A stretch of 64,000 nt of DNA from Entomobacter blattae (lineage in GTDB: Bacteria; Pseudomonadota; Alphaproteobacteria; Acetobacterales; Acetobacteraceae). The stretch is taken from assembly GCF_014672835.1 (NCBI RefSeq), contig NZ_CP060244.1, forward strand, positions 1,033,001-1,097,000. The letters are read 5' to 3'. Positions 1 through 64,000 of the stretch are shown in pieces; position 1 is the stretch's first letter; each line of letters starts with the position of its first letter. Both the position numbers and the translations under genes were made by a program. A model generated the notes under the pieces. The model searched no databases, had not been told where the DNA came from, and was given only the letters and a program-made list of their open reading frames with translations.

Positions 1-1124
1 GCGTGGAGGGCATCAGAGGGGGTCTCAGAGAGCGGCTGATATAGTAGCAGCTTATATCATAATATGATTGTTATATAGAGACGTGTCTTTACGCAGAATT
101 TTCTTAGCAAGAAAGAGGGATGACACAGAATCGTTCACTGCTGTCTGGTATTAACGATCCCTATCCCTCTGTCAGTAATAGCTGACGCTGATCCTACCGG
201 TTCCCACTAGGGCTTATCATAATAGCTTGATCCAACGGCTTATTCAGCAGAGAAACCTGACTGAGTGCATTGGTGGTTGAAGCAGGAAGGCCCAGTTGAA
301 TGAATCTCAAAACGGCAGTGGCTTTCCCCCTATGCCCTTTGGTAGAGCTGTTTGAAGCCTGCCAGCCGAAGGATCATGCTATTATTGTTGAAGCACCGGG
401 GTCATGTTGAATTTGGGAAGGACTATAAGGCCAAGCATCGTAATGACCCATCGGCTTTTTCATAAAGAGTATTTTTATAGAAAATATCGTAGTTCGTTTG
501 AAGAGGGGCAAGGCTTGATCGAATAAGGTGGTTGGCAGAAGAAGGGCAACCCGTTCTTCCTTAAAGAAGGGTAAGGGATAAGGCTGTTTGGTAAAGGCTC
601 ATACTGTCTTTCCTTGCAGGGATAGTTTTTGGGCAGTAATAGACAGTTTTTAGTTCAGGGTTATGATTAGCTCTCTAGCAAAGCCTTACTCTAGACAGGA
701 CCCTGTAAACTGGACTCTGTGAGTTTTTTACAGACCAGAAATTAAGATAAAATAAGATAAATAGAACTTATAACCCGTGCGCGTGCTCTATTGGGCCCGT
801 AATAGCTAGTGGGAAAGGGGTTAAAAGCGGGATTATTTTATTATAAGAGTTGGCCTGTATTTTTTTAGTTACGGAACTATAGAAATAGTACCCAAAACAA
901 ATAGAAAAAGAAAAGAAATAAAAGCCTTATAAAGCAAGGAAAAGCCACCTATGGCCAATAGAATGTAGTATATAAGCAACATATAAAAACTTCATTATTC
1001 TTACGGTATCCAAATAATGGGAATTTTTAGTAACTAATTAATGATCTTGTATAACTTAAAAGTTATGTTGAGAAATAATTTTTTTTTGTAATCTACCGGT
1101 TAGATTTTCTGATTAAAAGCTCTC
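1..1124. other. Long non-coding stretch upstream of the porin gene
   Basis: I see no credible gene here; all frames are broken by stops. The last 300 bases (about 830-1110) become strongly AT-rich and probably hold the promoter region of the porin gene that follows. A short stretch near 260-300 could be read as a decayed coding fragment, but I could not assign it to a family. Confidence 0.5.
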
Positions 1125-2684
1125 ATGATGTATCAAGGATTGTTGAAGTTGAACACTCGAAACAAAGCAACGAAAAAAAAAACTTTTAAAAACAGCTTAT
1201 TGGCTAAAAACCGTGCCCCTATGCTCAAAGGGTCTTTGCTTGCCTCGGCATTCTGCATGGCTTCTTTGTTGAGTGTTGGCCCCATAAAGGCCCAAACACT
1301 CGAACAAGGGGTGCAGTCCAGTTACAGGGAACGGGTTGATACGCCCTTAACAAGCGTAAGCGAGAAAAATTCTTCCCCGATTGTTCCTCCTTTTGCCAAC
1401 CCAGAATCTATGATTGGGGATGCCGGTGGGGTAGATCCTTGGCTGCGTAGCCATGGAATTGGGATTATTCTTGATACGATTAATGAGTTTGCCCAAGGGA
1501 TGTCCTCGGTTACACCGGGGAAAAACCTTAAAGGTGGGGGGTCAAATGCGGGGCAGGTTGGTTTTCAGCTTGATTTGGACTGGGATAAAATTGCCGGGAT
1601 CCCAGGGTTTGCTACCCACTTGGTTACAACAAGCCGTTACGGTCGCCCCTCAAACCGTTATTACGGGGATTGGCTTGCTCATACATCAGAAATTTACGGC
1701 GGTGGGGGAAATGTTGCTGTCAAATTGGTTATCCTTTCTGCCGAGGAAAACCTGTTGGGGGGGCGTATTTCCATTGCTGCAGGCCGTATCCCCTTGCTGA
1801 CAGATTTTGCTTCAAGCAATCTTTTTTGTAACTTTATGAACAATTCTTTTTGTGGGCGGCCTAAATCTGCTGGTGATAACGGCTATATTTCCACTTATCC
1901 TGGTTCTAGCTGGGCGCTTAGGGTTCGTGGTCGGCCTGCAAAGGATCTCTATATCCAATCAGGGATATATTTTCCTGAAAAGGGGATGTTTCCTGGGCCA
2001 GGCAATTTTACCAACCGTTCAGGTTGGCGCTTTAGCGGCTCTAACATTGTCGGTCAGACCATTCCTGTAGAAGCGGGTTGGGAACCTTATCTGGATGATG
2101 CAGAAAAAGATCTGCCTGGCCATTATAAAATTGGCGCAACCTACCAGAATGTGCCTATAGCCGATAACCTTTATGATGGAGACAACGTTCCTTACCCTAT
2201 TTCTGGTAATCGTGCACGTACCCGTAGGGATACCTACTCCATGTGGCTGATGATGGATCAGCGGATATTACATTACCCCGAAACTCATACGAAGGATTCT
2301 GGCCTTACCCTATTAGGGGGGGCTGTGCACAATGCGGCTTATTCCTCTGTGCGTGATTTTCAGTTTTACTGGGCTATTCTTAACCGTGGTTTTATTGAAG
2401 ATAGGCCTTACGATACCCTTGGCTTTGCCTATAGTTTTGTAAAGGTTTCTGGTTCGCGTATTCGCGCTGAGCATCTCTTGCAAGACCAAGGAAAGCCTTT
2501 TATTGATTCTACCGTCACCGGTATCCAGAGCAATGCTCAGGTTATAGAGTTAAACTACTCTATCCATGTGATGGATGGTGTGGTTTTTGCTCCGGATTTC
2601 CAATATTATTTCCGCCCCAATGCGCAGAAAGACCTCAATGATGCCGCTTTTATTGGCTTTAAAAGCCATGTCGTGTTCTTCTAA
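1125..2684 (+). CDS. oprB: OprB family carbohydrate-selective porin
   Basis: Outer-membrane porin predicted to let sugars into the periplasm. The 519-residue protein starts with a long basic segment (several Lys within residues 1-25). A hydrophobic stretch follows (about residues 36-55) and ends in a typical cleavage context around PIKAQ, so it is exported by Sec. The mature part begins with the OprB pattern PWLRSHGIGI, followed by alternating aromatic/Gly strands and the asymmetric WDKIAGIPG segment. It ends in Phe-Phe, as expected for a beta-barrel recognised by the BAM machinery. The first of two adjacent ATG codons is taken as the start; the ribosome site is weak, and an internal ATG at 1221 would give a conventional signal peptide length. 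It stands alone, with a hairpin terminator about 55 bases downstream. Confidence 0.88.
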   Translation: MMYQGLLKLNTRNKATKKKTFKNSLLAKNRAPMLKGSLLASAFCMASLLSVGPIKAQTLEQGVQSSYRERVDTPLTSVSEKNSSPIVPPFANPESMIGDAGGVDPWLRSHGIGIILDTINEFAQGMSSVTPGKNLKGGGSNAGQVGFQLDLDWDKIAGIPGFATHLVTTSRYGRPSNRYYGDWLAHTSEIYGGGGNVAVKLVILSAEENLLGGRISIAAGRIPLLTDFASSNLFCNFMNNSFCGRPKSAGDNGYISTYPGSSWALRVRGRPAKDLYIQSGIYFPEKGMFPGPGNFTNRSGWRFSGSNIVGQTIPVEAGWEPYLDDAEKDLPGHYKIGATYQNVPIADNLYDGDNVPYPISGNRARTRRDTYSMWLMMDQRILHYPETHTKDSGLTLLGGAVHNAAYSSVRDFQFYWAILNRGFIEDRPYDTLGFAYSFVKVSGSRIRAEHLLQDQGKPFIDSTVTGIQSNAQVIELNYSIHVMDGVVFAPDFQYYFRPNAQKDLNDAAFIGFKSHVVFF

Positions 2685-2739
2685 CCTATCCTTCCAGGGC
2701 ACCCCATCTTTTCAGGGGTAAGGAATAACTGCCCGATAA

Positions 2740-2781
2740 GGCAGAAATGAGGGTTTATCTGAGCCTTCGTTTCTGCCTTTT
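2740..2781 (+). terminator. Rho-independent terminator after the porin gene
   Basis: Arms GGCAGAAA and TTTCTGCC (8 bp, perfect) enclose a loop and are followed by TTTT. The element lies 55 bases after the porin stop codon. Confidence 0.7.
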
Positions 2782-3100
2782 ACTTATAGGGGCAACACAG
2801 GGCATCGAGGGCAATTTCTGTTTTACGGTCAAGCTCCCAGTCATTGCCTGCATCGATTTTCTCTTGCAGCTCAGCCTGTTCGGCCAGTAGGGCCGTCATC
2901 TCATCATCATCCATTGGCTCGACAAACTGTAGGGAAATCTCGTTAAACCAACCGACCGCAGCCTTGAGAGGGCCAAACCCCATCGCCACATTTTCGCACA
3001 CGGTTTTTGTAGGATTCAGCTAGGGTTCCTATTCCAGATAATCAATCCTTACCCCTTCTGCAGCCCAGACCTTGCCGCCAAACTCCTTCTCCTTGCCTAC
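2780..3100 (-). pseudogene. ettA: Fragment of energy-dependent translational throttle ABC-F protein EttA
   Basis: Read on the minus strand, this stretch gives an uninterrupted family-like sequence apart from two in-frame TAG stops. It runs KEFGGKVWAAEGVRIDYLE, stop, EP, stop, LNPTKTV, then ENVAMGFGPLKAA and later EPMDDDEMTALLAEQAELQ and DWELDRKTEIALDAL. This matches the segment after Walker A of the first ATPase domain of EttA, an ATPase that gates the first step of translation elongation. Nothing of the Walker B, signature or second domain remains. It is a dead fragment of about 100 codons, and an intact ettA is presumably elsewhere. Only the part after the two stops (2780-3001) is an open frame. 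Confidence 0.75.
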
Positions 3101-3102
3101 CC

Positions 3103-3298
3103 AAAAAGACTATTACCAGCTCCTATCCCCTCTCAGCTCAGACGCCCCTGCAGATAGACCCCTAAAAGTTAAGATTCGCAGCCATGAAAACCCTCACTAT
3201 TCCTAGCTATGGGGAACTCTTTTTATGGCAGGAAAGGAGAAGGAGTTTGGTGGCGAGGCCTGAGCTGAGAGGGGATAGGAGCTGGTAATAGTCTTTTT
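3103..3298. repeat. Long inverted repeat with 39-bp perfect arms
   Basis: The 39 bases at 3103-3141 are the exact reverse complement of 3260-3298, with a 118-base loop. Next to each arm is a copy of the same ettA segment coding for GKEKEFGG: minus strand at about 3070-3097, plus strand at about 3226-3257. Relative to the arm, the two ettA pieces lie on opposite sides, so this is not a simple inverted duplication. Confidence 0.8.
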
Positions 3299-3319
3299 GA
3301 GTAGGACTTTTTTCACAGA

Positions 3320-3665
3320 TCATTGAGGATGTACTATTTTTCCTTTATGGCCTTTTTTTATTACGGCTTCTCTTTTATCTACAGCAATGCCCAGATAGAG
3401 AACTTCTGCACCGGCTTCCTCAGCAGCGGACCCCAAAATAGCGGCATGACTATTGTAAATTTGGCCTGACGGTAAAGGGTTTCCTGGGGCTACAAGTTCA
3501 TCTCTTGTTGAAAAACAGCCACAACGGGCTTCTCCCATACAGGCACCTTGCTCAACCCAACCGCTGCCAGTATGCCAATTTCTCTTGAGGTCAGTTACTG
3601 ATCTTTACGAAGGATGAATTTTCCATTGCTCATAATTGATCCGGAAGAGGGAATATATTGCCCAA
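3320..3665 (-). pseudogene. moeA: Fragment of molybdopterin molybdotransferase MoeA
   Basis: Minus-strand reading gives ANVGQYIPSSGSIMSNGKF, an in-frame stop, then LTSREIGILAAVG and VPVWEKPVVAVF. After a frameshift near 3500-3520 it continues STRDELVAPGNPLPSGQIYN and EEAGAEVLYLGIAVD. These are the consecutive landmark segments of MoeA, the enzyme that inserts molybdenum into molybdopterin. One stop and one frameshift make it non-functional, and both ends are missing. NarG further right needs this cofactor, so an intact moeA should exist elsewhere. Confidence 0.8.
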
Positions 3666-3829
3666 CATTGGCAGACTGATAGACTAGTCATTGGGGATCC
3701 CCCGCAGGGTCCTCCTGAAGATCAGTTTATTCTACCATGACAGCAGCATTGGCTACAGAGGATATTTCCTGATCGTTGAGGAGATAACCATCCTGGGGAT
3801 ATCATCACGTTCTGGATTATCGCACTCTA

Positions 3830-4104
3830 GCCGCATCCAGCTCATCATCCCCTCTGACCAGAGAGGCACCAATGATAAGGTTAAATGGCCCCCTGCCATA
3901 TTTGTAAGGCCAGAATCGGCAATAACATAACAACACCACTGCCTTTACCTTAACACTTACGATCTGCTGCGGCTGGTGCTTCATCAACAGCCCGAATATT
4001 CAAACCATAACGGGTTTTGAAAAATACAATCCATAGGGCTAAGGGAATAAGAAAAGGCAAAATAGACCACCATATTCTGTCCAAAAAATACAGGCCAAAA
4101 AATG
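3830..4104 (-). pseudogene. Fragment of a sugar/nucleoside-type ABC transporter permease
   Basis: The minus strand encodes a hydrophobic helix, PFLIPLALWIVFF, followed by KTRYGLNIRAVDEAP. This is the cytoplasmic coupling loop motif (TRFGLRLRAVGE-like) of the BMP-dependent simple sugar/nucleoside ABC permeases. After a stop at 3950-3952 a shifted frame continues with AGGHLTLSLVPLWSEGM, which matches the next conserved block of the same family. The gene is broken by a frameshift, and neither terminus is present. Confidence 0.6.
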
Positions 4105-4530
4105 CAGGTTTCCTCTGTGGGAGGTTTCAAAAAGGGTTTTACGTGCAGAGAGGTGAGACTATTTATGATGATGGAGGTTTTGAGGCAGAAAACCCTAGTA
4201 GAAGAAAGTGCTCATAGGGGTGGTGAACAACTGAAATTCTCCATTCTTACCCTTTGTGGTAGGGAAGAAGCAGAAGAAGAAGTAGGAGAAGGCAATGAAG
4301 AAAATCGGGAAGAGGGGCCCAAAAAAAGGCGCAAACACTCCAAAGCACATAATGCGATGGCCCTTACCGCTCCTTCTGAGACGTGGCAGGAAGAAATAAA
4401 GTTTTATAACCCAATTGCTCTCTTGCTTTATCTCTGTAACGATAAGGTTCGTAACCGTGGCAAACAGTGTTTTTACCGTTTGGGGTCATGGCGTGTTATG
4501 TGGATAAAAACCGCGCATAATAAGGGGTTT

Positions 4531-4735
4531 GCCTACGTCCACATAGACAACGAATGTGAATCGTATCGTGCTGGGTGAGGGGCGCTGTCTTGCCTATCCA
4601 CATAGGTAACAAGATTATTGTGATGGGTGATATGAACAACCAACGGCTTGTCCACGTTCATATAGGCAATGAGATTATGATGATGAGTGATGTTAATAAC
4701 CAACGGTTTGCTAAATCATATATGCCAGCAACCCA
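4531..4735 (+). repeat. Decayed CRISPR-like tract A (60-bp period)
   Basis: Aligned on the shared ATAG/ATATG core, units sit at 4543, 4602, 4662 and about 4720, giving spacings of 59, 60 and about 59. The second unit contains the palindrome CCTATCCACATAGG. A weaker unit may start near 4478. Units 2 and 3 also share most of the intervening sequence, so part of the tract is plain tandem duplication. Confidence 0.4.
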
Positions 4736-5081
4736 TGGATTCATATGGGGCCAATGGTTGTTTTCTGTGTGGGCACCCCCACTTTGCAAGGTTTTTTTGA
4801 TGTGTTGTGCAATGCGCCGCTTTGAGAAAGTCAACAAAGCCAAAGCCTTGGGAGCAGGCTTATTTTTATCTAAACCCGCATTCAGATGAAGCTGACAAGG
4901 ACTTTTATATTGGGGTATGAAGGCCTGAGCCTGGCCAGCACTGCCCACGTGACGAGAACTCCATATTCTTTCAAGTAGAGAGGTAGGTATAGAGCTAAAA
5001 TTGTATAGAGGACTAAAAAACTGACAAAGTTGTCATAATGGGCAAACGGGATGCCTTCTGTAATGAGAACGCTGCAATAAG

Positions 5082-5112
5082 CCACTCCTTATTCTGGAGT
5101 GGTTTATTATTT
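5082..5112 (+). terminator. Rho-independent terminator, no assigned gene upstream
   Basis: The 7-bp stem CCACTCC/GGAGTGG with a 7-base loop is followed by a T-rich run. No intact gene lies upstream on this strand, so it may be the end of a lost gene or of a small RNA. Confidence 0.5.
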
Positions 5113-5293
5113 CTGTCTGAGGAGAAGGACAAGCGGTCAGAAGAAGGAAATGCAATCTATATTATCAAATAATGCGCCCCTTAATAATCCAGCCTAAAGA
5201 GCATCACAGCTACTTCTTGTGAGGGAAGTAGAGAGATTTCTAAACTCTTTTGGGTGGAGCCCAGGAGGGGCCATTATTGTGAAGGGGAATGGG

Positions 5294-5602
5294 TTATTTT
5301 TTCTTTTTGGTGGGCGGTGCAGCTTTAGCCCCATTCAATTCATCACGCACGGCTTTAGCGGTGGTAAAGCTAAACTTGCGAGAAGCCGGAATGTTGATGA
5401 CTTCGCCAGTAGAGGGGTTTCTTCCCTGACGGGCTGGGCGATTGGTAACCTTGAATTTGCCAAAGCCTGCAATGCTGACGTCTTGACCAGAGGCTGCGGT
5501 AGAAACGATGAGGTGAAGCATATCGTGGATAATATCTTTACTGAGCTCTTTGGTAATATTATGCCGGGCAGCCAGTTGGTTGATAAGTTCTGATGTATTC
5601 AT
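5294..5602 (-). CDS. hup: HU family DNA-binding protein
   Basis: Small nucleoid-associated protein that bends DNA non-specifically and helps organise the chromosome. The 102-residue product has the usual HU/IHF layout. An N-terminal helical dimerisation part starts NTSELINQLA, then comes SIAGFGKFKVTNRPAR. The DNA-binding arm contains GRNPSTGEVINIPASR with the intercalating proline, and then FTTAKAVRDELN. Eleven residues beyond the normal HU end form a basic Ala/Pro/Lys tail ending KKKK, likely an extra DNA contact. It is monocistronic. The intact CRISPR leader at 42 kb has an IHF consensus site, but this protein is closer to HU than to either IHF subunit. Confidence 0.92.
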   Translation of the reverse strand: MNTSELINQLAARHNITKELSKDIIHDMLHLIVSTAASGQDVSIAGFGKFKVTNRPARQGRNPSTGEVINIPASRKFSFTTAKAVRDELNGAKAAPPTKKKK

Positions 5603-5731
5603 TGAAATGTCGTCTCCAGATTAACTCTTAGGGAAAAGATAGCATTTTTCTACAGAAGAAAACATTCCACGCAGGATATCTCTACGGAAATTATAACGTT
5701 TTTATGCGTTTTTTATAAGATTTGTGTTGTT

Positions 5732-5773
5732 TGTGCACTGTTTTTCCCTTGATTTTGGAAAAAACAGTGCACA
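5732..5773 (-). terminator. Strong inverted repeat downstream of amtB
   Basis: Arms TGTGCACTGTTTTTCC and GGAAAAAACAGTGCACA differ by one extra A and enclose an 8-9 base loop. It lies 60 bases beyond the amtB stop codon and most likely ends amtB transcription. It also borders the hup promoter region (5603-5730), which is AT-rich. Confidence 0.65.
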
Positions 5774-5834
5774 GAACGAGCTATTGGTAAGTTTTTATTA
5801 GCGGCCTTTATGAACGGGCCTGGTTTAAAAGGGC

Positions 5835-7202
5835 TTAACTTATGCGTTCTTCATGCTGGGTCATATCCAGGCCCTCACGTTCCTCATCACGGCTGACGCG
5901 TAGGCCAATGGTTATATCCAGAATTTTAAGAATGATGTAGCTGACCACGGCACACCAGATAATGGTTACCCCAACGGCTTTCCCCTGAATAAGAACTTGC
6001 GCCATTGAACCAACTGTACCAGTGGGGTTAGCCTCTGTGGCAGAAAGGGGGCCATAAGCAAAAAGGCCAGTCAGCAAGGCGCCCACAATTCCCCCTACAC
6101 CATGAACGCCAAATGCGTCGAGTGTGTCGTCATAGCCGAGTTTGCGCTTCATGATTGTCGCTGAAAAATAACATAAAGCTCCTGAAATAAAGCCAATGAT
6201 CATCGCACTTCCCGGCAGGACAAACCCTGCTGCCGGTGTTATGGCCACCAGCCCTGCGATAGATCCGGAAATAATGCCCAAAGCCGTAGGTTTGCCATGG
6301 TGGGCCCATTCAATGATCATCCAGCTTATGCCGGCAGCAGCAGCAGCCAATTGGGTGGTGAGCATAGCCATACCGGCCCGGCCATTCGCTCCCAGGGCAG
6401 AGCCTGCGTTAAAGCCGAACCATCCAATCCATAAAAGGCTTGCACCAATAATGGCGTAAACCAGATTATAGGGTGAAAGGTCATCACGCCCATAGCCAGT
6501 GCGCCGGCCTACAACCAGGGCAGCAATAAGCCCTGCCACCCCAGCATTGATATGGACAACCGTGCCCCCGGCAAAATCAATAGCCCCGAGCTGCGCCAGC
6601 CAGCCCATAGGGCTCCATACCCAATGGGCAATGGGGATATAAACCAAAAGGATCCACGCAACGGAAAACAGACATAAGGCACTAAACTTGATTCGCTCCG
6701 CAACAGCACCGGTGATAATGGCCGCAGCAATGATGGCAAACGTCATCTGAAATACCAAAAACACGCTTTCCGGAATTGTCATTGTTGAGGGGTTGGAAGA
6801 ATCTGCTCCTAAGGTAAAGGGTGTATCGATGCCTTTTACCAGGTGGGCAACCGTCTCATTGAGGAAAACCTGGGAAAGATCACCAATAAAAGGGGTGCCG
6901 GTGCCAAATGCCAGGCTGTAGCCGATTACAGCCCAGACAATGCTGATCATACAACACAAGGCAAAAGACTGGATCATGGTGGAAAGAACGTTTTTCTTCC
7001 TGACCATCCCGGCATAGAAAAGGGCTACCCCAGGAATGGTCATAAGTAGCACAAGGCCCGTGCTCATCAACATCCAGGCAGTATCACCGGTGTTGATCTG
7101 GGGAGAGGCAGCCAAAGCCTGGTTGGGTAATAAGGGGGTGAGAAGAAAGAGGGTAAAAGCCAGCAGGCTTAATGGAATTTTTATGGGAGGAGAGGTTATC
7201 AT
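5835..7202 (-). CDS. amtB: Ammonium transporter (Amt/MEP/Rh family)
   Basis: Inner-membrane channel for ammonium uptake, a trimer of 11-helix subunits. I place the start at 7202, not at the longer frame's start at 7286. From there the protein opens with a signal-peptide-like segment (ITSPPIKIPLSLLAFTL, ending NQALAA), as is usual for this family. Landmarks include DTAWMLMSTGLVLLMTIPG, the His-containing GGTVVHINAG, and DAFGVHGVGGIVGALLTG with the second pore histidine. Length is about 455 residues, and the C-terminal tail ends with a regulatory-type segment rich in Glu/Asp. No glnK-like PII gene is adjacent, although amtB is usually paired with one, so regulation must come from a PII gene elsewhere. 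Confidence 0.93.
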   Translation of the reverse strand: MITSPPIKIPLSLLAFTLFLLTPLLPNQALAASPQINTGDTAWMLMSTGLVLLMTIPGVALFYAGMVRKKNVLSTMIQSFALCCMISIVWAVIGYSLAFGTGTPFIGDLSQVFLNETVAHLVKGIDTPFTLGADSSNPSTMTIPESVFLVFQMTFAIIAAAIITGAVAERIKFSALCLFSVAWILLVYIPIAHWVWSPMGWLAQLGAIDFAGGTVVHINAGVAGLIAALVVGRRTGYGRDDLSPYNLVYAIIGASLLWIGWFGFNAGSALGANGRAGMAMLTTQLAAAAAGISWMIIEWAHHGKPTALGIISGSIAGLVAITPAAGFVLPGSAMIIGFISGALCYFSATIMKRKLGYDDTLDAFGVHGVGGIVGALLTGLFAYGPLSATEANPTGTVGSMAQVLIQGKAVGVTIIWCAVVSYIILKILDITIGLRVSRDEEREGLDMTQHEERIS

Positions 7203-7681
7203 AGTTGTTCTCTTTTGCTGTCTGTCGTCATAGGGAGGTAGGCAGAAAAAATAGAGAGCAAGATCCAAAGGCTGGCCTGCCATCAAGCAAGAAGGGAGGA
7301 AGGACTGAACAGGACGGACTTCCTTTTGTAGTGACGGATAAAATTCTATTGACGGATAAAAAGTTATAGAGGCAAGTGAAAAAGTGCAAATAGGATCCTT
7401 TCATACCTTTATTCATGCCATATTTGAATGGTTTGTATAGTTTTTTTTGTTATTTGTTTCTTTTTTTCTTTTTATGAAGATATTTTCATGCTTTCTTGCC
7501 TTAATAAGGATAGCCTGTCAGTCAGTGGTCTGTCAGTCAGTACCCTGCCAGTAACGATTGGGCATTACCGACTTGGGGCAAGCACTGGGCAAGCACTTCC
7601 CACCCTAGGCAAAGTTAGGCTAAAGAGAATGACGATGGAGCGATTGCTTAAAAGAATTGGCATAAAAGGGGGTTTATTCAT
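7203..7681. promoter_or_regulatory. Divergent intergenic region between amtB and cysE
   Basis: About 480 bases without a credible gene. It contains T-rich tracts (7440-7480) and a short direct repeat at 7515-7545 (the string TCAGTCAGT occurs twice). The promoters of both divergent genes should lie here, but I cannot place -35/-10 boxes with confidence. Confidence 0.45.
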
Positions 7682-8524
7682 ATGACAGTTCAAGACCGGC
7701 GAGCCTCTCTTTACGATTGTGCAGAGCACCTTAAGGCTGAAACATTGCAGGTATGGCAAACCATGCGTCAGCAGGCCCAATCTTGTCGTGACCCTCTTTC
7801 TCGCCAGTTGTTGGAGGCCACCATTCTCCAACATGAGAACCTTCCCTCTGCCCTCTGCACCTTGCTGGGGCATAAGCTTGGGAACTCTGCTATTTCTGCC
7901 CAAAATCTTATGGATGTCTTTGCAGATATCTACCATAATTATGCCGCCCCGCTGAATGCCGCTGCCGAGGATCTTCAGGCTATTTTTGAGCGTGATGCTG
8001 CTTGCCCCGACCTGATTACACCCTTTATGTTTTTTAAGGGCTTTCATGCTATGCAAACCTATCGATTGGCCCATTGGTTATGGCTGAAGGAGAAACGATA
8101 TCTGGCCTTGCATTTACAAAGCCGCGGTTCTGAGGTGTTCGGGGTCGATATTCACCCAGCAGCACGCATGGGGTGCCGGATCCTTCTGGACCATGCCACA
8201 GGAATTGTCATTGGCGAGACCTGTGTTGTGGAAAACGATGTTTCCCTCTTGCAAGGGGTAACCCTTGGTGGAACAGGAAAAAATATGGGTGATCGCCACC
8301 CCAAGGTCAGGCGCGGGGTGTTGATTGGGGCTGGGGCCAAGGTGCTGGGGAATATCGTGATTGGTGAAGGGGCCAAAATTGGAGCTGGGTCCATCGTGTT
8401 GGAATCGGTTCATGCCTATACCACTGTTGTAGGCAATCCTGCGCGCCGTGTGGGTGTACGAAATACCGCAATGCCAGCTTTAACCATGGATCAAACCTTA
8501 CCCCCCATAGACTATATCATCTAG
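7682..8524 (+). CDS. cysE: Serine O-acetyltransferase
   Basis: Makes O-acetylserine from serine and acetyl-CoA, the committed step of cysteine synthesis, in the cytoplasm. The 280-residue protein has the helical N-terminal SATase domain (about residues 1-145) followed by the left-handed beta-helix of hexapeptide repeats. Landmarks are FHAMQTYRLAHWLW, GVDIHPAARMGCRILLDH with the catalytic His region, IGETCVVENDVSLLQGVTLG and the C-terminal VVGNPARRVG loop. The ATG is preceded by AAAAGGGGG at good spacing. It is a single gene with no cysK next to it. A 26-base piece of it (around 8000-8025) recurs with two mismatches at about 14067-14092. Confidence 0.95.
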   Translation: MTVQDRRASLYDCAEHLKAETLQVWQTMRQQAQSCRDPLSRQLLEATILQHENLPSALCTLLGHKLGNSAISAQNLMDVFADIYHNYAAPLNAAAEDLQAIFERDAACPDLITPFMFFKGFHAMQTYRLAHWLWLKEKRYLALHLQSRGSEVFGVDIHPAARMGCRILLDHATGIVIGETCVVENDVSLLQGVTLGGTGKNMGDRHPKVRRGVLIGAGAKVLGNIVIGEGAKIGAGSIVLESVHAYTTVVGNPARRVGVRNTAMPALTMDQTLPPIDYII

Positions 8525-9320
8525 CGGGTTTTGCGGGGCTTCTTCCTTTCTGTTATTATAAAAGCATAGAAATGAAACAAACGATGGCTTTCTCGTCTCT
8601 TTGGGAGAGGTTGGCCCTTATGGTTTGGGGGTTTTTCTACGGAGGTTTTTGGGAAGGTTTTTGGGCTGGAAAAGCGTTTTTTGGCTTTTTCAGCCTTCTT
8701 GAACGTTCGGTGTTTTTGTTTGGGCTATCCCTGCTTCAGGGGGGCTGGAGAAATATCCCAGGGCCTATCTCAAGGGCCTATCTCAGGGGCTTGGGTCGTG
8801 TGGAGATTTGAACGGCTGCTCGATTGATGCTGCCTCAAAGGGTAGTTGAGCGGTGCTGAGGAGTGGTCATCCTCCCCTCTGGTCTTATTGGGAGAGGTTG
8901 TCTTACTTGACCGATAGGTGGAAAAACTTTGTGGAGTAAAACAGGCTTACTCGACATCGCTCATCATCCCCCATAGATGGCGCTCATGCAGCGAGATTAG
9001 ACAAAACATCTCGTAATGTGGAAAAGATAGTCCCCCAAGTCACCATCACCCTTCTGCAATGATCTACTCTTAGATTAATTTCTCTCCTGGCTTAGAAAGG
9101 AGCCCTTTTTGTCAGCCAGAGTGTGAGCTCGCGGCAAAGTGGCATGGTTTTAAAGAGGGTAAGGTTTTGCAATAGGTGGTTTTATGGGGTCATATCGTGG
9201 AAATGTTCATGAAGCTGCAATGAGCTGGCACCTGCAAAAAATAAGGGCACGTTGTTCCGTGTATTGGTCAGGCGTGTTGGGGTTAAAAGCTTGGTGTGGG
9301 GATGAGGGAGTTAGGTTGGT
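8525..9320. other. Non-coding stretch between cysE and the rRNA methyltransferase gene
   Basis: Nearly 800 bases in which I find no gene family. Open frames are short and of odd composition (Trp/Phe/Gly-rich). No convincing terminator or repeat was found beyond a short duplicated GGGCCTATCTCA at about 8760-8785. Confidence 0.5.
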
Positions 9321-10238
9321 TTATGAGGGTGTGCGCGTGCTACGGGTAAGCTCATAGAGCCCTATGGCTGCAGCATTGGAGACATTCAGGCTTTCTATTT
9401 GGTTATGGATTTTAAGTCCCGCAAGTTCATCACAATGCTCTCTTACTAAGCGACGCAAGCCGCTGCCTTCTGCCCCCAATACCAAAACAGTTGGCTTGCC
9501 GTGGTAGGCTTCCCCGTTCAGGATGTTCTCAGAAACTTCCATGCCTACAACCCAATATCCTGCTTTTTTTAGGCTTTCCAAGGCACGGGAAAGATTAACA
9601 ACCTGTAGCAGGGGCACTTTTTCTAGGGCCCCCGATGCAGCTTTGGCCAAAACACCACTTTCTGCTGGGGCATGGCGTGTTTGCATTATCACTGCGCCGA
9701 CCCCAAAAGCAGCAGCAGAGCGGAGTATGGCCCCGATATTACGGGGATCTGTGACTTGGTCTAATACCAAAAGAGGGGTGCGCTGCTGCTCAGCAATGTC
9801 TAGAATATCTGGCGGGGAAAGTGGAGAAACAAGCAAGACAACCCCTTGGTGTACGGCTTCTTCCCCACAGACTTTTGTTAAGGTCTCTTTCTGGGTGATC
9901 TCTGGGGGGATTGGCCAGCGAAAATCCGGCTCTCGCTCAGAAAGACGCTTGAGGAGCTGTAGTTCGGTTTCAGCCGTTACAAGGATATGGCGGATTTTTC
10001 GATGGGGGTTGAGTAAGGCAGCTTCTGCGGGGTGAAGGCCGTAAAGCCAATAAGTTCCATTTTCGGTTTTAAAAGCAGACCGATCAGCTTTTGTGCCAGG
10101 TGCAAAGGGTTCTCCCTTGGCTTTACGGTCTTTTATTAAGGGTAAAGCTCTTGGGGCGGAAGAGAAAGGCAAGCCAGCCTTTTTATTTTTTTTAGGCCGA
10201 GCTCGGGTATTTTTGAAGGAAGAAGGGGGTTTCGGCAT
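9321..10238 (-). CDS. rlmB: TrmH/SpoU family 23S rRNA 2'-O-methyltransferase (RlmB-like)
   Basis: SPOUT-class enzyme using S-adenosylmethionine to methylate a ribose in RNA; the closest functional group is RlmB, which acts on 23S rRNA. Of the 305 residues, roughly 1-60 are a basic Lys/Arg/Pro-rich extension. Then comes the RNA-binding SpoU_sub-bind domain starting YWLYGLHPAEAALLNP. The knotted catalytic domain follows, with VLDQVTDPRNIGAILRSAAA, LVLGAEGSGLRRLVRE and IESLNVSNAAAIGLYEL, the three signature motifs including the cofactor-binding knot. It is divergent from the tRNA-Tyr gene. Whether the exact target is G2251 cannot be read from sequence. Confidence 0.88.
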   Translation of the reverse strand: MPKPPSSFKNTRARPKKNKKAGLPFSSAPRALPLIKDRKAKGEPFAPGTKADRSAFKTENGTYWLYGLHPAEAALLNPHRKIRHILVTAETELQLLKRLSEREPDFRWPIPPEITQKETLTKVCGEEAVHQGVVLLVSPLSPPDILDIAEQQRTPLLVLDQVTDPRNIGAILRSAAAFGVGAVIMQTRHAPAESGVLAKAASGALEKVPLLQVVNLSRALESLKKAGYWVVGMEVSENILNGEAYHGKPTVLVLGAEGSGLRRLVREHCDELAGLKIHNQIESLNVSNAAAIGLYELTRSTRTPS

Positions 10239-10478
10239 GAAAGGGTACTTGGAAATGGCGCATGAGGAGGAAAGGCGAAAGCCTCTTTTGGGATTTTTTG
10301 ACCTCTTGTGGTCATTTTTATTTCTTACTGGGTCCTGGGCGTTTTTGGAAGTCTTAAGGCTGTTTTTGGCTCATAGAGGCAAAAAAATAAAAGATTTGAG
10401 AGAAAATACCAGAAAATCCTCATAGGATATTGACATTTTTTTCAATCGGCCCTAATTGCCTATCCAATACCTAAAGCT

Positions 10479-10564
10479 GGAGGGGTGCCCGAGTGGCTAA
10501 AGGGGGCGGACTGTAAATCCGCTGGCGTGCGCCTACGTTGGTTCGAATCCAACCCCCTCCACCA
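10479..10564 (+). tRNA. tRNA-Tyr (anticodon GTA)
   Basis: The acceptor arms GGAGGGG and CCCCTCC pair perfectly and are followed by an encoded ACCA. The anticodon stem GCGGA/TCCGC encloses CTGTAAA, anticodon GTA. A long variable arm typical of tRNA-Tyr (class II) precedes the T arm GTTGGTTCGAATCCAAC. The gene is 86 bases long. Confidence 0.95.
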
Positions 10565-11163
10565 GATCGCTGTTTCTAAAGCGTTCTCTTGTGTTTACAT
10601 CCTCAAAAAAATAGGGCCATGTTCCAAAGGTTTGTTGATTCAGGCCTGTTTACTCTTGCGCTTGCTCGTTTGAAGATGGAGGTGGAATGGTGGGCATTAT
10701 TTTAAGAGAAAGAATCTCTACCTTGTCTTTGCGGTGTTTTCCACCGTTGGTGTTTTCTATCATTAGTATTTTTCCATTGGTGTTTTTCTACCGGTGTTAT
10801 AGAGTCCCTCTATCATTGCCTCTGCCAGTTTGTTGCAGGGTGTGAACTTATTTCATAGTGTGATAACGCCTCGAATATACACGCGTTTTTAGCTGGTATT
10901 ATGATGGTTGGTGTCAATCCGCACCCCATAGAATGACCTTAAAAAGGGGGGGGATAAATGGACAAAAAGCCCATTTTCACGACATTGTTTTTTACTTTGT
11001 TTGTGATCGAATGTATTTGTGATGGAATAAGGTAGACCCTTCTCTTTACGGTAAAAAAAACCAGCAGGCAGCCTGCTTTTCCTCAGGGAAGGAAACTTCA
11101 GGGCAGGAAAAGGGAAAAGACCACAATTCTTCTTCTCAGGGAGGAGATTCTTAGGGAGGAGAT

Positions 11164-11301
11164 ATGCAAGCCGCTTTAAAAGCCATTGGCCATGAAAAGG
11201 ATGGTCCAGTGTCCTCCACCTTGTGCAGGCTGTTTGCGGTTTGGGCCGGGAAACGTAAGGTTGAGCTGCTTGTCGGTGTGGGTATTTCCCTTCTGGCTTA
11301 G
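11164..11301 (+). pseudogene. Truncated start of a membrane protein, possibly an ABC exporter
   Basis: A 45-codon frame begins at an ATG preceded by a very good ribosome site (GGGAGGAG). It reads MQAALKAIGHEKDGPV, then TLCRLFAVWAGKRKVELLVG before a TAG. The layout, a short cytoplasmic lead followed by RLF..W and the start of a hydrophobic helix, resembles the N-terminus of ABC exporters. Sequence after the stop does not continue convincingly. The assignment is tentative. Confidence 0.35.
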
Positions 11302-11513
11302 GGGCTGCTTTAAAGAGGTTTTCTTATATTCACCCTTAAATGTTTACCTTCAAAGCGCATCGCCTTCCTCAGCGGTGCTGAATCAGGCCTGCCGCACCTC
11401 TTCATAAGTGTAAAAAAGGGGTGTGTTCTTTAGGAAAATGTAAGAATAAGCTTATTGTTCAACGAATTTTGGCTTGAGATGACGGTTTGGTTTGCTTGAG
11501 ATCATGGTCTGGA

Positions 11514-11722
11514 GTAGCTCTCTTATCAATAGAGCTGTCAGATTCTCTTACCAGCCTACCAGGATTTTATTCGTAGTTCCCCTCTCCACAGAGCTGTCAG
11601 AACAAAGACCTCTATTTTAGAAACAAGCACAACGTAGCTCCCCTACCCACAGCTATCAGGTTATCAAAAAAAAGACAGTGGAACATTATGCCCTGTAGTT
11701 TCCCTTTCCATAGAGCTGGCAG
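11514..11722 (+). repeat. Decayed CRISPR-like tract B (four repeats, 61-bp period)
   Basis: Four copies of a 26-28 bp element begin GTAG(C/T)T(C/T) and end near CTGTCAG, at 11514, 11573, 11634 and 11695 (spacings 59, 61, 61). The 31-35 bp segments between them are unrelated to each other. The best copy starts GTAGTTCCCC, similar to the 5' half of the intact type I-E repeat (GTGTTCCCC). Copy 1 has the inverted pair AGCTC/GAGCT. A fifth, weaker unit may lie at about 11757. Confidence 0.6.
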
Positions 11723-11852
11723 CTCAATAGATGCGCGTGGAGTCTTCCGGCCATTCAGATCGCTCTTGTCCACAAGGGGGTTGGTCGGGGATAAAGATTT
11801 GGGTTTGAAGAAGAAAAATGCTTTACGCAGGGGAGTGTATGGTAGGATCTTT

Positions 11853-11937
11853 GAGAGGAGAGGAGAGGAGAGGAGAGGAGAGGAGAGGAGAGGAGAGGAG
11901 AGGAGAGGAGAGGAGAGGAGAGGAGAGGAGAGGAGAG
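11853..11937. repeat. Pentanucleotide tandem repeat (GAGAG, 17 copies)
   Basis: An uninterrupted 85-base run of a 5-bp unit. A unit not divisible by three would change reading frame with every copy gained or lost, but no credible gene is attached on either strand. Confidence 0.9.
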
Positions 11938-12420
11938 CTTTCTCGCCTGCGAGGTGCGCTATGGAGAATTGGCAATAGGAGAGAGGCGGTGTGATACCCC
12001 CTTTTTTCGGCAAGGTGGAGAGGTTTTCTCCCTTGTGAAGTTTTCCACCATGTGTGAGGATTACCACCATGATAGAGCCCATGAGAAGAGCTTTTGCTTT
12101 CTCCCTTATTATGGATAATAAATTGTGGATAATAAAGGAGGGGAGAAAAAAGAAATAAAGAGTATTTCTCGTCAATCCCCCCAGTACTCATCGTTATGGG
12201 TAAAACTTGCCCGTGGGAGAAGAGGGTTTTCCTATCGTTTTGCCCCAGTTTATCCCAGTTTGCTCTAATGTTGCCCTAGTGGCATGGCTCCCTTTCGGGG
12301 ATAGTGGGAAGTTTTTCCCACTTACGAGGAGGTCCATTGGGCATAAGACCTGGGGGCATAAAACCTGTGGACATAAGGCCTGGGTTAAATACCCAATCTA
12401 GGCTAAATATCCAATTTGGG

Positions 12421-13068
12421 CTAAATATCCAGAATGTCCTGGGTGGTCTTTTTTAATAGGGCGATGAGGGCTTTCTCCTGTTCGGGGGAGCATCCTTTTT
12501 TTTGATGTAGGGCCTCTTTAAGGGCTTTACGAGCCTGGAAATACTCCGTATGGCCTTCGTGGGCGGGATCACCTTCTGTGTAGAAAGTATCTTGCCATTC
12601 AGCCATTCTTTTTCCCATCGAAATGAGGGTGGCTTTCAACTGGTTGGCTAGCTCCCTTTGTTGGTCCAGGGTGTGGTGGCCCGCTTCTGTTAGGGCGTAA
12701 AGTTTTCGGGATCCTTCCTGATTCACCGTGGCGTATTCCGCTTCTTCCAGATAGGTTAAGGCCGGATATATCATTCCCGGGCTGGGCTTGTAAAACCCTT
12801 GAGAAAGGGCTTCTAGACGAGTGATAAGCTCGTATCCATGCGCGGGGGCTTCTGCAAGCAGGGCTAAAAGAAGAAGTTGCAAATCTTCAGAGCGCAACTT
12901 ACGCCCTAACCGCATGGGAATGCCACCCTCTCTTCTGCTGCCCCCTTTAAAGGGATGCCGGTGCGGTTTTCTTTCCTGAGAATGATGGCGAGCATGCGCA
13001 GGGTCAAAAAAGGGATTACGGGTCAAAGGGTGATGGCGTTTTTTCATTTTAAATAGTTTTATCGTCAT
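12421..13068 (-). CDS. PadR family regulator with His-rich N-terminus (YqjI-like)
   Basis: Winged-helix transcription repressor. The 215-residue protein has a basic, histidine-rich lead (about residues 8-50, with HH, HARHH and HRH clusters). The PadR DNA-binding domain follows, starting LRSEDLQLLLLALLAEAP, then AHGYELITRLEALSQG, SPGMIYPALTYLEEAEY and RKLYALTEAG, and a C-terminal dimerisation helix. A His-rich lead in front of a PadR domain is the layout of E. coli YqjI, a nickel-responsive repressor, so metal sensing is plausible but inferred. The start at 13068 has AAGGA nine bases upstream. Two palindromes sit immediately upstream, suggesting autoregulation. No divergently transcribed ferric-reductase gene (the YqjI target) is present; the adjacent 3 kb is non-coding. 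Confidence 0.8.
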   Translation of the reverse strand: MTIKLFKMKKRHHPLTRNPFFDPAHARHHSQERKPHRHPFKGGSRREGGIPMRLGRKLRSEDLQLLLLALLAEAPAHGYELITRLEALSQGFYKPSPGMIYPALTYLEEAEYATVNQEGSRKLYALTEAGHHTLDQQRELANQLKATLISMGKRMAEWQDTFYTEGDPAHEGHTEYFQARKALKEALHQKKGCSPEQEKALIALLKKTTQDILDI

Positions 13069-13084
13069 TAATAAAAGTCCTTAT

Positions 13085-13126
13085 TATATCTTTGGATATA
13101 TATCTTAAAACATATCTAAAGATATA
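13085..13126. promoter_or_regulatory. Paired palindromic operators of the PadR regulator
   Basis: TATATCTTTGGATATA (13085-13100) and CATATCTAAAGATATA (13111-13126) are two copies of an ATATC-N4-GATAT palindrome, 26 bp centre to centre. They end 17 bases upstream of the regulator start codon. Paired, evenly spaced palindromes are what a dimeric winged-helix repressor would bind. Confidence 0.7.
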
Positions 13127-13881
13127 AATCAAGAAATATTTTTAGTCTCCTCGGAGTTTCTTTCTTCTTCACGGGTGTATTTTTTGTTCTCCACTCGGGT
13201 AAGGGTAAGGTTTTTCGGTAAAATATTCCTGTTTTATGGGAAAAAGGAGGGGAAAGTGGGCTTAGTCCAGAATGTTTTTAAAAAAGGAATTATTCTTTTT
13301 TTGGGGTTAGAGAGACCTGGCTTTTGGGTAGAGAACCCTAGCAGGCAGGTATGTGAGGATAAAATGGAGGGTGGGCTTCGTTGGGTTGAGTATGGGTCTT
13401 GCAGGCAGGTATATAAGGCAGATGTATGAGGATAAAACTTGGGAGGTCGTCTTTTCAAAACAGTAGTCTATGGATTTTGCAATGCTCTCCATCAGCAGAG
13501 ATATGAGCGGGGGTATTTTTTATTTTGTAAAAGATCGGGGCCTAATCTGTTTTCACAGATGCTTTTTCCTATTCACAGAGAATTTTTCGTATTGATAGAG
13601 AAATAGAGATTTTCCTTTGAGTATGGGGGCTCTCTCTATCAAACGTGGGCGGGAGTCGTAAAGCGGGAATATGACTTATTCTTTTGAGAATGAAGCTTCA
13701 GGAAAGGGTGTTATCCGCTGTTCAATGGGGCTTCTTAAGGGGTAAGGGGAATTACGACCTTCCCCACAATCAACAGGGAATTAAGGAAGAAACTCATTCC
13801 GGCATTTTCTGCTTCAGTTATATGAAACACCTGTTTATGAAGATATGCTATTTGTCACTGGACACTCCTCTTTTCCTATAA

Positions 13882-14180
13882 GTGTCTGCTTCAAGTAAGA
13901 GTCTGGTTACAACACATGGCGGACGTACGAATAAGCGTAATGGGAAGCTGGATTTATTTCTGCTTTCTTCTAATCACCAGTTGCTTTTAGAGGCCAAAAT
14001 GATCAAGTATCGTATGATCAAGCATTGTATTCATCGTGGTTGTAAGGACTCTAATAACATGAGCTATATGCCGCTTGCCCAGACCTGATTACACCGAGAA
14101 AGATGAGCGCTTTGAGCTTATTGGCGTTGATTCTAGAACAGATCTCTGTCTTTCTGAAGTGGTTATTCCCCTTTGTGAGT
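13882..14180 (+). pseudogene. Remnant of a PD-(D/E)xK nuclease-like gene
   Basis: A frame reads NGKLDLFLLSSNHQLLLEAK, with the D...ExK spacing typical of PD-(D/E)xK nuclease cores. It stops near 14086. A shifted frame then gives DYTEKDERFELIGVDSRTDL up to a stop at about 14180 and looks like the end of the same protein. The junction, 14067-14092, is nearly identical to 26 bases inside cysE. No start or N-terminal part is recognisable. The family call rests on one motif. Confidence 0.35.
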
Positions 14181-14550
14181 AAAGCTGAGCGTAGGATGGG
14201 GGACGTCCAGTTTTAGAGCAGAGCTTTACTCAGGATCCCTCAGCAAGGGGTAGAGCAGGCGGGTATATAACGCCCATTAATCCTATAAATTTGAGGAGCT
14301 CCTACAGGAGGGATCATTTGCAAGGTCCCCTTTTCAATCGGCATGATAACGTAGCACCCTTAAAATTTTTATGCACGCTGGGGTATGTCTTTCCTTGGGG
14401 TATGCCTCTCCTGTTGGTGTGGCTTTTCTCCTTTTAGGTAGGGCTTTCGTGGACGTGGGGTACAGAATGGCAGCCAGTTTAGGAGATTTTTATGAAAAGA
14501 AAGGGATTTTACACCTCTGTGTAAGCTTTGAAGGGGCTGACTATTCAGTA

Positions 14551-14900
14551 TTACTCAGCCAATCGGAGCGTCTTAACCTTCTCGCGTAACTGAATAGCTG
14601 CCTGAACCATATGACGCAAGGAGGGAAGAACCTCTTCCCACCGCCTTGTTTTAAGCCCATAATCTAGATTAATCCAAAGTCGGTTGATTAGGTAAGGTTT
14701 TCATCGCTTTTTCCATCAGTCGTACCATTTGCGCCTGAGGGGGAATAGCGGGCGAGCACATATCATACCCAGGGCATAAACCCCAAAGCCCCATACCCCC
14801 AGGACTGAGAGACTGAGGAGATGAATTGGGTGAACTCTCAGCTTTGCAAGACGAATGATGACAGATGATCGAGACAGGCACCTTACTTTCGAAGACCTTA
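14551..14900 (-). pseudogene. metE: C-terminal remnant of cobalamin-independent methionine synthase MetE
   Basis: Minus-strand reading gives GYDMCSPAIPPQAQMVRLME, matching the MetE VYDIHSPRIP region. After a frameshift it gives [20 protein letters not shown] and [15 protein letters not shown] up to a stop at 14551-14553. These are the last conserved blocks of MetE (WVNPDCGLKTR... in intact enzymes). The catalytic zinc-site Cys that sits in the NPDCGLKTR block is replaced by Tyr here (LDYGLKTR), and most of the gene is missing. An intact cobalamin-dependent metH lies at 53.6-57.1 kb. Confidence 0.75.
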
Positions 14901-15146
14901 CCCTCGAACAAGTATGGTAAAAAACCATAAGACTCTCTTTTTTATAAAGAGATTTTAATGTCTTGGTCATTCATCGATTTTTAGGGATATCAATCCTTAG
15001 GGATTTAGCCTTTTATTGCTAGAGTAAATTTTAATAAAAATTACCCTATGATTTATGATCATCTTTATAAGATTTTCCTATTATTATTCTCGATAAAGGC
15101 ATAGATTTTTCATATAAAAAACACATACTCAAACTAAAGTTAAAAC

Positions 15147-15233
15147 AGAAGGATATAAGGTTAAAAAAAGTGGCTTAAAATTTTCTAAAAACATCCTTCT
15201 GCCGTCTTCCTTTAGGGGAAGGCGGTTTTCTTT
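15147..15233 (+). ncRNA. Candidate small structured RNA ending in a terminator
   Basis: CAGAAGGAT (about 15147) can pair with ATCCTTCTG (about 15193). A second hairpin follows directly, CCGTCTTCC/GGAAGGCGG (15202-15225, one G-U pair), with a T-rich run after it. The upstream DNA is AT-rich. No family is recognised. At minimum the second hairpin is a plausible terminator. Confidence 0.35.
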
Positions 15234-15283
15234 TGGGAAAAGAGCTCATAGTGCTTGATTATTATTGAAAAAGGTGGTTTTTG

Positions 15284-15437
15284 CTTCAGAGCCTTCAGAG
15301 CCTTCAGAGCCTTCAGAGCCTTCAGAGCCTTCAGAGCCTTCAGAGCCTTCAGAGCCTTCAGAGCCTTCAGAGCCTTCAGAGCCTTCAGAGCCTTCAGAGC
15401 CTTCAGAGCCTTCAGAGCCTTCAGAGCCTTCAGAGCC
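15284..15437. repeat. 9-bp tandem repeat (GAGCCTTCA, about 17 copies)
   Basis: Nearly perfect 154-base array. All three plus-strand frames are open and would give (SEP)n, (RAF)n or (LQS)n, but flanking sequence gives no gene, so these frames are an artefact of the repeat. Confidence 0.9.
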
Positions 15438-16085
15438 TGAAATTTCTGCTTGAGAAGTTAGCCCTTTTTGCGGGAGACAGAGCAGCAGTATTTTATGAAG
15501 CGGTATTTTATTAAGAATAATTTTGATGGAAAATAGAAATTTTCGTCCCCTTTAGGAAGTAAAAGTAAGAGAATTAACTTTTTAAAACTTCACATTTATG
15601 CTATCTATAAAGAATAAAGTAATCATTTTCTATTAACTGCTTACAAATTCATTGATCTGCCCTTTCTATAAGGGAGAAGTGTAATAAAAAGGGCAGTAGT
15701 GGTGGGTTTTTCCCTCCTTGTCATTACTTTATAAAAGAAGCTTTTTCCCCATCCTATCAGCCCAAGTGGAAACCGTATTCAAATGCGGTTTGAAGAATGT
15801 TGTCCTATTTTGAATAGCCTATTTTGAATAGACAGGGCATCAAAATCATAGGCTTCCAATAAAATATCAAAGAAAATTACAGGAAAGGTCGATGTTGACC
15901 GGTTTTATATTGCAAGAGTGATTTTTCTCTCTTCCAAGAGACGCATCCTGTGAAAGGCATAAGGCTGATGAAAATCATTTAGCCCTTCATATTTCATGGC
16001 CTTGATAAAGGCCATTATTGGGGTTCTGTTCCAAAAAAAGTCGGGGAGGATGGGCCTTAAAAAGGCTTTAACATTTCTGTTATTT

Positions 16086-16114
16086 CTCTCTTTTTCTATA
16101 GAGAGGGTTTTTTT
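16086..16114 (+). terminator. Terminator-like hairpin before the phage-derived cluster
   Basis: CTCTCT/AGAGAG with an 8-base loop followed by GG and seven T, 14 bases before the next start codon. Confidence 0.5.
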
Positions 16115-16128
16115 GAGAAGAGGGGGTT

Positions 16129-16536
16129 ATGTTTGTTTTTTTTAAAAATTTGGCAAAAAGGCTAGTACAGAAGGAACACTGGTATGCCGAGTTTTGGTCA
16201 TCCATTGTTTTTATTTGTTATGCCCTATGGGCTAAGGTGGATATGCCTGAGGCTCATAGGGAATGGCCACCGGATTTAGGGTTTACCCATGTATTGCCCG
16301 ATACGGTATGGCAGGGAATTATGCTGGTAACAGGAGTTGGACAGTTGATTTCATTAGGGGTTGAAAAACCCTTTTTAAGGGGGTTTTTCTCGGTGTTGGC
16401 TTTTTGGTTGGCATGCTGGGTTACCCTGAATATTTATTCTTTTGGATACGGGTTTCATCCTGGGCTTGCGCTCTCGCTTGGTTGGGCTGGTGTGAATGTA
16501 TTTGCTTTTAGCCGCAGTCTCGGAGGGATGAGATGA
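16129..16536 (+). CDS. Small membrane protein, first gene of phage-derived cluster
   Basis: A 135-residue protein with a basic amphipathic start and about three to four hydrophobic helices (IVFICYALWAKV, GIMLVTGVGQLISLG, FFSVLAFWLACWVTLNIYSF, LALSLGWAGVNVFAF). I do not recognise the family. A good ribosome site (GAGGGGG) precedes the ATG. It is followed with almost no gap by a second small membrane protein and then a lysozyme-like gene. This order is typical of a phage lysis or tail-end module, so a phage origin is inferred from context only. Confidence 0.6.
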   Translation: MFVFFKNLAKRLVQKEHWYAEFWSSIVFICYALWAKVDMPEAHREWPPDLGFTHVLPDTVWQGIMLVTGVGQLISLGVEKPFLRGFFSVLAFWLACWVTLNIYSFGYGFHPGLALSLGWAGVNVFAFSRSLGGMR

Positions 16537-16537
16537 T

Positions 16538-16759
16538 ATGGATGCTTCACAACTTGCCTGGCTTGCTACTCATCATCCTGATATTTACCTGCTTATTACA
16601 CTTTTACCCGTTTTTGGCATGTTTATACTCCATGCCCTGCACAGTGTTATTCGCTTATATTTTGATTATAAGCGACAGAAATTTATGTTTGAGCGGGAAG
16701 TGGCAAAGGATGATGCCTGTAAAGACAAGACCTGTAAAAATAAAAATAATAAAGGTTAA
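16538..16759 (+). CDS. Small single-span membrane protein of phage-derived cluster
   Basis: A 73-residue protein with one central hydrophobic helix (LLITLLPVFGMFILHALHSV) followed by a charged, Lys-rich cytoplasmic tail (YFDYKRQKFMFEREVAKDD...). I prefer the frame starting at 16538 over the overlapping frame starting at 16533, because its composition is more protein-like and GGAGGG lies upstream within the end of the previous gene. Translation is probably coupled to that gene. Size and topology fit a spanin- or holin-accessory role, but no family match is claimed. Confidence 0.5.
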   Translation: MDASQLAWLATHHPDIYLLITLLPVFGMFILHALHSVIRLYFDYKRQKFMFEREVAKDDACKDKTCKNKNNKG

Positions 16760-16943
16760 AAAAGGTTTCTATACCTTTATGTTAGCCTAACCGGACATGG
16801 GTGAACCCGGTATGAGTGAACCCGGACATGTGTGAATATAGATGCAAAGGCCGTATGGGGGCGCTTATGGAGCCATAAGCGGTATGTGTCATGGGAATGG
16901 TATAATATAGAGGACAATCAAAGGTCAGCATCTGAATAATGGC

Positions 16944-16970
16944 AATCACCCCGAAGGGTGATTTTTTATT
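16944..16970 (+). terminator. Strong rho-independent terminator ahead of the lysozyme-like gene
   Basis: AATCACCC/GGGTGATT, an 8-bp perfect stem with a CGAA loop, runs straight into a T-rich tail. It ends 3 bases before the start codon I choose for the next gene, so it may act as a premature terminator for that gene's mRNA. Confidence 0.8.
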
Positions 16971-16972
16971 GG

Positions 16973-17467
16973 ATGAAAACAATGCTTATCACAAACGGAT
17001 ATGGGTTAGATATTTCCCATATAAAAAATGGGGTTGTAAGCCCTGCCCTTAAAGCGGTTGGCCTTGATGAGGGCGCTGCTATTAATTTGGTGACAGGTAC
17101 CGCTATTGCTGAAAGCCATTGCCGGTATTTATACCAATTTGGGGGTGGCCCTGCCCTGGGTTTGTGGCAGATGGAACCAGACACTCATAAGGATATCTGG
17201 GTCAATTTTCTTTATTACCACAAGGATCTTGCGGCAAAAATAAATTTTCTTATGACAGCCCAGGATAGAAAGCAGCAACTTGTTACGAACTTGGCCTATG
17301 CTGCCGTTATGTGTCGTATCCTCTATTTACGCTCATCCTTGGCTCTGCCCAATGCAGCCGATGCCAAGGCCCTAAGCCTGTACCATAAACAGGTTTACAA
17401 CACAGCGCAGGGGAAGGCGGATCCAGAAAGAAATGTCCAGTTTTTTGCCGATGCCATTGCCGCATAA
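16973..17467 (+). CDS. Phage-type lysozyme-like / SLT-fold protein
   Basis: About 164 residues. The segment LVTGTAIAESHCRYLYQFGG, then GPALGLWQMEPDTHKDIW, carries the catalytic Glu in AxAESH and the G(L/I)WQMEP substrate motif. This is seen in phage and prophage muramidases of the lytic transglycosylase fold, which cut peptidoglycan. There is no signal peptide, so export would depend on a holin. I start at the ATG at 16973 because the earlier GTG at 16958 lies inside a terminator stem. The ribosome site is weak. The gene sits between two small membrane protein genes and a holin-like gene, as in a lysis cassette. Confidence 0.65.
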   Translation: MKTMLITNGYGLDISHIKNGVVSPALKAVGLDEGAAINLVTGTAIAESHCRYLYQFGGGPALGLWQMEPDTHKDIWVNFLYYHKDLAAKINFLMTAQDRKQQLVTNLAYAAVMCRILYLRSSLALPNAADAKALSLYHKQVYNTAQGKADPERNVQFFADAIAA

Positions 17468-17528
17468 ATAAGTGCGGTAATAGTTCATTTGCAAAAGGGT
17501 CCCATCTGCAAAAGGGACGGTATGGAAG

Positions 17529-17740
17529 ATTACCCTCCTCTCATGGGGAAGATGGCTTCCACATCGCTCCATCACATGCGCTGTTCCAGATTACTCTTCC
17601 CCCGTGGGGGAAGATGTCGTGGGGCTGGCTTTTAGGCCAGTGTGCGCAAAGGTTACCCTTATCTTCGTGGGTATGGGAGAACCGATGTCGATTGTTCTAT
17701 CCCGTACCAAATTATCCCTTCCCCTTGTGGGTAAGGAAGG
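17529..17740 (+). repeat. Decayed CRISPR-like tract C (four units, ~61-bp period)
   Basis: Units with TTAC/TTAT at 17530, 17591, 17653 and 17712 (spacings 61, 62, 59). Each unit is followed by a C-rich then G-rich half. The second has the near-perfect palindrome CTTCCCCCGTGGGGGAAG. Intervening segments differ from one another. Confidence 0.5.
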
Positions 17741-17768
17741 GCTTCCCAGGAGAAAGACTAGGAGAAAG

Positions 17769-18056
17769 ATGATGAAACCATCGAAAATGGCTACCACTTA
17801 TTTGCTTGGTATTATGCTGGCGGTCGTCAGTGGAGATATGAATCTGCTTCCCTCAGATATTTCCTGTTATGTTGCACTTTTGGTGATTATTTGTAATTTG
17901 ATTGCCTCCCATGTTAAGCCCCCGCAAGAGGGCAGCAAACTGGTCTATGCTTATCAGATGATCAGCTGGTTAGCGGGCAATTTCGGTTGGGCACAAAATA
18001 AAATCAAACAAGAAATGAGGGAAAACAACCCCCCTCTAGTAGGGAAAAACCCCTAG
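17769..18056 (+). CDS. Holin-like small membrane protein
   Basis: A 95-residue protein from the first of two adjacent ATG codons, with AGGAG four bases upstream. A short basic N-terminus precedes a hydrophobic helix (TTYLLGIMLAVVSG). A second helix follows (ISCYVALLVIICNLIASHV), and a charged C-terminus with KQEMREN ends the protein. Two helices and small size after a lysozyme-like gene fit a holin, but I recognise no specific family. The upstream 230 bases are occupied by decayed CRISPR-like tract C. Confidence 0.5.
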   Translation: MMKPSKMATTYLLGIMLAVVSGDMNLLPSDISCYVALLVIICNLIASHVKPPQEGSKLVYAYQMISWLAGNFGWAQNKIKQEMRENNPPLVGKNP

Positions 18057-18325
18057 AAGGAAGATCTCTACAGCCACCAGCCTATAAAGCTGTTGAGAGT
18101 CATGACAGAGACTTGTTGTTACAGGAAGGGTACGCTGTTTATGTATAAAGGTAAAGGAGCATGCTGGGTTTTGGGAGGAACCCTGTGATTGTGCATCTTT
18201 TCCGGTGTGGTCATCCCAGTCTGGCAAACAACGTATTCCTCAGTCTCCATTGCCTCTTAATGGGTGCAGATCTTGCTTTTTTGTTTGATTACACTCAATT
18301 TTAATCACACTTCATGAGGGGTAGA

Positions 18326-18480
18326 GTTTTCCCTCGCCTATCGAGGGCGTAGCGTGCATATGCGTATTTCTTCGCTGTTCAACATCCCTCTCTTGCCCAT
18401 CGGGTGCGTAGCCTCTGTCTTTACCAGCTGGCCCTGTCTCTCCTTTCTCTCTTGTCAGATCTATGGCTAAGCACAGGGGG
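18326..18480 (+). repeat. Decayed CRISPR-like tract D (three units, ~60-bp period)
   Basis: Units aligned on an ATC core lie at 18340, 18399 and 18459 (spacings 59 and 60). The first carries the perfect inverted pair CCCTCG/CGAGGG around CCTAT and starts GTTTTCCC. The three units share GTAGC/CTAAGC downstream of the core. Confidence 0.45.
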
Positions 18481-18510
18481 GCAAGATGAGAAGGCCCGGA
18501 CACAAAATAT

Positions 18511-18573
18511 CTGAGTCAGCACAATTCTGAGTCAGCACAATTCTGGGTCAGTCCAATTCTGGGGCAGCATAAT
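18511..18573. repeat. 16-bp tandem repeat, four copies
   Basis: CTGAGTCAGCACAATT is repeated four times, the last two copies with substitutions. Confidence 0.8.
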
Positions 18574-18597
18574 AATGGGCTTTCCTTTGGTCAGCTT

Positions 18598-18745
18598 GAG
18601 AATATTACCCAAGCAATATTCTCGGCATATGTGCTTTAGAACAGGCTCTATAAATAGGTATCTTGGGGCTGTTACGAAGGGTATTTGATGAAAGCCCACA
18701 CGAGCATTTTTTGTTATATGTTGCAGAAAAATGCTCGTGTTTTTA
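18598..18745 (+). ncRNA. Candidate structured RNA: two perfect hairpins, second with U-tract
   Basis: The hairpin GAGAATATT/AATATTCTC (18598-18623) is followed by 14-bp perfect arms ACACGAGCATTTTT (18698-18711) and AAAAATGCTCGTGT (18727-18740), then TTTT. The second is a textbook terminator on the plus strand with no protein gene upstream, so a small RNA is possible. Confidence 0.4.
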
Positions 18746-18814
18746 CCCGTAAAGGTCAATGGGCCATCTGTTTGGTACAGAGCTCTTTTACGGTTTTATA
18801 CGCCCTAAAAAGGG

Positions 18815-19093
18815 CTACATATCAATAATTTTCCCCTTTCCCTCCGAGGGGGAAGAGGGGCCTTTACCATTATTGACGATAATCACCTTGTTAACATCGC
18901 TTAAAGCCCAAATTAATGCCAGAATCCAGCCAAGGGTTGTCCACCCTGAAAGAAGGTTGAGCAAAAAAATATTTTTAAGGTTAGGGCGTTTTTTATACCA
19001 GGCAATAAGGGAAGGCACAAAATAGGCTATACAGCCCATAAGGAACAAAACGAAAAGGATGAGCAGAAAAAGAATATTATCGTGGGTGATCAT
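18815..19093 (-). CDS. Superinfection immunity-type membrane protein
   Basis: A 92-residue protein with two hydrophobic helices (LFLLILFVLFLMGCIAYFVP and, after a basic loop, FLLNLLSGWTTLGWILALIW). The second helix has the LLxGWTxxGWxxALxWAL pattern of the superinfection immunity family (Imm-like, DUF/Pfam 'Imm_superinfect'). In phage T4, the family's namesake blocks DNA injection by related phages. Bacterial homologues are common and mostly uncharacterised. Its place next to the phage-derived lysis genes suggests a prophage remnant kept for immunity. The ribosome site is poor. Confidence 0.7.
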   Translation of the reverse strand: MITHDNILFLLILFVLFLMGCIAYFVPSLIAWYKKRPNLKNIFLLNLLSGWTTLGWILALIWALSDVNKVIIVNNGKGPSSPSEGKGKIIDM

Positions 19094-20593
19094 GGCCAGA
19101 CAGTGATAAAAAACAAAAAAGAGTAAAAACGGATGAACGCAGAAGAGTATATCAGAATATTAAACCATAGTCTGTGGAAAACGATAGGGAATAAAAAACT
19201 CCTTCTTCTTAGGGAGAAGAGTAAGTGAGGAGAGACTAAAGCAAGAAGGCATTAGACGAAAACGGCTGCTTTTAAGCTTAGCACCAGTAAAGAGAACTGA
19301 GTAAAGACAACCATATTGCCGGTATTAAGGTTTAAGGTTGTATTCCCGTAGGCAAAAATGCTGCCCACAATAGCTTGCTCTTGTGCCAAAAGAAGATGGC
19401 CCAGATGAAGATGAACCTAAAAGAAGATGGGCCCAAAAAAGATGGGCATAGTGAGAGTCTGCATGAGGTGTTGGCTTTGAGGGAAAGGTGTTTAGCACAT
19501 CATGGCCTGTACCAAAGATATTGTCTTTACCAAAGGTAATGTCATGAGACCGATAGAGTACGTTATCGTCTAAACCGGAATTGGCAATGCCCGATATATC
19601 CAAGCTGAAGTAGACGTTTTTTTCCGAGAATTGATGTGAATTTTTGTTTGAGGTTACCATAAGTGCTGGAATGAGGCGCCTTACCTTCTGCTATTGGATT
19701 TTCTTCTGCTGGGTTTTCTACATTTGGGCTTTTACTATCCCTATGCTTTACTACCTCTATTGAGAAGGGTTAGGCCCATCATGGTCTACCCCAATAGAAA
19801 CCGGGGTTTCACGGCTTGTTGCTATCGGGAGGGAGGCCAGCTGGGAATGTCCTTCAATACATCATCGAGTGGGATATGGAAAGCCACAATGGTGTTAGAG
19901 CCAGGGTTGGTGGCATATAAGGGTGAATGATCAGGAGAAGTAGCCAGTACCTGGTCATTATCAAAGGGGCCCAGTTTAAAGTTTAAGTTTTAAAGTTTTA
20001 GTCAGCAAATCCTGGTACCGTTGGTTTGTGTGCCTTTCGGGGAAATATGAAGGCTTCTATCCTTACTACGATTGACCCGATACCCAATAAGAGCATTCTT
20101 GCCAAGCTCGACATTCTCAGCTTGACATTTTAGGCGCGATATTCCGGGCTCAATATTATTTTAGTTAATCATTATTTTGGTTAATATAGTGAGAGTTGTA
20201 TAGTAAAATCAGAATACTTCCCGTATCGTCATCTCCTTTGGTGATGAGCATGGGCCATGCATTGGCAAGTTCTGCCTATCGGATCATGGCTTGGGCAAGA
20301 ATATGGGTTTTAAGCTTTGGCATGGTTTAATTTTAAGCTTTGGCATGGTTTAAATAGAGTGGCTCTACGGAGCAGTACTAAAGGAATATTGGGGAAAAAA
20401 GCGTATCAAATACTCTCTGCAGGGGAGCTTCTTTACCATTTCCAGTGAGAAAAACGGTGGTGTTGCTGGTTGTGTTTGGGTCGGACATAGGTTGGAAAAG
20501 TGCCTTGCATTGCCTTTTGAAGGTACATTGTTGATAGAAGCGGATATCAGGGCTGGGTATTTGAAACCTGATCGGTTGAAATAGGGAGGGAAA
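19094..20593. other. Stretch occupied mainly by a decayed paralogue gene
   Basis: Apart from the pseudogene listed below, I see no gene. A duplicated 22-base element (TTTTAAGCTTTGGCATGGTT) occurs around 20308-20353. Confidence 0.45.
19250..20488 (-). pseudogene. Decayed third member of the secreted beta-rich protein family
   Basis: The minus strand from the ATG at 20488 reads MSDPNTTSNTTVFLTGNGKE and then breaks into many frames, but in order it gives blocks that align with the two intact paralogues at 35.1 and 38.6 kb. IEPGI followed by VELGKNALIG matches IDPGI and FALGNGSFLSLG. SPLYATNPGSNTIVAFHI matches HLYASKSTGTFVIGN and NIFAAKNRGEFIIYN. SHDITFGKDNIFGTG matches TLTLGDNNTIWAGNG. Several frameshifts and stops make it non-functional. 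Its limits are approximate, and the C-terminal block is not clearly present. Confidence 0.5.
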
Positions 20594-21184
20594 GTGAAAA
20601 AAGCATTGTTGTCTATTTGGATTATGGTGTTTTTACATGTTATTAGTCTAAATTTTAGTTACGCCAAACAAGCAGCTGATCTAGGAACTTACTCATGCAC
20701 TACTGATAAGATTGATCAATGTAATACCCATGGTAGTATAGTCTATATACATATACTAGAATTAAGGCGTAAGTTTCATTATTTAATTGGTAGTAAGAAT
20801 GATAAAATTGTTTCCTATTTGTATAATGGGAAACTATTTAAACAGTTTGGGGACGTTTTTACAGCTTTTGTAACAATAAAGCAAAATGGTATTTATTATT
20901 ACCTTACCGGTTCAAGATATCAGTCACTGTTTGAAAAAGGTATAGCTGTTTTTACGGAGAAGGGGAAGATGGTGGGGGCTGGTATTCTTTACTATCCTTG
21001 TGCTCCAGTGGGTACAGAGGGTTGTAGTAAAAGGGCTCATTTTGCGATTTACGTTAAAGACATCCCGAAGAAAGACGAGATTGTGACCAATATGAAAGCG
21101 TGGATTAATGGGATTATGAAACTGGACAGTTTTGAAAGCAGTCATATCCACCTTGAAAAGGTTGATGTGACGACTCTTCCATAA
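20594..21184 (+). CDS. Hypothetical secreted protein, AT-rich gene
   Basis: A 196-residue protein starting at GTG with GGGAGGGAAA just upstream. A clear Sec signal peptide is present (KKALLSIWIMVFLHVISLNF, cleavage after SYA). The mature part has four cysteines in two pairs (CTTDKIDQC near the N-terminus, CAPVGTEGC in the second half), suggesting two disulphides in the periplasm. It has a mixed beta composition, and I recognise no family. The gene is clearly more AT-rich than its neighbours, which hints at recent acquisition. It stands alone. Confidence 0.65.
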   Translation: MKKALLSIWIMVFLHVISLNFSYAKQAADLGTYSCTTDKIDQCNTHGSIVYIHILELRRKFHYLIGSKNDKIVSYLYNGKLFKQFGDVFTAFVTIKQNGIYYYLTGSRYQSLFEKGIAVFTEKGKMVGAGILYYPCAPVGTEGCSKRAHFAIYVKDIPKKDEIVTNMKAWINGIMKLDSFESSHIHLEKVDVTTLP

Positions 21185-21596
21185 AAGAGGTGATGTATAT
21201 GAATAGCTATGTGTACCATATTGCATTTCTTGTAAGGTACCTGATAACTTGCAAGGTATATGATAAAGAGAGTAGGCGATCAGTGCATGGTGAGCCACAC
21301 TCTATGGTGGCAAGGTGGGCTTAGCGTATATGTATAGGTATTCAGGAAATAGTTTCTATAACGTTATTATATTTCTTTATTGTGAACAAAGTATTATGAA
21401 CAAATAAGTTTTCTTATTCAACGTGATGTTAAAGAAGAGCTATTATTCCAAAGCATAATAATAGAAGAGTATCCTATTTAAATAAAAATAAGGGATTAAA
21501 CAAAAATAAGGAACATTTTTGAAAGGGCCAAAAGACAAACGGAGGATCTACCCCCCCTTAGAAGGGTTTTCTACCAGTAAAGGGCCCTCTAGGGGA
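21185..21596. other. AT-rich spacer
   Basis: No gene. A 20-base element resembling CTTGTAAGGTACCTGATAA is present twice in tandem around 21228-21268. The end of the stretch borders the convergent porin gene. Confidence 0.45.
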
Positions 21597-23360
21597 TTAG
21601 AAGGAGAAATCCAGTGTTTGCATATAAAAGACGCTGCTTTTTCCGCCGGCTTTATGCACACCGTGCGAGGCAATAAAACCTGCAAAATCATGGGTCCAGG
21701 TGAAATGTGGTAGAAAACTCCAAGCCACTTTGAACTGGGGGATAGATCCCACAAAGCCGCCTTGCAGGTTATCTCTAAAGCTGTAAATTTTCCCTACACT
21801 GTATAGGCCATCGTTGGTGCTAGCACGCCAGAAGGTAGGGACATGCAGTTTTAGGAATACCCCTTTGGTAGGGTTATAAGAGATGAGGGGTCCCGTGCTG
21901 ATGACATTGGTAGAGGTTAGGGTTGTGGTCAGGTCATTATAGTCTGGCAGGGGAAAGTAGGGAGCCTGGAACCCTCCGACAGAGCCGCTTTTTTTGTTGT
22001 AGTTTCCGCCCGAGAAATAGTCACTTTGCAGGCCGATAGAAAGTTTTCCTGGTACATCTTTTTCGTTAAAATGATAGGAAATGGTGGAGTTAAAGGCATA
22101 GGCCCGCACTGGCCTGCTTTGGCCCTGATTGGCCGGGCGCACTTCACCGCCTTGGTAGACACCGTCAATATCAATAGAAAACGGCCCCACATTGCCCCAG
22201 AGCCGTGAACCAATATTGTCCCTGCGAGAAGAACCACTAAAGGTGCTGGCTCCCCCAAGAGGGGTGGCGGTGGCAAAGCTTGCTGGTGTGCCCCCATAAA
22301 GATAGCCATAAAAGAAGACATCAAAAAACAGTTGGCTTTTTTTATCCAACGCTTGAAAGTCTGGCAAGGCATAGCTGGTATAGGCCCCATACAGGCGGGC
22401 ATTCCAGTTGGTGGTATGGGCAAAGGCATCGGTGTCTGAAAGATTGGTTTGCCAGAGGTCAAACACTTCAAATCTAAAACGCTCCCATCGGGCATAGCCA
22501 CGGAAACCATCCCATGTCTGGTTCAGGTTGGTAAGGTCGCGCTTGGCTTGAAAGGCTGGTGGGGCATCCAGAAAAAACATGCGCCCTCCAATGGCCCCAA
22601 CCTTTGCCCCTAACACTTCTCCCTTAACTTCCAAGATTCCTTGCTGCAGATCAATGCGTGAGCGTTGAAAGCCAGTGGCATAGCCCCATGTGTTAGACCC
22701 CCCCGCATCCGCATGCACAAACTGAACGTAGGTGTTAATATGGGGGCCAATTCGCAGATTAGCTCCGAAAAGCTCTCGGTTCAGCACGCGGCTGGCATTG
22801 CTCACACCGGCTTGCCCCATTTGGGGGTGGCTATCAAAAATATAGCGCAACCGTGCCTCCCCGCTGAGGGTAAGGTAAATATCGCCATCGTCATTGAGGG
22901 GAATATATTTTAGGGAGGTAAGAAAATCTTTCTGGTCTTTGCCGCACAGCCCCCCCCAATCCAGGGCCCAGTCGGCATTGCCAATAGCACCCATTCCACT
23001 GGCCGCACCATTTTGAGCGCTAAACACGCCATATTCTTTTTTAAATGCCTCCACCATAATATCCTTAGCCGTCATCGTAGCGGGTTTGGAAGCAGAGGAA
23101 GAAACACCTCCCGCGGAAGCTGAAGCCAAGGAGGAAGTCAGGGTTTTGGAAGAAGTAGAAGCGCTAACCGGTGCAGGCGTTGGAGAGGTGGTTGATGCCA
23201 GCTTTGCTGTTTTTTCTGTTTTTCCAAAAATCCATTGGTTTTGTGGGCAAGTTTGCCCATACCCAACCCTAGACCAAACCGTAAGAGCAAGAAGCGAAAA
23301 AATCGTGTGGGAGAAAATCCCTGTTGTTTTTTGACAGAGTTTAAAAACAGGGAAAACCAT
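21597..23360 (-). CDS. Alginate-export-type outer membrane porin
   Basis: About 587 residues. I choose the ATG at 23360 because GGAG lies 7 bases upstream of it; an earlier in-frame ATG at 23378 lacks a ribosome site. A signal peptide (FSHTIFSLLALTVWSRVGYG) is followed by a Ser/Thr/Ala-rich low-complexity linker (about residues 55-95). The barrel domain then starts LTLSGEARLRYIFDSH, characteristic of the alginate export (AlgE-like) family. It has the typical GGRMFFLDAPPAF and WDGFRGYARWERFRFEVFDL stretches and ends in Phe (LDFSF), as BAM substrates do. The substrate is unknown. It is downstream of and co-oriented with narGHJI, 60 bases after narI, so it may be co-transcribed, although its function need not be linked. 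Confidence 0.8.
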   Translation of the reverse strand: MVFPVFKLCQKTTGIFSHTIFSLLALTVWSRVGYGQTCPQNQWIFGKTEKTAKLASTTSPTPAPVSASTSSKTLTSSLASASAGGVSSSASKPATMTAKDIMVEAFKKEYGVFSAQNGAASGMGAIGNADWALDWGGLCGKDQKDFLTSLKYIPLNDDGDIYLTLSGEARLRYIFDSHPQMGQAGVSNASRVLNRELFGANLRIGPHINTYVQFVHADAGGSNTWGYATGFQRSRIDLQQGILEVKGEVLGAKVGAIGGRMFFLDAPPAFQAKRDLTNLNQTWDGFRGYARWERFRFEVFDLWQTNLSDTDAFAHTTNWNARLYGAYTSYALPDFQALDKKSQLFFDVFFYGYLYGGTPASFATATPLGGASTFSGSSRRDNIGSRLWGNVGPFSIDIDGVYQGGEVRPANQGQSRPVRAYAFNSTISYHFNEKDVPGKLSIGLQSDYFSGGNYNKKSGSVGGFQAPYFPLPDYNDLTTTLTSTNVISTGPLISYNPTKGVFLKLHVPTFWRASTNDGLYSVGKIYSFRDNLQGGFVGSIPQFKVAWSFLPHFTWTHDFAGFIASHGVHKAGGKSSVFYMQTLDFSF

Positions 23361-23437
23361 AAGAACGCTCCAGTTCATAGGGGATGGTGTTAAGGGCTTA
23401 GGAAGGAAGACAGTATTTTACGGCCTTGAAAGAAAGG

Positions 23438-24139
23438 CTAGGATTGCAATTTTTTAAGTTTAGTTCTGACAACCTGATAGCCTGGGCGAAGCAAATACCA
23501 TACGGGTGCGCTCCAGATATGGACAAGACGTGTGAAGGGGAAGATCAGGAATAAGGTCATGCCCAAAAACAGGTGCAGCTTGAAAATCCAGGGCACATCC
23601 ATCACATAGGCGGAAGCCCCGGCCTGGAAGGTCACAATCCCCTGAGCCCAATGCATGAATTTGACCATTTCTGATCCATCCAGATGCTGGCCAGAGAGCG
23701 GTAGGGTTAACAGCCCTAAGATAAGCTGGGCATACAAGGCTAGGAGCACCACAATATCAGCCGTAGAGGACGTTGCCCGGATACGAGCTACAAACAAGCG
23801 CCGATGGATGAGCAAGGTCAGCCCAATAAAGGCGGCAGTTCCAGCAATACCTCCAACTATCATGGCCATAACCTGCTTGAACCCATGGCTGATATGTAAG
23901 GCATCAAGCACCCAGAATGGGGTGAGTAATCCGACAAAATGCCCGAAAAAAAGAATAAGAATACCAATATGAAATAGGTTGGAGCCAATCATCAACTGGC
24001 CACGATGCAGCAATTGGCTGGAGCCCGAACGCCAAGTATATTGGGAATAATCGTAACGTGCCCAGCTGCCCAGGATAAAGACAGTAAAGGCAATATAGGG
24101 ATAAAATCCGTATAAAAATGTATTTAACCAATGGCTCAT
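23438..24139 (-). CDS. narI: Respiratory nitrate reductase gamma subunit
   Basis: Membrane anchor and quinol oxidase of NarGHI, carrying two b haems and passing electrons from quinol to NarH. The 233-residue protein has five hydrophobic helices. It starts with NTFLYGFYPYIAFTVFILGS, followed by YDYSQYTWRSGSSQLLHR, the conserved loop after helix 1. Histidines suited as haem ligands occur in FHIGILILFFGHFVG and near the end in LHLFLGMTLFLIFPFTRLVH. Length is close to E. coli NarI (225). It is last in the narGHJI order. Confidence 0.95.
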   Translation of the reverse strand: MSHWLNTFLYGFYPYIAFTVFILGSWARYDYSQYTWRSGSSQLLHRGQLMIGSNLFHIGILILFFGHFVGLLTPFWVLDALHISHGFKQVMAMIVGGIAGTAAFIGLTLLIHRRLFVARIRATSSTADIVVLLALYAQLILGLLTLPLSGQHLDGSEMVKFMHWAQGIVTFQAGASAYVMDVPWIFKLHLFLGMTLFLIFPFTRLVHIWSAPVWYLLRPGYQVVRTKLKKLQS

Positions 24140-24220
24140 TGGTCGACCCTCTTCAAATAATTTTGTTGTTTTATCGTAATATTTTGTGTTGTATCATAAT
24201 ATACAGACCCATTAGACCCA

Positions 24221-24985
24221 TTACGCTGGCTTTGCCTTATTGGCGGCCTGGATCTTAGCCGTTGAAGTCTTAGCCCCCTGGGTTTTAACTATCGGTGTTT
24301 TAACCGTCGGTATTTTAACCGTTTGGGTCTTAACTGCTTGGGTCTTAACTGCTTGGGTTAGCTGATCAGCATAGTTTTGAGCCAGTTCAGTTAAGGCGGC
24401 AAGTACTACGGCATAGGGGGAATCGCGTTTTTCCAGCCGCTCGGTAAGGGCCTTAAAAATAGCCAAAGGTTCTACCAGGGTGGTTTTTACCTTTTCCTGC
24501 GGAGCAATGGACAGGAACTCAAGGAACAGGGGTAGGTAATCTGGCAGTTCATTGGTGACGTTAAAAACCTCATATTGCTCATAAAGCTGGCTTAGGCTCA
24601 CCATGGCCTGCCCACGCGATTTGCTTTCCCCGTGGATATGCTCGAATAGGTGGAGTGAAAGTTCTCGTGAGCGATCAAAAAGCTCTACATATTGTTCTTG
24701 CAGGTCGTAGAGGTTGGTATTGGCCATTTGTTTGATCAGGGCGGTAATCTTTTGCTGTGAAGACGCAGAGAGCAGCTGCTCGTTCTCGATGGCTGCAATC
24801 ATTTCCTCCTGGGCAGCCTGCATTCCTTTTGTTGGATAGGAAAGGAGGATAGAGAGCACCCGAAAAGTTACGCCCTGCGGTTTTGTCGTCCCTGGTTGTG
24901 GGATGTGCATCTTTGTGGGGTTATCGCCCCCCTCCTCTGGCGGATGCGCCAAAGAGGGGGAGGGAGAAGGTTGCTTATGAGACAT
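24221..24985 (-). CDS. narJ: Nitrate reductase assembly chaperone with a repeat tail
   Basis: TorD/NarJ-family chaperone that binds NarG and allows insertion of the Mo-bis-MGD cofactor and iron-sulphur cluster. The 254-residue protein contains the family segments FRVLSILLSYPTKGMQAAQ, YVELFDRSRELSLHLFEHIHG and LPDYLPLFLEFLSI. The last 45 or so residues are unusual: a Lys/Thr/Val repeat (KTQAVKTQAVKTQTVKIPTV... style). It is encoded by imperfect short tandem repeats at about 24235-24355 and is absent from typical NarJ. It starts 4 bases after the narH stop. Confidence 0.92.
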   Translation of the reverse strand: MSHKQPSPSPSLAHPPEEGGDNPTKMHIPQPGTTKPQGVTFRVLSILLSYPTKGMQAAQEEMIAAIENEQLLSASSQQKITALIKQMANTNLYDLQEQYVELFDRSRELSLHLFEHIHGESKSRGQAMVSLSQLYEQYEVFNVTNELPDYLPLFLEFLSIAPQEKVKTTLVEPLAIFKALTERLEKRDSPYAVVLAALTELAQNYADQLTQAVKTQAVKTQTVKIPTVKTPIVKTQGAKTSTAKIQAANKAKPA

Positions 24986-24989
24986 GGCC

Positions 24990-26519
24990 TTATTCCGCTA
25001 CTGAATCAACTGCAGGGACGGAAACGGTTTTACCAAAGAGCTCAAAGCCTGTGGTTTTGCCATCGCCCTGGCAGCCATTTCCAAAGGTAAAGCCACAACT
25101 GCCTTTTAGGTCATAGGCATCTTCACTGGTCTCACGATGGGTGGTCGGAATAACAAAGCGGTCTTCGAAATTGGCCAAGGCCATATAGCGGTACATTTCC
25201 TCGATCTGTACACCGGTTAGCCCAACATTTTGCGCTAGGGATTCATCGGCCTGGCCTGCAATTTTTTTAGACCGCATATAGCTGCGCATCGCCAGCATCC
25301 TTCTAAGGGCAATCTCAACAGGTTTTTCATCGCCAGCGGTTAACAGGTTGGCAAGGTATTTTAACGGAATGCGCAATGAGCTTACATCGGGCATGCCATT
25401 TTCTGTTCCGAGGTTACCGCGGGCGACAGCGTTCTGGATAGGGGAAAGCGGGGGAACATACCACACCATGGGAAGGGTGCGGAATTCTGGATGAAGCGGG
25501 AAGGCAACCTTCCATTCAATCGCCATTTTCCAGATCGGAGACTCCATAGCCGCTTCTATCCACTCATGGGGAACGCCATCCTTGCGGGCTTGTTCCTGCA
25601 CGGCGGGATCATAAGGATTTAGGAAGATATCCAGCTGGGCCTGATAAAGGTCTTTATCGTCAACAGCAGAAGCAGCCTCTTCAATTCTATCAGCATCATA
25701 CAGCATGACGCCTAAAGAGCGGATACGCCCAACGCAGGTTTCTGAACAGACGGTTGGCTGGCCAGATTCAATGCGTGGATAACAGAAAATGCATTTTTCT
25801 GACTTGCCCGAAGACCAGTTATAGTAAATTTTCTTATAAGGGCATGCCGAAACACACATACGCCAGCCGCGGCATTTATCCTGATCAATCAGAACAATAC
25901 CATCTTCTTCGCGCTTATAGATAGCTCCAGAAGGGCAGGCCGCTGCACAGGCCGGGTTAAGGCAGTGTTCACACAAGCGGGGCAAATACATTAGGAAGGT
26001 GTTTTCAAACTCCCCATAAATGTCCTTTTGCACGCCTTCAAAGTTGGCATCCTTGGAGCGTTTAGAAAATTCTCCCCCAAGGATTTCCTCCCAGTTGGCA
26101 CTTCCCTCAATCTTCTCCATGGGCTGGCCTGTCAGCAAGGAGCGGGCCCGTGCTGTAGGCATGGTACGAACATCACCCGAAGTGTGGTTGTTTTGGTAAT
26201 CAAAGGTAAAAGGCTCGTAATAATCGTCAATCTGGGGAAGGTGAGGATTGGCAAAAATCTGGGCCAGAATCATGCTTTTTGTGCCCATCCGCAGGCGAAT
26301 ATTGCCAGAACTGTTCCTGGTCCACCCTCCTTTCCAACGGTTCTGGTTTTCCCACTCCTTGGGAAACCCGACACCGGGCTTGGATTCAACGTTGTTAAAC
26401 CACGCATATTCCATTCCCTCGCGGCTGGTCCAAACGTTTTTACAGGTGACAGAGCAAGTATGGCACCCAATACATTTGTCCAGGTTCAGCACCATACCGA
26501 TTTGCGCTCTTACTTTCAT
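24990..26519 (-). CDS. narH: Respiratory nitrate reductase beta subunit
   Basis: Iron-sulphur subunit carrying electrons from NarI to NarG on the cytoplasmic face. The 509-residue protein (E. coli: about 512) shows all four cysteine groups. They are CIGCHTCSVTCKNVW, CEHCLNPACAAACPSGAI, CRGWRMCVSACPYKKI with Trp at the position that gives a [3Fe-4S] cluster, and CIFCYPRIESGQPTVCSETC. Its ATG overlaps the narG stop by four bases (ATGA), indicating translational coupling. Confidence 0.96.
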   Translation of the reverse strand: MKVRAQIGMVLNLDKCIGCHTCSVTCKNVWTSREGMEYAWFNNVESKPGVGFPKEWENQNRWKGGWTRNSSGNIRLRMGTKSMILAQIFANPHLPQIDDYYEPFTFDYQNNHTSGDVRTMPTARARSLLTGQPMEKIEGSANWEEILGGEFSKRSKDANFEGVQKDIYGEFENTFLMYLPRLCEHCLNPACAAACPSGAIYKREEDGIVLIDQDKCRGWRMCVSACPYKKIYYNWSSGKSEKCIFCYPRIESGQPTVCSETCVGRIRSLGVMLYDADRIEEAASAVDDKDLYQAQLDIFLNPYDPAVQEQARKDGVPHEWIEAAMESPIWKMAIEWKVAFPLHPEFRTLPMVWYVPPLSPIQNAVARGNLGTENGMPDVSSLRIPLKYLANLLTAGDEKPVEIALRRMLAMRSYMRSKKIAGQADESLAQNVGLTGVQIEEMYRYMALANFEDRFVIPTTHRETSEDAYDLKGSCGFTFGNGCQGDGKTTGFELFGKTVSVPAVDSVAE

Positions 26520-29500
26520 TGGGCTGCCCCTTCCATCATCCAGTCAATTTTTTTCATTTTTCGTATAATCACAAATTCGTCGCGGTTTGAGCCCACTGTG
26601 CCGTAATAGTTAAACCCGTATGAGAACTGGGCGTAGCCACCTATCATATGTGTGGGTTTGAGAACGGTTCTTGTTACGGAGTTATGAATACCCCCACGCT
26701 GGCCCGTAAGCTCACTGCCAGGGATGTTAATAATCTTTTCCTGGGCATGGTACATCAGGGTCATACCGGGGAGAATACGCTGGGAGACAACAGCGCGGGC
26801 TGTAAGAGCCCCGTTGGTGTTGAAAACCTCAATCCAGTCATTATCCACAATGCCGGCCTCTGCGGCATCCTTCTCACTAATCCAGACAACGGAACCACCC
26901 CGGTTAAGAGAGAGCATGAGCAGGTTGTCGGAATAGGTGGAGTGAATACCCCATTTTTGGTGCGGGGTGAGGAAGTTGAGCACAATTTCCTTGTTCCCGT
27001 TACTGCGTTTGCCCAGCATACTCCCAATGGTTTTGGTATCGACTGGGGGCCGCCAGGTTACAAAAGCCTCACCAAAAGCCCGCATCCAGGCATGGTCGAG
27101 ATAGAGCTCCTGGCGCCCGCTCAGGGTTCTCCAGGGGATCATCTCATGAACATTGGTGTAGCCGGCATTGTAGCAAACATTTTCGTTTTCAATCCCAGAC
27201 CAGGTCGGAGAGGTGATCACCTTGCGAGGCTGGGCTACAATATCGCGGAAACGAATTTTGTCATCCTCGCGGGTTACAGCAAGGTGGGTATGGTCTTGCC
27301 CGGTAATTTTGCCCAGGGCCTTCCAGGCCTTCACCGCTACTTCACCGTTGGTTTCCGGTGCCAGGGAAAGCACAGCCTCAGCAGCATCAATATCATCGTG
27401 CAGGCTGGCTCCACCCGTAGCGGTCGTTCCATTCAGCTTGCGCAGGAATTCCACCTCATGCTTGGTATCCCAGCCAATACCTTTCCCGCCATTGCCAATT
27501 TTTTCTAGCAACGGCCCTATGGAAATATATTGCTCGTAAATATTAGGGTAATCACGTACCGCGGTGGTGACTTTGGGCATGGTTACACCTGAGATCGGCA
27601 GCGTGCCGGATTTTTTCCAATCCACTACGTCTGGTTGGGCCAGTTCCTCGGCACTGTCATGATGGAGGGGGGTCAGCACCACATCTGTCTCCCTGCTGAG
27701 GACTTCGGGGGCCACCTTGCTGAAGGTGCGGGCCAGCTCACGGTAAATATCCCAATCCGAGCGAGATTCCCATACCGGGTCAACCGCTGCGCTGAGCGGA
27801 TGGATGAAGGGGTGCATGTCGGAAGTGTTCAGGTCGTTCTTTTCATACCATGAGGCCGTTGGTAGCACGATATCTGAATACACACAGGTGGTGGACATGC
27901 GGAAATCCAGTGTCACCAACAAGTCGAGCTTACCTTCTGGGGCCTTTTCGTGCCACTGGACCTCATGCGGGCGGTTGGGGCTTTCGGGGGGAAGTTCGTT
28001 GCCCAATACCCCATGGTTTGTACCCAGCAGGTATTTCAGGAAATATTCATGGCCTTTCCCTGAAGAGCCCAGCAGGTTGGAACGCCAGACAAAGAGGTTA
28101 CGTGGCCAGTTGTCAGGATGGTCTGGATCTTCACACGCCATTTCCAGTGAACCATTATGCAGGCCAGCGGCGACGTACTCCGCAGGGGATTGGCCAGCCT
28201 GTTCAGCCTTTTGGGCCAGGGTAATGGAGTTTTGCTTGAGCTGCGGGGCAGAAGGCAGCCAACCCATACGGATCGCCCGTGTGTTATAGTCAAGAGGTGA
28301 GCCACTCCAATCCCCTTCCGGGGCAAGGGGAGAGAGAATGTCAGAAACATTCAGGGTTTCGTACCGCCACTGGTTGGAATGGGTATAGAAGAAAGAGGTA
28401 CCATTCATGTGCCGTGGTGGGCGGTTCCAGTCCAGCCCAAAGGCGATAGGGGCCCAGCCGGTTTGTGGGCGTAGTTTTTCCTGGCCCACATAATGCGACC
28501 ATCCCCCCCCAGACTGACCAATACAGCCACAGAAAACCAGCATGTTGATAATGCCACGATAGGCCATATCCATGTGATACCAGTGGTTGAGCCCAGCACC
28601 CAGAATGACCATGGATTTCCCGTTGGTTTGCTCGGCATTCATGGCGAATTCCCGGGCAACGTGAATAATCTGGTTACGGGGAATTTCTGTAACATGTTCA
28701 GCCCAGGCCGGGGTAAAGGGTTTATCTTCATCATAGCTGGTGGCAGCAGAAGGATCGTTCAGGCCACGATCTATCCCGTAATGGGCACAGATCAGGTCGT
28801 AAACTGTGGTAACCAGGGCCTCTCCATCTTTAAGGGTCAGCCGTGTTACCGGAACCTTGCGTTCCAGAACTTCCCCATGGGTTGTGCTGGCAAAATCATG
28901 GGCTGTTTTTCCTCCAAAATAGGGGAACAGAACAGATTCAATTTCCGCTTGGGTGTTGCCCTCTAGTAAAGAGAGTTTAAGGGGCATCTTGGTGTTGTTT
29001 TTGTCATGGGGTTGAAGGTGCCACAATCCTTCCTCACCCCAGCGGAACCCAATGGAGCCCAGCGGGGCAACAGGGTTACCGTTTTCGTCAAAGGCAATGG
29101 TTTTCCATTTTGGGTTATTCTGCTCGCCTAAGGCATCTGTAAAGTCATCAGCACGCAGCATTTTGCCAGGAACAAGCCCATTTTCGTGTTTTTCCAGCTT
29201 AACCAGCATCGGCATATCGGAATAGAGGCGGACATAGTCGTTAAAATAGGGTACCTGGCGCTGAACATGGAATTCCTTCAGGATAACATGGCCCATGGCC
29301 AGGGCTAGAGCCGCATCAGTTCCCTGTTTGGGGCGCAACCACAGATCAGAGAATTTTGTGGCTTCGGCGTAATCTGGAGAGACAACCGCACTTTTTGTGC
29401 CCTTATAGCGGGCCTCGCTGTAGAAATGGGCATCTGGCGTTCTGGTTTGCGGAACATTGGACCCCCAGAGAATAAGATAGCCTGCATTATACCAGTCAGC

Positions 29501-30220
29501 ACTTTCTGAAACGTCCGTCTGCTCACCCCAGGTCATGGGGCTAGAGGGAGGGAGGTCGCAATACCAGTCATAGAACGAGAGGCAAACCCCGCCAAGAAGC
29601 GAAAGATAGCGGGCCCCAGAGGCATAGCTGATCATGGACATGGCAGGAATAGGCGAAAAGCCTGCAATGCGGTCTGGCCCGTAGGTTTTAATGGTATAGG
29701 CGTTGGCAGCGGCGATCATCTCGTTGACTTCTTCCCAGCAAGAGCGCACAAAACCGCCTAACCCCCGGCGAGACGTATAGGATTTACGTTTTTCTGGATT
29801 TTCTACAATAGATTTCCAGGCAGCCACAGGGGTTTGGGTTTGGCGAGCCTCGCGCCAAAGCTGCAGAAGGTGACGCCGCACAAGAGGATATTTCAACCGG
29901 TTGGCAGAATAGAGATACCAGGAATAGCTGGCACCACGATTACAGCCACGGGGCTCGTGGTTGGGCAGTTCCGGATGGGTGCGGGGGTAGTCTGTGGCCT
30001 GGATTTCCCAGGTGACCAATCCCCCTTTGACATAAACTTTCCACGAGCAAGACCCTGTGCAGTTCACCCCATGGGTGGAACGAACAATTTTGTCTTGCTG
30101 CCAGCGCTTACGGTAGGCATCTTCCCATGCGCGGGAATCTTGTGTGGTAATTCCATGGCCGTTGGAGAAAGGTTCTTTAGCGCGTTTGAAAAACTGTAAT
30201 TGATTGAGAAAAAGACTCAT
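26516..30220 (-). CDS. narG: Respiratory nitrate reductase alpha subunit
   Basis: Catalytic Mo-bis-MGD subunit that reduces nitrate to nitrite using quinol-derived electrons. The 1234-residue protein matches E. coli NarG in length. The N-terminal HGVNCTGSCSWKVYVKGG provides the His/Cys ligands of the FS0 cluster, completed by NHEPRGCNRGASYSW. The Mo region reads FYDWYCDLPPSSPMTWGEQT, followed by WGSNVPQTRTPDAHF. The carboxy-terminal molybdopterin-binding domain includes MTLMYHAQEKIINIPGSEL and ends FVIIRKMKKIDWM. A GGAG ribosome site sits 7 bases before the ATG. No narK transporter, narXL sensor or obvious FNR box lies adjacent. Confidence 0.97.
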   Translation of the reverse strand: MSLFLNQLQFFKRAKEPFSNGHGITTQDSRAWEDAYRKRWQQDKIVRSTHGVNCTGSCSWKVYVKGGLVTWEIQATDYPRTHPELPNHEPRGCNRGASYSWYLYSANRLKYPLVRRHLLQLWREARQTQTPVAAWKSIVENPEKRKSYTSRRGLGGFVRSCWEEVNEMIAAANAYTIKTYGPDRIAGFSPIPAMSMISYASGARYLSLLGGVCLSFYDWYCDLPPSSPMTWGEQTDVSESADWYNAGYLILWGSNVPQTRTPDAHFYSEARYKGTKSAVVSPDYAEATKFSDLWLRPKQGTDAALALAMGHVILKEFHVQRQVPYFNDYVRLYSDMPMLVKLEKHENGLVPGKMLRADDFTDALGEQNNPKWKTIAFDENGNPVAPLGSIGFRWGEEGLWHLQPHDKNNTKMPLKLSLLEGNTQAEIESVLFPYFGGKTAHDFASTTHGEVLERKVPVTRLTLKDGEALVTTVYDLICAHYGIDRGLNDPSAATSYDEDKPFTPAWAEHVTEIPRNQIIHVAREFAMNAEQTNGKSMVILGAGLNHWYHMDMAYRGIINMLVFCGCIGQSGGGWSHYVGQEKLRPQTGWAPIAFGLDWNRPPRHMNGTSFFYTHSNQWRYETLNVSDILSPLAPEGDWSGSPLDYNTRAIRMGWLPSAPQLKQNSITLAQKAEQAGQSPAEYVAAGLHNGSLEMACEDPDHPDNWPRNLFVWRSNLLGSSGKGHEYFLKYLLGTNHGVLGNELPPESPNRPHEVQWHEKAPEGKLDLLVTLDFRMSTTCVYSDIVLPTASWYEKNDLNTSDMHPFIHPLSAAVDPVWESRSDWDIYRELARTFSKVAPEVLSRETDVVLTPLHHDSAEELAQPDVVDWKKSGTLPISGVTMPKVTTAVRDYPNIYEQYISIGPLLEKIGNGGKGIGWDTKHEVEFLRKLNGTTATGGASLHDDIDAAEAVLSLAPETNGEVAVKAWKALGKITGQDHTHLAVTREDDKIRFRDIVAQPRKVITSPTWSGIENENVCYNAGYTNVHEMIPWRTLSGRQELYLDHAWMRAFGEAFVTWRPPVDTKTIGSMLGKRSNGNKEIVLNFLTPHQKWGIHSTYSDNLLMLSLNRGGSVVWISEKDAAEAGIVDNDWIEVFNTNGALTARAVVSQRILPGMTLMYHAQEKIINIPGSELTGQRGGIHNSVTRTVLKPTHMIGGYAQFSYGFNYYGTVGSNRDEFVIIRKMKKIDWMMEGAAQ

Positions 30221-31098
30221 ACCTGGGCTCCATTACAAATTCCGAAATGCCATGTCGTCATTGTGTATTCCATAAAAATAAATATTTTGTACATATTAAT
30301 AATGAAAATTGAATAACCAAAAAATGCAGCGCCTAACAGAAATGAACGCCTAGAAGAGGACGTTGATAAAGTCCTTTAAAATATTATTGCCGCATAGGTT
30401 CCTGATAAAAGACAATTTGAGCAAGATACTCTCAAGAAATATAAAAGAATTCAATAGTTTTTTTAAGAATAACCTAATGAAAAACAGAACTAAATTAGTA
30501 CTGCTTATGTATAGAAATAATATTAAGCTGCTAGTTAAGAATGATTTTTATTTATAATTAAGAAGTTTAGATCTTTATTTTTCTTGGAAAGAAAAAGAAT
30601 AATCCGCTTTTATTTGGAAACCGCGCTTTAATATTTCATGATGCAATAGCTTGAAAAGTAAGAGGTTTTCTGAAAGAAGGATAAAGTTTGCATTGAATGC
30701 CATTTATAAGATTTATGTATGAAAGTTCTCTTTTTCATTGATAAAACTAATAATAGAAAAATTATAAGATCGAAATCAAAATAAAAAAAATACTTCTGAA
30801 AAAATAAAGAGCCATACAAAAAATATGTATCAGATTTGCATATTATTTCCGACGAAAGAGTGCGTTTTGGCAATAGGTGCGAGGGTTTTTCTCCTCCGAG
30901 AAGAGTCGGAGCTCATATCAAAAGTCCCGTGTCAAAAGTTTATGTCAAAAGCCCATATCCAAATACGAGGGTTTGGAGTGCTTGTTGGAGCACGGATCGG
31001 AGCACAGGTCTGAGCATTGGGGCGAACTTCTTATGCGGGTAAGGGCTTACGCGGGTTAAAGAGAGAAAAATTTATACCAAAATACGCTTTTGCGCTCT

Positions 31099-31368
31099 GT
31101 GTCTAGCCACCATGGGCGTGCTCTTTCGATGTGAGGCCTCTATTGAACAGTAATTCCAAAAAGTCCTTCTTAGGGGGGGCATCACTCAGTGTCCAGCCAC
31201 CATGGGTGTTGCTCTCTTGTGTGAGGCTTCTCTTGGGCAGTAACCTTAAAAAGGGCTTTCTGCGAGGGGTATCGCTCAGTGTCCAGCCACCATGGGCATT
31301 GCTTTCTCGATGTGAGGCTTCTCTTGAACAGTAACTTCAAAAGATCCTTCTTAGGGAGGGTGCAGAGC
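31099..31368. repeat. 90-bp direct repeat, three copies
   Basis: The marker GTCCAGCCACCATGGG (GTCTAGCCACCATGGG in copy 1) starts at 31101, 31191 and 31281, exactly 90 bases apart. Copies share GATGTGAGGC and TTCTTAGGG-type segments further on. Confidence 0.8.
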
Positions 31369-31470
31369 CTCTATCAGAGTAGGGCCATAGTCGCCCCGCT
31401 CTGTGGGCAGCGAAACAGGAATATTGTTCTCATCATGGCTTAACACTGGGATAAAAAGAGAAAGGGCAAT

Positions 31471-31795
31471 TTCTGGACGTGTGAGGAAAGCTGTGGACAG
31501 GAAGATCCCTCCCACATTTTTAACCGTATTTCCTCTACATGTGAGGACTATGGACGCCTACCGGCATAACAGCACTGGGTGAGTCGTGATTCCCTACATG
31601 TGAAGACAATAGAGGGGGACGGCTTTTCTCACAAAAAAGATTAGGGACATAATTGCCCTACATATGAGGACTATGGGCCGTGACAGGTTTAGAATAAATT
31701 GTTTGTTCTGGTCATTTCCCTATGTGAGGACTATGGACACCTACCAGCATAACAGCATGGAGAAGTTGTGATTTCCCTATGTGTAAGGATTATGG
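31471..31795 (+). repeat. Decayed CRISPR-like tract E (six units, ~60-bp period)
   Basis: Units aligned on GTGAGGA lie at 31481, 31541, 31600, 31664, 31724 and 31783 (spacings 60, 59, 64, 60, 59). A typical unit reads TTCCCTACATGTGAGGACTA, and one has the stem CCTC/GAGG. The segments after units 2 and 5 are near-identical (CCTACC.GCATAACAGCA), as in a duplicated spacer. The others are unrelated. A possible earlier unit lies near 31390. Confidence 0.6.
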
Positions 31796-32176
31796 TGCCC
31801 AACAAGGGGAGTTTTGCTCTATTGGTGTACTGTCCTAGGTTTGTCTAGGTTTGAGAAATCCATAGATTTGAGAAATATTGGTTCTTATAAGCGCCCAGAA
31901 ATAAGTAATCAGAAATAAGGGCTCTGAAATAAGTGTTCAGAACATTCTAACCCTTATCTTTTCCATAGGTTTGGGAAAGGTTTGAGGAGGGGGTGAGTCT
32001 TTTCCTCAGTGAGAAGATTTGTGAGAGGATTGGCCTCATCTCCTTCTCACAGCACATCTTCCTATAGGGCCAATTTTGTAAGATCAATTTTGAGCCTATA
32101 AGGCTAATTGTTGGGGTAAGGCGATAATAAAGGCAGGCTTACAAACCCCAAAAACTTTCCTGACGAAAAACAGGAC

Positions 32177-33790
32177 TTATTTGCCTGGCAGGGCTTCCTC
32201 CATGGTTTCTTCCATAGTTTCCTCTATGGACTCCTCTTGGGCAATGGTGGGTTTGCCACTGGTTTTGCCCCAGTGATAAATACCCAGACAGAAAAGGGCT
32301 ATCAGCCCGTCATCAAGCGGGTGGGGAATCAGGCCGATGCCCCCCATTTGCCCTGCCCAGGAAAAAATGATGAGCCCCATACACCACACCAGCAGCCATG
32401 CGGAAGGCCGTAGAAGAGCTATAAATTCCTCCTCAAAAGGGTTATGGCTTTTATAGCTTCTCCATGCCATGAACAGTAAAGCACAGATGAGGGTAACTGA
32501 CAGGAGCCAGGAGTCAATCTCCCAGCCTGACCAAAAAACAATCAGGGTGGAAATGACAAAGGCAACTGGGGTGATGATATTGAAAAAAGGGATTTTGAAA
32601 GGCCTGTTCAAAGTGGGAGAGGAAAACCGAAGCGAGGCTGCAGCAACGGGGGCAATCCCGTAGCTGAGGATGGTCGCAGAAGAAACAACCCCCACCAAGG
32701 CTTGCCAGGAAGGAAAAGGCAGCGTCCAGAACAAGGCCAGCCCAAAGGAGAGGTTTAAGGCGGGGGCGGGGTTGCCACTTTTTTTGTTAACATGGGTGAA
32801 AACTTTAAAGAACGTCCCTGTTTTTGCCCAGGCATAAATCATTCTGGAGGTCGAGTTCAGGTAAATATTTCCTGCCCCTGTTGGGGAGATAATGGCATCG
32901 GCCACCACCAGGGTGGCAAGCCATCCTAACCCCAAGATCAGGGCAATATCGTGATAGGGTAGAGCAAATTTCTTTTCAATCCCGACCCAGCCTGTGGTCA
33001 TAAAAGCGGGGGGGATGCTCCCCAGAAAGGCGGTTTCCAGCAGAAAATAAATGGTTGTAGCCAGCAATGCCGAGGAGATTACGGCAATGGGAATTGCCTT
33101 ATGGGGGTTTTTAACCTCTCGGGCAGCGCCAATAATAGGGGTTAGCCCCAAATAGGCAAAAATAATACCTCCAGTGGAAATGGCAGCTTCCATACCAGAA
33201 AAGCCGCCTGCAAAAAACCCATGCTGGGTCATTTGAGAAGGCTGGAAATAGACCAGAAGGCAGACCACCACCAGCACCGGAACGACAAATTTAATCACCG
33301 TCATAATCAGGTTGGTAATGGCAAAAGAGGTAATGCCCTGCCGGTTGATAAGGTAGAGCAACAGCAAGATGAAAGCTTGCAATCCCCACCCGATAAGGGT
33401 GGGATCTCCACTATTAGGTTGTGTCAGCCCGGGAACCCAGCTATTGGCATAAGAACGGGCAGCCACCACTTCAATGGCACTCATGCTGGAAAGGGAGATG
33501 ACACTGACAAACCCCATAATAAAACCAGCTACTGGCCCATGGGTATAGTCTGGATAACGGATAATTCCGCCAGCTAATGGCAGGCATGCGCCCAATTCTG
33601 CCAAAACAAGGGCCAGCAGAAGGATGGCTATTCCCCCAATGAGCCAGGAAATAAGGCTGGAAGGGCCAGCAATGGCTGCCACATGGGCTGCACCAAATAA
33701 CCACCCAGAGCCAAAAATGGCCCCAAAACCGATAAGGGTGAGATCAAATGTAGAAAGACGACGGCGAAAATGATGTTCATCCTGATCCAT
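32177..33790 (-). CDS. APC superfamily amino acid permease
   Basis: Inner-membrane secondary transporter, 537 residues with about 12-14 hydrophobic helices. The start RRLSTFDLTLIGFGAIFGSG is the family's first-helix substrate-binding motif (GxGxIxGSG). AAREVKNPHKAIPIAVI is the conserved intracellular loop after helix 6. The C-terminus ends with a Glu/Met-rich repeat (SIEETMEETMEEA). The substrate cannot be read from sequence; amino acid/proton symport is the family default. About 60 bases of it (near 32790-32850) recur, diverged, at 36820-36880. Confidence 0.88.
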   Translation of the reverse strand: MDQDEHHFRRRLSTFDLTLIGFGAIFGSGWLFGAAHVAAIAGPSSLISWLIGGIAILLLALVLAELGACLPLAGGIIRYPDYTHGPVAGFIMGFVSVISLSSMSAIEVVAARSYANSWVPGLTQPNSGDPTLIGWGLQAFILLLLYLINRQGITSFAITNLIMTVIKFVVPVLVVVCLLVYFQPSQMTQHGFFAGGFSGMEAAISTGGIIFAYLGLTPIIGAAREVKNPHKAIPIAVISSALLATTIYFLLETAFLGSIPPAFMTTGWVGIEKKFALPYHDIALILGLGWLATLVVADAIISPTGAGNIYLNSTSRMIYAWAKTGTFFKVFTHVNKKSGNPAPALNLSFGLALFWTLPFPSWQALVGVVSSATILSYGIAPVAAASLRFSSPTLNRPFKIPFFNIITPVAFVISTLIVFWSGWEIDSWLLSVTLICALLFMAWRSYKSHNPFEEEFIALLRPSAWLLVWCMGLIIFSWAGQMGGIGLIPHPLDDGLIALFCLGIYHWGKTSGKPTIAQEESIEETMEETMEEALPGK

Positions 33791-35069
33791 AACACACCCT
33801 TTCTAGCTTTTTATAAGCTGATTTTACATGAAAAGCCCTTTTCTTTGTTGACGATTTACGTGCAATTGTAAATTCATTTTTTAACAAAAAATAAAGAGTC
33901 TTTACAGAACCCGCCTAAGGTCATGGCTTTGGGCCAGAAGTCTATCAGAAGTTTATCAGAAGCCTATCGGAAGTTTACCAGAAGTTTACCAGAAGTTTGC
34001 CTGGAATCTACGAGAAGACTGCCAAAGGACTGTCAGAAATTTGCCTGAAATCTGTCAGAAGCGGTAAGGGAATAATCAAGATTACCTCCCTCTCCAGCAT
34101 ATCGTCTTCTACCATACTATCTTTAAGACTTCCTATCTTATTAACAGGTGATAAGGGTTGACAGGCGATAAGGGGGAACATTTTGATTGGGAATCCAAAC
34201 CTTATCTGGTGGGGGTGCTGTTTGCCAGAAAATGTCTATTGGTATACCCCCACGGGGGTACCAAGACCCTCCTATTCGTAACCAGAAGGGTTCAAGACGT
34301 TTTTATAAGAGCGGAGGAAAAAAAGGGTACAGGCCTCATGAAAAGCCCCGTGGTTTCTAAAGCTATGCAGGTAGAGCTTTAAGGATTTGCTTTCTACAAT
34401 CCATTTTTGAGGAATGTAATCAATAACAATATGCGCAAAATCTGGCTGCCCAGTAATGGGGCAGAGAGAGGTACATTCTGGCGCTGTAAAGCGAATAAGG
34501 TATTTTTTCCCCTGATGAGGAGCTTCTACACGTTCTCAGAAGGTCACTCTCACCCATCATAACAAGATCGGCGGCATTTTTCCCATGGATATTTTGGCGG
34601 ATATTTTGGGTATTTTTCCATGGATAATGATCTCTTGAAGAACCTTTAGCTGACCAGTAAACAGGAACTGTCCTACCATAAGAACCCACCATAGAACCTC
34701 TCTTAAAAGGTGAGATTTCATAAAAAACGTGAGATTCTATAAGGCATTACGGTGATAGGAGGCATAAAGAGCAGGGCTACGGGGTGGTTTTGTCTGACAG
34801 CTGGGCTTGCCTGATAGGTGGGCATGTTTGACAAGAGAGTTTGGAAAAGGGTTAGGGAAAAGGCAAAACAAAACACAGGTAGCTTCTTAAAAGAACAGAC
34901 AACAAAAACAGGCGGCCTATTAAAAGATAAGAGGCAACCTGTGTTGAAAGAGGCTTTTGCCAAGCCTGCGGGGTTCTCATCGGCACATTGCCTTCTAGTA
35001 GGCCTTGGCATTCATTGGCTGATAGATGTATCTCGTAAGTGTGGTGAGAATACAGGGTATCTCAATGCT
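33791..35069. other. Non-coding stretch with tandem repeats and a queF remnant
   Basis: Imperfect 13-14 bp repeats (AGAAGTTTACC-like) fill about 33938-34060. The queF remnant is at 34180-34545. The remaining 500 bases show nothing I recognise. Confidence 0.5.
34180..34545 (-). pseudogene. queF: Remnant of 7-cyano-7-deazaguanine reductase QueF
   Basis: Minus-strand reading gives [20 protein letters not shown], then [20 protein letters not shown] and [20 protein letters not shown]. After a frameshift it gives [20 protein letters not shown] and [17 protein letters not shown]. This is QueF in order, including the catalytic Cys in SLCP and the C-terminal YPRGGIPID block. QueF reduces preQ0 to preQ1 in queuosine synthesis. 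The frameshift and missing N-terminus show it is dead. Confidence 0.85.
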
Positions 35070-36461
35070 TTATGCAGCGATAAGGGCGTTAGAAGAGGAC
35101 TGAAGGATATCTGAGAATGTCGTACCCCGTGTGAAGGGGTCTATGCCTTGTAGGTCAACACCTGTGAAAGTAACAGTTCCAATAGTACCGTCGGCAAGGG
35201 TAAAGATCGTATCTGTACCATCGTAGCTTGACGTTACGGTTGTACTGGCTCCTACGCCAATAATATTTTGTGAGGTTGGATCTGTGGCTTGAGAGGCAGT
35301 AAAGTTCCGGATGATGATATTCTCAATATTGCCGCCGCCGAGGTTGCTGGCGAGCTCAAGCCCGTAACGATAAGGGCTCCCATTGGCCGAAAACGTGCCG
35401 ACATCAATATCAGCAGTACCGGTGCCTAGGGCAGCTATAAAATTGTTATGCATGCCAGAAACAGTGACATCTTCCAGGCCCTGCTGATAAGCGGTTTGGC
35501 CTGTGGTATCACCAGCTCCCAAAATACTTAGGTGGCTATCTGCAACTTGGCTGCTGCCTGCCTGAATGTTTATGTCCCCTGTGCCTGCGGTGTTAATAAT
35601 ATTGTTTGTGCCATTTACAGTTACGGTGCTGGAACCATTTCCTGCCCATATCGTATTATTATCTCCGAGTGTGAGGGTACTCGTGACATCAGCATTCTCA
35701 CCATTCAGCACCAGGGTTGTGTTTTGTCCTGTGAATGTCAGGGTACCTTGCTGTTGGAAAAGGGAGATAGTAGCATCGGAATTCTGGGTAACGGTATAGT
35801 CCAGTGGGGTGGTGGAATCAGCAACTGTTAAAACCACGTTCAGGGCAGCGGGGCTATCATTTGCTACGGGGTTAGCCGCTGAGGGGCTAGTTGTTGACGA
35901 ATCAGCGCTTGTGTTTGCGCTATTGCCAATAACAAAAGTACCCGTACTTTTGCTTGCATAGAGATGAGAGGGGAATAAGCTGGCTGTATCAGTCAGAATG
36001 TTATAGGTGGTTGTGCCAGAATTGGCCCAAACTTCATTTCCGCCAATATCTGTAATATTTGTATCGGTTGGTCCCTGATCGCCATCAAGGATAAGGGTAG
36101 AGAAAAGAGCGGTAATGGAGCGGGGGTCTGTGCTGGTGGTATCGCCGCCATTATCATAAACGGTTATTTTGTTCTCGGCTGAGATTCCCTGGGTGCGGAA
36201 ATCTGTTGTGGCATGTCCTGCTCCGATGTTGAGGAAAGAGCCATTGCCCAATCCTAACACGTTAAATGCTACTGCAGTGAGTGTGCCTGCATCAATGGCA
36301 ATAGGGCCCGCGGACTCATTGCCAATAATCGTTACTCTTCCGCTCGTTCCTCCACCAGAGAGGGTAATCGTGCCGGTAGCATCGGGGAGCGTATTGATAT
36401 AATTATCACTATCAGGAAGAGTAAAGGATTGATCGCCGCCAGTGTAGAAATAATCAGTCAT
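35070..36461 (-). CDS. Cysteine-free beta-rich protein, paralogue 1; candidate type I secretion cargo
   Basis: A 463-residue protein, acidic, without cysteine and rich in Gly, Asn, Thr, Ser and Asp, with short alternating strands as in beta-solenoid proteins. There is no Sec signal peptide: it starts MTDYFYTGGDQSFTLPDSD. Repeated blocks such as LTFTGQNTTLVLNGE, TLTLGDNNTIWAGNG and TVTVNGTNNIINTAG suggest rungs of a solenoid. The C-terminal region (DPTSQNI... SSYDGTDTIFTLADG ... VTFTGVDLQGIDPFT) is conserved with the paralogue at 38.6 kb. The last residues are small and hydrophobic (SNALIAA), as seen in type I secretion signals. No RTX nonapeptides are seen. The family is not one I recognise. 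Confidence 0.7.
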   Translation of the reverse strand: MTDYFYTGGDQSFTLPDSDNYINTLPDATGTITLSGGGTSGRVTIIGNESAGPIAIDAGTLTAVAFNVLGLGNGSFLNIGAGHATTDFRTQGISAENKITVYDNGGDTTSTDPRSITALFSTLILDGDQGPTDTNITDIGGNEVWANSGTTTYNILTDTASLFPSHLYASKSTGTFVIGNSANTSADSSTTSPSAANPVANDSPAALNVVLTVADSTTPLDYTVTQNSDATISLFQQQGTLTFTGQNTTLVLNGENADVTSTLTLGDNNTIWAGNGSSTVTVNGTNNIINTAGTGDINIQAGSSQVADSHLSILGAGDTTGQTAYQQGLEDVTVSGMHNNFIAALGTGTADIDVGTFSANGSPYRYGLELASNLGGGNIENIIIRNFTASQATDPTSQNIIGVGASTTVTSSYDGTDTIFTLADGTIGTVTFTGVDLQGIDPFTRGTTFSDILQSSSNALIAA

Positions 36462-36689
36462 GATCGTATTTTCTCGCTTAAAAATGGGTTGTCAAAAAAA
36501 CGAACGGCTACCAGGGTGGCAGGTTATAAAGCCCATTCGAAAAAAACATTTTTTGTCTTAACAGTCTGGAGAGGAGTTTGGTTTTTTTCACAATCAATAA
36601 ATTTTTATTTTTTATTGCCCAAGGTTTCAAGGCTTGCATTTTTCGCTCTAGTTTAAGTGAAGGCAGGGTTAGCATTTTTTTGTTAAACG

Positions 36690-36815
36690 TTCTAGGCTGA
36701 CAGAGTACTAAGCTGACATGGATGCTAAGTTGACAGAGTGCTAAGCTGATATAGGTGTTAGGCTGGCAGGATGCTAAGTTGATATGGATGCTAAGCTGAC
36801 ATAAGTGCTAAGATA
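36690..36815. repeat. Imperfect ~17-bp tandem repeat, about seven copies
   Basis: Variants of GCTAAGCTGACATGGAT follow each other with 16-17 base spacing and many substitutions. Confidence 0.7.
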
Positions 36816-36819
36816 ACAG

Positions 36820-36880
36820 GAGTGAAAATTTTAAAGAACGTCGCTGTTTTTGCCCAGGCGCAAATCATTGTAAAAGAGTG
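36820..36880 (-). pseudogene. Diverged fragment of the APC permease gene
   Basis: Minus-strand reading MICAWAKTATFFKIFT matches MIYAWAKTGTFFKVFT in the intact permease at about 32790-32850. The DNA is also similar over about 55 bases. Nothing flanking it belongs to the permease. Confidence 0.65.
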
Positions 36881-37071
36881 GCCCTTCCCTATCCCCCCAT
36901 ATCTTCTCAGGAGATAAGTCTTGAGGGATAGTATGATAGGGGCTCTGGCGTGACGGCTGGTAGGAAGTGAGGAAGATAAGTAAGCAAAGAAGTTAAAGAA
37001 GGAAGCAAGTAAGCAAGGAAATAAGTAAGGAACTAAGGAAGGAAGAGGGGGAAGAACTTTTTCATTTTCTT

Positions 37072-37131
37072 TATAGAAACTCCTACTGAAAAGAAGAGCT
37101 TCTTTGACCGCCTGTTTAAAAGGAGTATTGC
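37072..37131 (+). pseudogene. minD: 3' end fragment of septum-site protein MinD
   Basis: The frame reads ETPTEKKSFFDRLFKRSIA and stops in an ATGA overlap with the minE start. It resembles the basic amphipathic membrane-binding tail of MinD. Everything upstream is lost. Confidence 0.6.
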
Positions 37132-37330
37132 ATGAGTTTCTTTTCCAATTTCTTTGCTCGTAATAGCTCTGCCCCCGTCGCACGAGACAGGCTCCAGATT
37201 CTCCTCTCTCATGAGCATTCCAACAACGATCTTCCTTCTGATCTTTTAGCAAAACTTAACCATGAAATTCTGGAAGTTATTAAAAAACATATTTCCATAG
37301 ATCAGGAAAAAATTCAGGAAAGCCTCTTCT
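37132..37330 (+). pseudogene. minE: Truncated cell division topological factor MinE
   Basis: The frame starts at ATG with AAAAGGAGT upstream and reads SFFSNFFARNSSAPVARDRL, then QILLSHEH and HEILEVIKKHISIDQEKI. These are the membrane-targeting and anti-MinCD parts of MinE. The sequence then leaves the family (ESLFFPRVGYWSF), and the topological specificity domain is missing. An intact minCDE should be elsewhere. Confidence 0.8.
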
Positions 37331-37619
37331 TTCCTAGAGTGGGGTATTGGTCATTTTGTGGGAGCTTTTTCTGATTCTTCTCCCATCTTTGAACCCCGTC
37401 TTTGAACCCTGTCTTTGAAAGCAGCTTGGAAGCTGACCATTTTACACCTGGAAAAGGGATGTAGTTTTAGGGCCAAGTGAAGAAGGGATTGCAGCTTTGG
37501 GGGGATATTCGCAAAACCCGTATTGCGGTCTTGTTGCGTATGAGCATTTTCTCTGCCTTGGTCGTACGGGAAAAAAATAAAATAGTGAGAAAATAAAAAA
37601 CAGTGGAAAAATAAAATTT

Positions 37620-37990
37620 GGGGGAAGCTGTACATCTTCCACCAATACAGGCAAAAAAGACGGTGCAACGACTTCATCAATCAATAACGTTTCTGTTGCT
37701 CCGCAAATCCCTCCCCGGCGCATTTTAGCATTCAGCAAAATCTTACGGGCCATCTCCAGTTCTGCATCCGTATGGATATAAATATGGCATAACCCTTCAG
37801 CATGCGTTAACATTGGCCCTCATTGGCCCTCATTGGCCCTCATTGGCCCTCATTGGCCCTCATTGGCACCCGAGATTCGTGAAGAACGAATCCGACAAGC
37901 GATTTCTCGCCTCGTGGAATGATGAGCTCTATCATATCAGAAGCATGAAGCATTTCCTTAACGCGCTCCCGATCACTATTGGGGGCAATG
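37620..37990 (-). pseudogene. proA: Fragment of gamma-glutamyl phosphate reductase ProA invaded by a 10-bp repeat
   Basis: The minus strand reads DRERVKEMLHASDMIELIIP and RGEKSLVGFVLHESRVP, then the tandem repeat CCAATGAGGG. After it comes HAEGLCHIYIHTDAELEMAR, then KMRRGGICGATETLLIDEVV. These are neighbouring conserved blocks of ProA (proline synthesis), with the family's catalytic Cys in GGICGATE. In intact ProA the two parts are joined directly, so the repeat (37811-37867) expanded inside the dead gene and shifts its frame. Confidence 0.8.
37811..37867. repeat. 10-bp tandem repeat (CATTGGCCCT, five copies plus partial)
   Basis: Perfect copies lying inside the proA fragment. Confidence 0.9.
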
Positions 37991-38003
37991 AGAAGAAAGA
38001 TTT

Positions 38004-38210
38004 CTATACCGGATCAACCAACCACACAAGTGTTCCTTCGGTTGTAATATGGCTTGCTACTTCTGCTGGATCACCAACCCTAACGCGAGAAAATACTTCT
38101 TTTTTGCTCGCACCGTTTAACATAAAGACAACATGACGGCTTGAGTGAATTGCTGGAAAAGTTAACGTCACCCGAGTATGTGGGGCATCTATTGGTTGGT
38201 TCTTTAGCAA
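38004..38210 (-). pseudogene. pgl: C-terminal fragment of 6-phosphogluconolactonase
   Basis: RVTLTFPAIHSSRHVVFMLN, then GASKKEVFSRVRVGDPAE and TEGTLVWLVDPV, is the final third of Pgl (pentose phosphate pathway). It includes the conserved RVTLT block and the terminal TLxWxVD. No upstream part of Pgl is recognisable. Confidence 0.75.
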
Positions 38211-38553
38211 ACATATTCCCCCTATAGTGATGGGGGATACGGGGACTACTCAACTTCTTGTCTCGTGGGATATGAAAAACGTTGCAGAAAAAATGTCGCA
38301 GAAAAATTTAATAGAAAAATTTCGTAGAAAAAATTCCGGCACCGATAATCATAATATTCTCCTTTGTGAGCTTGAATTTGTGAGCGTGGAACCTTTTTTA
38401 GTTATCATATCCTCATTAATGATATGTGCGGCTTGCCGATTATGGCCCAAAACGGGCTACCCTGTTCTGTACGATGCCCCTTATTGGCAATGCCGCGCAT
38501 TCCGTCCAACAACATTAAAGCCCAATAACATTAAAGAAGGAAATGAGGAAGGG

Positions 38554-40194
38554 TCAGGCACCAGGTAAAAAGGCGTTAAGGTGGGTAAAGGGGTCTGCTC
38601 CTGAAAGGTCGACATTGGTAAAGGTGACCCTTCCCGTAGTGGCCCCTGATAGGGCGAAAATGGTGTTTTTCCCATCAAAGGAAGAAGTAGCCGTAACACC
38701 TGTCGCCAGCTGGAGAATATTGTGGGAAGTGGGGTCTATGCCCTGGGAGAGGGAGAAGTTTTTAATGGTAACATCCACCTCGTTTATCCAGTCTGCTTGT
38801 GGGGTCTCTGATTGTGGAGTTTCTGGGTTTTCTCCTTCAGAGGAGATGGCAGATGGAGCGGTAGATGAGTCGGCCCCCTGCCCAATGCTCAGCACATAGA
38901 AGGTGGTTTCGCCTTTGGGAGTAAAGGTGCCCACATCAATATTGGAAACCCCTGCGCGCAATATCCCCATAAAGGTGTTTTTCAGATCGGAGACCGTAAC
39001 ATTCTCATGGTTCTGGTTATAATATATTCTGCCGGTTGTATCCCCTACCCCTTTAATGACCAAAGTTTTCTCTGTTCCTGTGATGGGTTCCCAATCGTCT
39101 GATGCTGGAACAGCAGCTAAGGGCTCCAGGCTAGAGGCGCTAGCTAGCAGCGTCAGTAAAGAAAGACTATTGGCCTGAGCGGTGGTTCCACCATCTGAAG
39201 GGGTTAGAAACGTTCCCAGATTAATGGCGATATCGCCGCTGCCGGATGAATAGATACTATTGTTGGTTCCCCCTATATTAACAAAACTGGTGCTATTACC
39301 ATTCCACAAGGTATTGTTGTCGTTGAGGGATAAAGAACTCAGAACAGAAGATGTCTTCCCGTTTAAAACAAGGGTTGTATCTTGCCCGTAAAAGTTCAGA
39401 ACCCCCTCTTTTTGGTATAGGATGGTGTGCACGTCGGAGGTTTGGGTAACGGTATAGTAGTAAGGGGCATATCCGGAAGTATCGCGTTGGGCTACATCCA
39501 GCACAAGGGAAAGGCTGCCTGCCATTTTAGAGCCGTTCATCTCTAACCCACCAGGGAGTAGGCTGCCCATACTTTCGGTAGAGCTTGTTTGGGGACTTTC
39601 GTCTGATGTCCCTTCATCAGTGATGGTGGGAAGGGCATTATAGATAATGAATTCGCCCCTGTTTTTGGCAGCAAAAATGTTGGATTGATACCCCAAGCTG
39701 GCCGGTGCCTGAAGTTCATACTCAAGCCTTCCAGAGTTTGCCCAGACATCATTGCCCCCTAAATCTGTCACATAGGCGGAAAGAGGGCTTTCCTCTCCAT
39801 TTAGAACGATGGTTGAATAGAGTGCCGTAATGTGGTGCTGAGTAGGGTCAGCGGCACTGCTCCTATCAAAAATAATAAAGTGGTCCGTGTTGGAGTGCCC
39901 TGTGGCATAAATATTGCTTGTTGCCGTAGGTGCTCCGAGACTCAGGAAAGAGCCATTTCCCAGCGCAAAAACAGCAATAGTACCAAACTGGACAATACCA
40001 GGGTCAATCGCAATAACACCTGTGGTGGGGGTACCAATAATAGAAAGGCGCTCAATTTTTGTTGCGCTTGTTTGGATGGTATTGATCTCGCCACTACTGT
40101 TGGAAGTCACGTTGACCGTCACATCATCACCTTCTGTGGTAGAGATTGAATAATTTTGTTTGCCACCTAAAAAGCTAAAATTTTGACTTGCCAT
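38554..40194 (-). CDS. Cysteine-free beta-rich protein, paralogue 2; candidate type I secretion cargo
   Basis: A 546-residue paralogue of the 35.1-kb protein, with the same order of blocks. AIDPGI precedes FALGNGSFLSLG; TALYSTIVLNGEESPLSAYV leads to DLGGNDVWANSG (paralogue 1: DIGGNEVWANSG); SLSLNDNNTLWNGNS follows. The C-terminal domain has DPTSHNILQLATGVTATSSF, VTFTNVDLSGADPFTHL and ends FLPGA. It is longer because of a Ser/Glu/Gln/Pro-rich insert (about residues 435-455) and extra loops. It has no cysteine and no Sec signal. The two genes are co-oriented but separated by 2 kb of debris, suggesting an old tandem duplication. Export by the type I system at 59-63 kb is inference. Confidence 0.7.
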   Translation of the reverse strand: MASQNFSFLGGKQNYSISTTEGDDVTVNVTSNSSGEINTIQTSATKIERLSIIGTPTTGVIAIDPGIVQFGTIAVFALGNGSFLSLGAPTATSNIYATGHSNTDHFIIFDRSSAADPTQHHITALYSTIVLNGEESPLSAYVTDLGGNDVWANSGRLEYELQAPASLGYQSNIFAAKNRGEFIIYNALPTITDEGTSDESPQTSSTESMGSLLPGGLEMNGSKMAGSLSLVLDVAQRDTSGYAPYYYTVTQTSDVHTILYQKEGVLNFYGQDTTLVLNGKTSSVLSSLSLNDNNTLWNGNSTSFVNIGGTNNSIYSSGSGDIAINLGTFLTPSDGGTTAQANSLSLLTLLASASSLEPLAAVPASDDWEPITGTEKTLVIKGVGDTTGRIYYNQNHENVTVSDLKNTFMGILRAGVSNIDVGTFTPKGETTFYVLSIGQGADSSTAPSAISSEGENPETPQSETPQADWINEVDVTIKNFSLSQGIDPTSHNILQLATGVTATSSFDGKNTIFALSGATTGRVTFTNVDLSGADPFTHLNAFLPGA

Positions 40195-40534
40195 GATACG
40201 TTATACTCTCTTTGAGATAGTGATATAAAAAACAATATTAACGATACAGAGAAAAAACGAATATAAAAATAGATTTTACTTTTATATTTCATTTATTCGA
40301 AAAAATATGTCTTTGTGTGTTAACGAATAAAAAATAATTTTAGTTCTTTTTAGTTCCATAACTAATTTTATTACTTAGTATGATAGATATTTATTGTAAT
40401 TTTTACTTTTTTAAGAATGATTCTTAAAATAAGAATTTGATTCATGAGGATCATGGGGGAGAATAAATAGTCTCAAAGGCGGGTCGTGGTAACCCGTTTT
40501 GCATTCCTGTTATGTTTTTGATACGTAAAAAGGT
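40195..40534. promoter_or_regulatory. AT-rich divergent intergenic region
   Basis: Very AT-rich (40200-40440) between the minus-strand paralogue 2 and the plus-strand lipoprotein gene, so promoters for both should be here. A short hairpin CGGGT/ACCCG followed by TTTT is at about 40480-40500. Confidence 0.4.
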
Positions 40535-41161
40535 ATGACACGCTCTTTATGCAAAGCTCTCTTTTTTGTTACTGTGTTCGTACTGCTAACAGGTTGTGCT
40601 GAGTCTCCTCCGGCTCAACACGAAAATGTGTGTGCTATCTTTACTGAAAAATCCGATTGGTACGACGCTGCCAAAGAGATGCAAGGCAAGTGGCATATTC
40701 CCTTTTATGTTCCTCTGGCCATGATGGAGCAGGAATCAAGCTTTCAAAGTGATGTTCACCCGCCTGAAACCTATTTGTTGGGGTTTATTCCATGGGGGTA
40801 TGTGAGCTCTGCTTATGGGTATGCCCAAGCGAAGGATGAAGTGTGGGAAGATTACCAAGATAACACTGGCCATACCAGCGCGGATCGAGAAGATTTTGGT
40901 GACGCGCTTGATTTTATGGCCTGGTATATGTCTAAAAGCCGACATTACAATAAAGTCCCCTATAGCAATGCTTATGCCCATTATCTGAACTATCACGAAG
41001 GGTGGGGGGGATACCGCCGGGGAACCTATCGTGCCAAAAAATGGCTTATGGGGGTTGCTGGGAAAGTGAGCAATAGGGCGGAGCGGTATAAAAGGCAATA
41101 TGCCAGCTGCAAGGCGCGGCTGGATAAGAAAGACGATGATGGGTTTTTAGGGTTGTTTTAA
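40535..41161 (+). CDS. Lipoprotein with lytic transglycosylase (SLT) domain
   Basis: A 208-residue outer-membrane or periplasmic muramidase. The signal peptide ends in the lipobox LLTGC, so it is lipid-anchored. The catalytic segment LAMMEQESSF carries the Glu of the SLT fold, followed by GYVSSAYGYAQAKDEVWEDY (the G-Y-A/M-Q motif). Later YLNYHEGWGGYRRGTYR is the conserved C-terminal YN/YHEG loop. It is related to the small SLT proteins of acetic acid bacteria and E. coli MltC-type catalytic domains. It cuts glycan strands for turnover or envelope machines. It is a single gene, with decayed CRISPR-like tract F beginning 20 bases after the stop. Confidence 0.85.
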   Translation: MTRSLCKALFFVTVFVLLTGCAESPPAQHENVCAIFTEKSDWYDAAKEMQGKWHIPFYVPLAMMEQESSFQSDVHPPETYLLGFIPWGYVSSAYGYAQAKDEVWEDYQDNTGHTSADREDFGDALDFMAWYMSKSRHYNKVPYSNAYAHYLNYHEGWGGYRRGTYRAKKWLMGVAGKVSNRAERYKRQYASCKARLDKKDDDGFLGLF

Positions 41162-41182
41162 AAACAGGGTGCCTAATTATTG

Positions 41183-41332
41183 GTGTTGCCCCCACACAGA
41201 GGTAGATAGTCGGCAGCTTTAGAGGCCGAACAGTTTTTAGCAATGCTGCTTCCGTGCAGAGGAGGATAGTCGTCCCTATTATTGCACCAATTCATATGAA
41301 GGGCGCTGACTCCGCACAAAGGCGGATTTCCC
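41183..41332 (+). repeat. Decayed type I-E CRISPR tract F (three units, exact 60-bp period)
   Basis: Units start at 41183, 41243 and 41303. The first begins GTGTTGCCCCCACACAGAGG and is plainly related to the intact array's GTGTTCCCCGCACACGCGG. The third contains TCCGCACAAAGGCGGAT, close to the I-E palindrome. The 30-base segments between units differ. It lies 760 bases upstream of the intact array on the same strand. Confidence 0.7.
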
Positions 41333-41339
41333 CTAGAGC

Positions 41340-42060
41340 GAGAGTCTCTTGGCAAGAGAGGATTGATTTTTTTTAGGGGTGTTATCAGGCAGAAGGGGAT
41401 GGGATTGGTTTTTTGGTTTTTTCTCAAGGTGCAAATGGCCGATCATCAAGGATATTGGTGACCGCGAAAGGGTGGGTCATATAGGGATTGCCCTTATCGG
41501 CGAGTTTCTGGCTTCTGGTCTTTATAAGCCTTTAGAAAAGAAGATTTAATATTTTTAACATAACGGCCAGCAGCATCCCCCATCCTAACGGCCTGCCCTA
41601 TTGCTTCGGGTTGAGCCAAAATGAGCCTTTAGGGCCATGGCATAAGTTTTTTGCGGAATGTTCGTTTCAGCTTTTAGAGTATAGGATTTTATCCACTCAA
41701 AAGGCATTACCAAGAGGGGTAGCCCTTTTAGGCGGGCTCTTTATCTTCTGGAAGTTGAATGCCATTAATCCGGTATTGAACTTCATTATGATCACCGCGG
41801 ACATGGATTTGGTCAAAACTCTCTTGAGCAACTTTACACTTTTTATTGTGTCTGCTTATTGTGTTTGTTCTGGTTTCTTCGTTGGTTTTTTCTTGGGTTG
41901 GGTTCTTTTTTCCCTTAAGATCATCTTTTCCTCTGGTTTTTTAGTCTGCCCAAGAGTGGGCTTGTTCTCTCTCTGTCTGTTTCTTCTGGAGATCTTTTTC
42001 TCGACAGGGGATTAGAGGCTCTGATAGAGTGTGTTTTTATTGGTAGATTCTTTGACAGAA
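41340..42060. other. Spacer between decayed tract F and the intact CRISPR leader
   Basis: A hairpin TCTCTT/AAGAGA at about 41345-41360 is followed by an 8-T run (41367-41374). A TonB-receptor fragment is at 41736-41845. A 134-codon plus-strand open frame at 41611 is antisense to that fragment and is not called. Confidence 0.5.
41736..41845 (-). pseudogene. Plug-domain fragment of a TonB-dependent receptor
   Basis: Minus-strand reading VAQESFDQIHVRGDHNEVQY, then RINGIQLPED, ends in a stop. This is the plug-domain motif (SFGQLHVRGEHNEVQYRING-type) of outer-membrane receptors common in acetic acid bacteria. No barrel sequence remains. Confidence 0.7.
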
Positions 42061-42095
42061 AAATAACGACGCCAAATCAATAACTTACACGAAGA
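42061..42095 (+). promoter_or_regulatory. CRISPR leader with consensus IHF site
   Basis: AATCAATAACTTA (42075-42087) fits the IHF consensus WATCAA-N4-TTR perfectly and ends 8 bases before the first repeat. In type I-E systems IHF bends the leader at this place to guide Cas1-Cas2 insertion. The leader is AT-rich, as expected. Confidence 0.65.
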
Positions 42096-43527
42096 GTGTT
42101 CCCCGCACACGCGGGGATGAACCGTCAACGAATAACTCTTCTCACAGTTTTATCAAGTGTTCCCCGCACACGCGGGGATGAACCGAGGTTTCACGAGCCT
42201 TAAGAAAGGTTAGTAAGGTGTTCCCCGCACACGCGGGGATGAACCGCCGCGAGGTGGCGGTTTTCTGTCATTTAACGTGTGTTCCCCGCACACGCGGGGA
42301 TGAACCGGAAACATTTCATTTCGGATTTCTCTACGTCACGTGTTCCCCGCACACGCGGGGATGAACCGGTCTATCTCCCCTTCCCTGACCTGTATGGGAT
42401 GTGTTCCCCGCACACGCGGGGATGAACCGCCAATGCGCGCAGGGCCATTGAGAGTGGAGAGGTGTTCCCCGCACACGCGGGGATGAACCGTCTATGACCC
42501 ACCTCTATAACGATACAGACAGGTGTTCCCCGCACACGCGGGGATGAACCGCGTAAACGTCCACATCTGTTTGCTGTGTATTGGTGTTCCCCGCACACGC
42601 GGGGATGAACCGGGCGGGGCTGAGCAGGCTCTCCCGTAATGAGGGTGTTCCCCGCACACGCGGGGATGAACCGCGGCTTTCCACCTGTGTTTATGTTCAA
42701 TGCCTGTGTTCCCCGCACACGCGGGGATGAACCGACATTTTTCTGAAAATAAAATTTCAAAAAATTGTGTTCCCCGCACACGCGGGGATGAACCGGCAGG
42801 GGTTGATGTTATAGCGAGCAATATAGCGTGTTCCCCGCACACGCGGGGATGAACCGCTGTTTTCCTCTTATTGCTTTAGATTCAATAAGTGTTCCCCGCA
42901 CACGCGGGGATGAACCGTTACAATAAGAGTTTGTGCACCGGAAAATGGAGTGTTCCCCGCACACGCGGGGATGAACCGCATAACAGGCATCTGACCACGA
43001 GACCCAATGCGTGTTCCCCGCACACGCGGGGATGAACCGGTCGCAAGAGGGTTAAAAAATAAAAGTGCAGAGTGTTCCCCGCACACGCGGGGATGAACCG
43101 TGTAGTGAGGGTTTGGCTGAATGTTACAAGCCGTGTTCCCCGCACACGCGGGGATGAACCGGAGCGCAAACGGTTGTTGTCCAGCAAATAGTGGTGTTCC
43201 CCGCACACGCGGGGATGAACCAGCTTTTCCATTTTGGGTTACGTCAATCTGTTCGTGTTCCCCGCACACGCGGGGATGAACCGCCGTGCTATCTGGCGGT
43301 TTGATTCAGCCATTTGTGTTCCCCGCACACGCGGGGATGAACCGCACGAGGGCATAAACCCCTATATTTACGTTAAGTGTTCCCCGCACACGCGGGGATG
43401 AACCGCGGGAGAGTAGGGATGGAGTTTTTAGGTTTTGGTGTTCCCCGCACACGCGGGGATGAACCGATGGACTATAAAAACGTTGAGGGCTATAAAGAGT
43501 GTTCCCCGCACACGCGGGGATAGTGTA
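42096..43527 (+). CRISPR. Type I-E CRISPR array, 24 repeats and 23 spacers
   Basis: 29-bp repeats recur at exactly 61-base intervals from 42096 to 43499, with 32-bp spacers. The repeat has the I-E palindrome CCCCGCACACGCGGGG and ends GATGAACCG. All copies are identical except two: the one at about 43194 ends ACCA, and the last (43499) loses its 3' end (GGGGATAGTG). A degenerate last repeat puts the leader on the left, agreeing with the IHF site. No two spacers are alike, and none visibly matches this window. No cas gene lies within 64 kb, so the Cas proteins must be encoded elsewhere or be absent. Confidence 0.97.
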
Positions 43528-44360
43528 TCAAGAAGGAGTGTGTTGTCTTTCAAGAGGAGAGGGTATGGTGGTTTCTGTAATGTAGATTATTGGCCTGCAA
43601 AAGGTATGGGGGGGTGTGGGTAGGCAGGAGTTGGTTGAGTATTCTCAATGATCGAAAATTTTTTCGAGAAAATTTTGTTAAAAATGGTTTTAGGAGTTTC
43701 CATTTAGGCTTGGTTTTAAGCGTGGTTTTGCAAACCTTGTTCTACCATGAATGCCTGTAAGGAGTTCGACCTCGCTGTTGGCATGGATATTGGGGTAAGG
43801 CTTATAAGATCTAGACGATGAGCACTGGATGGATCGTAAAAAGTGAGAGATGGCCCATATCTTCAAAGAAGACAGTACTCATGTTCCGATACAGCCTTGC
43901 CTAGTGATCATGGGCAGGTTGTAGAGAGAAAAAGCAAAGAGAGCGGGCTACACGACCCTTCAGCTGAGAATTGGCACTGCAAAGGTAAAGCTGCAAAAGT
44001 AAAAATGTTAGCAAATTCAATCTTTTACTTTCTTGGAGATGCCTCTTGGGGGTGCTTATAAACATGCGAAAGGAAGGCTGTTTGAAGGAATATGTTTTGG
44101 CGAGTTTTATGGGAGGGAAGATAAGAGAGGGCAAAGCCACTGTAAGGCAGGCTTAACCTATTATCGAACGGATCTTTCTTATACTGAAAGCTCAGGTCAT
44201 TAAAGCGCAGGGCTGCATCTTCAAAGCGTAGGCTTTTCATCCTGATCATCTTAACAATGGTTCTGCCAAAGGTCAGGCTAAAGATGAAGTTTTTTCTGGA
44301 CTTGGGCTTCTTGCCTCATCATTTGGGTTGATCCGACACCAAAAGCGAGGTAGGAACCTT

Positions 44361-44575
44361 ACCCTTTAGGTGTGGAATAATCTCCAGATACGGGTAGGTC
44401 GCAAAGCCCGGTGGTGGGGCCACCTTGCCGATTATGTGTGGAATATCCGAAATAGTGGAAAATAATCCACCTCTATACCGAGTGCTCTCCCCTAGCTATG
44501 GAATATCTCCCGCAGGATGCAGGCGGTGGTAGCGGCAGCAAGCATCTTCTTCCCTAGATATGGAATATCCTCTTT
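44361..44575 (+). repeat. Decayed CRISPR-like tract G (four units, ~61-bp period)
   Basis: Units with T(G/A)TGGAATA at 44371, 44437, 44497 and 44559 (spacings 66, 60, 62). The better copies read CCCTAGCTATGGAATATC. The third begins GTGCTCTCCCC, like the 5' side of the I-E repeat. It lies 850 bases downstream of the intact array on the same strand. Confidence 0.5.
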
Positions 44576-45209
44576 GTCAACCAAGAAAGGGAGAAAATAA
44601 GAAAGGGATAATAAAGAGATAAGAAGAGCACAGGGCATGGCCAGGGTAGGTTTCCATAGGGGGGAACCCAGCAGACAAGAGAGAAGATACGTTTTTAACA
44701 TCCTGTGCCGGGTTTTGGTGGCCAGTTTTACCCAAACAGCTGCGAGAACCTCACCCAATATCTCAGGGCTGTGCAGGTTGACCAGTGAGGGTAGTGCTGA
44801 ACGAATGGGTGCAGCACTGTCCTTAATCATTAAAAAGGCCATTTTTCCCCTCTGGTGATTTTCATAGAAAAACTCGTCTCGTTTGTGCTACGTCATCTCC
44901 TAGGGCGCGCTGTGACACGGTGATATTCTATCTGCCGTAGCTTTTGCGATATGTGGGTTCTGGTAGGCCCACCGGCGTGCCTAATCCTCTCTTCTTCATT
45001 TTTAAATAGCTGTAAATTGCCATATCGGGCAGAATTTATACTGTCTTTGCAGACGCTTTAGCACTTTTTGTTCTATCGTATAAAACGACTGTACAGAGTT
45101 TTCATCCCCGTATTTCTATGGTTTTACAATTATCATCATGGGGGTGTTGGCCATTATGGAATAATTCTTGCTCGGGGCTATTGCCAAAGTCCCCACGGCC
45201 AGCTACCTC

Positions 45210-45283
45210 TAGCCTAGTAGCCTAGTAGCCTAGTAGCCTAGTAGCCTAGTAGCCTAGTAGCCTAGTAGCCTAGTAGCCTAGTA
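45210..45283. repeat. 8-bp tandem repeat (AGCCTAGT, nine copies)
   Basis: Perfect copies in a non-coding region, 46 bases from the ybaK stop codon. Confidence 0.9.
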
Positions 45284-45328
45284 TTATACCTAAGAGGCTC
45301 AATACCATAACATCACTCACTCCTGATT

Positions 45329-45802
45329 TTAGCCTAAAAGGTCGGCTGTTTGGGCTTGTAGAATGGTGAGAGCATCCTGGGGGGAAAGGCTGGCTAATAA
45401 CCCCCGATGGCCGGCATTGATATAGATGGTGGGGTGATAGAGGGCCTCTTGTGCCAAAAGGGTGGGCACAGCCCGTTTTTGTCCAAAGGGGCTTATACCC
45501 CCTACATGATAGCCTGTGCTCCGCTCAGCTGCTGGTATACTCATCATCTTGGCGGTCTTGCCCTGCACGGCATGTGCCAGTTTTTTCATGCTGATTTGCT
45601 TGTCTGAGGGAATAATAACGCAATAAGGCTTACCGTCTATTTCAGTCATCAGGGTTTTTAAAACACAGTCTGGTGGCAGGTTAAGGGCTTCGGCAGCCTG
45701 CACACCTCTTTGGTCGGCCTCTGGGTTGTAGGCGTACTCATGAAGGGCAAAAACAATGCCTGAGCGCTTAAGGATAAGGGTAGCGGGGGTTGTTTTGGCC
45801 AT
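45329..45802 (-). CDS. ybaK: Cys-tRNA(Pro)/Cys-tRNA(Cys) deacylase
   Basis: YbaK/EbsC-family editing enzyme that hydrolyses cysteine mis-attached to tRNA-Pro. I choose the ATG at 45802 (157 residues) because MAKTTPATLILKRSGIVFAL is the normal family start. A GTG start at 45835 would overlap the purF end by 11 bases. Motifs include ALNLPPDCVLKTLMTEIDG with the substrate-site Lys, KLAHAVQGKTAKMMS and GYHVGGISPFGQKR, which is diagnostic for the family. The distal position behind purF suggests co-transcription. Confidence 0.9.
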   Translation of the reverse strand: MAKTTPATLILKRSGIVFALHEYAYNPEADQRGVQAAEALNLPPDCVLKTLMTEIDGKPYCVIIPSDKQISMKKLAHAVQGKTAKMMSIPAAERSTGYHVGGISPFGQKRAVPTLLAQEALYHPTIYINAGHRGLLASLSPQDALTILQAQTADLLG

Positions 45803-45824
45803 AAGAGAAAAATGAGGTGCGGCG

Positions 45825-47357
45825 TTAAAGGCCACTCACCTGTTTCAGAAAAGGGGCAGAAAGGGGCAGCTGGCTTTGGCGGCTTTCCTCTTCCTTATCT
45901 ACAAGGGGAAGAGAATAGTAGCCTGTAAAACAGGCATCGCAATAGCGCATATTCTCTATGTCCCTGCCATGCTCTCCGAGGGCACGATAGAGACCATCCA
46001 GAGAAATAAAGGCAAGGCTATCTACCCCGAGCAACTTTGCCATTTCTTCAACCGTGTGGTTGGCAGCCAGTAATTTACTACGCTCTGGGGTATCGATTCC
46101 GTAGAAACAGGAATGGGTTGTTGGCGGCGAGGAAATACGCATATGTACTTCTGTAGCCCCCGCAGCCCGGACCATTTCGACAATCTTGCGAGAGGTGGTC
46201 CCTCGAACGATAGAATCATCTACCAGAATAACACGCTTGCCATTGAGCACATTCTTGTTGGTTGAATGTTTAAGCTTAACCCCCAGATGGCGAATCTGGT
46301 CTGTGGGTTCAATAAAGGTGCGCCCTATATAATGGTTTCGGATAATACCCAGTTCAAACGGAATACCACTTTCTGTAGAATATCCCATAGCGGAAGGCAC
46401 ACCTGAATCTGGCACGGGAACTACGACATCGGCCTCTATGGCGCTTTCACGGGCTAATTCCTGGCCAATCAACTTGCGGGCGTTATAAACCGAGCGCCCA
46501 TCCACCAGGGAATCGGGACGGGCAAAATAGATATACTCAAAAATACAAAACCTGCGCTGTTTCTCAGAAAAAGGCATCAGGGAGCGTACGCCTGCATCGT
46601 TAATAATAACAATCTCCCCAGGTTCAATATCCCGTACAAACTCGGCCCCGACAATATCAAGAGCACAGGTTTCACTAGCCAGTACCCAGGCGGGGGTACT
46701 ATGGGGGGAGGCATTTTCAATCTTTCCCAGCACAAGGGGGCGTACCCCGTTGGGGTCTCGGGCTCCAATCAGGGCTTCTTTAGAAAGGGCCGTAATAGAA
46801 TAGGCACCTTCAACCTGTTTGAGGGCATCAATCAGGCGATCCACCACGTTGGCGTAGAGGGAGACGGCAATCAGGTGGATCAGGGCTTCAGTATCTGTGG
46901 TCGACTGAAAAATACAGCCACGCCTTACTAAGGCCTTGCGCAGAGTTTCGGCATTGGTCAAATTGCCATTATGGGCTACTGCAAAACCGCCAAACTCAAA
47001 ATCGGCATAGAGAGGTTGAATGTTTCTTACCAGGGTGGCCCCTGTTGTTGCATAGCGGTTATGGCCAATGGCCATATGACCCGGCAGGCCAGCCATAATG
47101 CGGGTGTCGTTAAAAACATCGCTGACCAGGCCAAGCCCCTTGTGGGCAGAAAAGGCTTTGCCATCGTAAGCGACAATGCCTGTGGCTTCCTGGCCACGAT
47201 GTTGGAGAGCATGCAGGCCAAGGGCAGTAAGGGCTGCAGCATCTGTCGCATTCCAGACTCCGAAAACACCACACTCTTCTTGCTGTTTTTCTTCGTCATA
47301 CCAGGGGGTGGGGGCATCGTTTCCAGAAATAGACCCAGAATGGGACGAGATAGGCAT
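45825..47357 (-). CDS. purF: Amidophosphoribosyltransferase
   Basis: First committed enzyme of purine synthesis, converting PRPP and glutamine to phosphoribosylamine. About 510 residues; I take the ATG at 47357 (a TTG lies one codon earlier), with AAGGAG 12 bases upstream. A propeptide of about 27-30 residues precedes ECGVFGVWN, whose Cys becomes the N-terminal nucleophile. GHNRYATTG belongs to the glutaminase site, and VILVDDSIVRGTTSRKIVEM is the PRPP loop. The C-terminal MRYCDACFTGYYSLPL carries cysteines of the Bacillus-type [4Fe-4S] cluster. cvpA lies just upstream, the classical cvpA-purF order. Confidence 0.96.
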   Translation of the reverse strand: MPISSHSGSISGNDAPTPWYDEEKQQEECGVFGVWNATDAAALTALGLHALQHRGQEATGIVAYDGKAFSAHKGLGLVSDVFNDTRIMAGLPGHMAIGHNRYATTGATLVRNIQPLYADFEFGGFAVAHNGNLTNAETLRKALVRRGCIFQSTTDTEALIHLIAVSLYANVVDRLIDALKQVEGAYSITALSKEALIGARDPNGVRPLVLGKIENASPHSTPAWVLASETCALDIVGAEFVRDIEPGEIVIINDAGVRSLMPFSEKQRRFCIFEYIYFARPDSLVDGRSVYNARKLIGQELARESAIEADVVVPVPDSGVPSAMGYSTESGIPFELGIIRNHYIGRTFIEPTDQIRHLGVKLKHSTNKNVLNGKRVILVDDSIVRGTTSRKIVEMVRAAGATEVHMRISSPPTTHSCFYGIDTPERSKLLAANHTVEEMAKLLGVDSLAFISLDGLYRALGEHGRDIENMRYCDACFTGYYSLPLVDKEEESRQSQLPLSAPFLKQVSGL

Positions 47358-47564
47358 CAAGGCTGCTCACTCCTTAGGTAAAATATCACCCGATGAGGGG
47401 TGGGTATTATGCTCCAGTATTACTGCCATATATGTGGTGTTACGTAAAACTGCAAGAGGTTAAAGTGAAGGGGGTTGTACCCCTTTTGGTGTTCCATTCT
47501 GAGTTTGGCATTCCATTTTAGGCTTCTTTTTGATCCCTTTTTAGCCATGTTCTTGAGCCCCTTC

Positions 47565-48152
47565 CTACCCGCCTTCCTGGTTTCCCCTTTCCTGGTTTCC
47601 CTCTGGGGCAGGGGTTTGGCCAGAAAGGCCAGAGGGGAGAAGGGTCTGCCCTGTTGGGAGGTAGTGTAGAGCATGAGCTCCATATTTTTCAAGTAAAAGG
47701 GCATAAGGCTGCACATAAGCATTGCTGACACTACCCTGGGTTAGGAGGCTCCAGTTTTCCTGCGAGATAAAGCCGCTTGCCACCAGATAGAAGATACAAA
47801 CCACCAGAAACCCTTTGGCTGCGCCAATGACAGCGCCTAGAATATGATTAAAGAACCCTCCGAAGAGAGGAAGAAGGACTCGACTGGCCAACAGAGAAGC
47901 GCTGAGGGAGAAGACAATCAACAGGCCAACAAAGGCTACCGTCCAACTGATAACGGAAAGGGTATCTCCTTTGGTTTTCACCAGGCTTTCTACGGCGGGA
48001 AGAATGGCCGGGCTGAGCTGGCCTGCAAAAAAGAAGGCCCCTATCCAGCATAAAATGCCAAAGGCTTCCCGAATGAACCCACGCAAAAGGCCATAAAGGG
48101 CAGCAACGCTTATGAGGATCAGGGTGATGCCGTCAATCCAGTTCATGGGCAT
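47565..48152 (-). CDS. cvpA: CvpA family inner-membrane protein
   Basis: A 195-residue protein with four hydrophobic helices: MNWIDGITLILISVAALYGL, then FGILCWIGAFFFAGQ, ISWTVAFVGLLIVFSLSASL and LGAVIGAAKGFLVVCIFYLV. It has the CvpA hallmark start DxxxxxxxxxxxxxGLxRGF, here reading GLLRGFIREAFG. The tail is Pro/Gln/Gly-rich (GNQERGNQEGG), low complexity and variable. The family is linked to colicin V production in E. coli and to envelope stress; its molecular role is unclear. It lies 200 bases upstream of purF. Its first 12 codons and 39 upstream bases are duplicated 300 bases away. Confidence 0.9.
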   Translation of the reverse strand: MPMNWIDGITLILISVAALYGLLRGFIREAFGILCWIGAFFFAGQLSPAILPAVESLVKTKGDTLSVISWTVAFVGLLIVFSLSASLLASRVLLPLFGGFFNHILGAVIGAAKGFLVVCIFYLVASGFISQENWSLLTQGSVSNAYVQPYALLLEKYGAHALHYLPTGQTLLPSGLSGQTPAPEGNQERGNQEGG

Positions 48153-48491
48153 GGATCCTTTAGGGAGAGAGGGCCCGAAGAGGGGCTAAGGGCAGATGTC
48201 TCATGGGGGTGTATTATCGGGTGTATTATTCGGTATTTTATCATGGAGGCGTAGTATATGGAGTGTATTATTACGAATCTTTGTTTTTTGTAGTGCCCTT
48301 TTTTTATTCTGACAAGACTAGGCCATCAAGACTAGGCCATCAAGACTAGGCCATGGCCAGAAGCCTTCAGAAACCTTGAGAGGGTGATGGGTGGAAGAGG
48401 GGGCCTCTCTTTTGAAGATCAGGGTGATGCCGTCAATCCAGTTCATGGGCATGGGTCTTTTAGGGAGAGAGGGCCCGAAGAGGGGCTAAGG
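48117..48491. repeat. 75-bp direct duplication of the cvpA 5' end, offset exactly 300 bp
   Basis: 48117-48191 (first codons of cvpA plus upstream) recurs at 48417-48491 with two mismatches. Only the left copy is attached to a complete cvpA gene. Between the copies is a 14-bp repeat (CAAGACTAGGCCAT, three times, 48313-48354). Confidence 0.85.
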
Positions 48492-48519
48492 AAGCGACGG
48501 TAACCGCCTAGCTCTGTGG

Positions 48520-49060
48520 TTGATGGTGTTATACGCAACTGAATCGTCCAAGACTGTGCCAGAATGCCTTACGACATTGCATAAAGGGCTAGCCGAATTA
48601 TTGACAATGCGCGAGAAAGCAGGTAGAGTGACAGCTCGCGCCGCTCGGCGTCAAGGTCTTGTACCAGCCGTTGTGTATGGCGATAAACAAGCCTCAACCC
48701 TTATTGCCTTGGATCCACACCTGGTTATGCGCGAATTAAGCCGCCCTGGTTGGCGCTCACGCTTGTTTGATATTCAGGGGGAAAATGGCTCCTTCGGCCG
48801 TGGCCTTATGTGCGATATCCAGCTTCATCCGGTTGGGGATTATCCCCTACATATGGATTTTCAACGCCTTGCTGCAGGCCAGTATATCCGCGTGGAAATT
48901 CAGATTATTATTGTGGGTGAAGAAAAAGCACCAGGAATTAAACGGGGTGGCTTTCTGGTCGAATTTGGCATCTCCCCCCATCTCCAGCACTCTCCTTCTT
49001 TTACCTTACGGGGGAGGGAAAGACGCCTGCTTGAAATCGCCTGGGCTTTGGCAAGCTAAT
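48520..49060 (+). pseudogene. rplY: In-frame fusion of ribosomal protein L25 (TL5/CTC type) to an LptB fragment
   Basis: The 179-codon open frame is a mosaic. About residues 30-148 are a bL25 protein of CTC type: [60 protein letters not shown] and [11 protein letters not shown]. Directly after GGFLV it switches to EFGIS, HLQHSP and [15 protein letters not shown], the signature-motif region of the LPS-export ATPase LptB, and stops at TAA. The LptB signature is damaged (RGRERR instead of SGGERR). No stable L25 C-terminal domain is left. It is probably not functional, although the frame is open. Confidence 0.7.
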
Positions 49061-49320
<260 letters not shown>

Positions 49321-49977
49321 TGCCTCGTCATTTTACAATAGGAACAAACTGCCGATCTTTGCTAATATGCAGCTCAATTTTGCGGCTGGCACGTTGAACA
49401 TCTCGTTTATAGCTGCAATGTCCTTACTAGTACTGGCTGTGCCAGAAATTGGTATCAGAAATTAGTATGCGTAAGGCGGTTAGAGCAACGCTTCCTATTG
49501 GGCTGTTTGGTTCCTAACGCTGTAGAGAATCTGGCTCTCGCCATACAATGCAGCAAATTATATCTTCAATAAGACCAATATTGGGGGTCTCAAGCTTATA
49601 CGGGACAAGAATTGTACAGGAACGGGTTTTACTGGAGGGTTTTCCTGAACACGAGTTTTCCAAACGGTATAGGGTTGATCTTGGCGAACATGGCCCGAGT
49701 GCAATTTTGTGCATAGAGGTGTATCGGGGGCCAACCTTAAGGCGTAATGCCGTATTTTCCTGCATCAGCCTTGTTTCTTTCGCCAATTTTGCAACTTTTT
49801 GCATTAGTTTTGCAACCTCTAGGGTCCATTGAATCACAAAGCCCATTGAACCACAAAATAGGGTTTTGAAAAAACTAAAATAGGATTTTGAAAAAACTCT
49901 TGAGCGATTTCTCGATAAGAGAGTCCTCGATAATAATAGCCTTATTTTTCAAGGTGAGAGGTTTGGGTTTAGCAAGG
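49321..49977. other. Unassigned stretch after the gene mosaic
   Basis: The minus strand near 49330-49410 could read RDVQRASRKIELHISKDRQF, which looks protein-like but is not assigned. A 94-codon plus-strand frame at 49548 has no recognisable family. No repeats of note. Confidence 0.4.
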
Positions 49978-50385
49978 TTAGGGGAGTTTGGTGCTGTGGG
50001 TTTTGAGTTGGCCAGGAATTTTGCGGGTGGTTATTTTTTTGTTCAGGCTAACCAGTAAGCCTCCTAAGGTTTCTCGCCTTTTAAGTTCTTTCCAGATTTT
50101 TTCTGGGTCTATGCCCGCATTTTGCCAGATGAGAAAAAGCTGCTCAAGAAAGGCAGCGCTTTCTTTTTTAAGCCGGGCGTGGTCTTCAGCGACAAAAGCC
50201 ACAATAGAAGCCGTACAGTGCTTGGCGGCAGCCGGTGGGGCATGTGAGGATCTTTGCTTGTGGTAATGCCCCAGGAGGTTAAAAGCCTCTTTCGCGGTTA
50301 AAACTTTCCCGCTCATGGGGGCTTGTTGGCTCTTGGGCTGCTTGCTGCCAGCTTTGGGGGAATGGGAGGAAGGAGGCTGGGTCAT
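49978..50385 (-). CDS. Small hypothetical protein coupled to the Na/Pi cotransporter
   Basis: A 135-residue basic protein without membrane segments. Its ATG overlaps the stop of the transporter gene by four bases (ATGA), so the two are translationally coupled. The middle (KESAAFLEQLFLIWQNAGID, then PEKIWKELKRRE) resembles the last helices of phosphoribosyl-ATP pyrophosphatase (HisE/MazG fold). The acidic metal-binding residues that define that fold are not evident, so catalytic function is doubtful. Both ends are Lys/Ser/Pro-rich and look disordered. Coupling suggests a role with the transporter, but this is inference. Confidence 0.6.
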   Translation of the reverse strand: MTQPPSSHSPKAGSKQPKSQQAPMSGKVLTAKEAFNLLGHYHKQRSSHAPPAAAKHCTASIVAFVAEDHARLKKESAAFLEQLFLIWQNAGIDPEKIWKELKRRETLGGLLVSLNKKITTRKIPGQLKTHSTKLP

Positions 50386-52319
50386 GGTTTTGGAGGCGTC
50401 TGCAAGCGCGTTGGCGGGTTTTTGGGGGTATCGAGAGCTGTGAAAAGGGCTGGTTCTGCGTTTTCTTGGTGGTGGGGGCCTTTCAGGGGGGTGGCAGTGG
50501 CATAGGAGGTGCCCTCTTCTGCCAAATCGTCTTCTGTCATAGTGTCCTTTGGGAAGTCGTCTTTTGATAAGTTCTCCTCAAAATCCTGTAACTTCAAGGA
50601 TTCTGTCTCTTCTTGGGTGAGGTCATCGGCTTGAGAAGCCTCATCCTCTGGCGTGGCGGTGGTATAGTCTGGCTGGAGTTTGCTGGGCAGTAAGGCCCCC
50701 TGGCGTTCCAGAACAGGGTAGGCAGCCGCTGCAATAATATGGGTATTTACCCTTTTAAGGTCTCGCAGGAGCTCTAAAAGATAGGGCCCGACAGTTTGGG
50801 TCGTTTTATCGCCGGCACGCAATTTACGATAATAAGAGGCCGTGGAGCTGGCTTCAATATTACGAAAAATATTTTTCTGCTCGACCAGATTACGGGCAAC
50901 GGCTTCATCCTCACTCATGAGCAAGGTGCTGGAAACTTGCAGGTTTTTATACATCTGCCGCACCATGGTCATCAGGGGTTTAAGCATTTCAGGGGGGAAG
51001 GCGATGCGTTGCTTGGCCATTTTTTGAATAGCGGGAATAACATTGCGGTCGAGCACGTTGCCAGCATTATTGATTTGGGTACAAAAGGACAGGATTTGCT
51101 CTACCCGAAACATTTCCTCTTCATTCATTCCGTCAGTATCGATTGAGGTGACATAATTGCGAATAGCTGTATTAAGCTTGTCGAGGGTGTTTTCCACCCG
51201 CCGTGCTGCACCGGCAAGCTGGGGTTCTTTTTCCTCCAGGGCCTTTCTGACACTTAAAATCATGGTATCAAGGTTATCGCACAGGCGCAGCGCTTCACGT
51301 ACGGCATTGCCCACCGCTATGGAAGGGGCTTCACTTAACACGCTGGGGTTAAGATAGCGGGGGGCAGAGGGGTCTTCTACCTTTTCTCTTTGGGGTTTGG
51401 GCAGAAGCCACGCCAAAAAGCGTGCATAAAGCGGAAGGATGGGCAACATTATTGCAGCCAAGACCATGTTAAACAAGGTATGAAAGTCTGCAATGGCGCG
51501 TGAAGTGTTAGGGACAAGCTGTAGGAACCAGGTGGCAATGGGATTAATAAACACCAAGACCAGCAAGGCCCCTGCACAACGATTGAGCAGGTTGCCAACG
51601 GGCAGGCGGCGGGCTTCTGGGCTTACGGCACCGCCTTCAATCACGGGGTTAACCGAGGTGCCAATATTGGCACCCAGCACCATAACAAATGCCTCCTGGG
51701 GGGAAATAACTCCATGGGTTGCAAAAGAGGTAACAAGCAACACCATGGCCACAGAAGAATGCATGGCCCAGGTGATAATGGCCCCAATGACCAGCTCCAT
51801 AAGAGGAAGGGCCGAAAAGGTTTCCAGCATCTGATGCAGATGGGGATTGTTGGTGTAGGGTTTAAGCAGCTCCAGGAACTGATGAAGAGAGATGAGGATC
51901 AGACCCAGGCCAATAAAGGCACGCCCAGAATCGCGGATGCTGTTGCTGCCTTTCCGAAAAAGAATGACCCCGAGCAGGACAAATAACGGGGCGATACTGG
52001 ACACATCGAAGGAAAGGACCTGCACAATCAAGGTGGTGCCGACATTGGCCCCCAGCATGACTGCCAGGGCGGGTACAAGTTGTACGGCCCCCCGGGCGGC
52101 AAAACCGGTGATCATCAACCCCGTGGCTGTGGAGGACTGAAGTAGCGCTGTAATGCCCAGCCCGGTTAGAAAGGCCTGCCCGCGGTTGCGCAAGGCATGA
52201 GCCAGAAACTGGTTTAGGTGAGCCCCACAGGCCCTTTGTACTCCAGTCTGCACCATATGTACGCCCCACAGGAGCAGGGCAACACTGCCAGCCAGATCGA
52301 TAAAGGCGATGATTCCCAC
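50382..52319 (-). CDS. Na/Pi cotransporter family protein with PhoU-like domain
   Basis: A 645-residue inner-membrane protein. Residues 1-310 contain the duplicated Na/Pi-cotransporter module with ITALLQSSTATGLMITGFA (QSSTAT signature) and, in the second half, WAMHSSVAMVLLVTSFA. Each is followed by a GANIGT/GANVGT loop (MLGANVGTTLIVQ, VLGANIGTSVNPV). About residues 340-560 form a helical PhoU-like regulatory domain. A long acidic Asp/Glu/Thr tail ends the protein. Family members take up phosphate with sodium or act in phosphate homeostasis. The tail is unusually long. Confidence 0.88.
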   Translation of the reverse strand: MGIIAFIDLAGSVALLLWGVHMVQTGVQRACGAHLNQFLAHALRNRGQAFLTGLGITALLQSSTATGLMITGFAARGAVQLVPALAVMLGANVGTTLIVQVLSFDVSSIAPLFVLLGVILFRKGSNSIRDSGRAFIGLGLILISLHQFLELLKPYTNNPHLHQMLETFSALPLMELVIGAIITWAMHSSVAMVLLVTSFATHGVISPQEAFVMVLGANIGTSVNPVIEGGAVSPEARRLPVGNLLNRCAGALLVLVFINPIATWFLQLVPNTSRAIADFHTLFNMVLAAIMLPILPLYARFLAWLLPKPQREKVEDPSAPRYLNPSVLSEAPSIAVGNAVREALRLCDNLDTMILSVRKALEEKEPQLAGAARRVENTLDKLNTAIRNYVTSIDTDGMNEEEMFRVEQILSFCTQINNAGNVLDRNVIPAIQKMAKQRIAFPPEMLKPLMTMVRQMYKNLQVSSTLLMSEDEAVARNLVEQKNIFRNIEASSTASYYRKLRAGDKTTQTVGPYLLELLRDLKRVNTHIIAAAAYPVLERQGALLPSKLQPDYTTATPEDEASQADDLTQEETESLKLQDFEENLSKDDFPKDTMTEDDLAEEGTSYATATPLKGPHHQENAEPALFTALDTPKNPPTRLQTPPKP

Positions 52320-53578
52320 CAGATACTGCTCCTTCAGGTTTGGGGCTTGGTATGGAAGCCCTTGTAGAGACGATAATTGACGATTTTTCCTATTGGCTCT
52401 GCATTGGCATTAAGGAATAGCCTAAATGCTGTAAAGCATTAAAATGCCTAAACTGTGCCAGTTTTTAAAAAACCATGCAGAAAGGGCGGAAAAAATGGGC
52501 AAAAGACCAAAAAAGAAGGCTAGCTTAACCCTAAAATATTAGAGTTTTTTTGGAAATTACAAGGGTTGGACAGATGTTGCAACGCCGCTTTAGCGATAGG
52601 GTAATCCCTTTCCTTAAAAAACTTTCCATAAGATTTTTCTTTACAGACCAAGGGGAGGATAGACCTAGAGGAGGACAGACCAAGGGGAGGGCAAATGCTG
52701 AGCGATTTTTTTAAGGTACATTCAGCCCATTTTACGGTCAGGAGAATGGGATGGTTAGGAGATTAGGACGGCCCAGAAGATTGAGACGGCTAGGCGATTG
52801 AGACGGTCGGGTAATTTTAGGAGGGTCATGAGGTAGAAGGGGTGATACGTCATGGGCAGCCAACCATATTTTAGGGTACCCCTAACACTTTAGCCTACCC
52901 CCTATCAGAAAGGAGTAGGCCTGTTAACCCGTATAGACTGGTTAATCTGTGCTGCACCCGTTTTTCTTGTTTCGTCTGTCATCATGCCCGTCAGATTTAT
53001 TCTTATATCATAACAAAATGAGAGAAGGCAACTGTTTATTAGTTTATTCGTCTATTTGCCCACGGCTTCTCCTCACCCACTGCTGTAGAAAACAATCTAC
53101 CATTTCTGTGGATAAGTTTGTGGATCAGAAGTTAACATCAACCCTAAAATAGAGTGGTGTCGTAAAATATTTTTATGGAATGAGTGTTTTATGGAGCGAA
53201 TGCGAAGGCCGCTTTGCGCTCTTTAGGAGAAATAAAGGCCAGTGGCTCTATCGCAGTTGGATCTTGATCTTTTTCTGCTTTGACTTTTCCATAGACGCTC
53301 GCCATTTTTTGGGCAATTTCAATAGAATGGTGTCAACATCTTTTCATAGGTTCCCACAGGGATGGGATAGGAAATAATGGGCCCCCGATAATATCTCGGT
53401 GCTGGTTACAGACTTTCTTAAAGGAGGTGGCCCTGGCTTTGGTCTCTTCCACCCCTTTTTACCCCTTTTTGGAAGAGATGTTGCTGAACTTCTCTTCCAA
53501 ATTGTTGGTTACGAGTGCAATTTTGTATGTAATCCTCTTAAAAACCCATGATCTCAAAAACTCATGAAATGGGCTGGG
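52320..53578. other. 1.26-kb non-coding stretch between Na/Pi transporter and metH
   Basis: About 20-bp repeats (GACCAAGGGGAGGATAGACC-like) occur at 52645-52695, and about 17-bp AGACGGCTAGGCGATTG-like repeats at 52750-52815. The minus strand around 53190-53460 gives protein-like blocks (IAQKMASVYGKVKAEKDQDP, IGGPLFPIPSLWEP) broken by a stop, probably another gene remnant that I cannot assign. Confidence 0.45.
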
Positions 53579-56500
53579 CTAGATAATGAAATATTTGGCC
53601 TTGGGGTTAAAGATCACCAGGGCCGAGGTGGATTGTTCAGGGTGAAGCTGGAAGCCTTCTGTGAGGGAGATGCCGATTTTTTCAGCCTCCAGCAATTTCA
53701 AAATGGGTTCCTGATCTGCCAGGTTGGGGCAAGCGGGATACCCAAAGGAATAACGAGATCCGCGATACCCTTGGGCCAGCAATTTATCGATCTCGCGGGC
53801 ATCCTCGCCCGAAAAGCCCAACTCGGCACGGATCCGTTTATGGGTATATTCGGCCATGGCTTCCGCCATTTCCACAGAAAGCCCATGGAGATAAAGATAG
53901 TCCTGATAGCGATCGGTGGTAAAAAACTCCTGGGCTTTCTGGCTGGCTTCAGCCCCAACCGTTACCACCTGAAAGGCGACTACGTCGCGCTCGTTATCAT
54001 CTACATCTCTAACGAAATCGGCAATACATTCACCATTCTGGCGGCTTTGGCGGGGCAAGGTAAAGCGGGTGATCTCGGTGGTGCCATCCTCTTCAAAAAT
54101 AATCAGATCGTTATTTTCGCCGGCGGCTTTCCAATAACCATAGGCGGCTTGGGGATGGAGGAAGGATTCGGAAAGGTCCAATGTATGTTTCAATACCGGG
54201 CGTAATTCTGTTTTGGCCCAATCCATAAATTCTTCCAAGGTACGCCCCTGTTTGCGAAATCCCCATTGAAATTGAAAAAGAGAGCGCTCGTTAATAAAGG
54301 GGAGTAAGGCACGGCTAGAAGCCGATAGATGTTTAACCCCCCAGAAAGGAGGTGCGGGTATGGCATATCCCTCTTCCAAGGTGCGCCTGCGGGCTTGGGC
54401 TTCTTCGCGTGGGAGCACGGTAGGGGCTATAGGCTCTGCGCGCTTGTCGCGCTCAGAGGCAGAGCGCAGGTTGCTGCGGGACTGTGTTGCAGAAAGGTAG
54501 CTATCAAACGAGCCTTCGGTAATATGGTTCATCAGGGTCAGGCCATCAAAAGCATCGCGTGCATAGGCCACCTTGCCCGTACTTTCTGCATTGGGGCTAT
54601 AGGCTTTGGTGCAGTCTTCTTCCACATAACGCCGTGTTAGGGCTGCTCCACCCAGCAACACGGGAATATCAATTTGCTGGCGGCGGAGTTCTTCAAGGTT
54701 TTCCCTCATGATAACGGTGGATTTAACCAGCAAGCCAGACATGCCCAGGGCATCGGCCTTTTCTGCATTCAGGGCTTCAATCATTGTGGCAATGGGAACC
54801 TTAATCCCCAGGTTAACCACCCGATAACCATTGTTGGTGAGGATAATATCCACCAGGTTTTTGCCAATATCATGCACATCGCCCTTAACTGTTGCGAGCA
54901 CAATTGTCCCTTTCTGTGAGCTCTCTTGACGTTCCATGAATGGCTCTAGAAAGGCTACGGCGGCCTTCATGGTTTCAGCAGATTGAAGCACAAAAGGAAG
55001 CTGCATTTTGCCAGACCCAAATAATTCTCCTACTTCCTTCATGCCATCGAGTAGGATGGTGTTGATAATCTCAAGGGGGGAGTAGGTTTGCAGGGCTTCC
55101 GTAAGGTCATCCTCAAGGCCTGGTTTGCGGCCCTTAACAATGCGTTCCTTGAGCTTTTCTTCCACGGTAGTGGCCGTGGAGGCCTTGACCACATCGGTGG
55201 CTTTACGCTCGGCAAAGAGTTCCAGCAGCTTTTGGAGGGGGTCATAACCTTCGCTGCGACGATCAAAAATCAGGTCTCGGGCAATCTGGATTTCTTCTTG
55301 AGCCAGCTCATGAAGAGGGCGGATTTTGGAGACGTGAACAATGGCTGCCGTCATCCCAGCTTTCAGGGCCTCATCAAGGAAGACAGAGTTCACCAGGGCA
55401 CGGGCGGCAGGGTTTAGCCCAAACGAAATGTTTGATAGCCCCAAGACAATCTGGACATCGGGAAATTTGTCCCGGATCAGGCGAATCCCCTCCAGGGTCC
55501 AGACCCCCAGTTTACGGTCTTCCTCTACCCCGGTGGCGATGGTAAAGGTCAGCGGGTCTATCAGCAAGTCAGATTGGGGCAGGCCGTGGCGTGTGCAGGC
55601 AAATTCAATCAGTCGGTTGGCAATGCGGAGCTTATCGGTGGGGGTTTTGGCCATGCCCTCTTCATCAATGGTCAGGGCGACCACGGCAGCCCCAAACTGG
55701 CGGGCGAGACGCATCCGGTCTGCGGCGTGCTGTTCGCCATCCTCAAAGTGAATGGAGTTGATAATGGCCTTTCCCCCGTAAAGCTTAAGGGCGGCCTCTA
55801 GCACTGGGGTTTCCGTGGAATCAATCACCAGTGGGGCATCAACCGAGGTGCTGAAACGCTGGATGACCGCACTCATCTCTGCAATCTCATCTCGCCCGAC
55901 ATAGGCGGTGCAGATATCCAGTGCGTTGGAGCCTTCCTCCATTTGCTCGCGGCCCATAAGCAGGCAGTTGTCCCAGTCGTGCTCTTCTTGGTATTGGCGC
56001 CATTTTTTGGAGCCGTTGGCGTTACAGCGCTCCCCAATGGAGAAATAGCTGTTCTCCTGGCGCAGGGGGGTGGGGGTATACAGGCTGCTGACAGAGGGAA
56101 TCCACACCGGTTTACGTTCCAGGGGCGCAGGGCGGTAACGGGTGTTGCCTCCCTTGCGGCGCAACAGGCTATCAAGGGCTTGGATATGCTCAGTTGTGGT
56201 GCCACAGCACCCGCCGATAAGGTTCAGGCCATCTTCTTCTAAGAAGCGGTCTATCCAGCTGACCATTTCCTCCTGGGTTAAGGGGTAATGGGTGTGGCCA
56301 TGATGGAGTTCTGGCAAGCCCGCATTCGGCTGAAGCGAGATCATCCCCGGCCAGTTCTGGGCCAGCCAGCGGACATGTTCTGCCATTTCCTGGGGCCCTG
56401 TGGCACAGTTCATGCCCATTAAGGGCACATCAAGGGCGTGGCAAACGGTTGCTGCTGCGGCAATATCGGTTCCAGCCAGCAAGGTGCCGGTGGTTTCTAC

Positions 56501-57088
56501 CGTAACCTGAACAAAGGCGGGAACTTCCTTTTTGCGTGCGGCATTGGCCTTGCGGGTGGCGTAGACAGCAGCCTTGATCTGTAGGGGGTCCTGACAGGTT
56601 TCAATCATAAAGGCATCGACCCCGCCATCGATAAGGCCCAGAGCTTGCTGGTAGATCGAATCGACAAGGGTATCGTAATCCACATTGCCCAGAGAGGGCA
56701 ACTTGGTACCTGGGCCAATACTACCCAGCACGTAGCGGGGTCGGCCATCGGTAAACCCTTCTGAGGCCTCGCGGGCCAGCTCGGCAGCCCGGCGATTGAT
56801 TTCTATAGTTTTATCATCCAGGCCAAATTCCCTTAAGGTGATTACCGATCCCCCAAAGGAGTTGGTTTCCACCATATCGGCCCCAGCGGCATAGTAGGAG
56901 TGATGAATGCTCCGCACAATATCGGGGCGGGCCAGGTTTAAAACTTCCGTGCAGTTTTCACAGTTCCAGAAATCTTTCTCAATATCAAGCTCCATCATCT
57001 GGATCCGTGAGCCCATGGCGCCATCACAGAGCAGCACTTGTGAGGAGAGAAGATCCAAAAGGGGAGGGGGGCTTTTGGGGGTACTCAT
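53579..57088 (-). CDS. metH: Cobalamin-dependent methionine synthase
   Basis: Transfers the methyl group of methyltetrahydrofolate to homocysteine through methylcobalamin. The 1169-residue protein has all modules in order. The homocysteine domain (about 1-320) has its zinc cysteines in GMNCATGP and LIGGCCGTTTEHI. The pterin-binding domain (about 345-610) contains FSIGERCNANGSKKW and VIDSTETPVLEAAL. The B12 cap and Rossmann domains (about 650-880) carry TVKGDVHDIGKNLVDIILTN with the base-off His ligand. The AdoMet activation domain follows (about 930-1169; SRYSFGYPACPNLADQEPI). I see no cobalamin riboswitch in the upstream 300 bases. With metE reduced to a remnant at 14.6 kb, this is probably the sole methionine synthase. 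Confidence 0.97.
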   Translation of the reverse strand: MSTPKSPPPLLDLLSSQVLLCDGAMGSRIQMMELDIEKDFWNCENCTEVLNLARPDIVRSIHHSYYAAGADMVETNSFGGSVITLREFGLDDKTIEINRRAAELAREASEGFTDGRPRYVLGSIGPGTKLPSLGNVDYDTLVDSIYQQALGLIDGGVDAFMIETCQDPLQIKAAVYATRKANAARKKEVPAFVQVTVETTGTLLAGTDIAAAATVCHALDVPLMGMNCATGPQEMAEHVRWLAQNWPGMISLQPNAGLPELHHGHTHYPLTQEEMVSWIDRFLEEDGLNLIGGCCGTTTEHIQALDSLLRRKGGNTRYRPAPLERKPVWIPSVSSLYTPTPLRQENSYFSIGERCNANGSKKWRQYQEEHDWDNCLLMGREQMEEGSNALDICTAYVGRDEIAEMSAVIQRFSTSVDAPLVIDSTETPVLEAALKLYGGKAIINSIHFEDGEQHAADRMRLARQFGAAVVALTIDEEGMAKTPTDKLRIANRLIEFACTRHGLPQSDLLIDPLTFTIATGVEEDRKLGVWTLEGIRLIRDKFPDVQIVLGLSNISFGLNPAARALVNSVFLDEALKAGMTAAIVHVSKIRPLHELAQEEIQIARDLIFDRRSEGYDPLQKLLELFAERKATDVVKASTATTVEEKLKERIVKGRKPGLEDDLTEALQTYSPLEIINTILLDGMKEVGELFGSGKMQLPFVLQSAETMKAAVAFLEPFMERQESSQKGTIVLATVKGDVHDIGKNLVDIILTNNGYRVVNLGIKVPIATMIEALNAEKADALGMSGLLVKSTVIMRENLEELRRQQIDIPVLLGGAALTRRYVEEDCTKAYSPNAESTGKVAYARDAFDGLTLMNHITEGSFDSYLSATQSRSNLRSASERDKRAEPIAPTVLPREEAQARRRTLEEGYAIPAPPFWGVKHLSASSRALLPFINERSLFQFQWGFRKQGRTLEEFMDWAKTELRPVLKHTLDLSESFLHPQAAYGYWKAAGENNDLIIFEEDGTTEITRFTLPRQSRQNGECIADFVRDVDDNERDVVAFQVVTVGAEASQKAQEFFTTDRYQDYLYLHGLSVEMAEAMAEYTHKRIRAELGFSGEDAREIDKLLAQGYRGSRYSFGYPACPNLADQEPILKLLEAEKIGISLTEGFQLHPEQSTSALVIFNPKAKYFII

Positions 57089-59020
57089 AGGGTGGGTCTT
57101 CCTGTTTGATAGTGAAGGGGTAGGCCCAAACGAACCATAAACTGTATAACCATAAAAAGAGGCTCAAGCATAATCGGTATGACCATAAAGAAGGGACGTG
57201 GTAAAAAGGTAAAAAAGAGGGAGCATAGTAAAAAGGTAAAGCATTGTTTGAGCATTATGCCAAGGCACGGGTGTATCGCAACAAAAAAGCTTAGGAGAAA
57301 TTTTGTCATAAATTTTTACAATCAGATTGACTAAAGCTTAACACTTGTAATGTCTATAATCAGACAGTCTCTTTTCTCTTCTGGTCTTGAGCTGTTACAA
57401 CAAAAATGGGGTCGGTTAAAAACAGGGCAGGCTTTCTTTGGGCGTTCTCCTAAATCTATTGACCAAAAAGATCTATAACCAAAAAAGATCTATGATCAAA
57501 TAAAGGAATATGACCCAAAAGGGAGACAACCCAAAAAGGGATATCACTCAGAGAGTGGGCCTGCAAAAGGCTTTATCAAGGGTTGCCAAGAATGCAAGCC
57601 CATAAAGTGATAATAAGAGGTCAGATAGCTGAACCAATCGAACGTTGGCCTATAACCAGCTGAAAGGGGCGTGTGCTTATTTCCTGGCCTGCTCCAGCCA
57701 CTCTAATAAGAGTAAGACTAAGGCTAGTTAAGACCAGTTAAGAAAAATCATTAAGAGCTTAAGGAAGGGATGATCAATAAAGGGATCATCACTAACATGA
57801 CGAAGTATAATAGAGGAAAAACATGATGAAGTGTAGTAGAGGAAACCCCCTAGTTTCCAGTCCCGCAGGGGCTTTCAAGAGGTTCTTTAAAGGCTTTAGG
57901 GCGTAAAATTAAGGCGTAGATAAAGAGAGGTCTTGGTGAGGAAGGCACATGAGGGAAGGCGTACGGGGAAGAGGTGTAATTTGTCAGTAATCTGGTAGTA
58001 ATTTGGCAATGATCTCGCCCTTATCGGGTATTAAGTGGGCGAGAAGAGGGATGAAGGAGAGATGAGCATTTTTTATAGAATGTTGGCCTCTTAAGTATGG
58101 TTTTGGAGAGGTGTTCTGTATTTGTGTGTTAAATTTTAAAAACCTAAACGAGGTTAAAGAAACCTAAATGAGGGTAAGGAATGGGCTGAGTCATCGCCTG
58201 CTCTTGGCTTAAGAATGCCCATTATGCCCCAAAACAGAGGCAAAATCATGAGGTATGCCATGGGGTATGAGGCGGGTGCCAATGAAGGGGCCTTTCGCTG
58301 TCATATCCACCCCGGCACCCGCCCGAGGGGTTAACCATTGGGGTTAACCATTTTTTGGGGATTCAACCATTTTTGATGTGGGATTCTTGCCCTATCCCCG
58401 TTTTCTCTAAATGGGGTGAGCCATGAAATGAGGTGAGCCATGCCAAAATTACAAACATCTCGGCTACATCCTCGCAAGGAAATTGCCTTATCAGGGATTG
58501 CCTCGCTTACCCGCCCCCACTGACCAGGCCCCACGTACTAGCTTCCACATACCGGCCTCCGCTTCGGCCTTCACTTACTGGCTCTCACATTACCGGCCCC
58601 CGCTTCGGCCTCCACTGACCGGCATGGATGATTTCGATGCCAATAACTGCCCGCCTATTGATGATTGGCGACTAGACAGGTTGACCACGTTTTGAAGAGG
58701 GATTTTGAGATGGGATTTACGCATTTGGCCAATCAGGTTATGATAACGTCATTACATTGATTGTGGAGAAAAATTTATAATAAAAGCATAATTCAACCCT
58801 ATGGGAATGTTTTCTGAGAAAAAATGTTGAATATCCGTTACCTTCCACAAAATAAAACTATTATGGTCTGTTTACATTTGATAGATATATCTCAATTTGA
58901 TATGGGTAGCCCAAGGCAGGTGGAGGCAGGCCTGGGCAGCCTGTGGGAAGCGAACCAGTCAGAAAAGGTTGGGCCTGAGCCCGGTTTTCTACTGTAATTT
59001 ATTCTGGTGAAGGAAATTCT
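57089..59020. other. 1.9-kb non-coding stretch between metH and the secretion cassette
   Basis: Several local repeats: about 17-bp AAAAAGATCTAT-like units at 57465-57500 and a 26-bp unit repeated twice at 57796-57847. There is a 10-bp perfect inverted repeat at 58271-58323. An imperfect 46-bp direct repeat at 58552-58622 contains CCGCTTCGGCCT. No gene family recognised. Confidence 0.5.
58271..58323. repeat. Perfect 10-bp inverted repeat
   Basis: GGCGGGTGCC (58271-58280) and GGCACCCGCC (58314-58323) with a 33-base loop. It is GC-rich with no T-run behind it, so not an obvious terminator; it may be part of a structured RNA or a protein-binding site. Confidence 0.6.
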
Positions 59021-61279
59021 GTGGAGCAGTCTAAACAAATTACTGATGGTGCAGATCCCCACAAGGGCAATGGTAGTACACAGCATACAGTAACCCCCAC
59101 CCAGCCTGCCATGATCAGGCTGAAGGCGGTTATGGCCATTGCCAAATACCATGGGGTGGAGCTGGACCTACGCGATTTTGCCGCCGAAGCCGGTGAAGAT
59201 AGCCCCTCTCCCGCCACGCTTACTCGCTGGTTAAAGGAATATGGCCTAATCGCCAAAGGGATGCGTGTGAAATGGCGCTACCTGGTTAAAATGCGGGGTG
59301 CTCCCCCTATTGCTCTGATGTTTCGCGATGGGTCAGCAGCCATTATGGTGGCCGCCGATCCAGACCATGGTGTTGTTTGGGTTAAAGACCCGTTGAAGGA
59401 GGCGGGGGCTTCCCCCGTTCCTGTAGACCAGTTGCGCCTTTCGCAGGTATGGACAGGCGATATCCTTCTGGTGAAGAAAAATCTTAACCAGAGCGAGGCC
59501 GATGCCCAAATCAACTTTACCTGGCTGGCGGGCATGGTGCTGCATGAAAAAAGAATTTTGCGTGATATAGGCCTCTCCTCCATGGTGCTGAGTGTGCTCG
59601 CCTTAGCTCCTGCCTTTATCGTTATGCAGATTGTCGATAAGGTGGTGAATTACCATTCCATGTCCACTCTTATCTCCATTTCCGGTATTCTGATTATCTT
59701 CAGCTTTTACGAAGTATTGCTCAGCTATGGCCGAAGGGAGCTGACAGAAGTGCTCAGTACTCGGCTTGATACCCGCATTTCCACCCACGTCTTTTCGCGA
59801 TTGCTGGTGTTGCCCCTGGAGTATTTTGAACGCCAGCAGGCTGGTCACCTTCTTGGCCGCGTGATGGAAATTTACAAGGTGCGCCACTTTCTAACCGGAA
59901 AGCTGATGACCACTTTCCTCGATCTCTTTACGCTTTTGGTGATTTTGCCAGTGCTGTTCTACCTTTCTGCCCCGCTAGCCTGGATGACCCTGGCCGGCAC
60001 CGGGATGATCGGCCTGATTGTGGTGATTTTTATGCGCCCCGTGTCAGATCGTATTCAAAAACAGATCACCGCTGAAATGGATAGAAACGCCATTATGTAT
60101 GAAACAGTGGCGGGGATTCGTACTGTAAAAACCTTAGCCCTTGAACCTGCTCGTAAGCAGGAATGGGATATTTACTCAGCCGAAGTCGCTCGCCGCAAGC
60201 TTGCGGTGGGGCGGATGAACAATATTCCCAGCACGTTGGTGCAGCCTTTTGAGTTTTTTGTTAGCCGCGGGATTGTGCTGATCGGGGCCTATTTGGCCAT
60301 TACGGGCTCTGTCAGTATCGGAGCTGGTGGGCTTATGGCCTTCATGATGTTGGGCGGTCGTGTGGCAGCCCCGTTGGTGAATATGGCACGCTTGCTTGAT
60401 GATATTAACGAAACGCGCTCTTCTCTTGCTCAGGCGGGTTCGGTGCTGAATAACCCAACAGAGAGTAAGGCCCTGACCATGGGGATGCGTCCCCCTGTTA
60501 AAGGGGCGCTCTCTTTTGTGGATGTCACCTTTTCTTATCCTGGTTCTGAGCGGAAAGCCCTGGATGCAGTGAGTTTTGATGTACCAGCCGGCACCATGGT
60601 AGGCGTTGTTGGTCGAAGCGGGTCGGGAAAATCCACAATCACCCGTCTGCTTCAAGGGGTCAGCCGGGGCTATTCAGGCTATTTGAAGCTGGATGGGGTG
60701 GAACTGCGCGAGATCAACCTTCATTATCTGCGCCGCTCCTTGGGGGTTGTGTTGCAGGATAACTTCCTCTTTCGCGGCACAGTGAAAGACAATATTACCG
60801 CCGGTCGTCCCGGCCTGACGCTGGATGATGTGGTACGGGCAGCCCGCTTGGCAGGCGCTGAAGACTTTATTGAGAAAATGCCAGCGGGTTATGAAACCTT
60901 TATTGAGGAAGGTTCAACCAATATTTCCGGGGGGCAAAGGCAACGTTTGGCGATTGCCCGCGCTGTTATCTCAAATCCGAAATTGATGATCTTGGATGAG
61001 GCAACCTCTGCTCTTGATCCAGAAAGTGAAGCCTTGGTGAATGCTAACCTGACGCAAATTGGGCGTGGGCGTACCATGGTGATTGTTTCCCATCGTCTTT
61101 CCTCGCTTGTCGATTGTGACCTGATCTTGGTGATGGATGCTGGTAAGATGGTCGATATTGCGCCTCATAATATTCTTTTGGAGCGGTGTGAAATTTATCG
61201 CACCCTTTGGATGCAGCAAAACAGGCACCTTTATGAGGAAGAAGAAGCGGCAGCCATGGAAGAAGAGGGAGAAGTGTAA
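59021..61279 (+). CDS. Type I secretion ABC transporter with C39-like domain
   Basis: Inner-membrane ATPase of a type I secretion system that moves proteins directly out of the cell. The 752-residue protein starts at GTG with GAAGGAAA upstream. About residues 20-150 form a C39-like domain (AMIRLKAVMAIAKYHGVELD). The catalytic Cys of true C39 peptidases is absent, as in HlyB, so this domain should bind rather than cut the cargo. The transmembrane domain spans about 175-460. The nucleotide-binding domain has Walker A VVGRSGSGKST, signature NISGGQRQRLAIARA and Walker B LMILDEATSALDPES. The stop overlaps the next ATG (TAATG). Confidence 0.93.
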   Translation: MEQSKQITDGADPHKGNGSTQHTVTPTQPAMIRLKAVMAIAKYHGVELDLRDFAAEAGEDSPSPATLTRWLKEYGLIAKGMRVKWRYLVKMRGAPPIALMFRDGSAAIMVAADPDHGVVWVKDPLKEAGASPVPVDQLRLSQVWTGDILLVKKNLNQSEADAQINFTWLAGMVLHEKRILRDIGLSSMVLSVLALAPAFIVMQIVDKVVNYHSMSTLISISGILIIFSFYEVLLSYGRRELTEVLSTRLDTRISTHVFSRLLVLPLEYFERQQAGHLLGRVMEIYKVRHFLTGKLMTTFLDLFTLLVILPVLFYLSAPLAWMTLAGTGMIGLIVVIFMRPVSDRIQKQITAEMDRNAIMYETVAGIRTVKTLALEPARKQEWDIYSAEVARRKLAVGRMNNIPSTLVQPFEFFVSRGIVLIGAYLAITGSVSIGAGGLMAFMMLGGRVAAPLVNMARLLDDINETRSSLAQAGSVLNNPTESKALTMGMRPPVKGALSFVDVTFSYPGSERKALDAVSFDVPAGTMVGVVGRSGSGKSTITRLLQGVSRGYSGYLKLDGVELREINLHYLRRSLGVVLQDNFLFRGTVKDNITAGRPGLTLDDVVRAARLAGAEDFIEKMPAGYETFIEEGSTNISGGQRQRLAIARAVISNPKLMILDEATSALDPESEALVNANLTQIGRGRTMVIVSHRLSSLVDCDLILVMDAGKMVDIAPHNILLERCEIYRTLWMQQNRHLYEEEEAAAMEEEGEV

Positions 61280-62763
61280 TGTCTCAGCTTCCAGTTCCCG
61301 AGAACGATAAACATCAGGAAATTACCAAAGCGGCTGAAGGTCAGGAGGTGGATAAAAATCCCCCCACCCAACAGATTTTCGATGCCACGTCTCCAGAGTT
61401 GGTCGACGTGCCACCCGCTTTGCTAGAATTTTACTCTCCCAGTGCAGCCCTGATCAATTTGCCGCCCACGCCGGCTGCGGAATATATGGGGTGGATTATT
61501 TCCTGCATGGCTATTTTCTGTTTTCTTGGCATGGCCATCTTCCCATTGGACAAGGTTGTTACCTCGCCTGGAAAAATCACTTCGGCAGAGGCTACTATTG
61601 TGGTGCAGCCGCTTGATACCTCGATCATCCATTCCATTGATGTGCACGAGGGAGACTTTGTTCATAAGGGTCAGGTGCTAGCCCATCTTGACCCTACGAT
61701 TTCCACCGCCGATGTTGAAGCACTGCGTAAGCAGATGGACAGCTACCAGGCTGAGGTGGATCGTCTGATCGCTGAAGTGCAAGGGAAGGATTATCAGGCC
61801 GATATCAATAACCCTGCCTCCTTACAGCAAAGGCAGACCTTTTTGAAAAGGCGTCAGGAATTTAACCAGAAAGTGGCCGATTTTGACCATAAAATTGCAG
61901 AGCTCCAAAGCGATCTGCAAGGGTTTTTAGCCAATGTGGCCATGTATGGTGGGCGGGCAAAGGTGGCTCAAGATGTTACCAATATGCGCCTGCGCCTTCA
62001 GCAGGAGTCTGTCGGAAGTAAGCTTTCCACCCTGGCCTCACAGGATAACCTGATGGAAATGCAGCGCTCGCAGGTTTCAGCCCAGCAAAGTGCCAATAGC
62101 ACGCGTGATAAATTGCGGAGTATGGAGGCCCAAAAACAGGGATATATCGACTCGTTTCAGGCGGATAACTATAAAATGCTGGCCGAGGCCCAACATCACC
62201 TTTATGAGATAAGGGGTAATTTTGAAAAGGCGGATCTGCGTAAGAAACTGGTTTTGATGAAAGCCCCGCAAGATGCCATTGTGCTCACTATTTCAAAATT
62301 ATCCCAAGGCTCGGTTATTTCTACGGGCACACCTTTACTGACCTTGGTGCCTGTAGGCAGTGGGCTGGAGGTTCAGGTTCAGGTCAGAAGCCAGGATGCC
62401 GGCTTTATTCGCCTTGGCGATAAGGCCCTTATCAAGTTTGCAACCTTCCCCTACACCCAATATGGGGGCGCAGAAGCAACCGTGCGTAACATTAGTGCCG
62501 ACTCCTTCTTAACTGCGGGGGAAGAAAAACCAGGGCCCAACGGGATGCCCTCTAGTGGGGGCAGCCCTAGTAATAACCAGCTTCCTTTTTATAGGGTTAC
62601 CCTTCATATTGATCACTATAGCCTGCATGGGGTGCCGGAGTTTTTCCATCCCCAGCCTGGTATGCCTGTGACGGCTGATATCAAGGTTGGGAAACGGACG
62701 ATTGTCCAATATTTTCTTAACACTGTTGTTCCTGCTGCGACAGAAGGAATGCGAGAGCCCTGA
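61279..62763 (+). CDS. Type I secretion membrane fusion protein (HlyD family)
   Basis: Periplasmic adaptor linking the ABC transporter to an outer-membrane TolC-like channel. The 494-residue protein has a cytoplasmic lead of about 75 residues, one membrane helix (MGWIISCMAIFCFLGMAIFP) and then the lipoyl/beta-barrel half PGKITSAEATIVVQPLDTSI. Long coiled-coil helices follow (about 150-320; rich in Gln, Leu, Lys). The second half-lipoyl is KAPQDAIVLTISKLSQGSVI, and a C-terminal HlyD domain contains FATFPYTQYGGAEATVRNIS. A Gly/Ser/Pro insert lies at about 415-432. Its start is coupled to the transporter stop. No outer-membrane channel gene follows; a shared TolC elsewhere is expected. Confidence 0.93.
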   Translation: MSQLPVPENDKHQEITKAAEGQEVDKNPPTQQIFDATSPELVDVPPALLEFYSPSAALINLPPTPAAEYMGWIISCMAIFCFLGMAIFPLDKVVTSPGKITSAEATIVVQPLDTSIIHSIDVHEGDFVHKGQVLAHLDPTISTADVEALRKQMDSYQAEVDRLIAEVQGKDYQADINNPASLQQRQTFLKRRQEFNQKVADFDHKIAELQSDLQGFLANVAMYGGRAKVAQDVTNMRLRLQQESVGSKLSTLASQDNLMEMQRSQVSAQQSANSTRDKLRSMEAQKQGYIDSFQADNYKMLAEAQHHLYEIRGNFEKADLRKKLVLMKAPQDAIVLTISKLSQGSVISTGTPLLTLVPVGSGLEVQVQVRSQDAGFIRLGDKALIKFATFPYTQYGGAEATVRNISADSFLTAGEEKPGPNGMPSSGGSPSNNQLPFYRVTLHIDHYSLHGVPEFFHPQPGMPVTADIKVGKRTIVQYFLNTVVPAATEGMREP

Positions 62764-62938
62764 TCATCGCCTTGCCGATCAATTGCCTTGCAGGAGAGGA
62801 AACCTCAAAAGGCAATAAAGGGTTAACTAAAGGAAGGGGAACTATAGTAATATGCAGGTTAGTTATATGCAGGTTCTGGTTTTTAGGTTTTAGCCCCGAG
62901 GTTTTTAGGTTCGGGCCATAAAATAGGATAGGAAGAAA

Positions 62939-64000
62939 ATGGTTGGTGTAATTCGCAATTGGATCGCTTCTGTTTCTGGAACATCAAAACAGTTGGAGCA
63001 TGCCAAAGAGCTTCAAGAAGCTGGCGATTATATCAAGGCGTTTGATTTTTTAAGTAAAGCCGCTCTGGCAGGCGAGGTCGAGGCCAAGTTTTTGGTGGGC
63101 AAGGCCTATATGGAAGGCAAAGGGGTGCCTGCCAGCGTAACAGAAGCCGCCAAATGGCTTCAGCAAGCCGCCATTGAAGGGTGGGCCGAAGCCCAATATA
63201 TGTTGGCTGTGCTGTATTTGCATGGGCTGCCTGAAGAGATTGGCAAGCCGGGCGCTAATGTGGTTTTAAGCCTGGAAGGCGGTGAGGAGCGTAAGAACTT
63301 TAAGCCAGATCTGTACAAGGCTAGAGACTGGGTCAAGTTAGCAGCCGAAGCGGGCCACCCCGATGCGCAATCGCTCTATGGCTATATCCTGGCTTCAGGC
63401 CCGAAAGATATTGTGAATAAGGAAGAGGCCAAGATCTGGTACGAAAAAGCCTTGGCCAGTGAAAGGCCCCAGGCTTATCTGGGCTTAGGTTTGATGACCC
63501 TTCAGGCAGCCCAAACCGATGAAGAGCGTAAAAAGGCTGCAAACTATTTGGAAGAAGCGGCTGCAAAGGGGCTTTCTACCGCGCAATATATGTTAGGCTG
63601 TTTGATAGAGCAGGGGGTCACTGGCCGGCCTGATCTTGAAAAAGTGATGGAATATTTTAAGGCCGCGGCTGAGCAAGGGGTTGGCCCTGCTCAGGCGCGC
63701 TATGGGCTGGCCCTGCTTCAAGGGGTTGGCGTTGAGAAGAATAATCTCCACGGGGAAAGCTGGTTAAGGCGAGCAGCCCTGGGAGGAGATCGGGAGGCCG
63801 CTGCCCTGCTGGGGGATTTATATGTCCAAGGGCTTGAGGGCAAGGATATCAACTATCTGGAAGGGGTGCAGTGGTATATTCGTGCTGCTGAAGCAGGCCA
63901 TGCCAAAGCTTGTATTGCCCTGGCCGGTTTGTTTTTTGAAGGCAAGGGAGTGATCCCCGATAAAAAACAGGCCATTCGGTGGCTAATGCGCGGCCTGGAA
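62939..64000 (+). CDS. Sel1-like repeat protein, cut by the window end
   Basis: The frame from the ATG at 62939 stays open to the last base, at least 354 residues. It is built of about 36-residue Sel1/TPR-like units: for example AKFLVGKAYMEGKGVPASV, AQYMLAVLYLHGLPEE, AQYMLGCLIEQGVTG, AQARYGLALLQGVGVEK and ACIALAGLFFEGKGVI. There is no signal peptide (MVGVIRNWIASVSGTSKQLE), so it acts in the cytoplasm, probably as a protein-interaction scaffold. It lies 175 bases behind the HlyD gene and is likely part of the same cassette. Sel1 proteins next to secretion ABC transporters occur in other Acetobacteraceae-type loci (recollection, not checked). Confidence 0.85.
   Translation, partial: MVGVIRNWIASVSGTSKQLEHAKELQEAGDYIKAFDFLSKAALAGEVEAKFLVGKAYMEGKGVPASVTEAAKWLQQAAIEGWAEAQYMLAVLYLHGLPEEIGKPGANVVLSLEGGEERKNFKPDLYKARDWVKLAAEAGHPDAQSLYGYILASGPKDIVNKEEAKIWYEKALASERPQAYLGLGLMTLQAAQTDEERKKAANYLEEAAAKGLSTAQYMLGCLIEQGVTGRPDLEKVMEYFKAAAEQGVGPAQARYGLALLQGVGVEKNNLHGESWLRRAALGGDREAAALLGDLYVQGLEGKDINYLEGVQWYIRAAEAGHAKACIALAGLFFEGKGVIPDKKQAIRWLMRGLE

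Follow-up and report, generated by a model that had tools for sequence, protein, structure and literature searches.

Our results indicate that the tract at positions 41183-41332 of the window (the whole 64,000-nucleotide stretch of the Entomobacter blattae chromosome analysed here), hereafter tract A, is very probably CRISPR-derived. The earlier note took it for a decayed type I-E array; we now read it as a fossil, self-derived mini-array, most likely of ectopic origin. Judging from its sequence, tract A is probably the decayed remnant of an ectopic integration of self DNA by Cas1-Cas2, that is, of a "neo-CRISPR". What can be observed is the geometry of the tract, its self-derived spacers, an enrichment of PAMs in the class of tracts to which it belongs, a complete set of type I-E cas genes in the genome and a lack of leader similarity, and from these we infer an ectopic insertion. 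The strong evidence for a CRISPR origin is in the spacers, not in the repeats.

Tract A is a real three-unit tract with a period of exactly 60 bp, as the earlier note had described it, and the distance of about 760 bases to the live array (41332 to 42096) was likewise confirmed. In a self-comparison over 41161-41370, offset 60 gave 67/150 matching bases and was the best of the offsets 40-79; the runner-up, offset 57, gave 58/153, and most offsets gave about 0.23. Scanning the window blindly for three units recovered the tract as well. Its 28-nt units, in register, are TGTTGCCCCCACACAGAGGTAGATAGTC (from 41184), TGCTGCTTCCGTGCAGAGGAGGATAGTC (from 41244) and CGCTGACTCCGCACAAAGGCGGATTTCC (from 41304), with neighbouring units alike at 20/28 (1 vs 2) and 18/28 (2 vs 3) positions, or 64-71%; they show no tendency to form hairpins (mean z -0.11). 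The tract begins 22 nt past the stop codon of the SLT_4 transglycosylase-type gene (Table 1). Unit 3 may be cut, because the sequence from 41323 onward belongs to a stretch of 173 bp (41323-41495) that is 99% identical to genome 1127392-1127563; that second copy abuts a type I-E array (array 3), and the copy in the window follows tract A. Among the 40 genomes searched, the 39 others all belonging to other genera, tract A matched its own genome alone, and an Rfam search of the window returned one tRNA and nothing else.

Each of the two spacers of tract A has one further copy in the same genome, both in coding DNA, and the matches begin and end within a few bases of where the spacers do. Spacer 1 is identical at 31/32 positions to genome 120600-120631, the 3' end of a trxB-like ORF (Pyr_redox_2), where the source site is flanked by GCATG and so has the PAM ATG. 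Spacer 2 is identical at 33/38 positions to genome 796048-796085 on the minus strand, inside an ORF with an F5/F8 type C domain, and its source site has no AAG or ATG. Read by eye, the single change in spacer 1 turns R into Q, all five differences of spacer 2 from its source are nonsynonymous, and piece D1 of tract D has one W to stop change relative to its source. The changes thus appear, on this reading of the sequences by eye, to sit in the spacers and not in the source genes, and they look like drift of the spacer. The earlier note had proposed a search of the spacers against phages and plasmids; no match was found in the phage and plasmid collections, and what emerged were spacers from the cell's own genes, which that note had not foreseen. 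Both spacers therefore depart from the mobile-element origin expected of type I-E spacers, since both match own genes.

Table 1. Features of the window discussed in the text (window positions; genome positions where stated)
Feature	Position	Strand	Remarks
SLT_4 transglycosylase-type lipoprotein gene, upstream of tract A	40535..41161	+	
Tract A, repeat unit 1	41184..41212	+	20/28 vs unit 2; sole unit clearly above chance vs I-E repeat
Tract A, spacer 1	41213..41243	+	match spans 41212-41243
Tract A, repeat unit 2	41244..41272	+	placed by period and register
Tract A, spacer 2	41273..41303	+	match spans 41273-41310
Tract A, repeat unit 3	41304..41331	+	perhaps truncated at 41322
Leader-like stretch of live I-E array	41973..42095	+	common to array at genome 1113503; query 11774-13203 matches genome 1113380-1114809
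Live orphan I-E array	42096..43520	+	period 61, repeat GTGTTCCCCGCACACGCGGGGATGAACCG
Tract B, three units	4529..4675		piece 4554-4585 31/32 identical to own genome 1481846-1481877 (Peripla_BP_2 gene)
Tract C, 4-5 units	11513..11783		no self match among matches scored, no phage match
Tract D, four units	17522..17732	+	piece 17555-17588 31/34 identical to genome 1152245-1152278 (FUSC gene), PAM AAG
Tract E, 6-7 units	31469..31856		no self match among matches scored, no phage match
Tract H, three units, weak	44419..44568		in one scan, missed by masked scans
Source site of spacer in tract at genome 1225777-1225807	12957..12987	-	28/31

Tract A is one of about 15 tracts, of varying certainty, that lie within 0.24 Mb around the window with a period of about 60 bp; each has its own repeat, and several carry pieces of self DNA of 31-36 nt. 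When the window and 64 further stretches (65 in all, 1,325,962 bases; the tract scans covered a sampled 52% of the genome) were scanned blindly for three units, 22 rows had a period of 59-61 bp, as against 1-7 in eleven other period classes. True arrays account for five of these rows, and a further five, four of them AT-rich and one a simple repeat, were judged by eye to be chance; the other 12 correspond to 10 tracts, every one between 1.032 and 1.257 Mb. The PurF protein of the genome falls in the Acetobacteraceae, at a best identity of 77-78%. In other Acetobacteraceae no peak at period 60 was seen, with 33 rows vs 28-53 at other periods in 80 loci (1,377,251 bases) of GC-rich coding DNA with a high background. 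As a group the tract units tend to form hairpins (mean z -1.26 vs -0.40 for random DNA of the region), and the mean hairpin z is -1 or lower in 9/14 tracts. In the sampled stretches the sign of the GC skew switches at about 0.6 and 1.93 Mb, which places the tract-rich region mid-replichore. The intergenic DNA of the window is also a mosaic, with 80-97% identical copies of longer genome stretches at 37231-37765, 34166-34539, 38013-38189 and elsewhere, and it contains perfect short tandem repeats at 11853-11937, 15284-15438, 45210-45283 and 37811-37867 (5, 9, 8, 10 bp; 6 to 17 copies).

Many tract spacers found no match, and among the matches listed there was none for any spacer of tracts C, E and G; tract G gave no self match longer than 16 nt. 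The long searches of the own genome scored the best 40 of 55 and 40 of 76 candidates, so weak self matches may be missing. Against phage, tract F gave only 27-nt hits at E 0.2, judged to be chance, and one of its pieces is identical at 27/33 positions to a prophage recT gene with 6/6 differences synonymous (by eye), so that at least one tract appears to have recorded a phage.

All near-identical pairs of 28-40 nt within 1.41 Mb were listed in an all-against-all search, and at each short-match place the two flanks were compared for a 26-nt repeat spaced 57-64 bp apart. Between 993 and 1275 kb, 7/46 such places were flanked by a repeat at 60-bp spacing (null 1.3%), compared with 1/91 outside this interval (null 2.5%); the lone flanked place elsewhere, at 1679645, has repeats alike at 22/26 positions and looks real. 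Further cases, detected by this test or by eye, contain pieces of hemC-like, transketolase-like, PadR-like and rsmE-like genes (names by eye). AAG or ATG, the latter being a second functional type I-E PAM, borders the source site in 9/14 cases, vs 37/238 shifted positions (0.16) and 12/100 other short matches (0.12), an excess with p=5e-5 against either control. These 14 cases were hand-picked, several having been seen beforehand, and include a prophage gene (F3), an intergenic pair (S1032) and the doubtful pairs B3 and S1122, both without the motif; the rule, admitting either side at offset 0 or 1, was settled once the first cases had been read. Among the cases found after the PAM idea arose, 6/9 have AAG or ATG (p=8e-4). 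Geometry at 60-61 bp and the AAG/ATG motif thus bear out, for the class, the link between fossil tracts and type I-E CRISPR that the earlier note had drawn. In type I-E of E. coli, according to PMC10011333, AAG is the canonical PAM and its G becomes the final base of the repeat; spacers measure 31-34 nt, and of those acquired naively as many as half have this PAM.

The type I-E cas set is complete at 2.36 Mb, with Cas3, Cse1, Cse2, Cas5, Cas6e, Cas1, Cas2 and Cas7 open and recognised, and the genome has four I-E arrays, three of them orphans inside the same 0.24 Mb as the tracts. A spacer of the live array at window 42491-42523 matches the related loci 2249844 and 2315165 (91-93%), probably prophages, and array 2 has a spacer that matches a baseplate-hub gene (2345883). 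In the cas-adjacent array (2359920-2360305), the leader-side repeats end in GGGGTATTCCCG and the older ones in GGGGATGAACCG, and one spacer is identical at 36/38 positions to a chromosomal ORF, without AAG or ATG. A single orphan I-E repeat core lies at 972993-973025, directly behind a stop codon and remote from any array. The second Cas1 of the genome belongs to a cas9-cas1-cas2 locus (1589855-1596102), whose array comprises 27 repeats of 36 nt with a period of 66 bp; two of 25 spacers in this array match the genome's rpsE-like and ftsH-like genes at 30/30 positions (sampled 52% searched). Given these self spacers in true arrays, adaptation from self is frequent here, and the survival of its products is not confined to ectopic sites.

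One further site, at 1208595-1208697, consists of two perfect direct repeats of 36-37 nt around a 30-nt self piece, with a period of 66, as in the array of the cas9-cas1-cas2 locus. Its repeats resemble those of neither array, and the piece has a perfect 31-nt match to 1982984-1983014 (SDR-like ORF by eye), with GGGGG flanking the source. To judge by its sequence, this site looks as a fresh ectopic insertion by the Cas9-type system should look, and supports the mechanism independently of PAM and decay. Masking of short tandem repeats hid the site, and the unmasked search was used; for spaced perfect repeats it gave 8 rows, 5 of them at offsets 60, 61 or 66, and of the three rows at offset 66, two fall within short tandem repeats and were discounted.

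Off-target integration of spacers is known from laboratory E. coli, in which Nivala et al. reportedly described, in 2018, neo-CRISPR loci arising by off-target (non-canonical) Cas1-Cas2 integration, work that PMC9456107 and PMC11687729 cite. There, as here, spacer-sized pieces with a type I-E PAM lie between direct repeats of local sequence, remote from the CRISPR leader; the tracts of this natural genome differ in being old, decayed and multi-spacer, with repeats no longer identical. In tract A the resident type I-E Cas1-Cas2 would have taken up pieces of 32-33 nt of its own chromosome, from trxB and a second gene, chosen largely beside AAG or ATG. Insertion would have occurred at a non-CRISPR site just past the stop codon of a gene, with some 28 bp of local sequence being duplicated as the "repeat". 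As this repeat would be local sequence, Cas6e/Cascade could probably not use it, so that the self spacers would be harmless and the array would have drifted. Tract A is now probably inert, and its transcripts would presumably escape processing. Modified PAMs, missing effectors and anomalous insertions are among the routes by which self spacers survive, as listed in the relevant part of PMC10011333.

The arrangement that characterises a neo-CRISPR, a spacer-sized piece between direct repeats of local sequence with the length of the resident repeat, is found in tract A (28-nt units at 60 bp). The identity of the repeats varies: at 1208595 they are perfect over 37 nt, and in tract A 8/28 positions differ around a spacer kept at 31/32. 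At 1269283 the spacer is kept at 33/33, yet the flanking repeats differ at 10/28, and the surroundings look like an older tandem of similar units. Over nine tract cases, repeats differ at 85/252 sites (16.9% per copy) and spacers differ from their sources at 29/306 (9.5%). Repeats are thus more diverged than spacers, which is a difficulty for an ectopic origin, because duplicated copies are expected to be identical at first and to decay equally. Well-preserved spacers are the more readily detected, and this does not fully explain the excess divergence of the repeats. The I-E likeness of unit 1, the lack of a hairpin tendency in tract A, the lack of a PAM at spacer 2 and the many unmatched spacers also speak against an ectopic origin.

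The main rival, which we consider unlikely, is that tract A is a decayed orphan type I-E array, which had a leader and I-E-like repeats, acquired self spacers, lost the leader and decayed. Tract A may have such an origin, its unit 1 being similar to the I-E repeat. This unit aligns with it better than shuffles and random hairpins do (p 0.002-0.004), unit 3 is borderline (p 0.02-0.15) and unit 2 is not above them (p 0.13-0.46), so that the kinship to the intact repeat claimed by the earlier note for the first and third units holds for the first and is borderline for the third; alignment no better than that of random hairpins, named there as counting against the claim, was found for unit 2, not for unit 1. 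The tract as a whole has a weak likeness to the I-E repeats of this genome (p=0.027), and the repeats of tract F are I-E-like (p=0.045); over eight tracts p ranges from 0.015 to 0.78 (combined p=0.019), with 4/8 at p>0.5, which argues against the decayed array. The type I-E array and tract A have in common a period of 60-61 bp, spacers of about 32 nt and cas genes in the genome, and AAG or ATG at sources is seen for spacer 1 of tract A, not for spacer 2, and in 9/14 cases of the class; the tract differs in having its own repeat in place of near-identical I-E consensus repeats, no leader, self spacers and units that are 64-71% alike. Its units have in common bases absent from the live I-E repeat, and because these non-canonical bases are shared, independent mutation of a canonical I-E repeat was rejected as their sole origin; a decayed array would explain them by copying of a mutated first repeat. 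That an array can have its own derived repeat is seen in the cas-adjacent one (GTATTCCCCGCACGCGCGGGGTATTCCCG on the leader side, ...GATGAACCG further in), and both the decayed I-E repeats that trail the array at 1127564 and the three orphan arrays of the region favour this rival. Against it, no likeness to the live-array leader was found in 150 bp on either side of tract A (p 0.76 and 0.62) or at any of the 16 flanks of eight tracts (lowest p 0.065, at tract H). Self spacers with AAG or ATG in a true array should be lethal or purged, according to a general statement in the relevant part of PMC10011333, and the whole-genome hits of the two large I-E arrays, for at least 2/44 spacers, are to one baseplate-hub gene and one probable prophage gene. 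Of the earlier reading as a decayed I-E array, then, the CRISPR origin stands, through spacer size, the two self matches and the PAM test of the class, and descent as a decayed copy of the intact array is the less likely account, given the shared bases absent from the live repeat, the weak likeness, the missing leader and the spacers from own genes.

It is very improbable that the tract is a functional crRNA-like regulator, either CreA-like or a mini-array of guides, that represses own genes through Cascade. Degenerate repeats and partial self complementarity are the appearance of CreA genes, and the degenerate minimal CRISPR CreA/CreTA has highly divergent flanking repeats too, in the portion of PMC8501985 that describes them; a complete I-E effector set is present in the genome. 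CreA, as portrayed in that portion, is one guide to the promoter of a neighbouring toxin, whereas tract A has two spacers to distant coding DNA. Complementarity to an adjacent promoter within a cas locus, as in CreA, is absent: the sources are coding sequences at 120.6 and 796 kb (the 3' end of trxB and about 170 nt into the other gene), scattered and not in promoters, and cas is at 2.36 Mb, 1.28 Mb from tract A. The changes in the spacers resemble unconstrained drift (by eye), and the tract repeats differ among themselves and mostly from the Cas6e substrate as well. Apart from the self matches, nothing supports a regulatory function. Least probable of all appears a chance 60-bp tandem repeat, unrelated to CRISPR, in an intergenic mosaic of duplicated gene fragments. 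Longer duplicated fragments are indeed common in the intergenic DNA of the window, as are short matches without flanking repeats (39/46 in the island, 90/91 elsewhere); the period peak at 60, the spacer-sized matches between units and the excess of flanking repeats and PAMs argue against chance. Ectopic integration is also known in Streptococcus type II-A, where Cas1-Cas2 integration is likewise misplaced; in the part of PMC7999890 concerned, spacers there enter the middle of a true array and not other loci.

In the titles and abstracts searched, which lie mostly outside the subscription literature, we found no report of neo-CRISPR loci, ectopic integration or degenerate self-targeting mini-arrays in a natural genome. 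A wider reading can be offered tentatively: this chromosome may be a natural record of the de novo birth of CRISPR, in which two integrases, of type I-E and Cas9-type, would repeatedly have inserted host-gene fragments at non-CRISPR sites and founded mini-arrays with new repeats that reached several units before decay, and ectopic integration might then be a natural source of new arrays and repeat families. If this is true, a natural genome keeps about 15 ectopic integration events of differing ages, from two integrases and with identifiable source sites and PAMs, and one could test directly how new CRISPR arrays arise, which targets Cas1-Cas2 prefers outside arrays and what becomes of self spacers.
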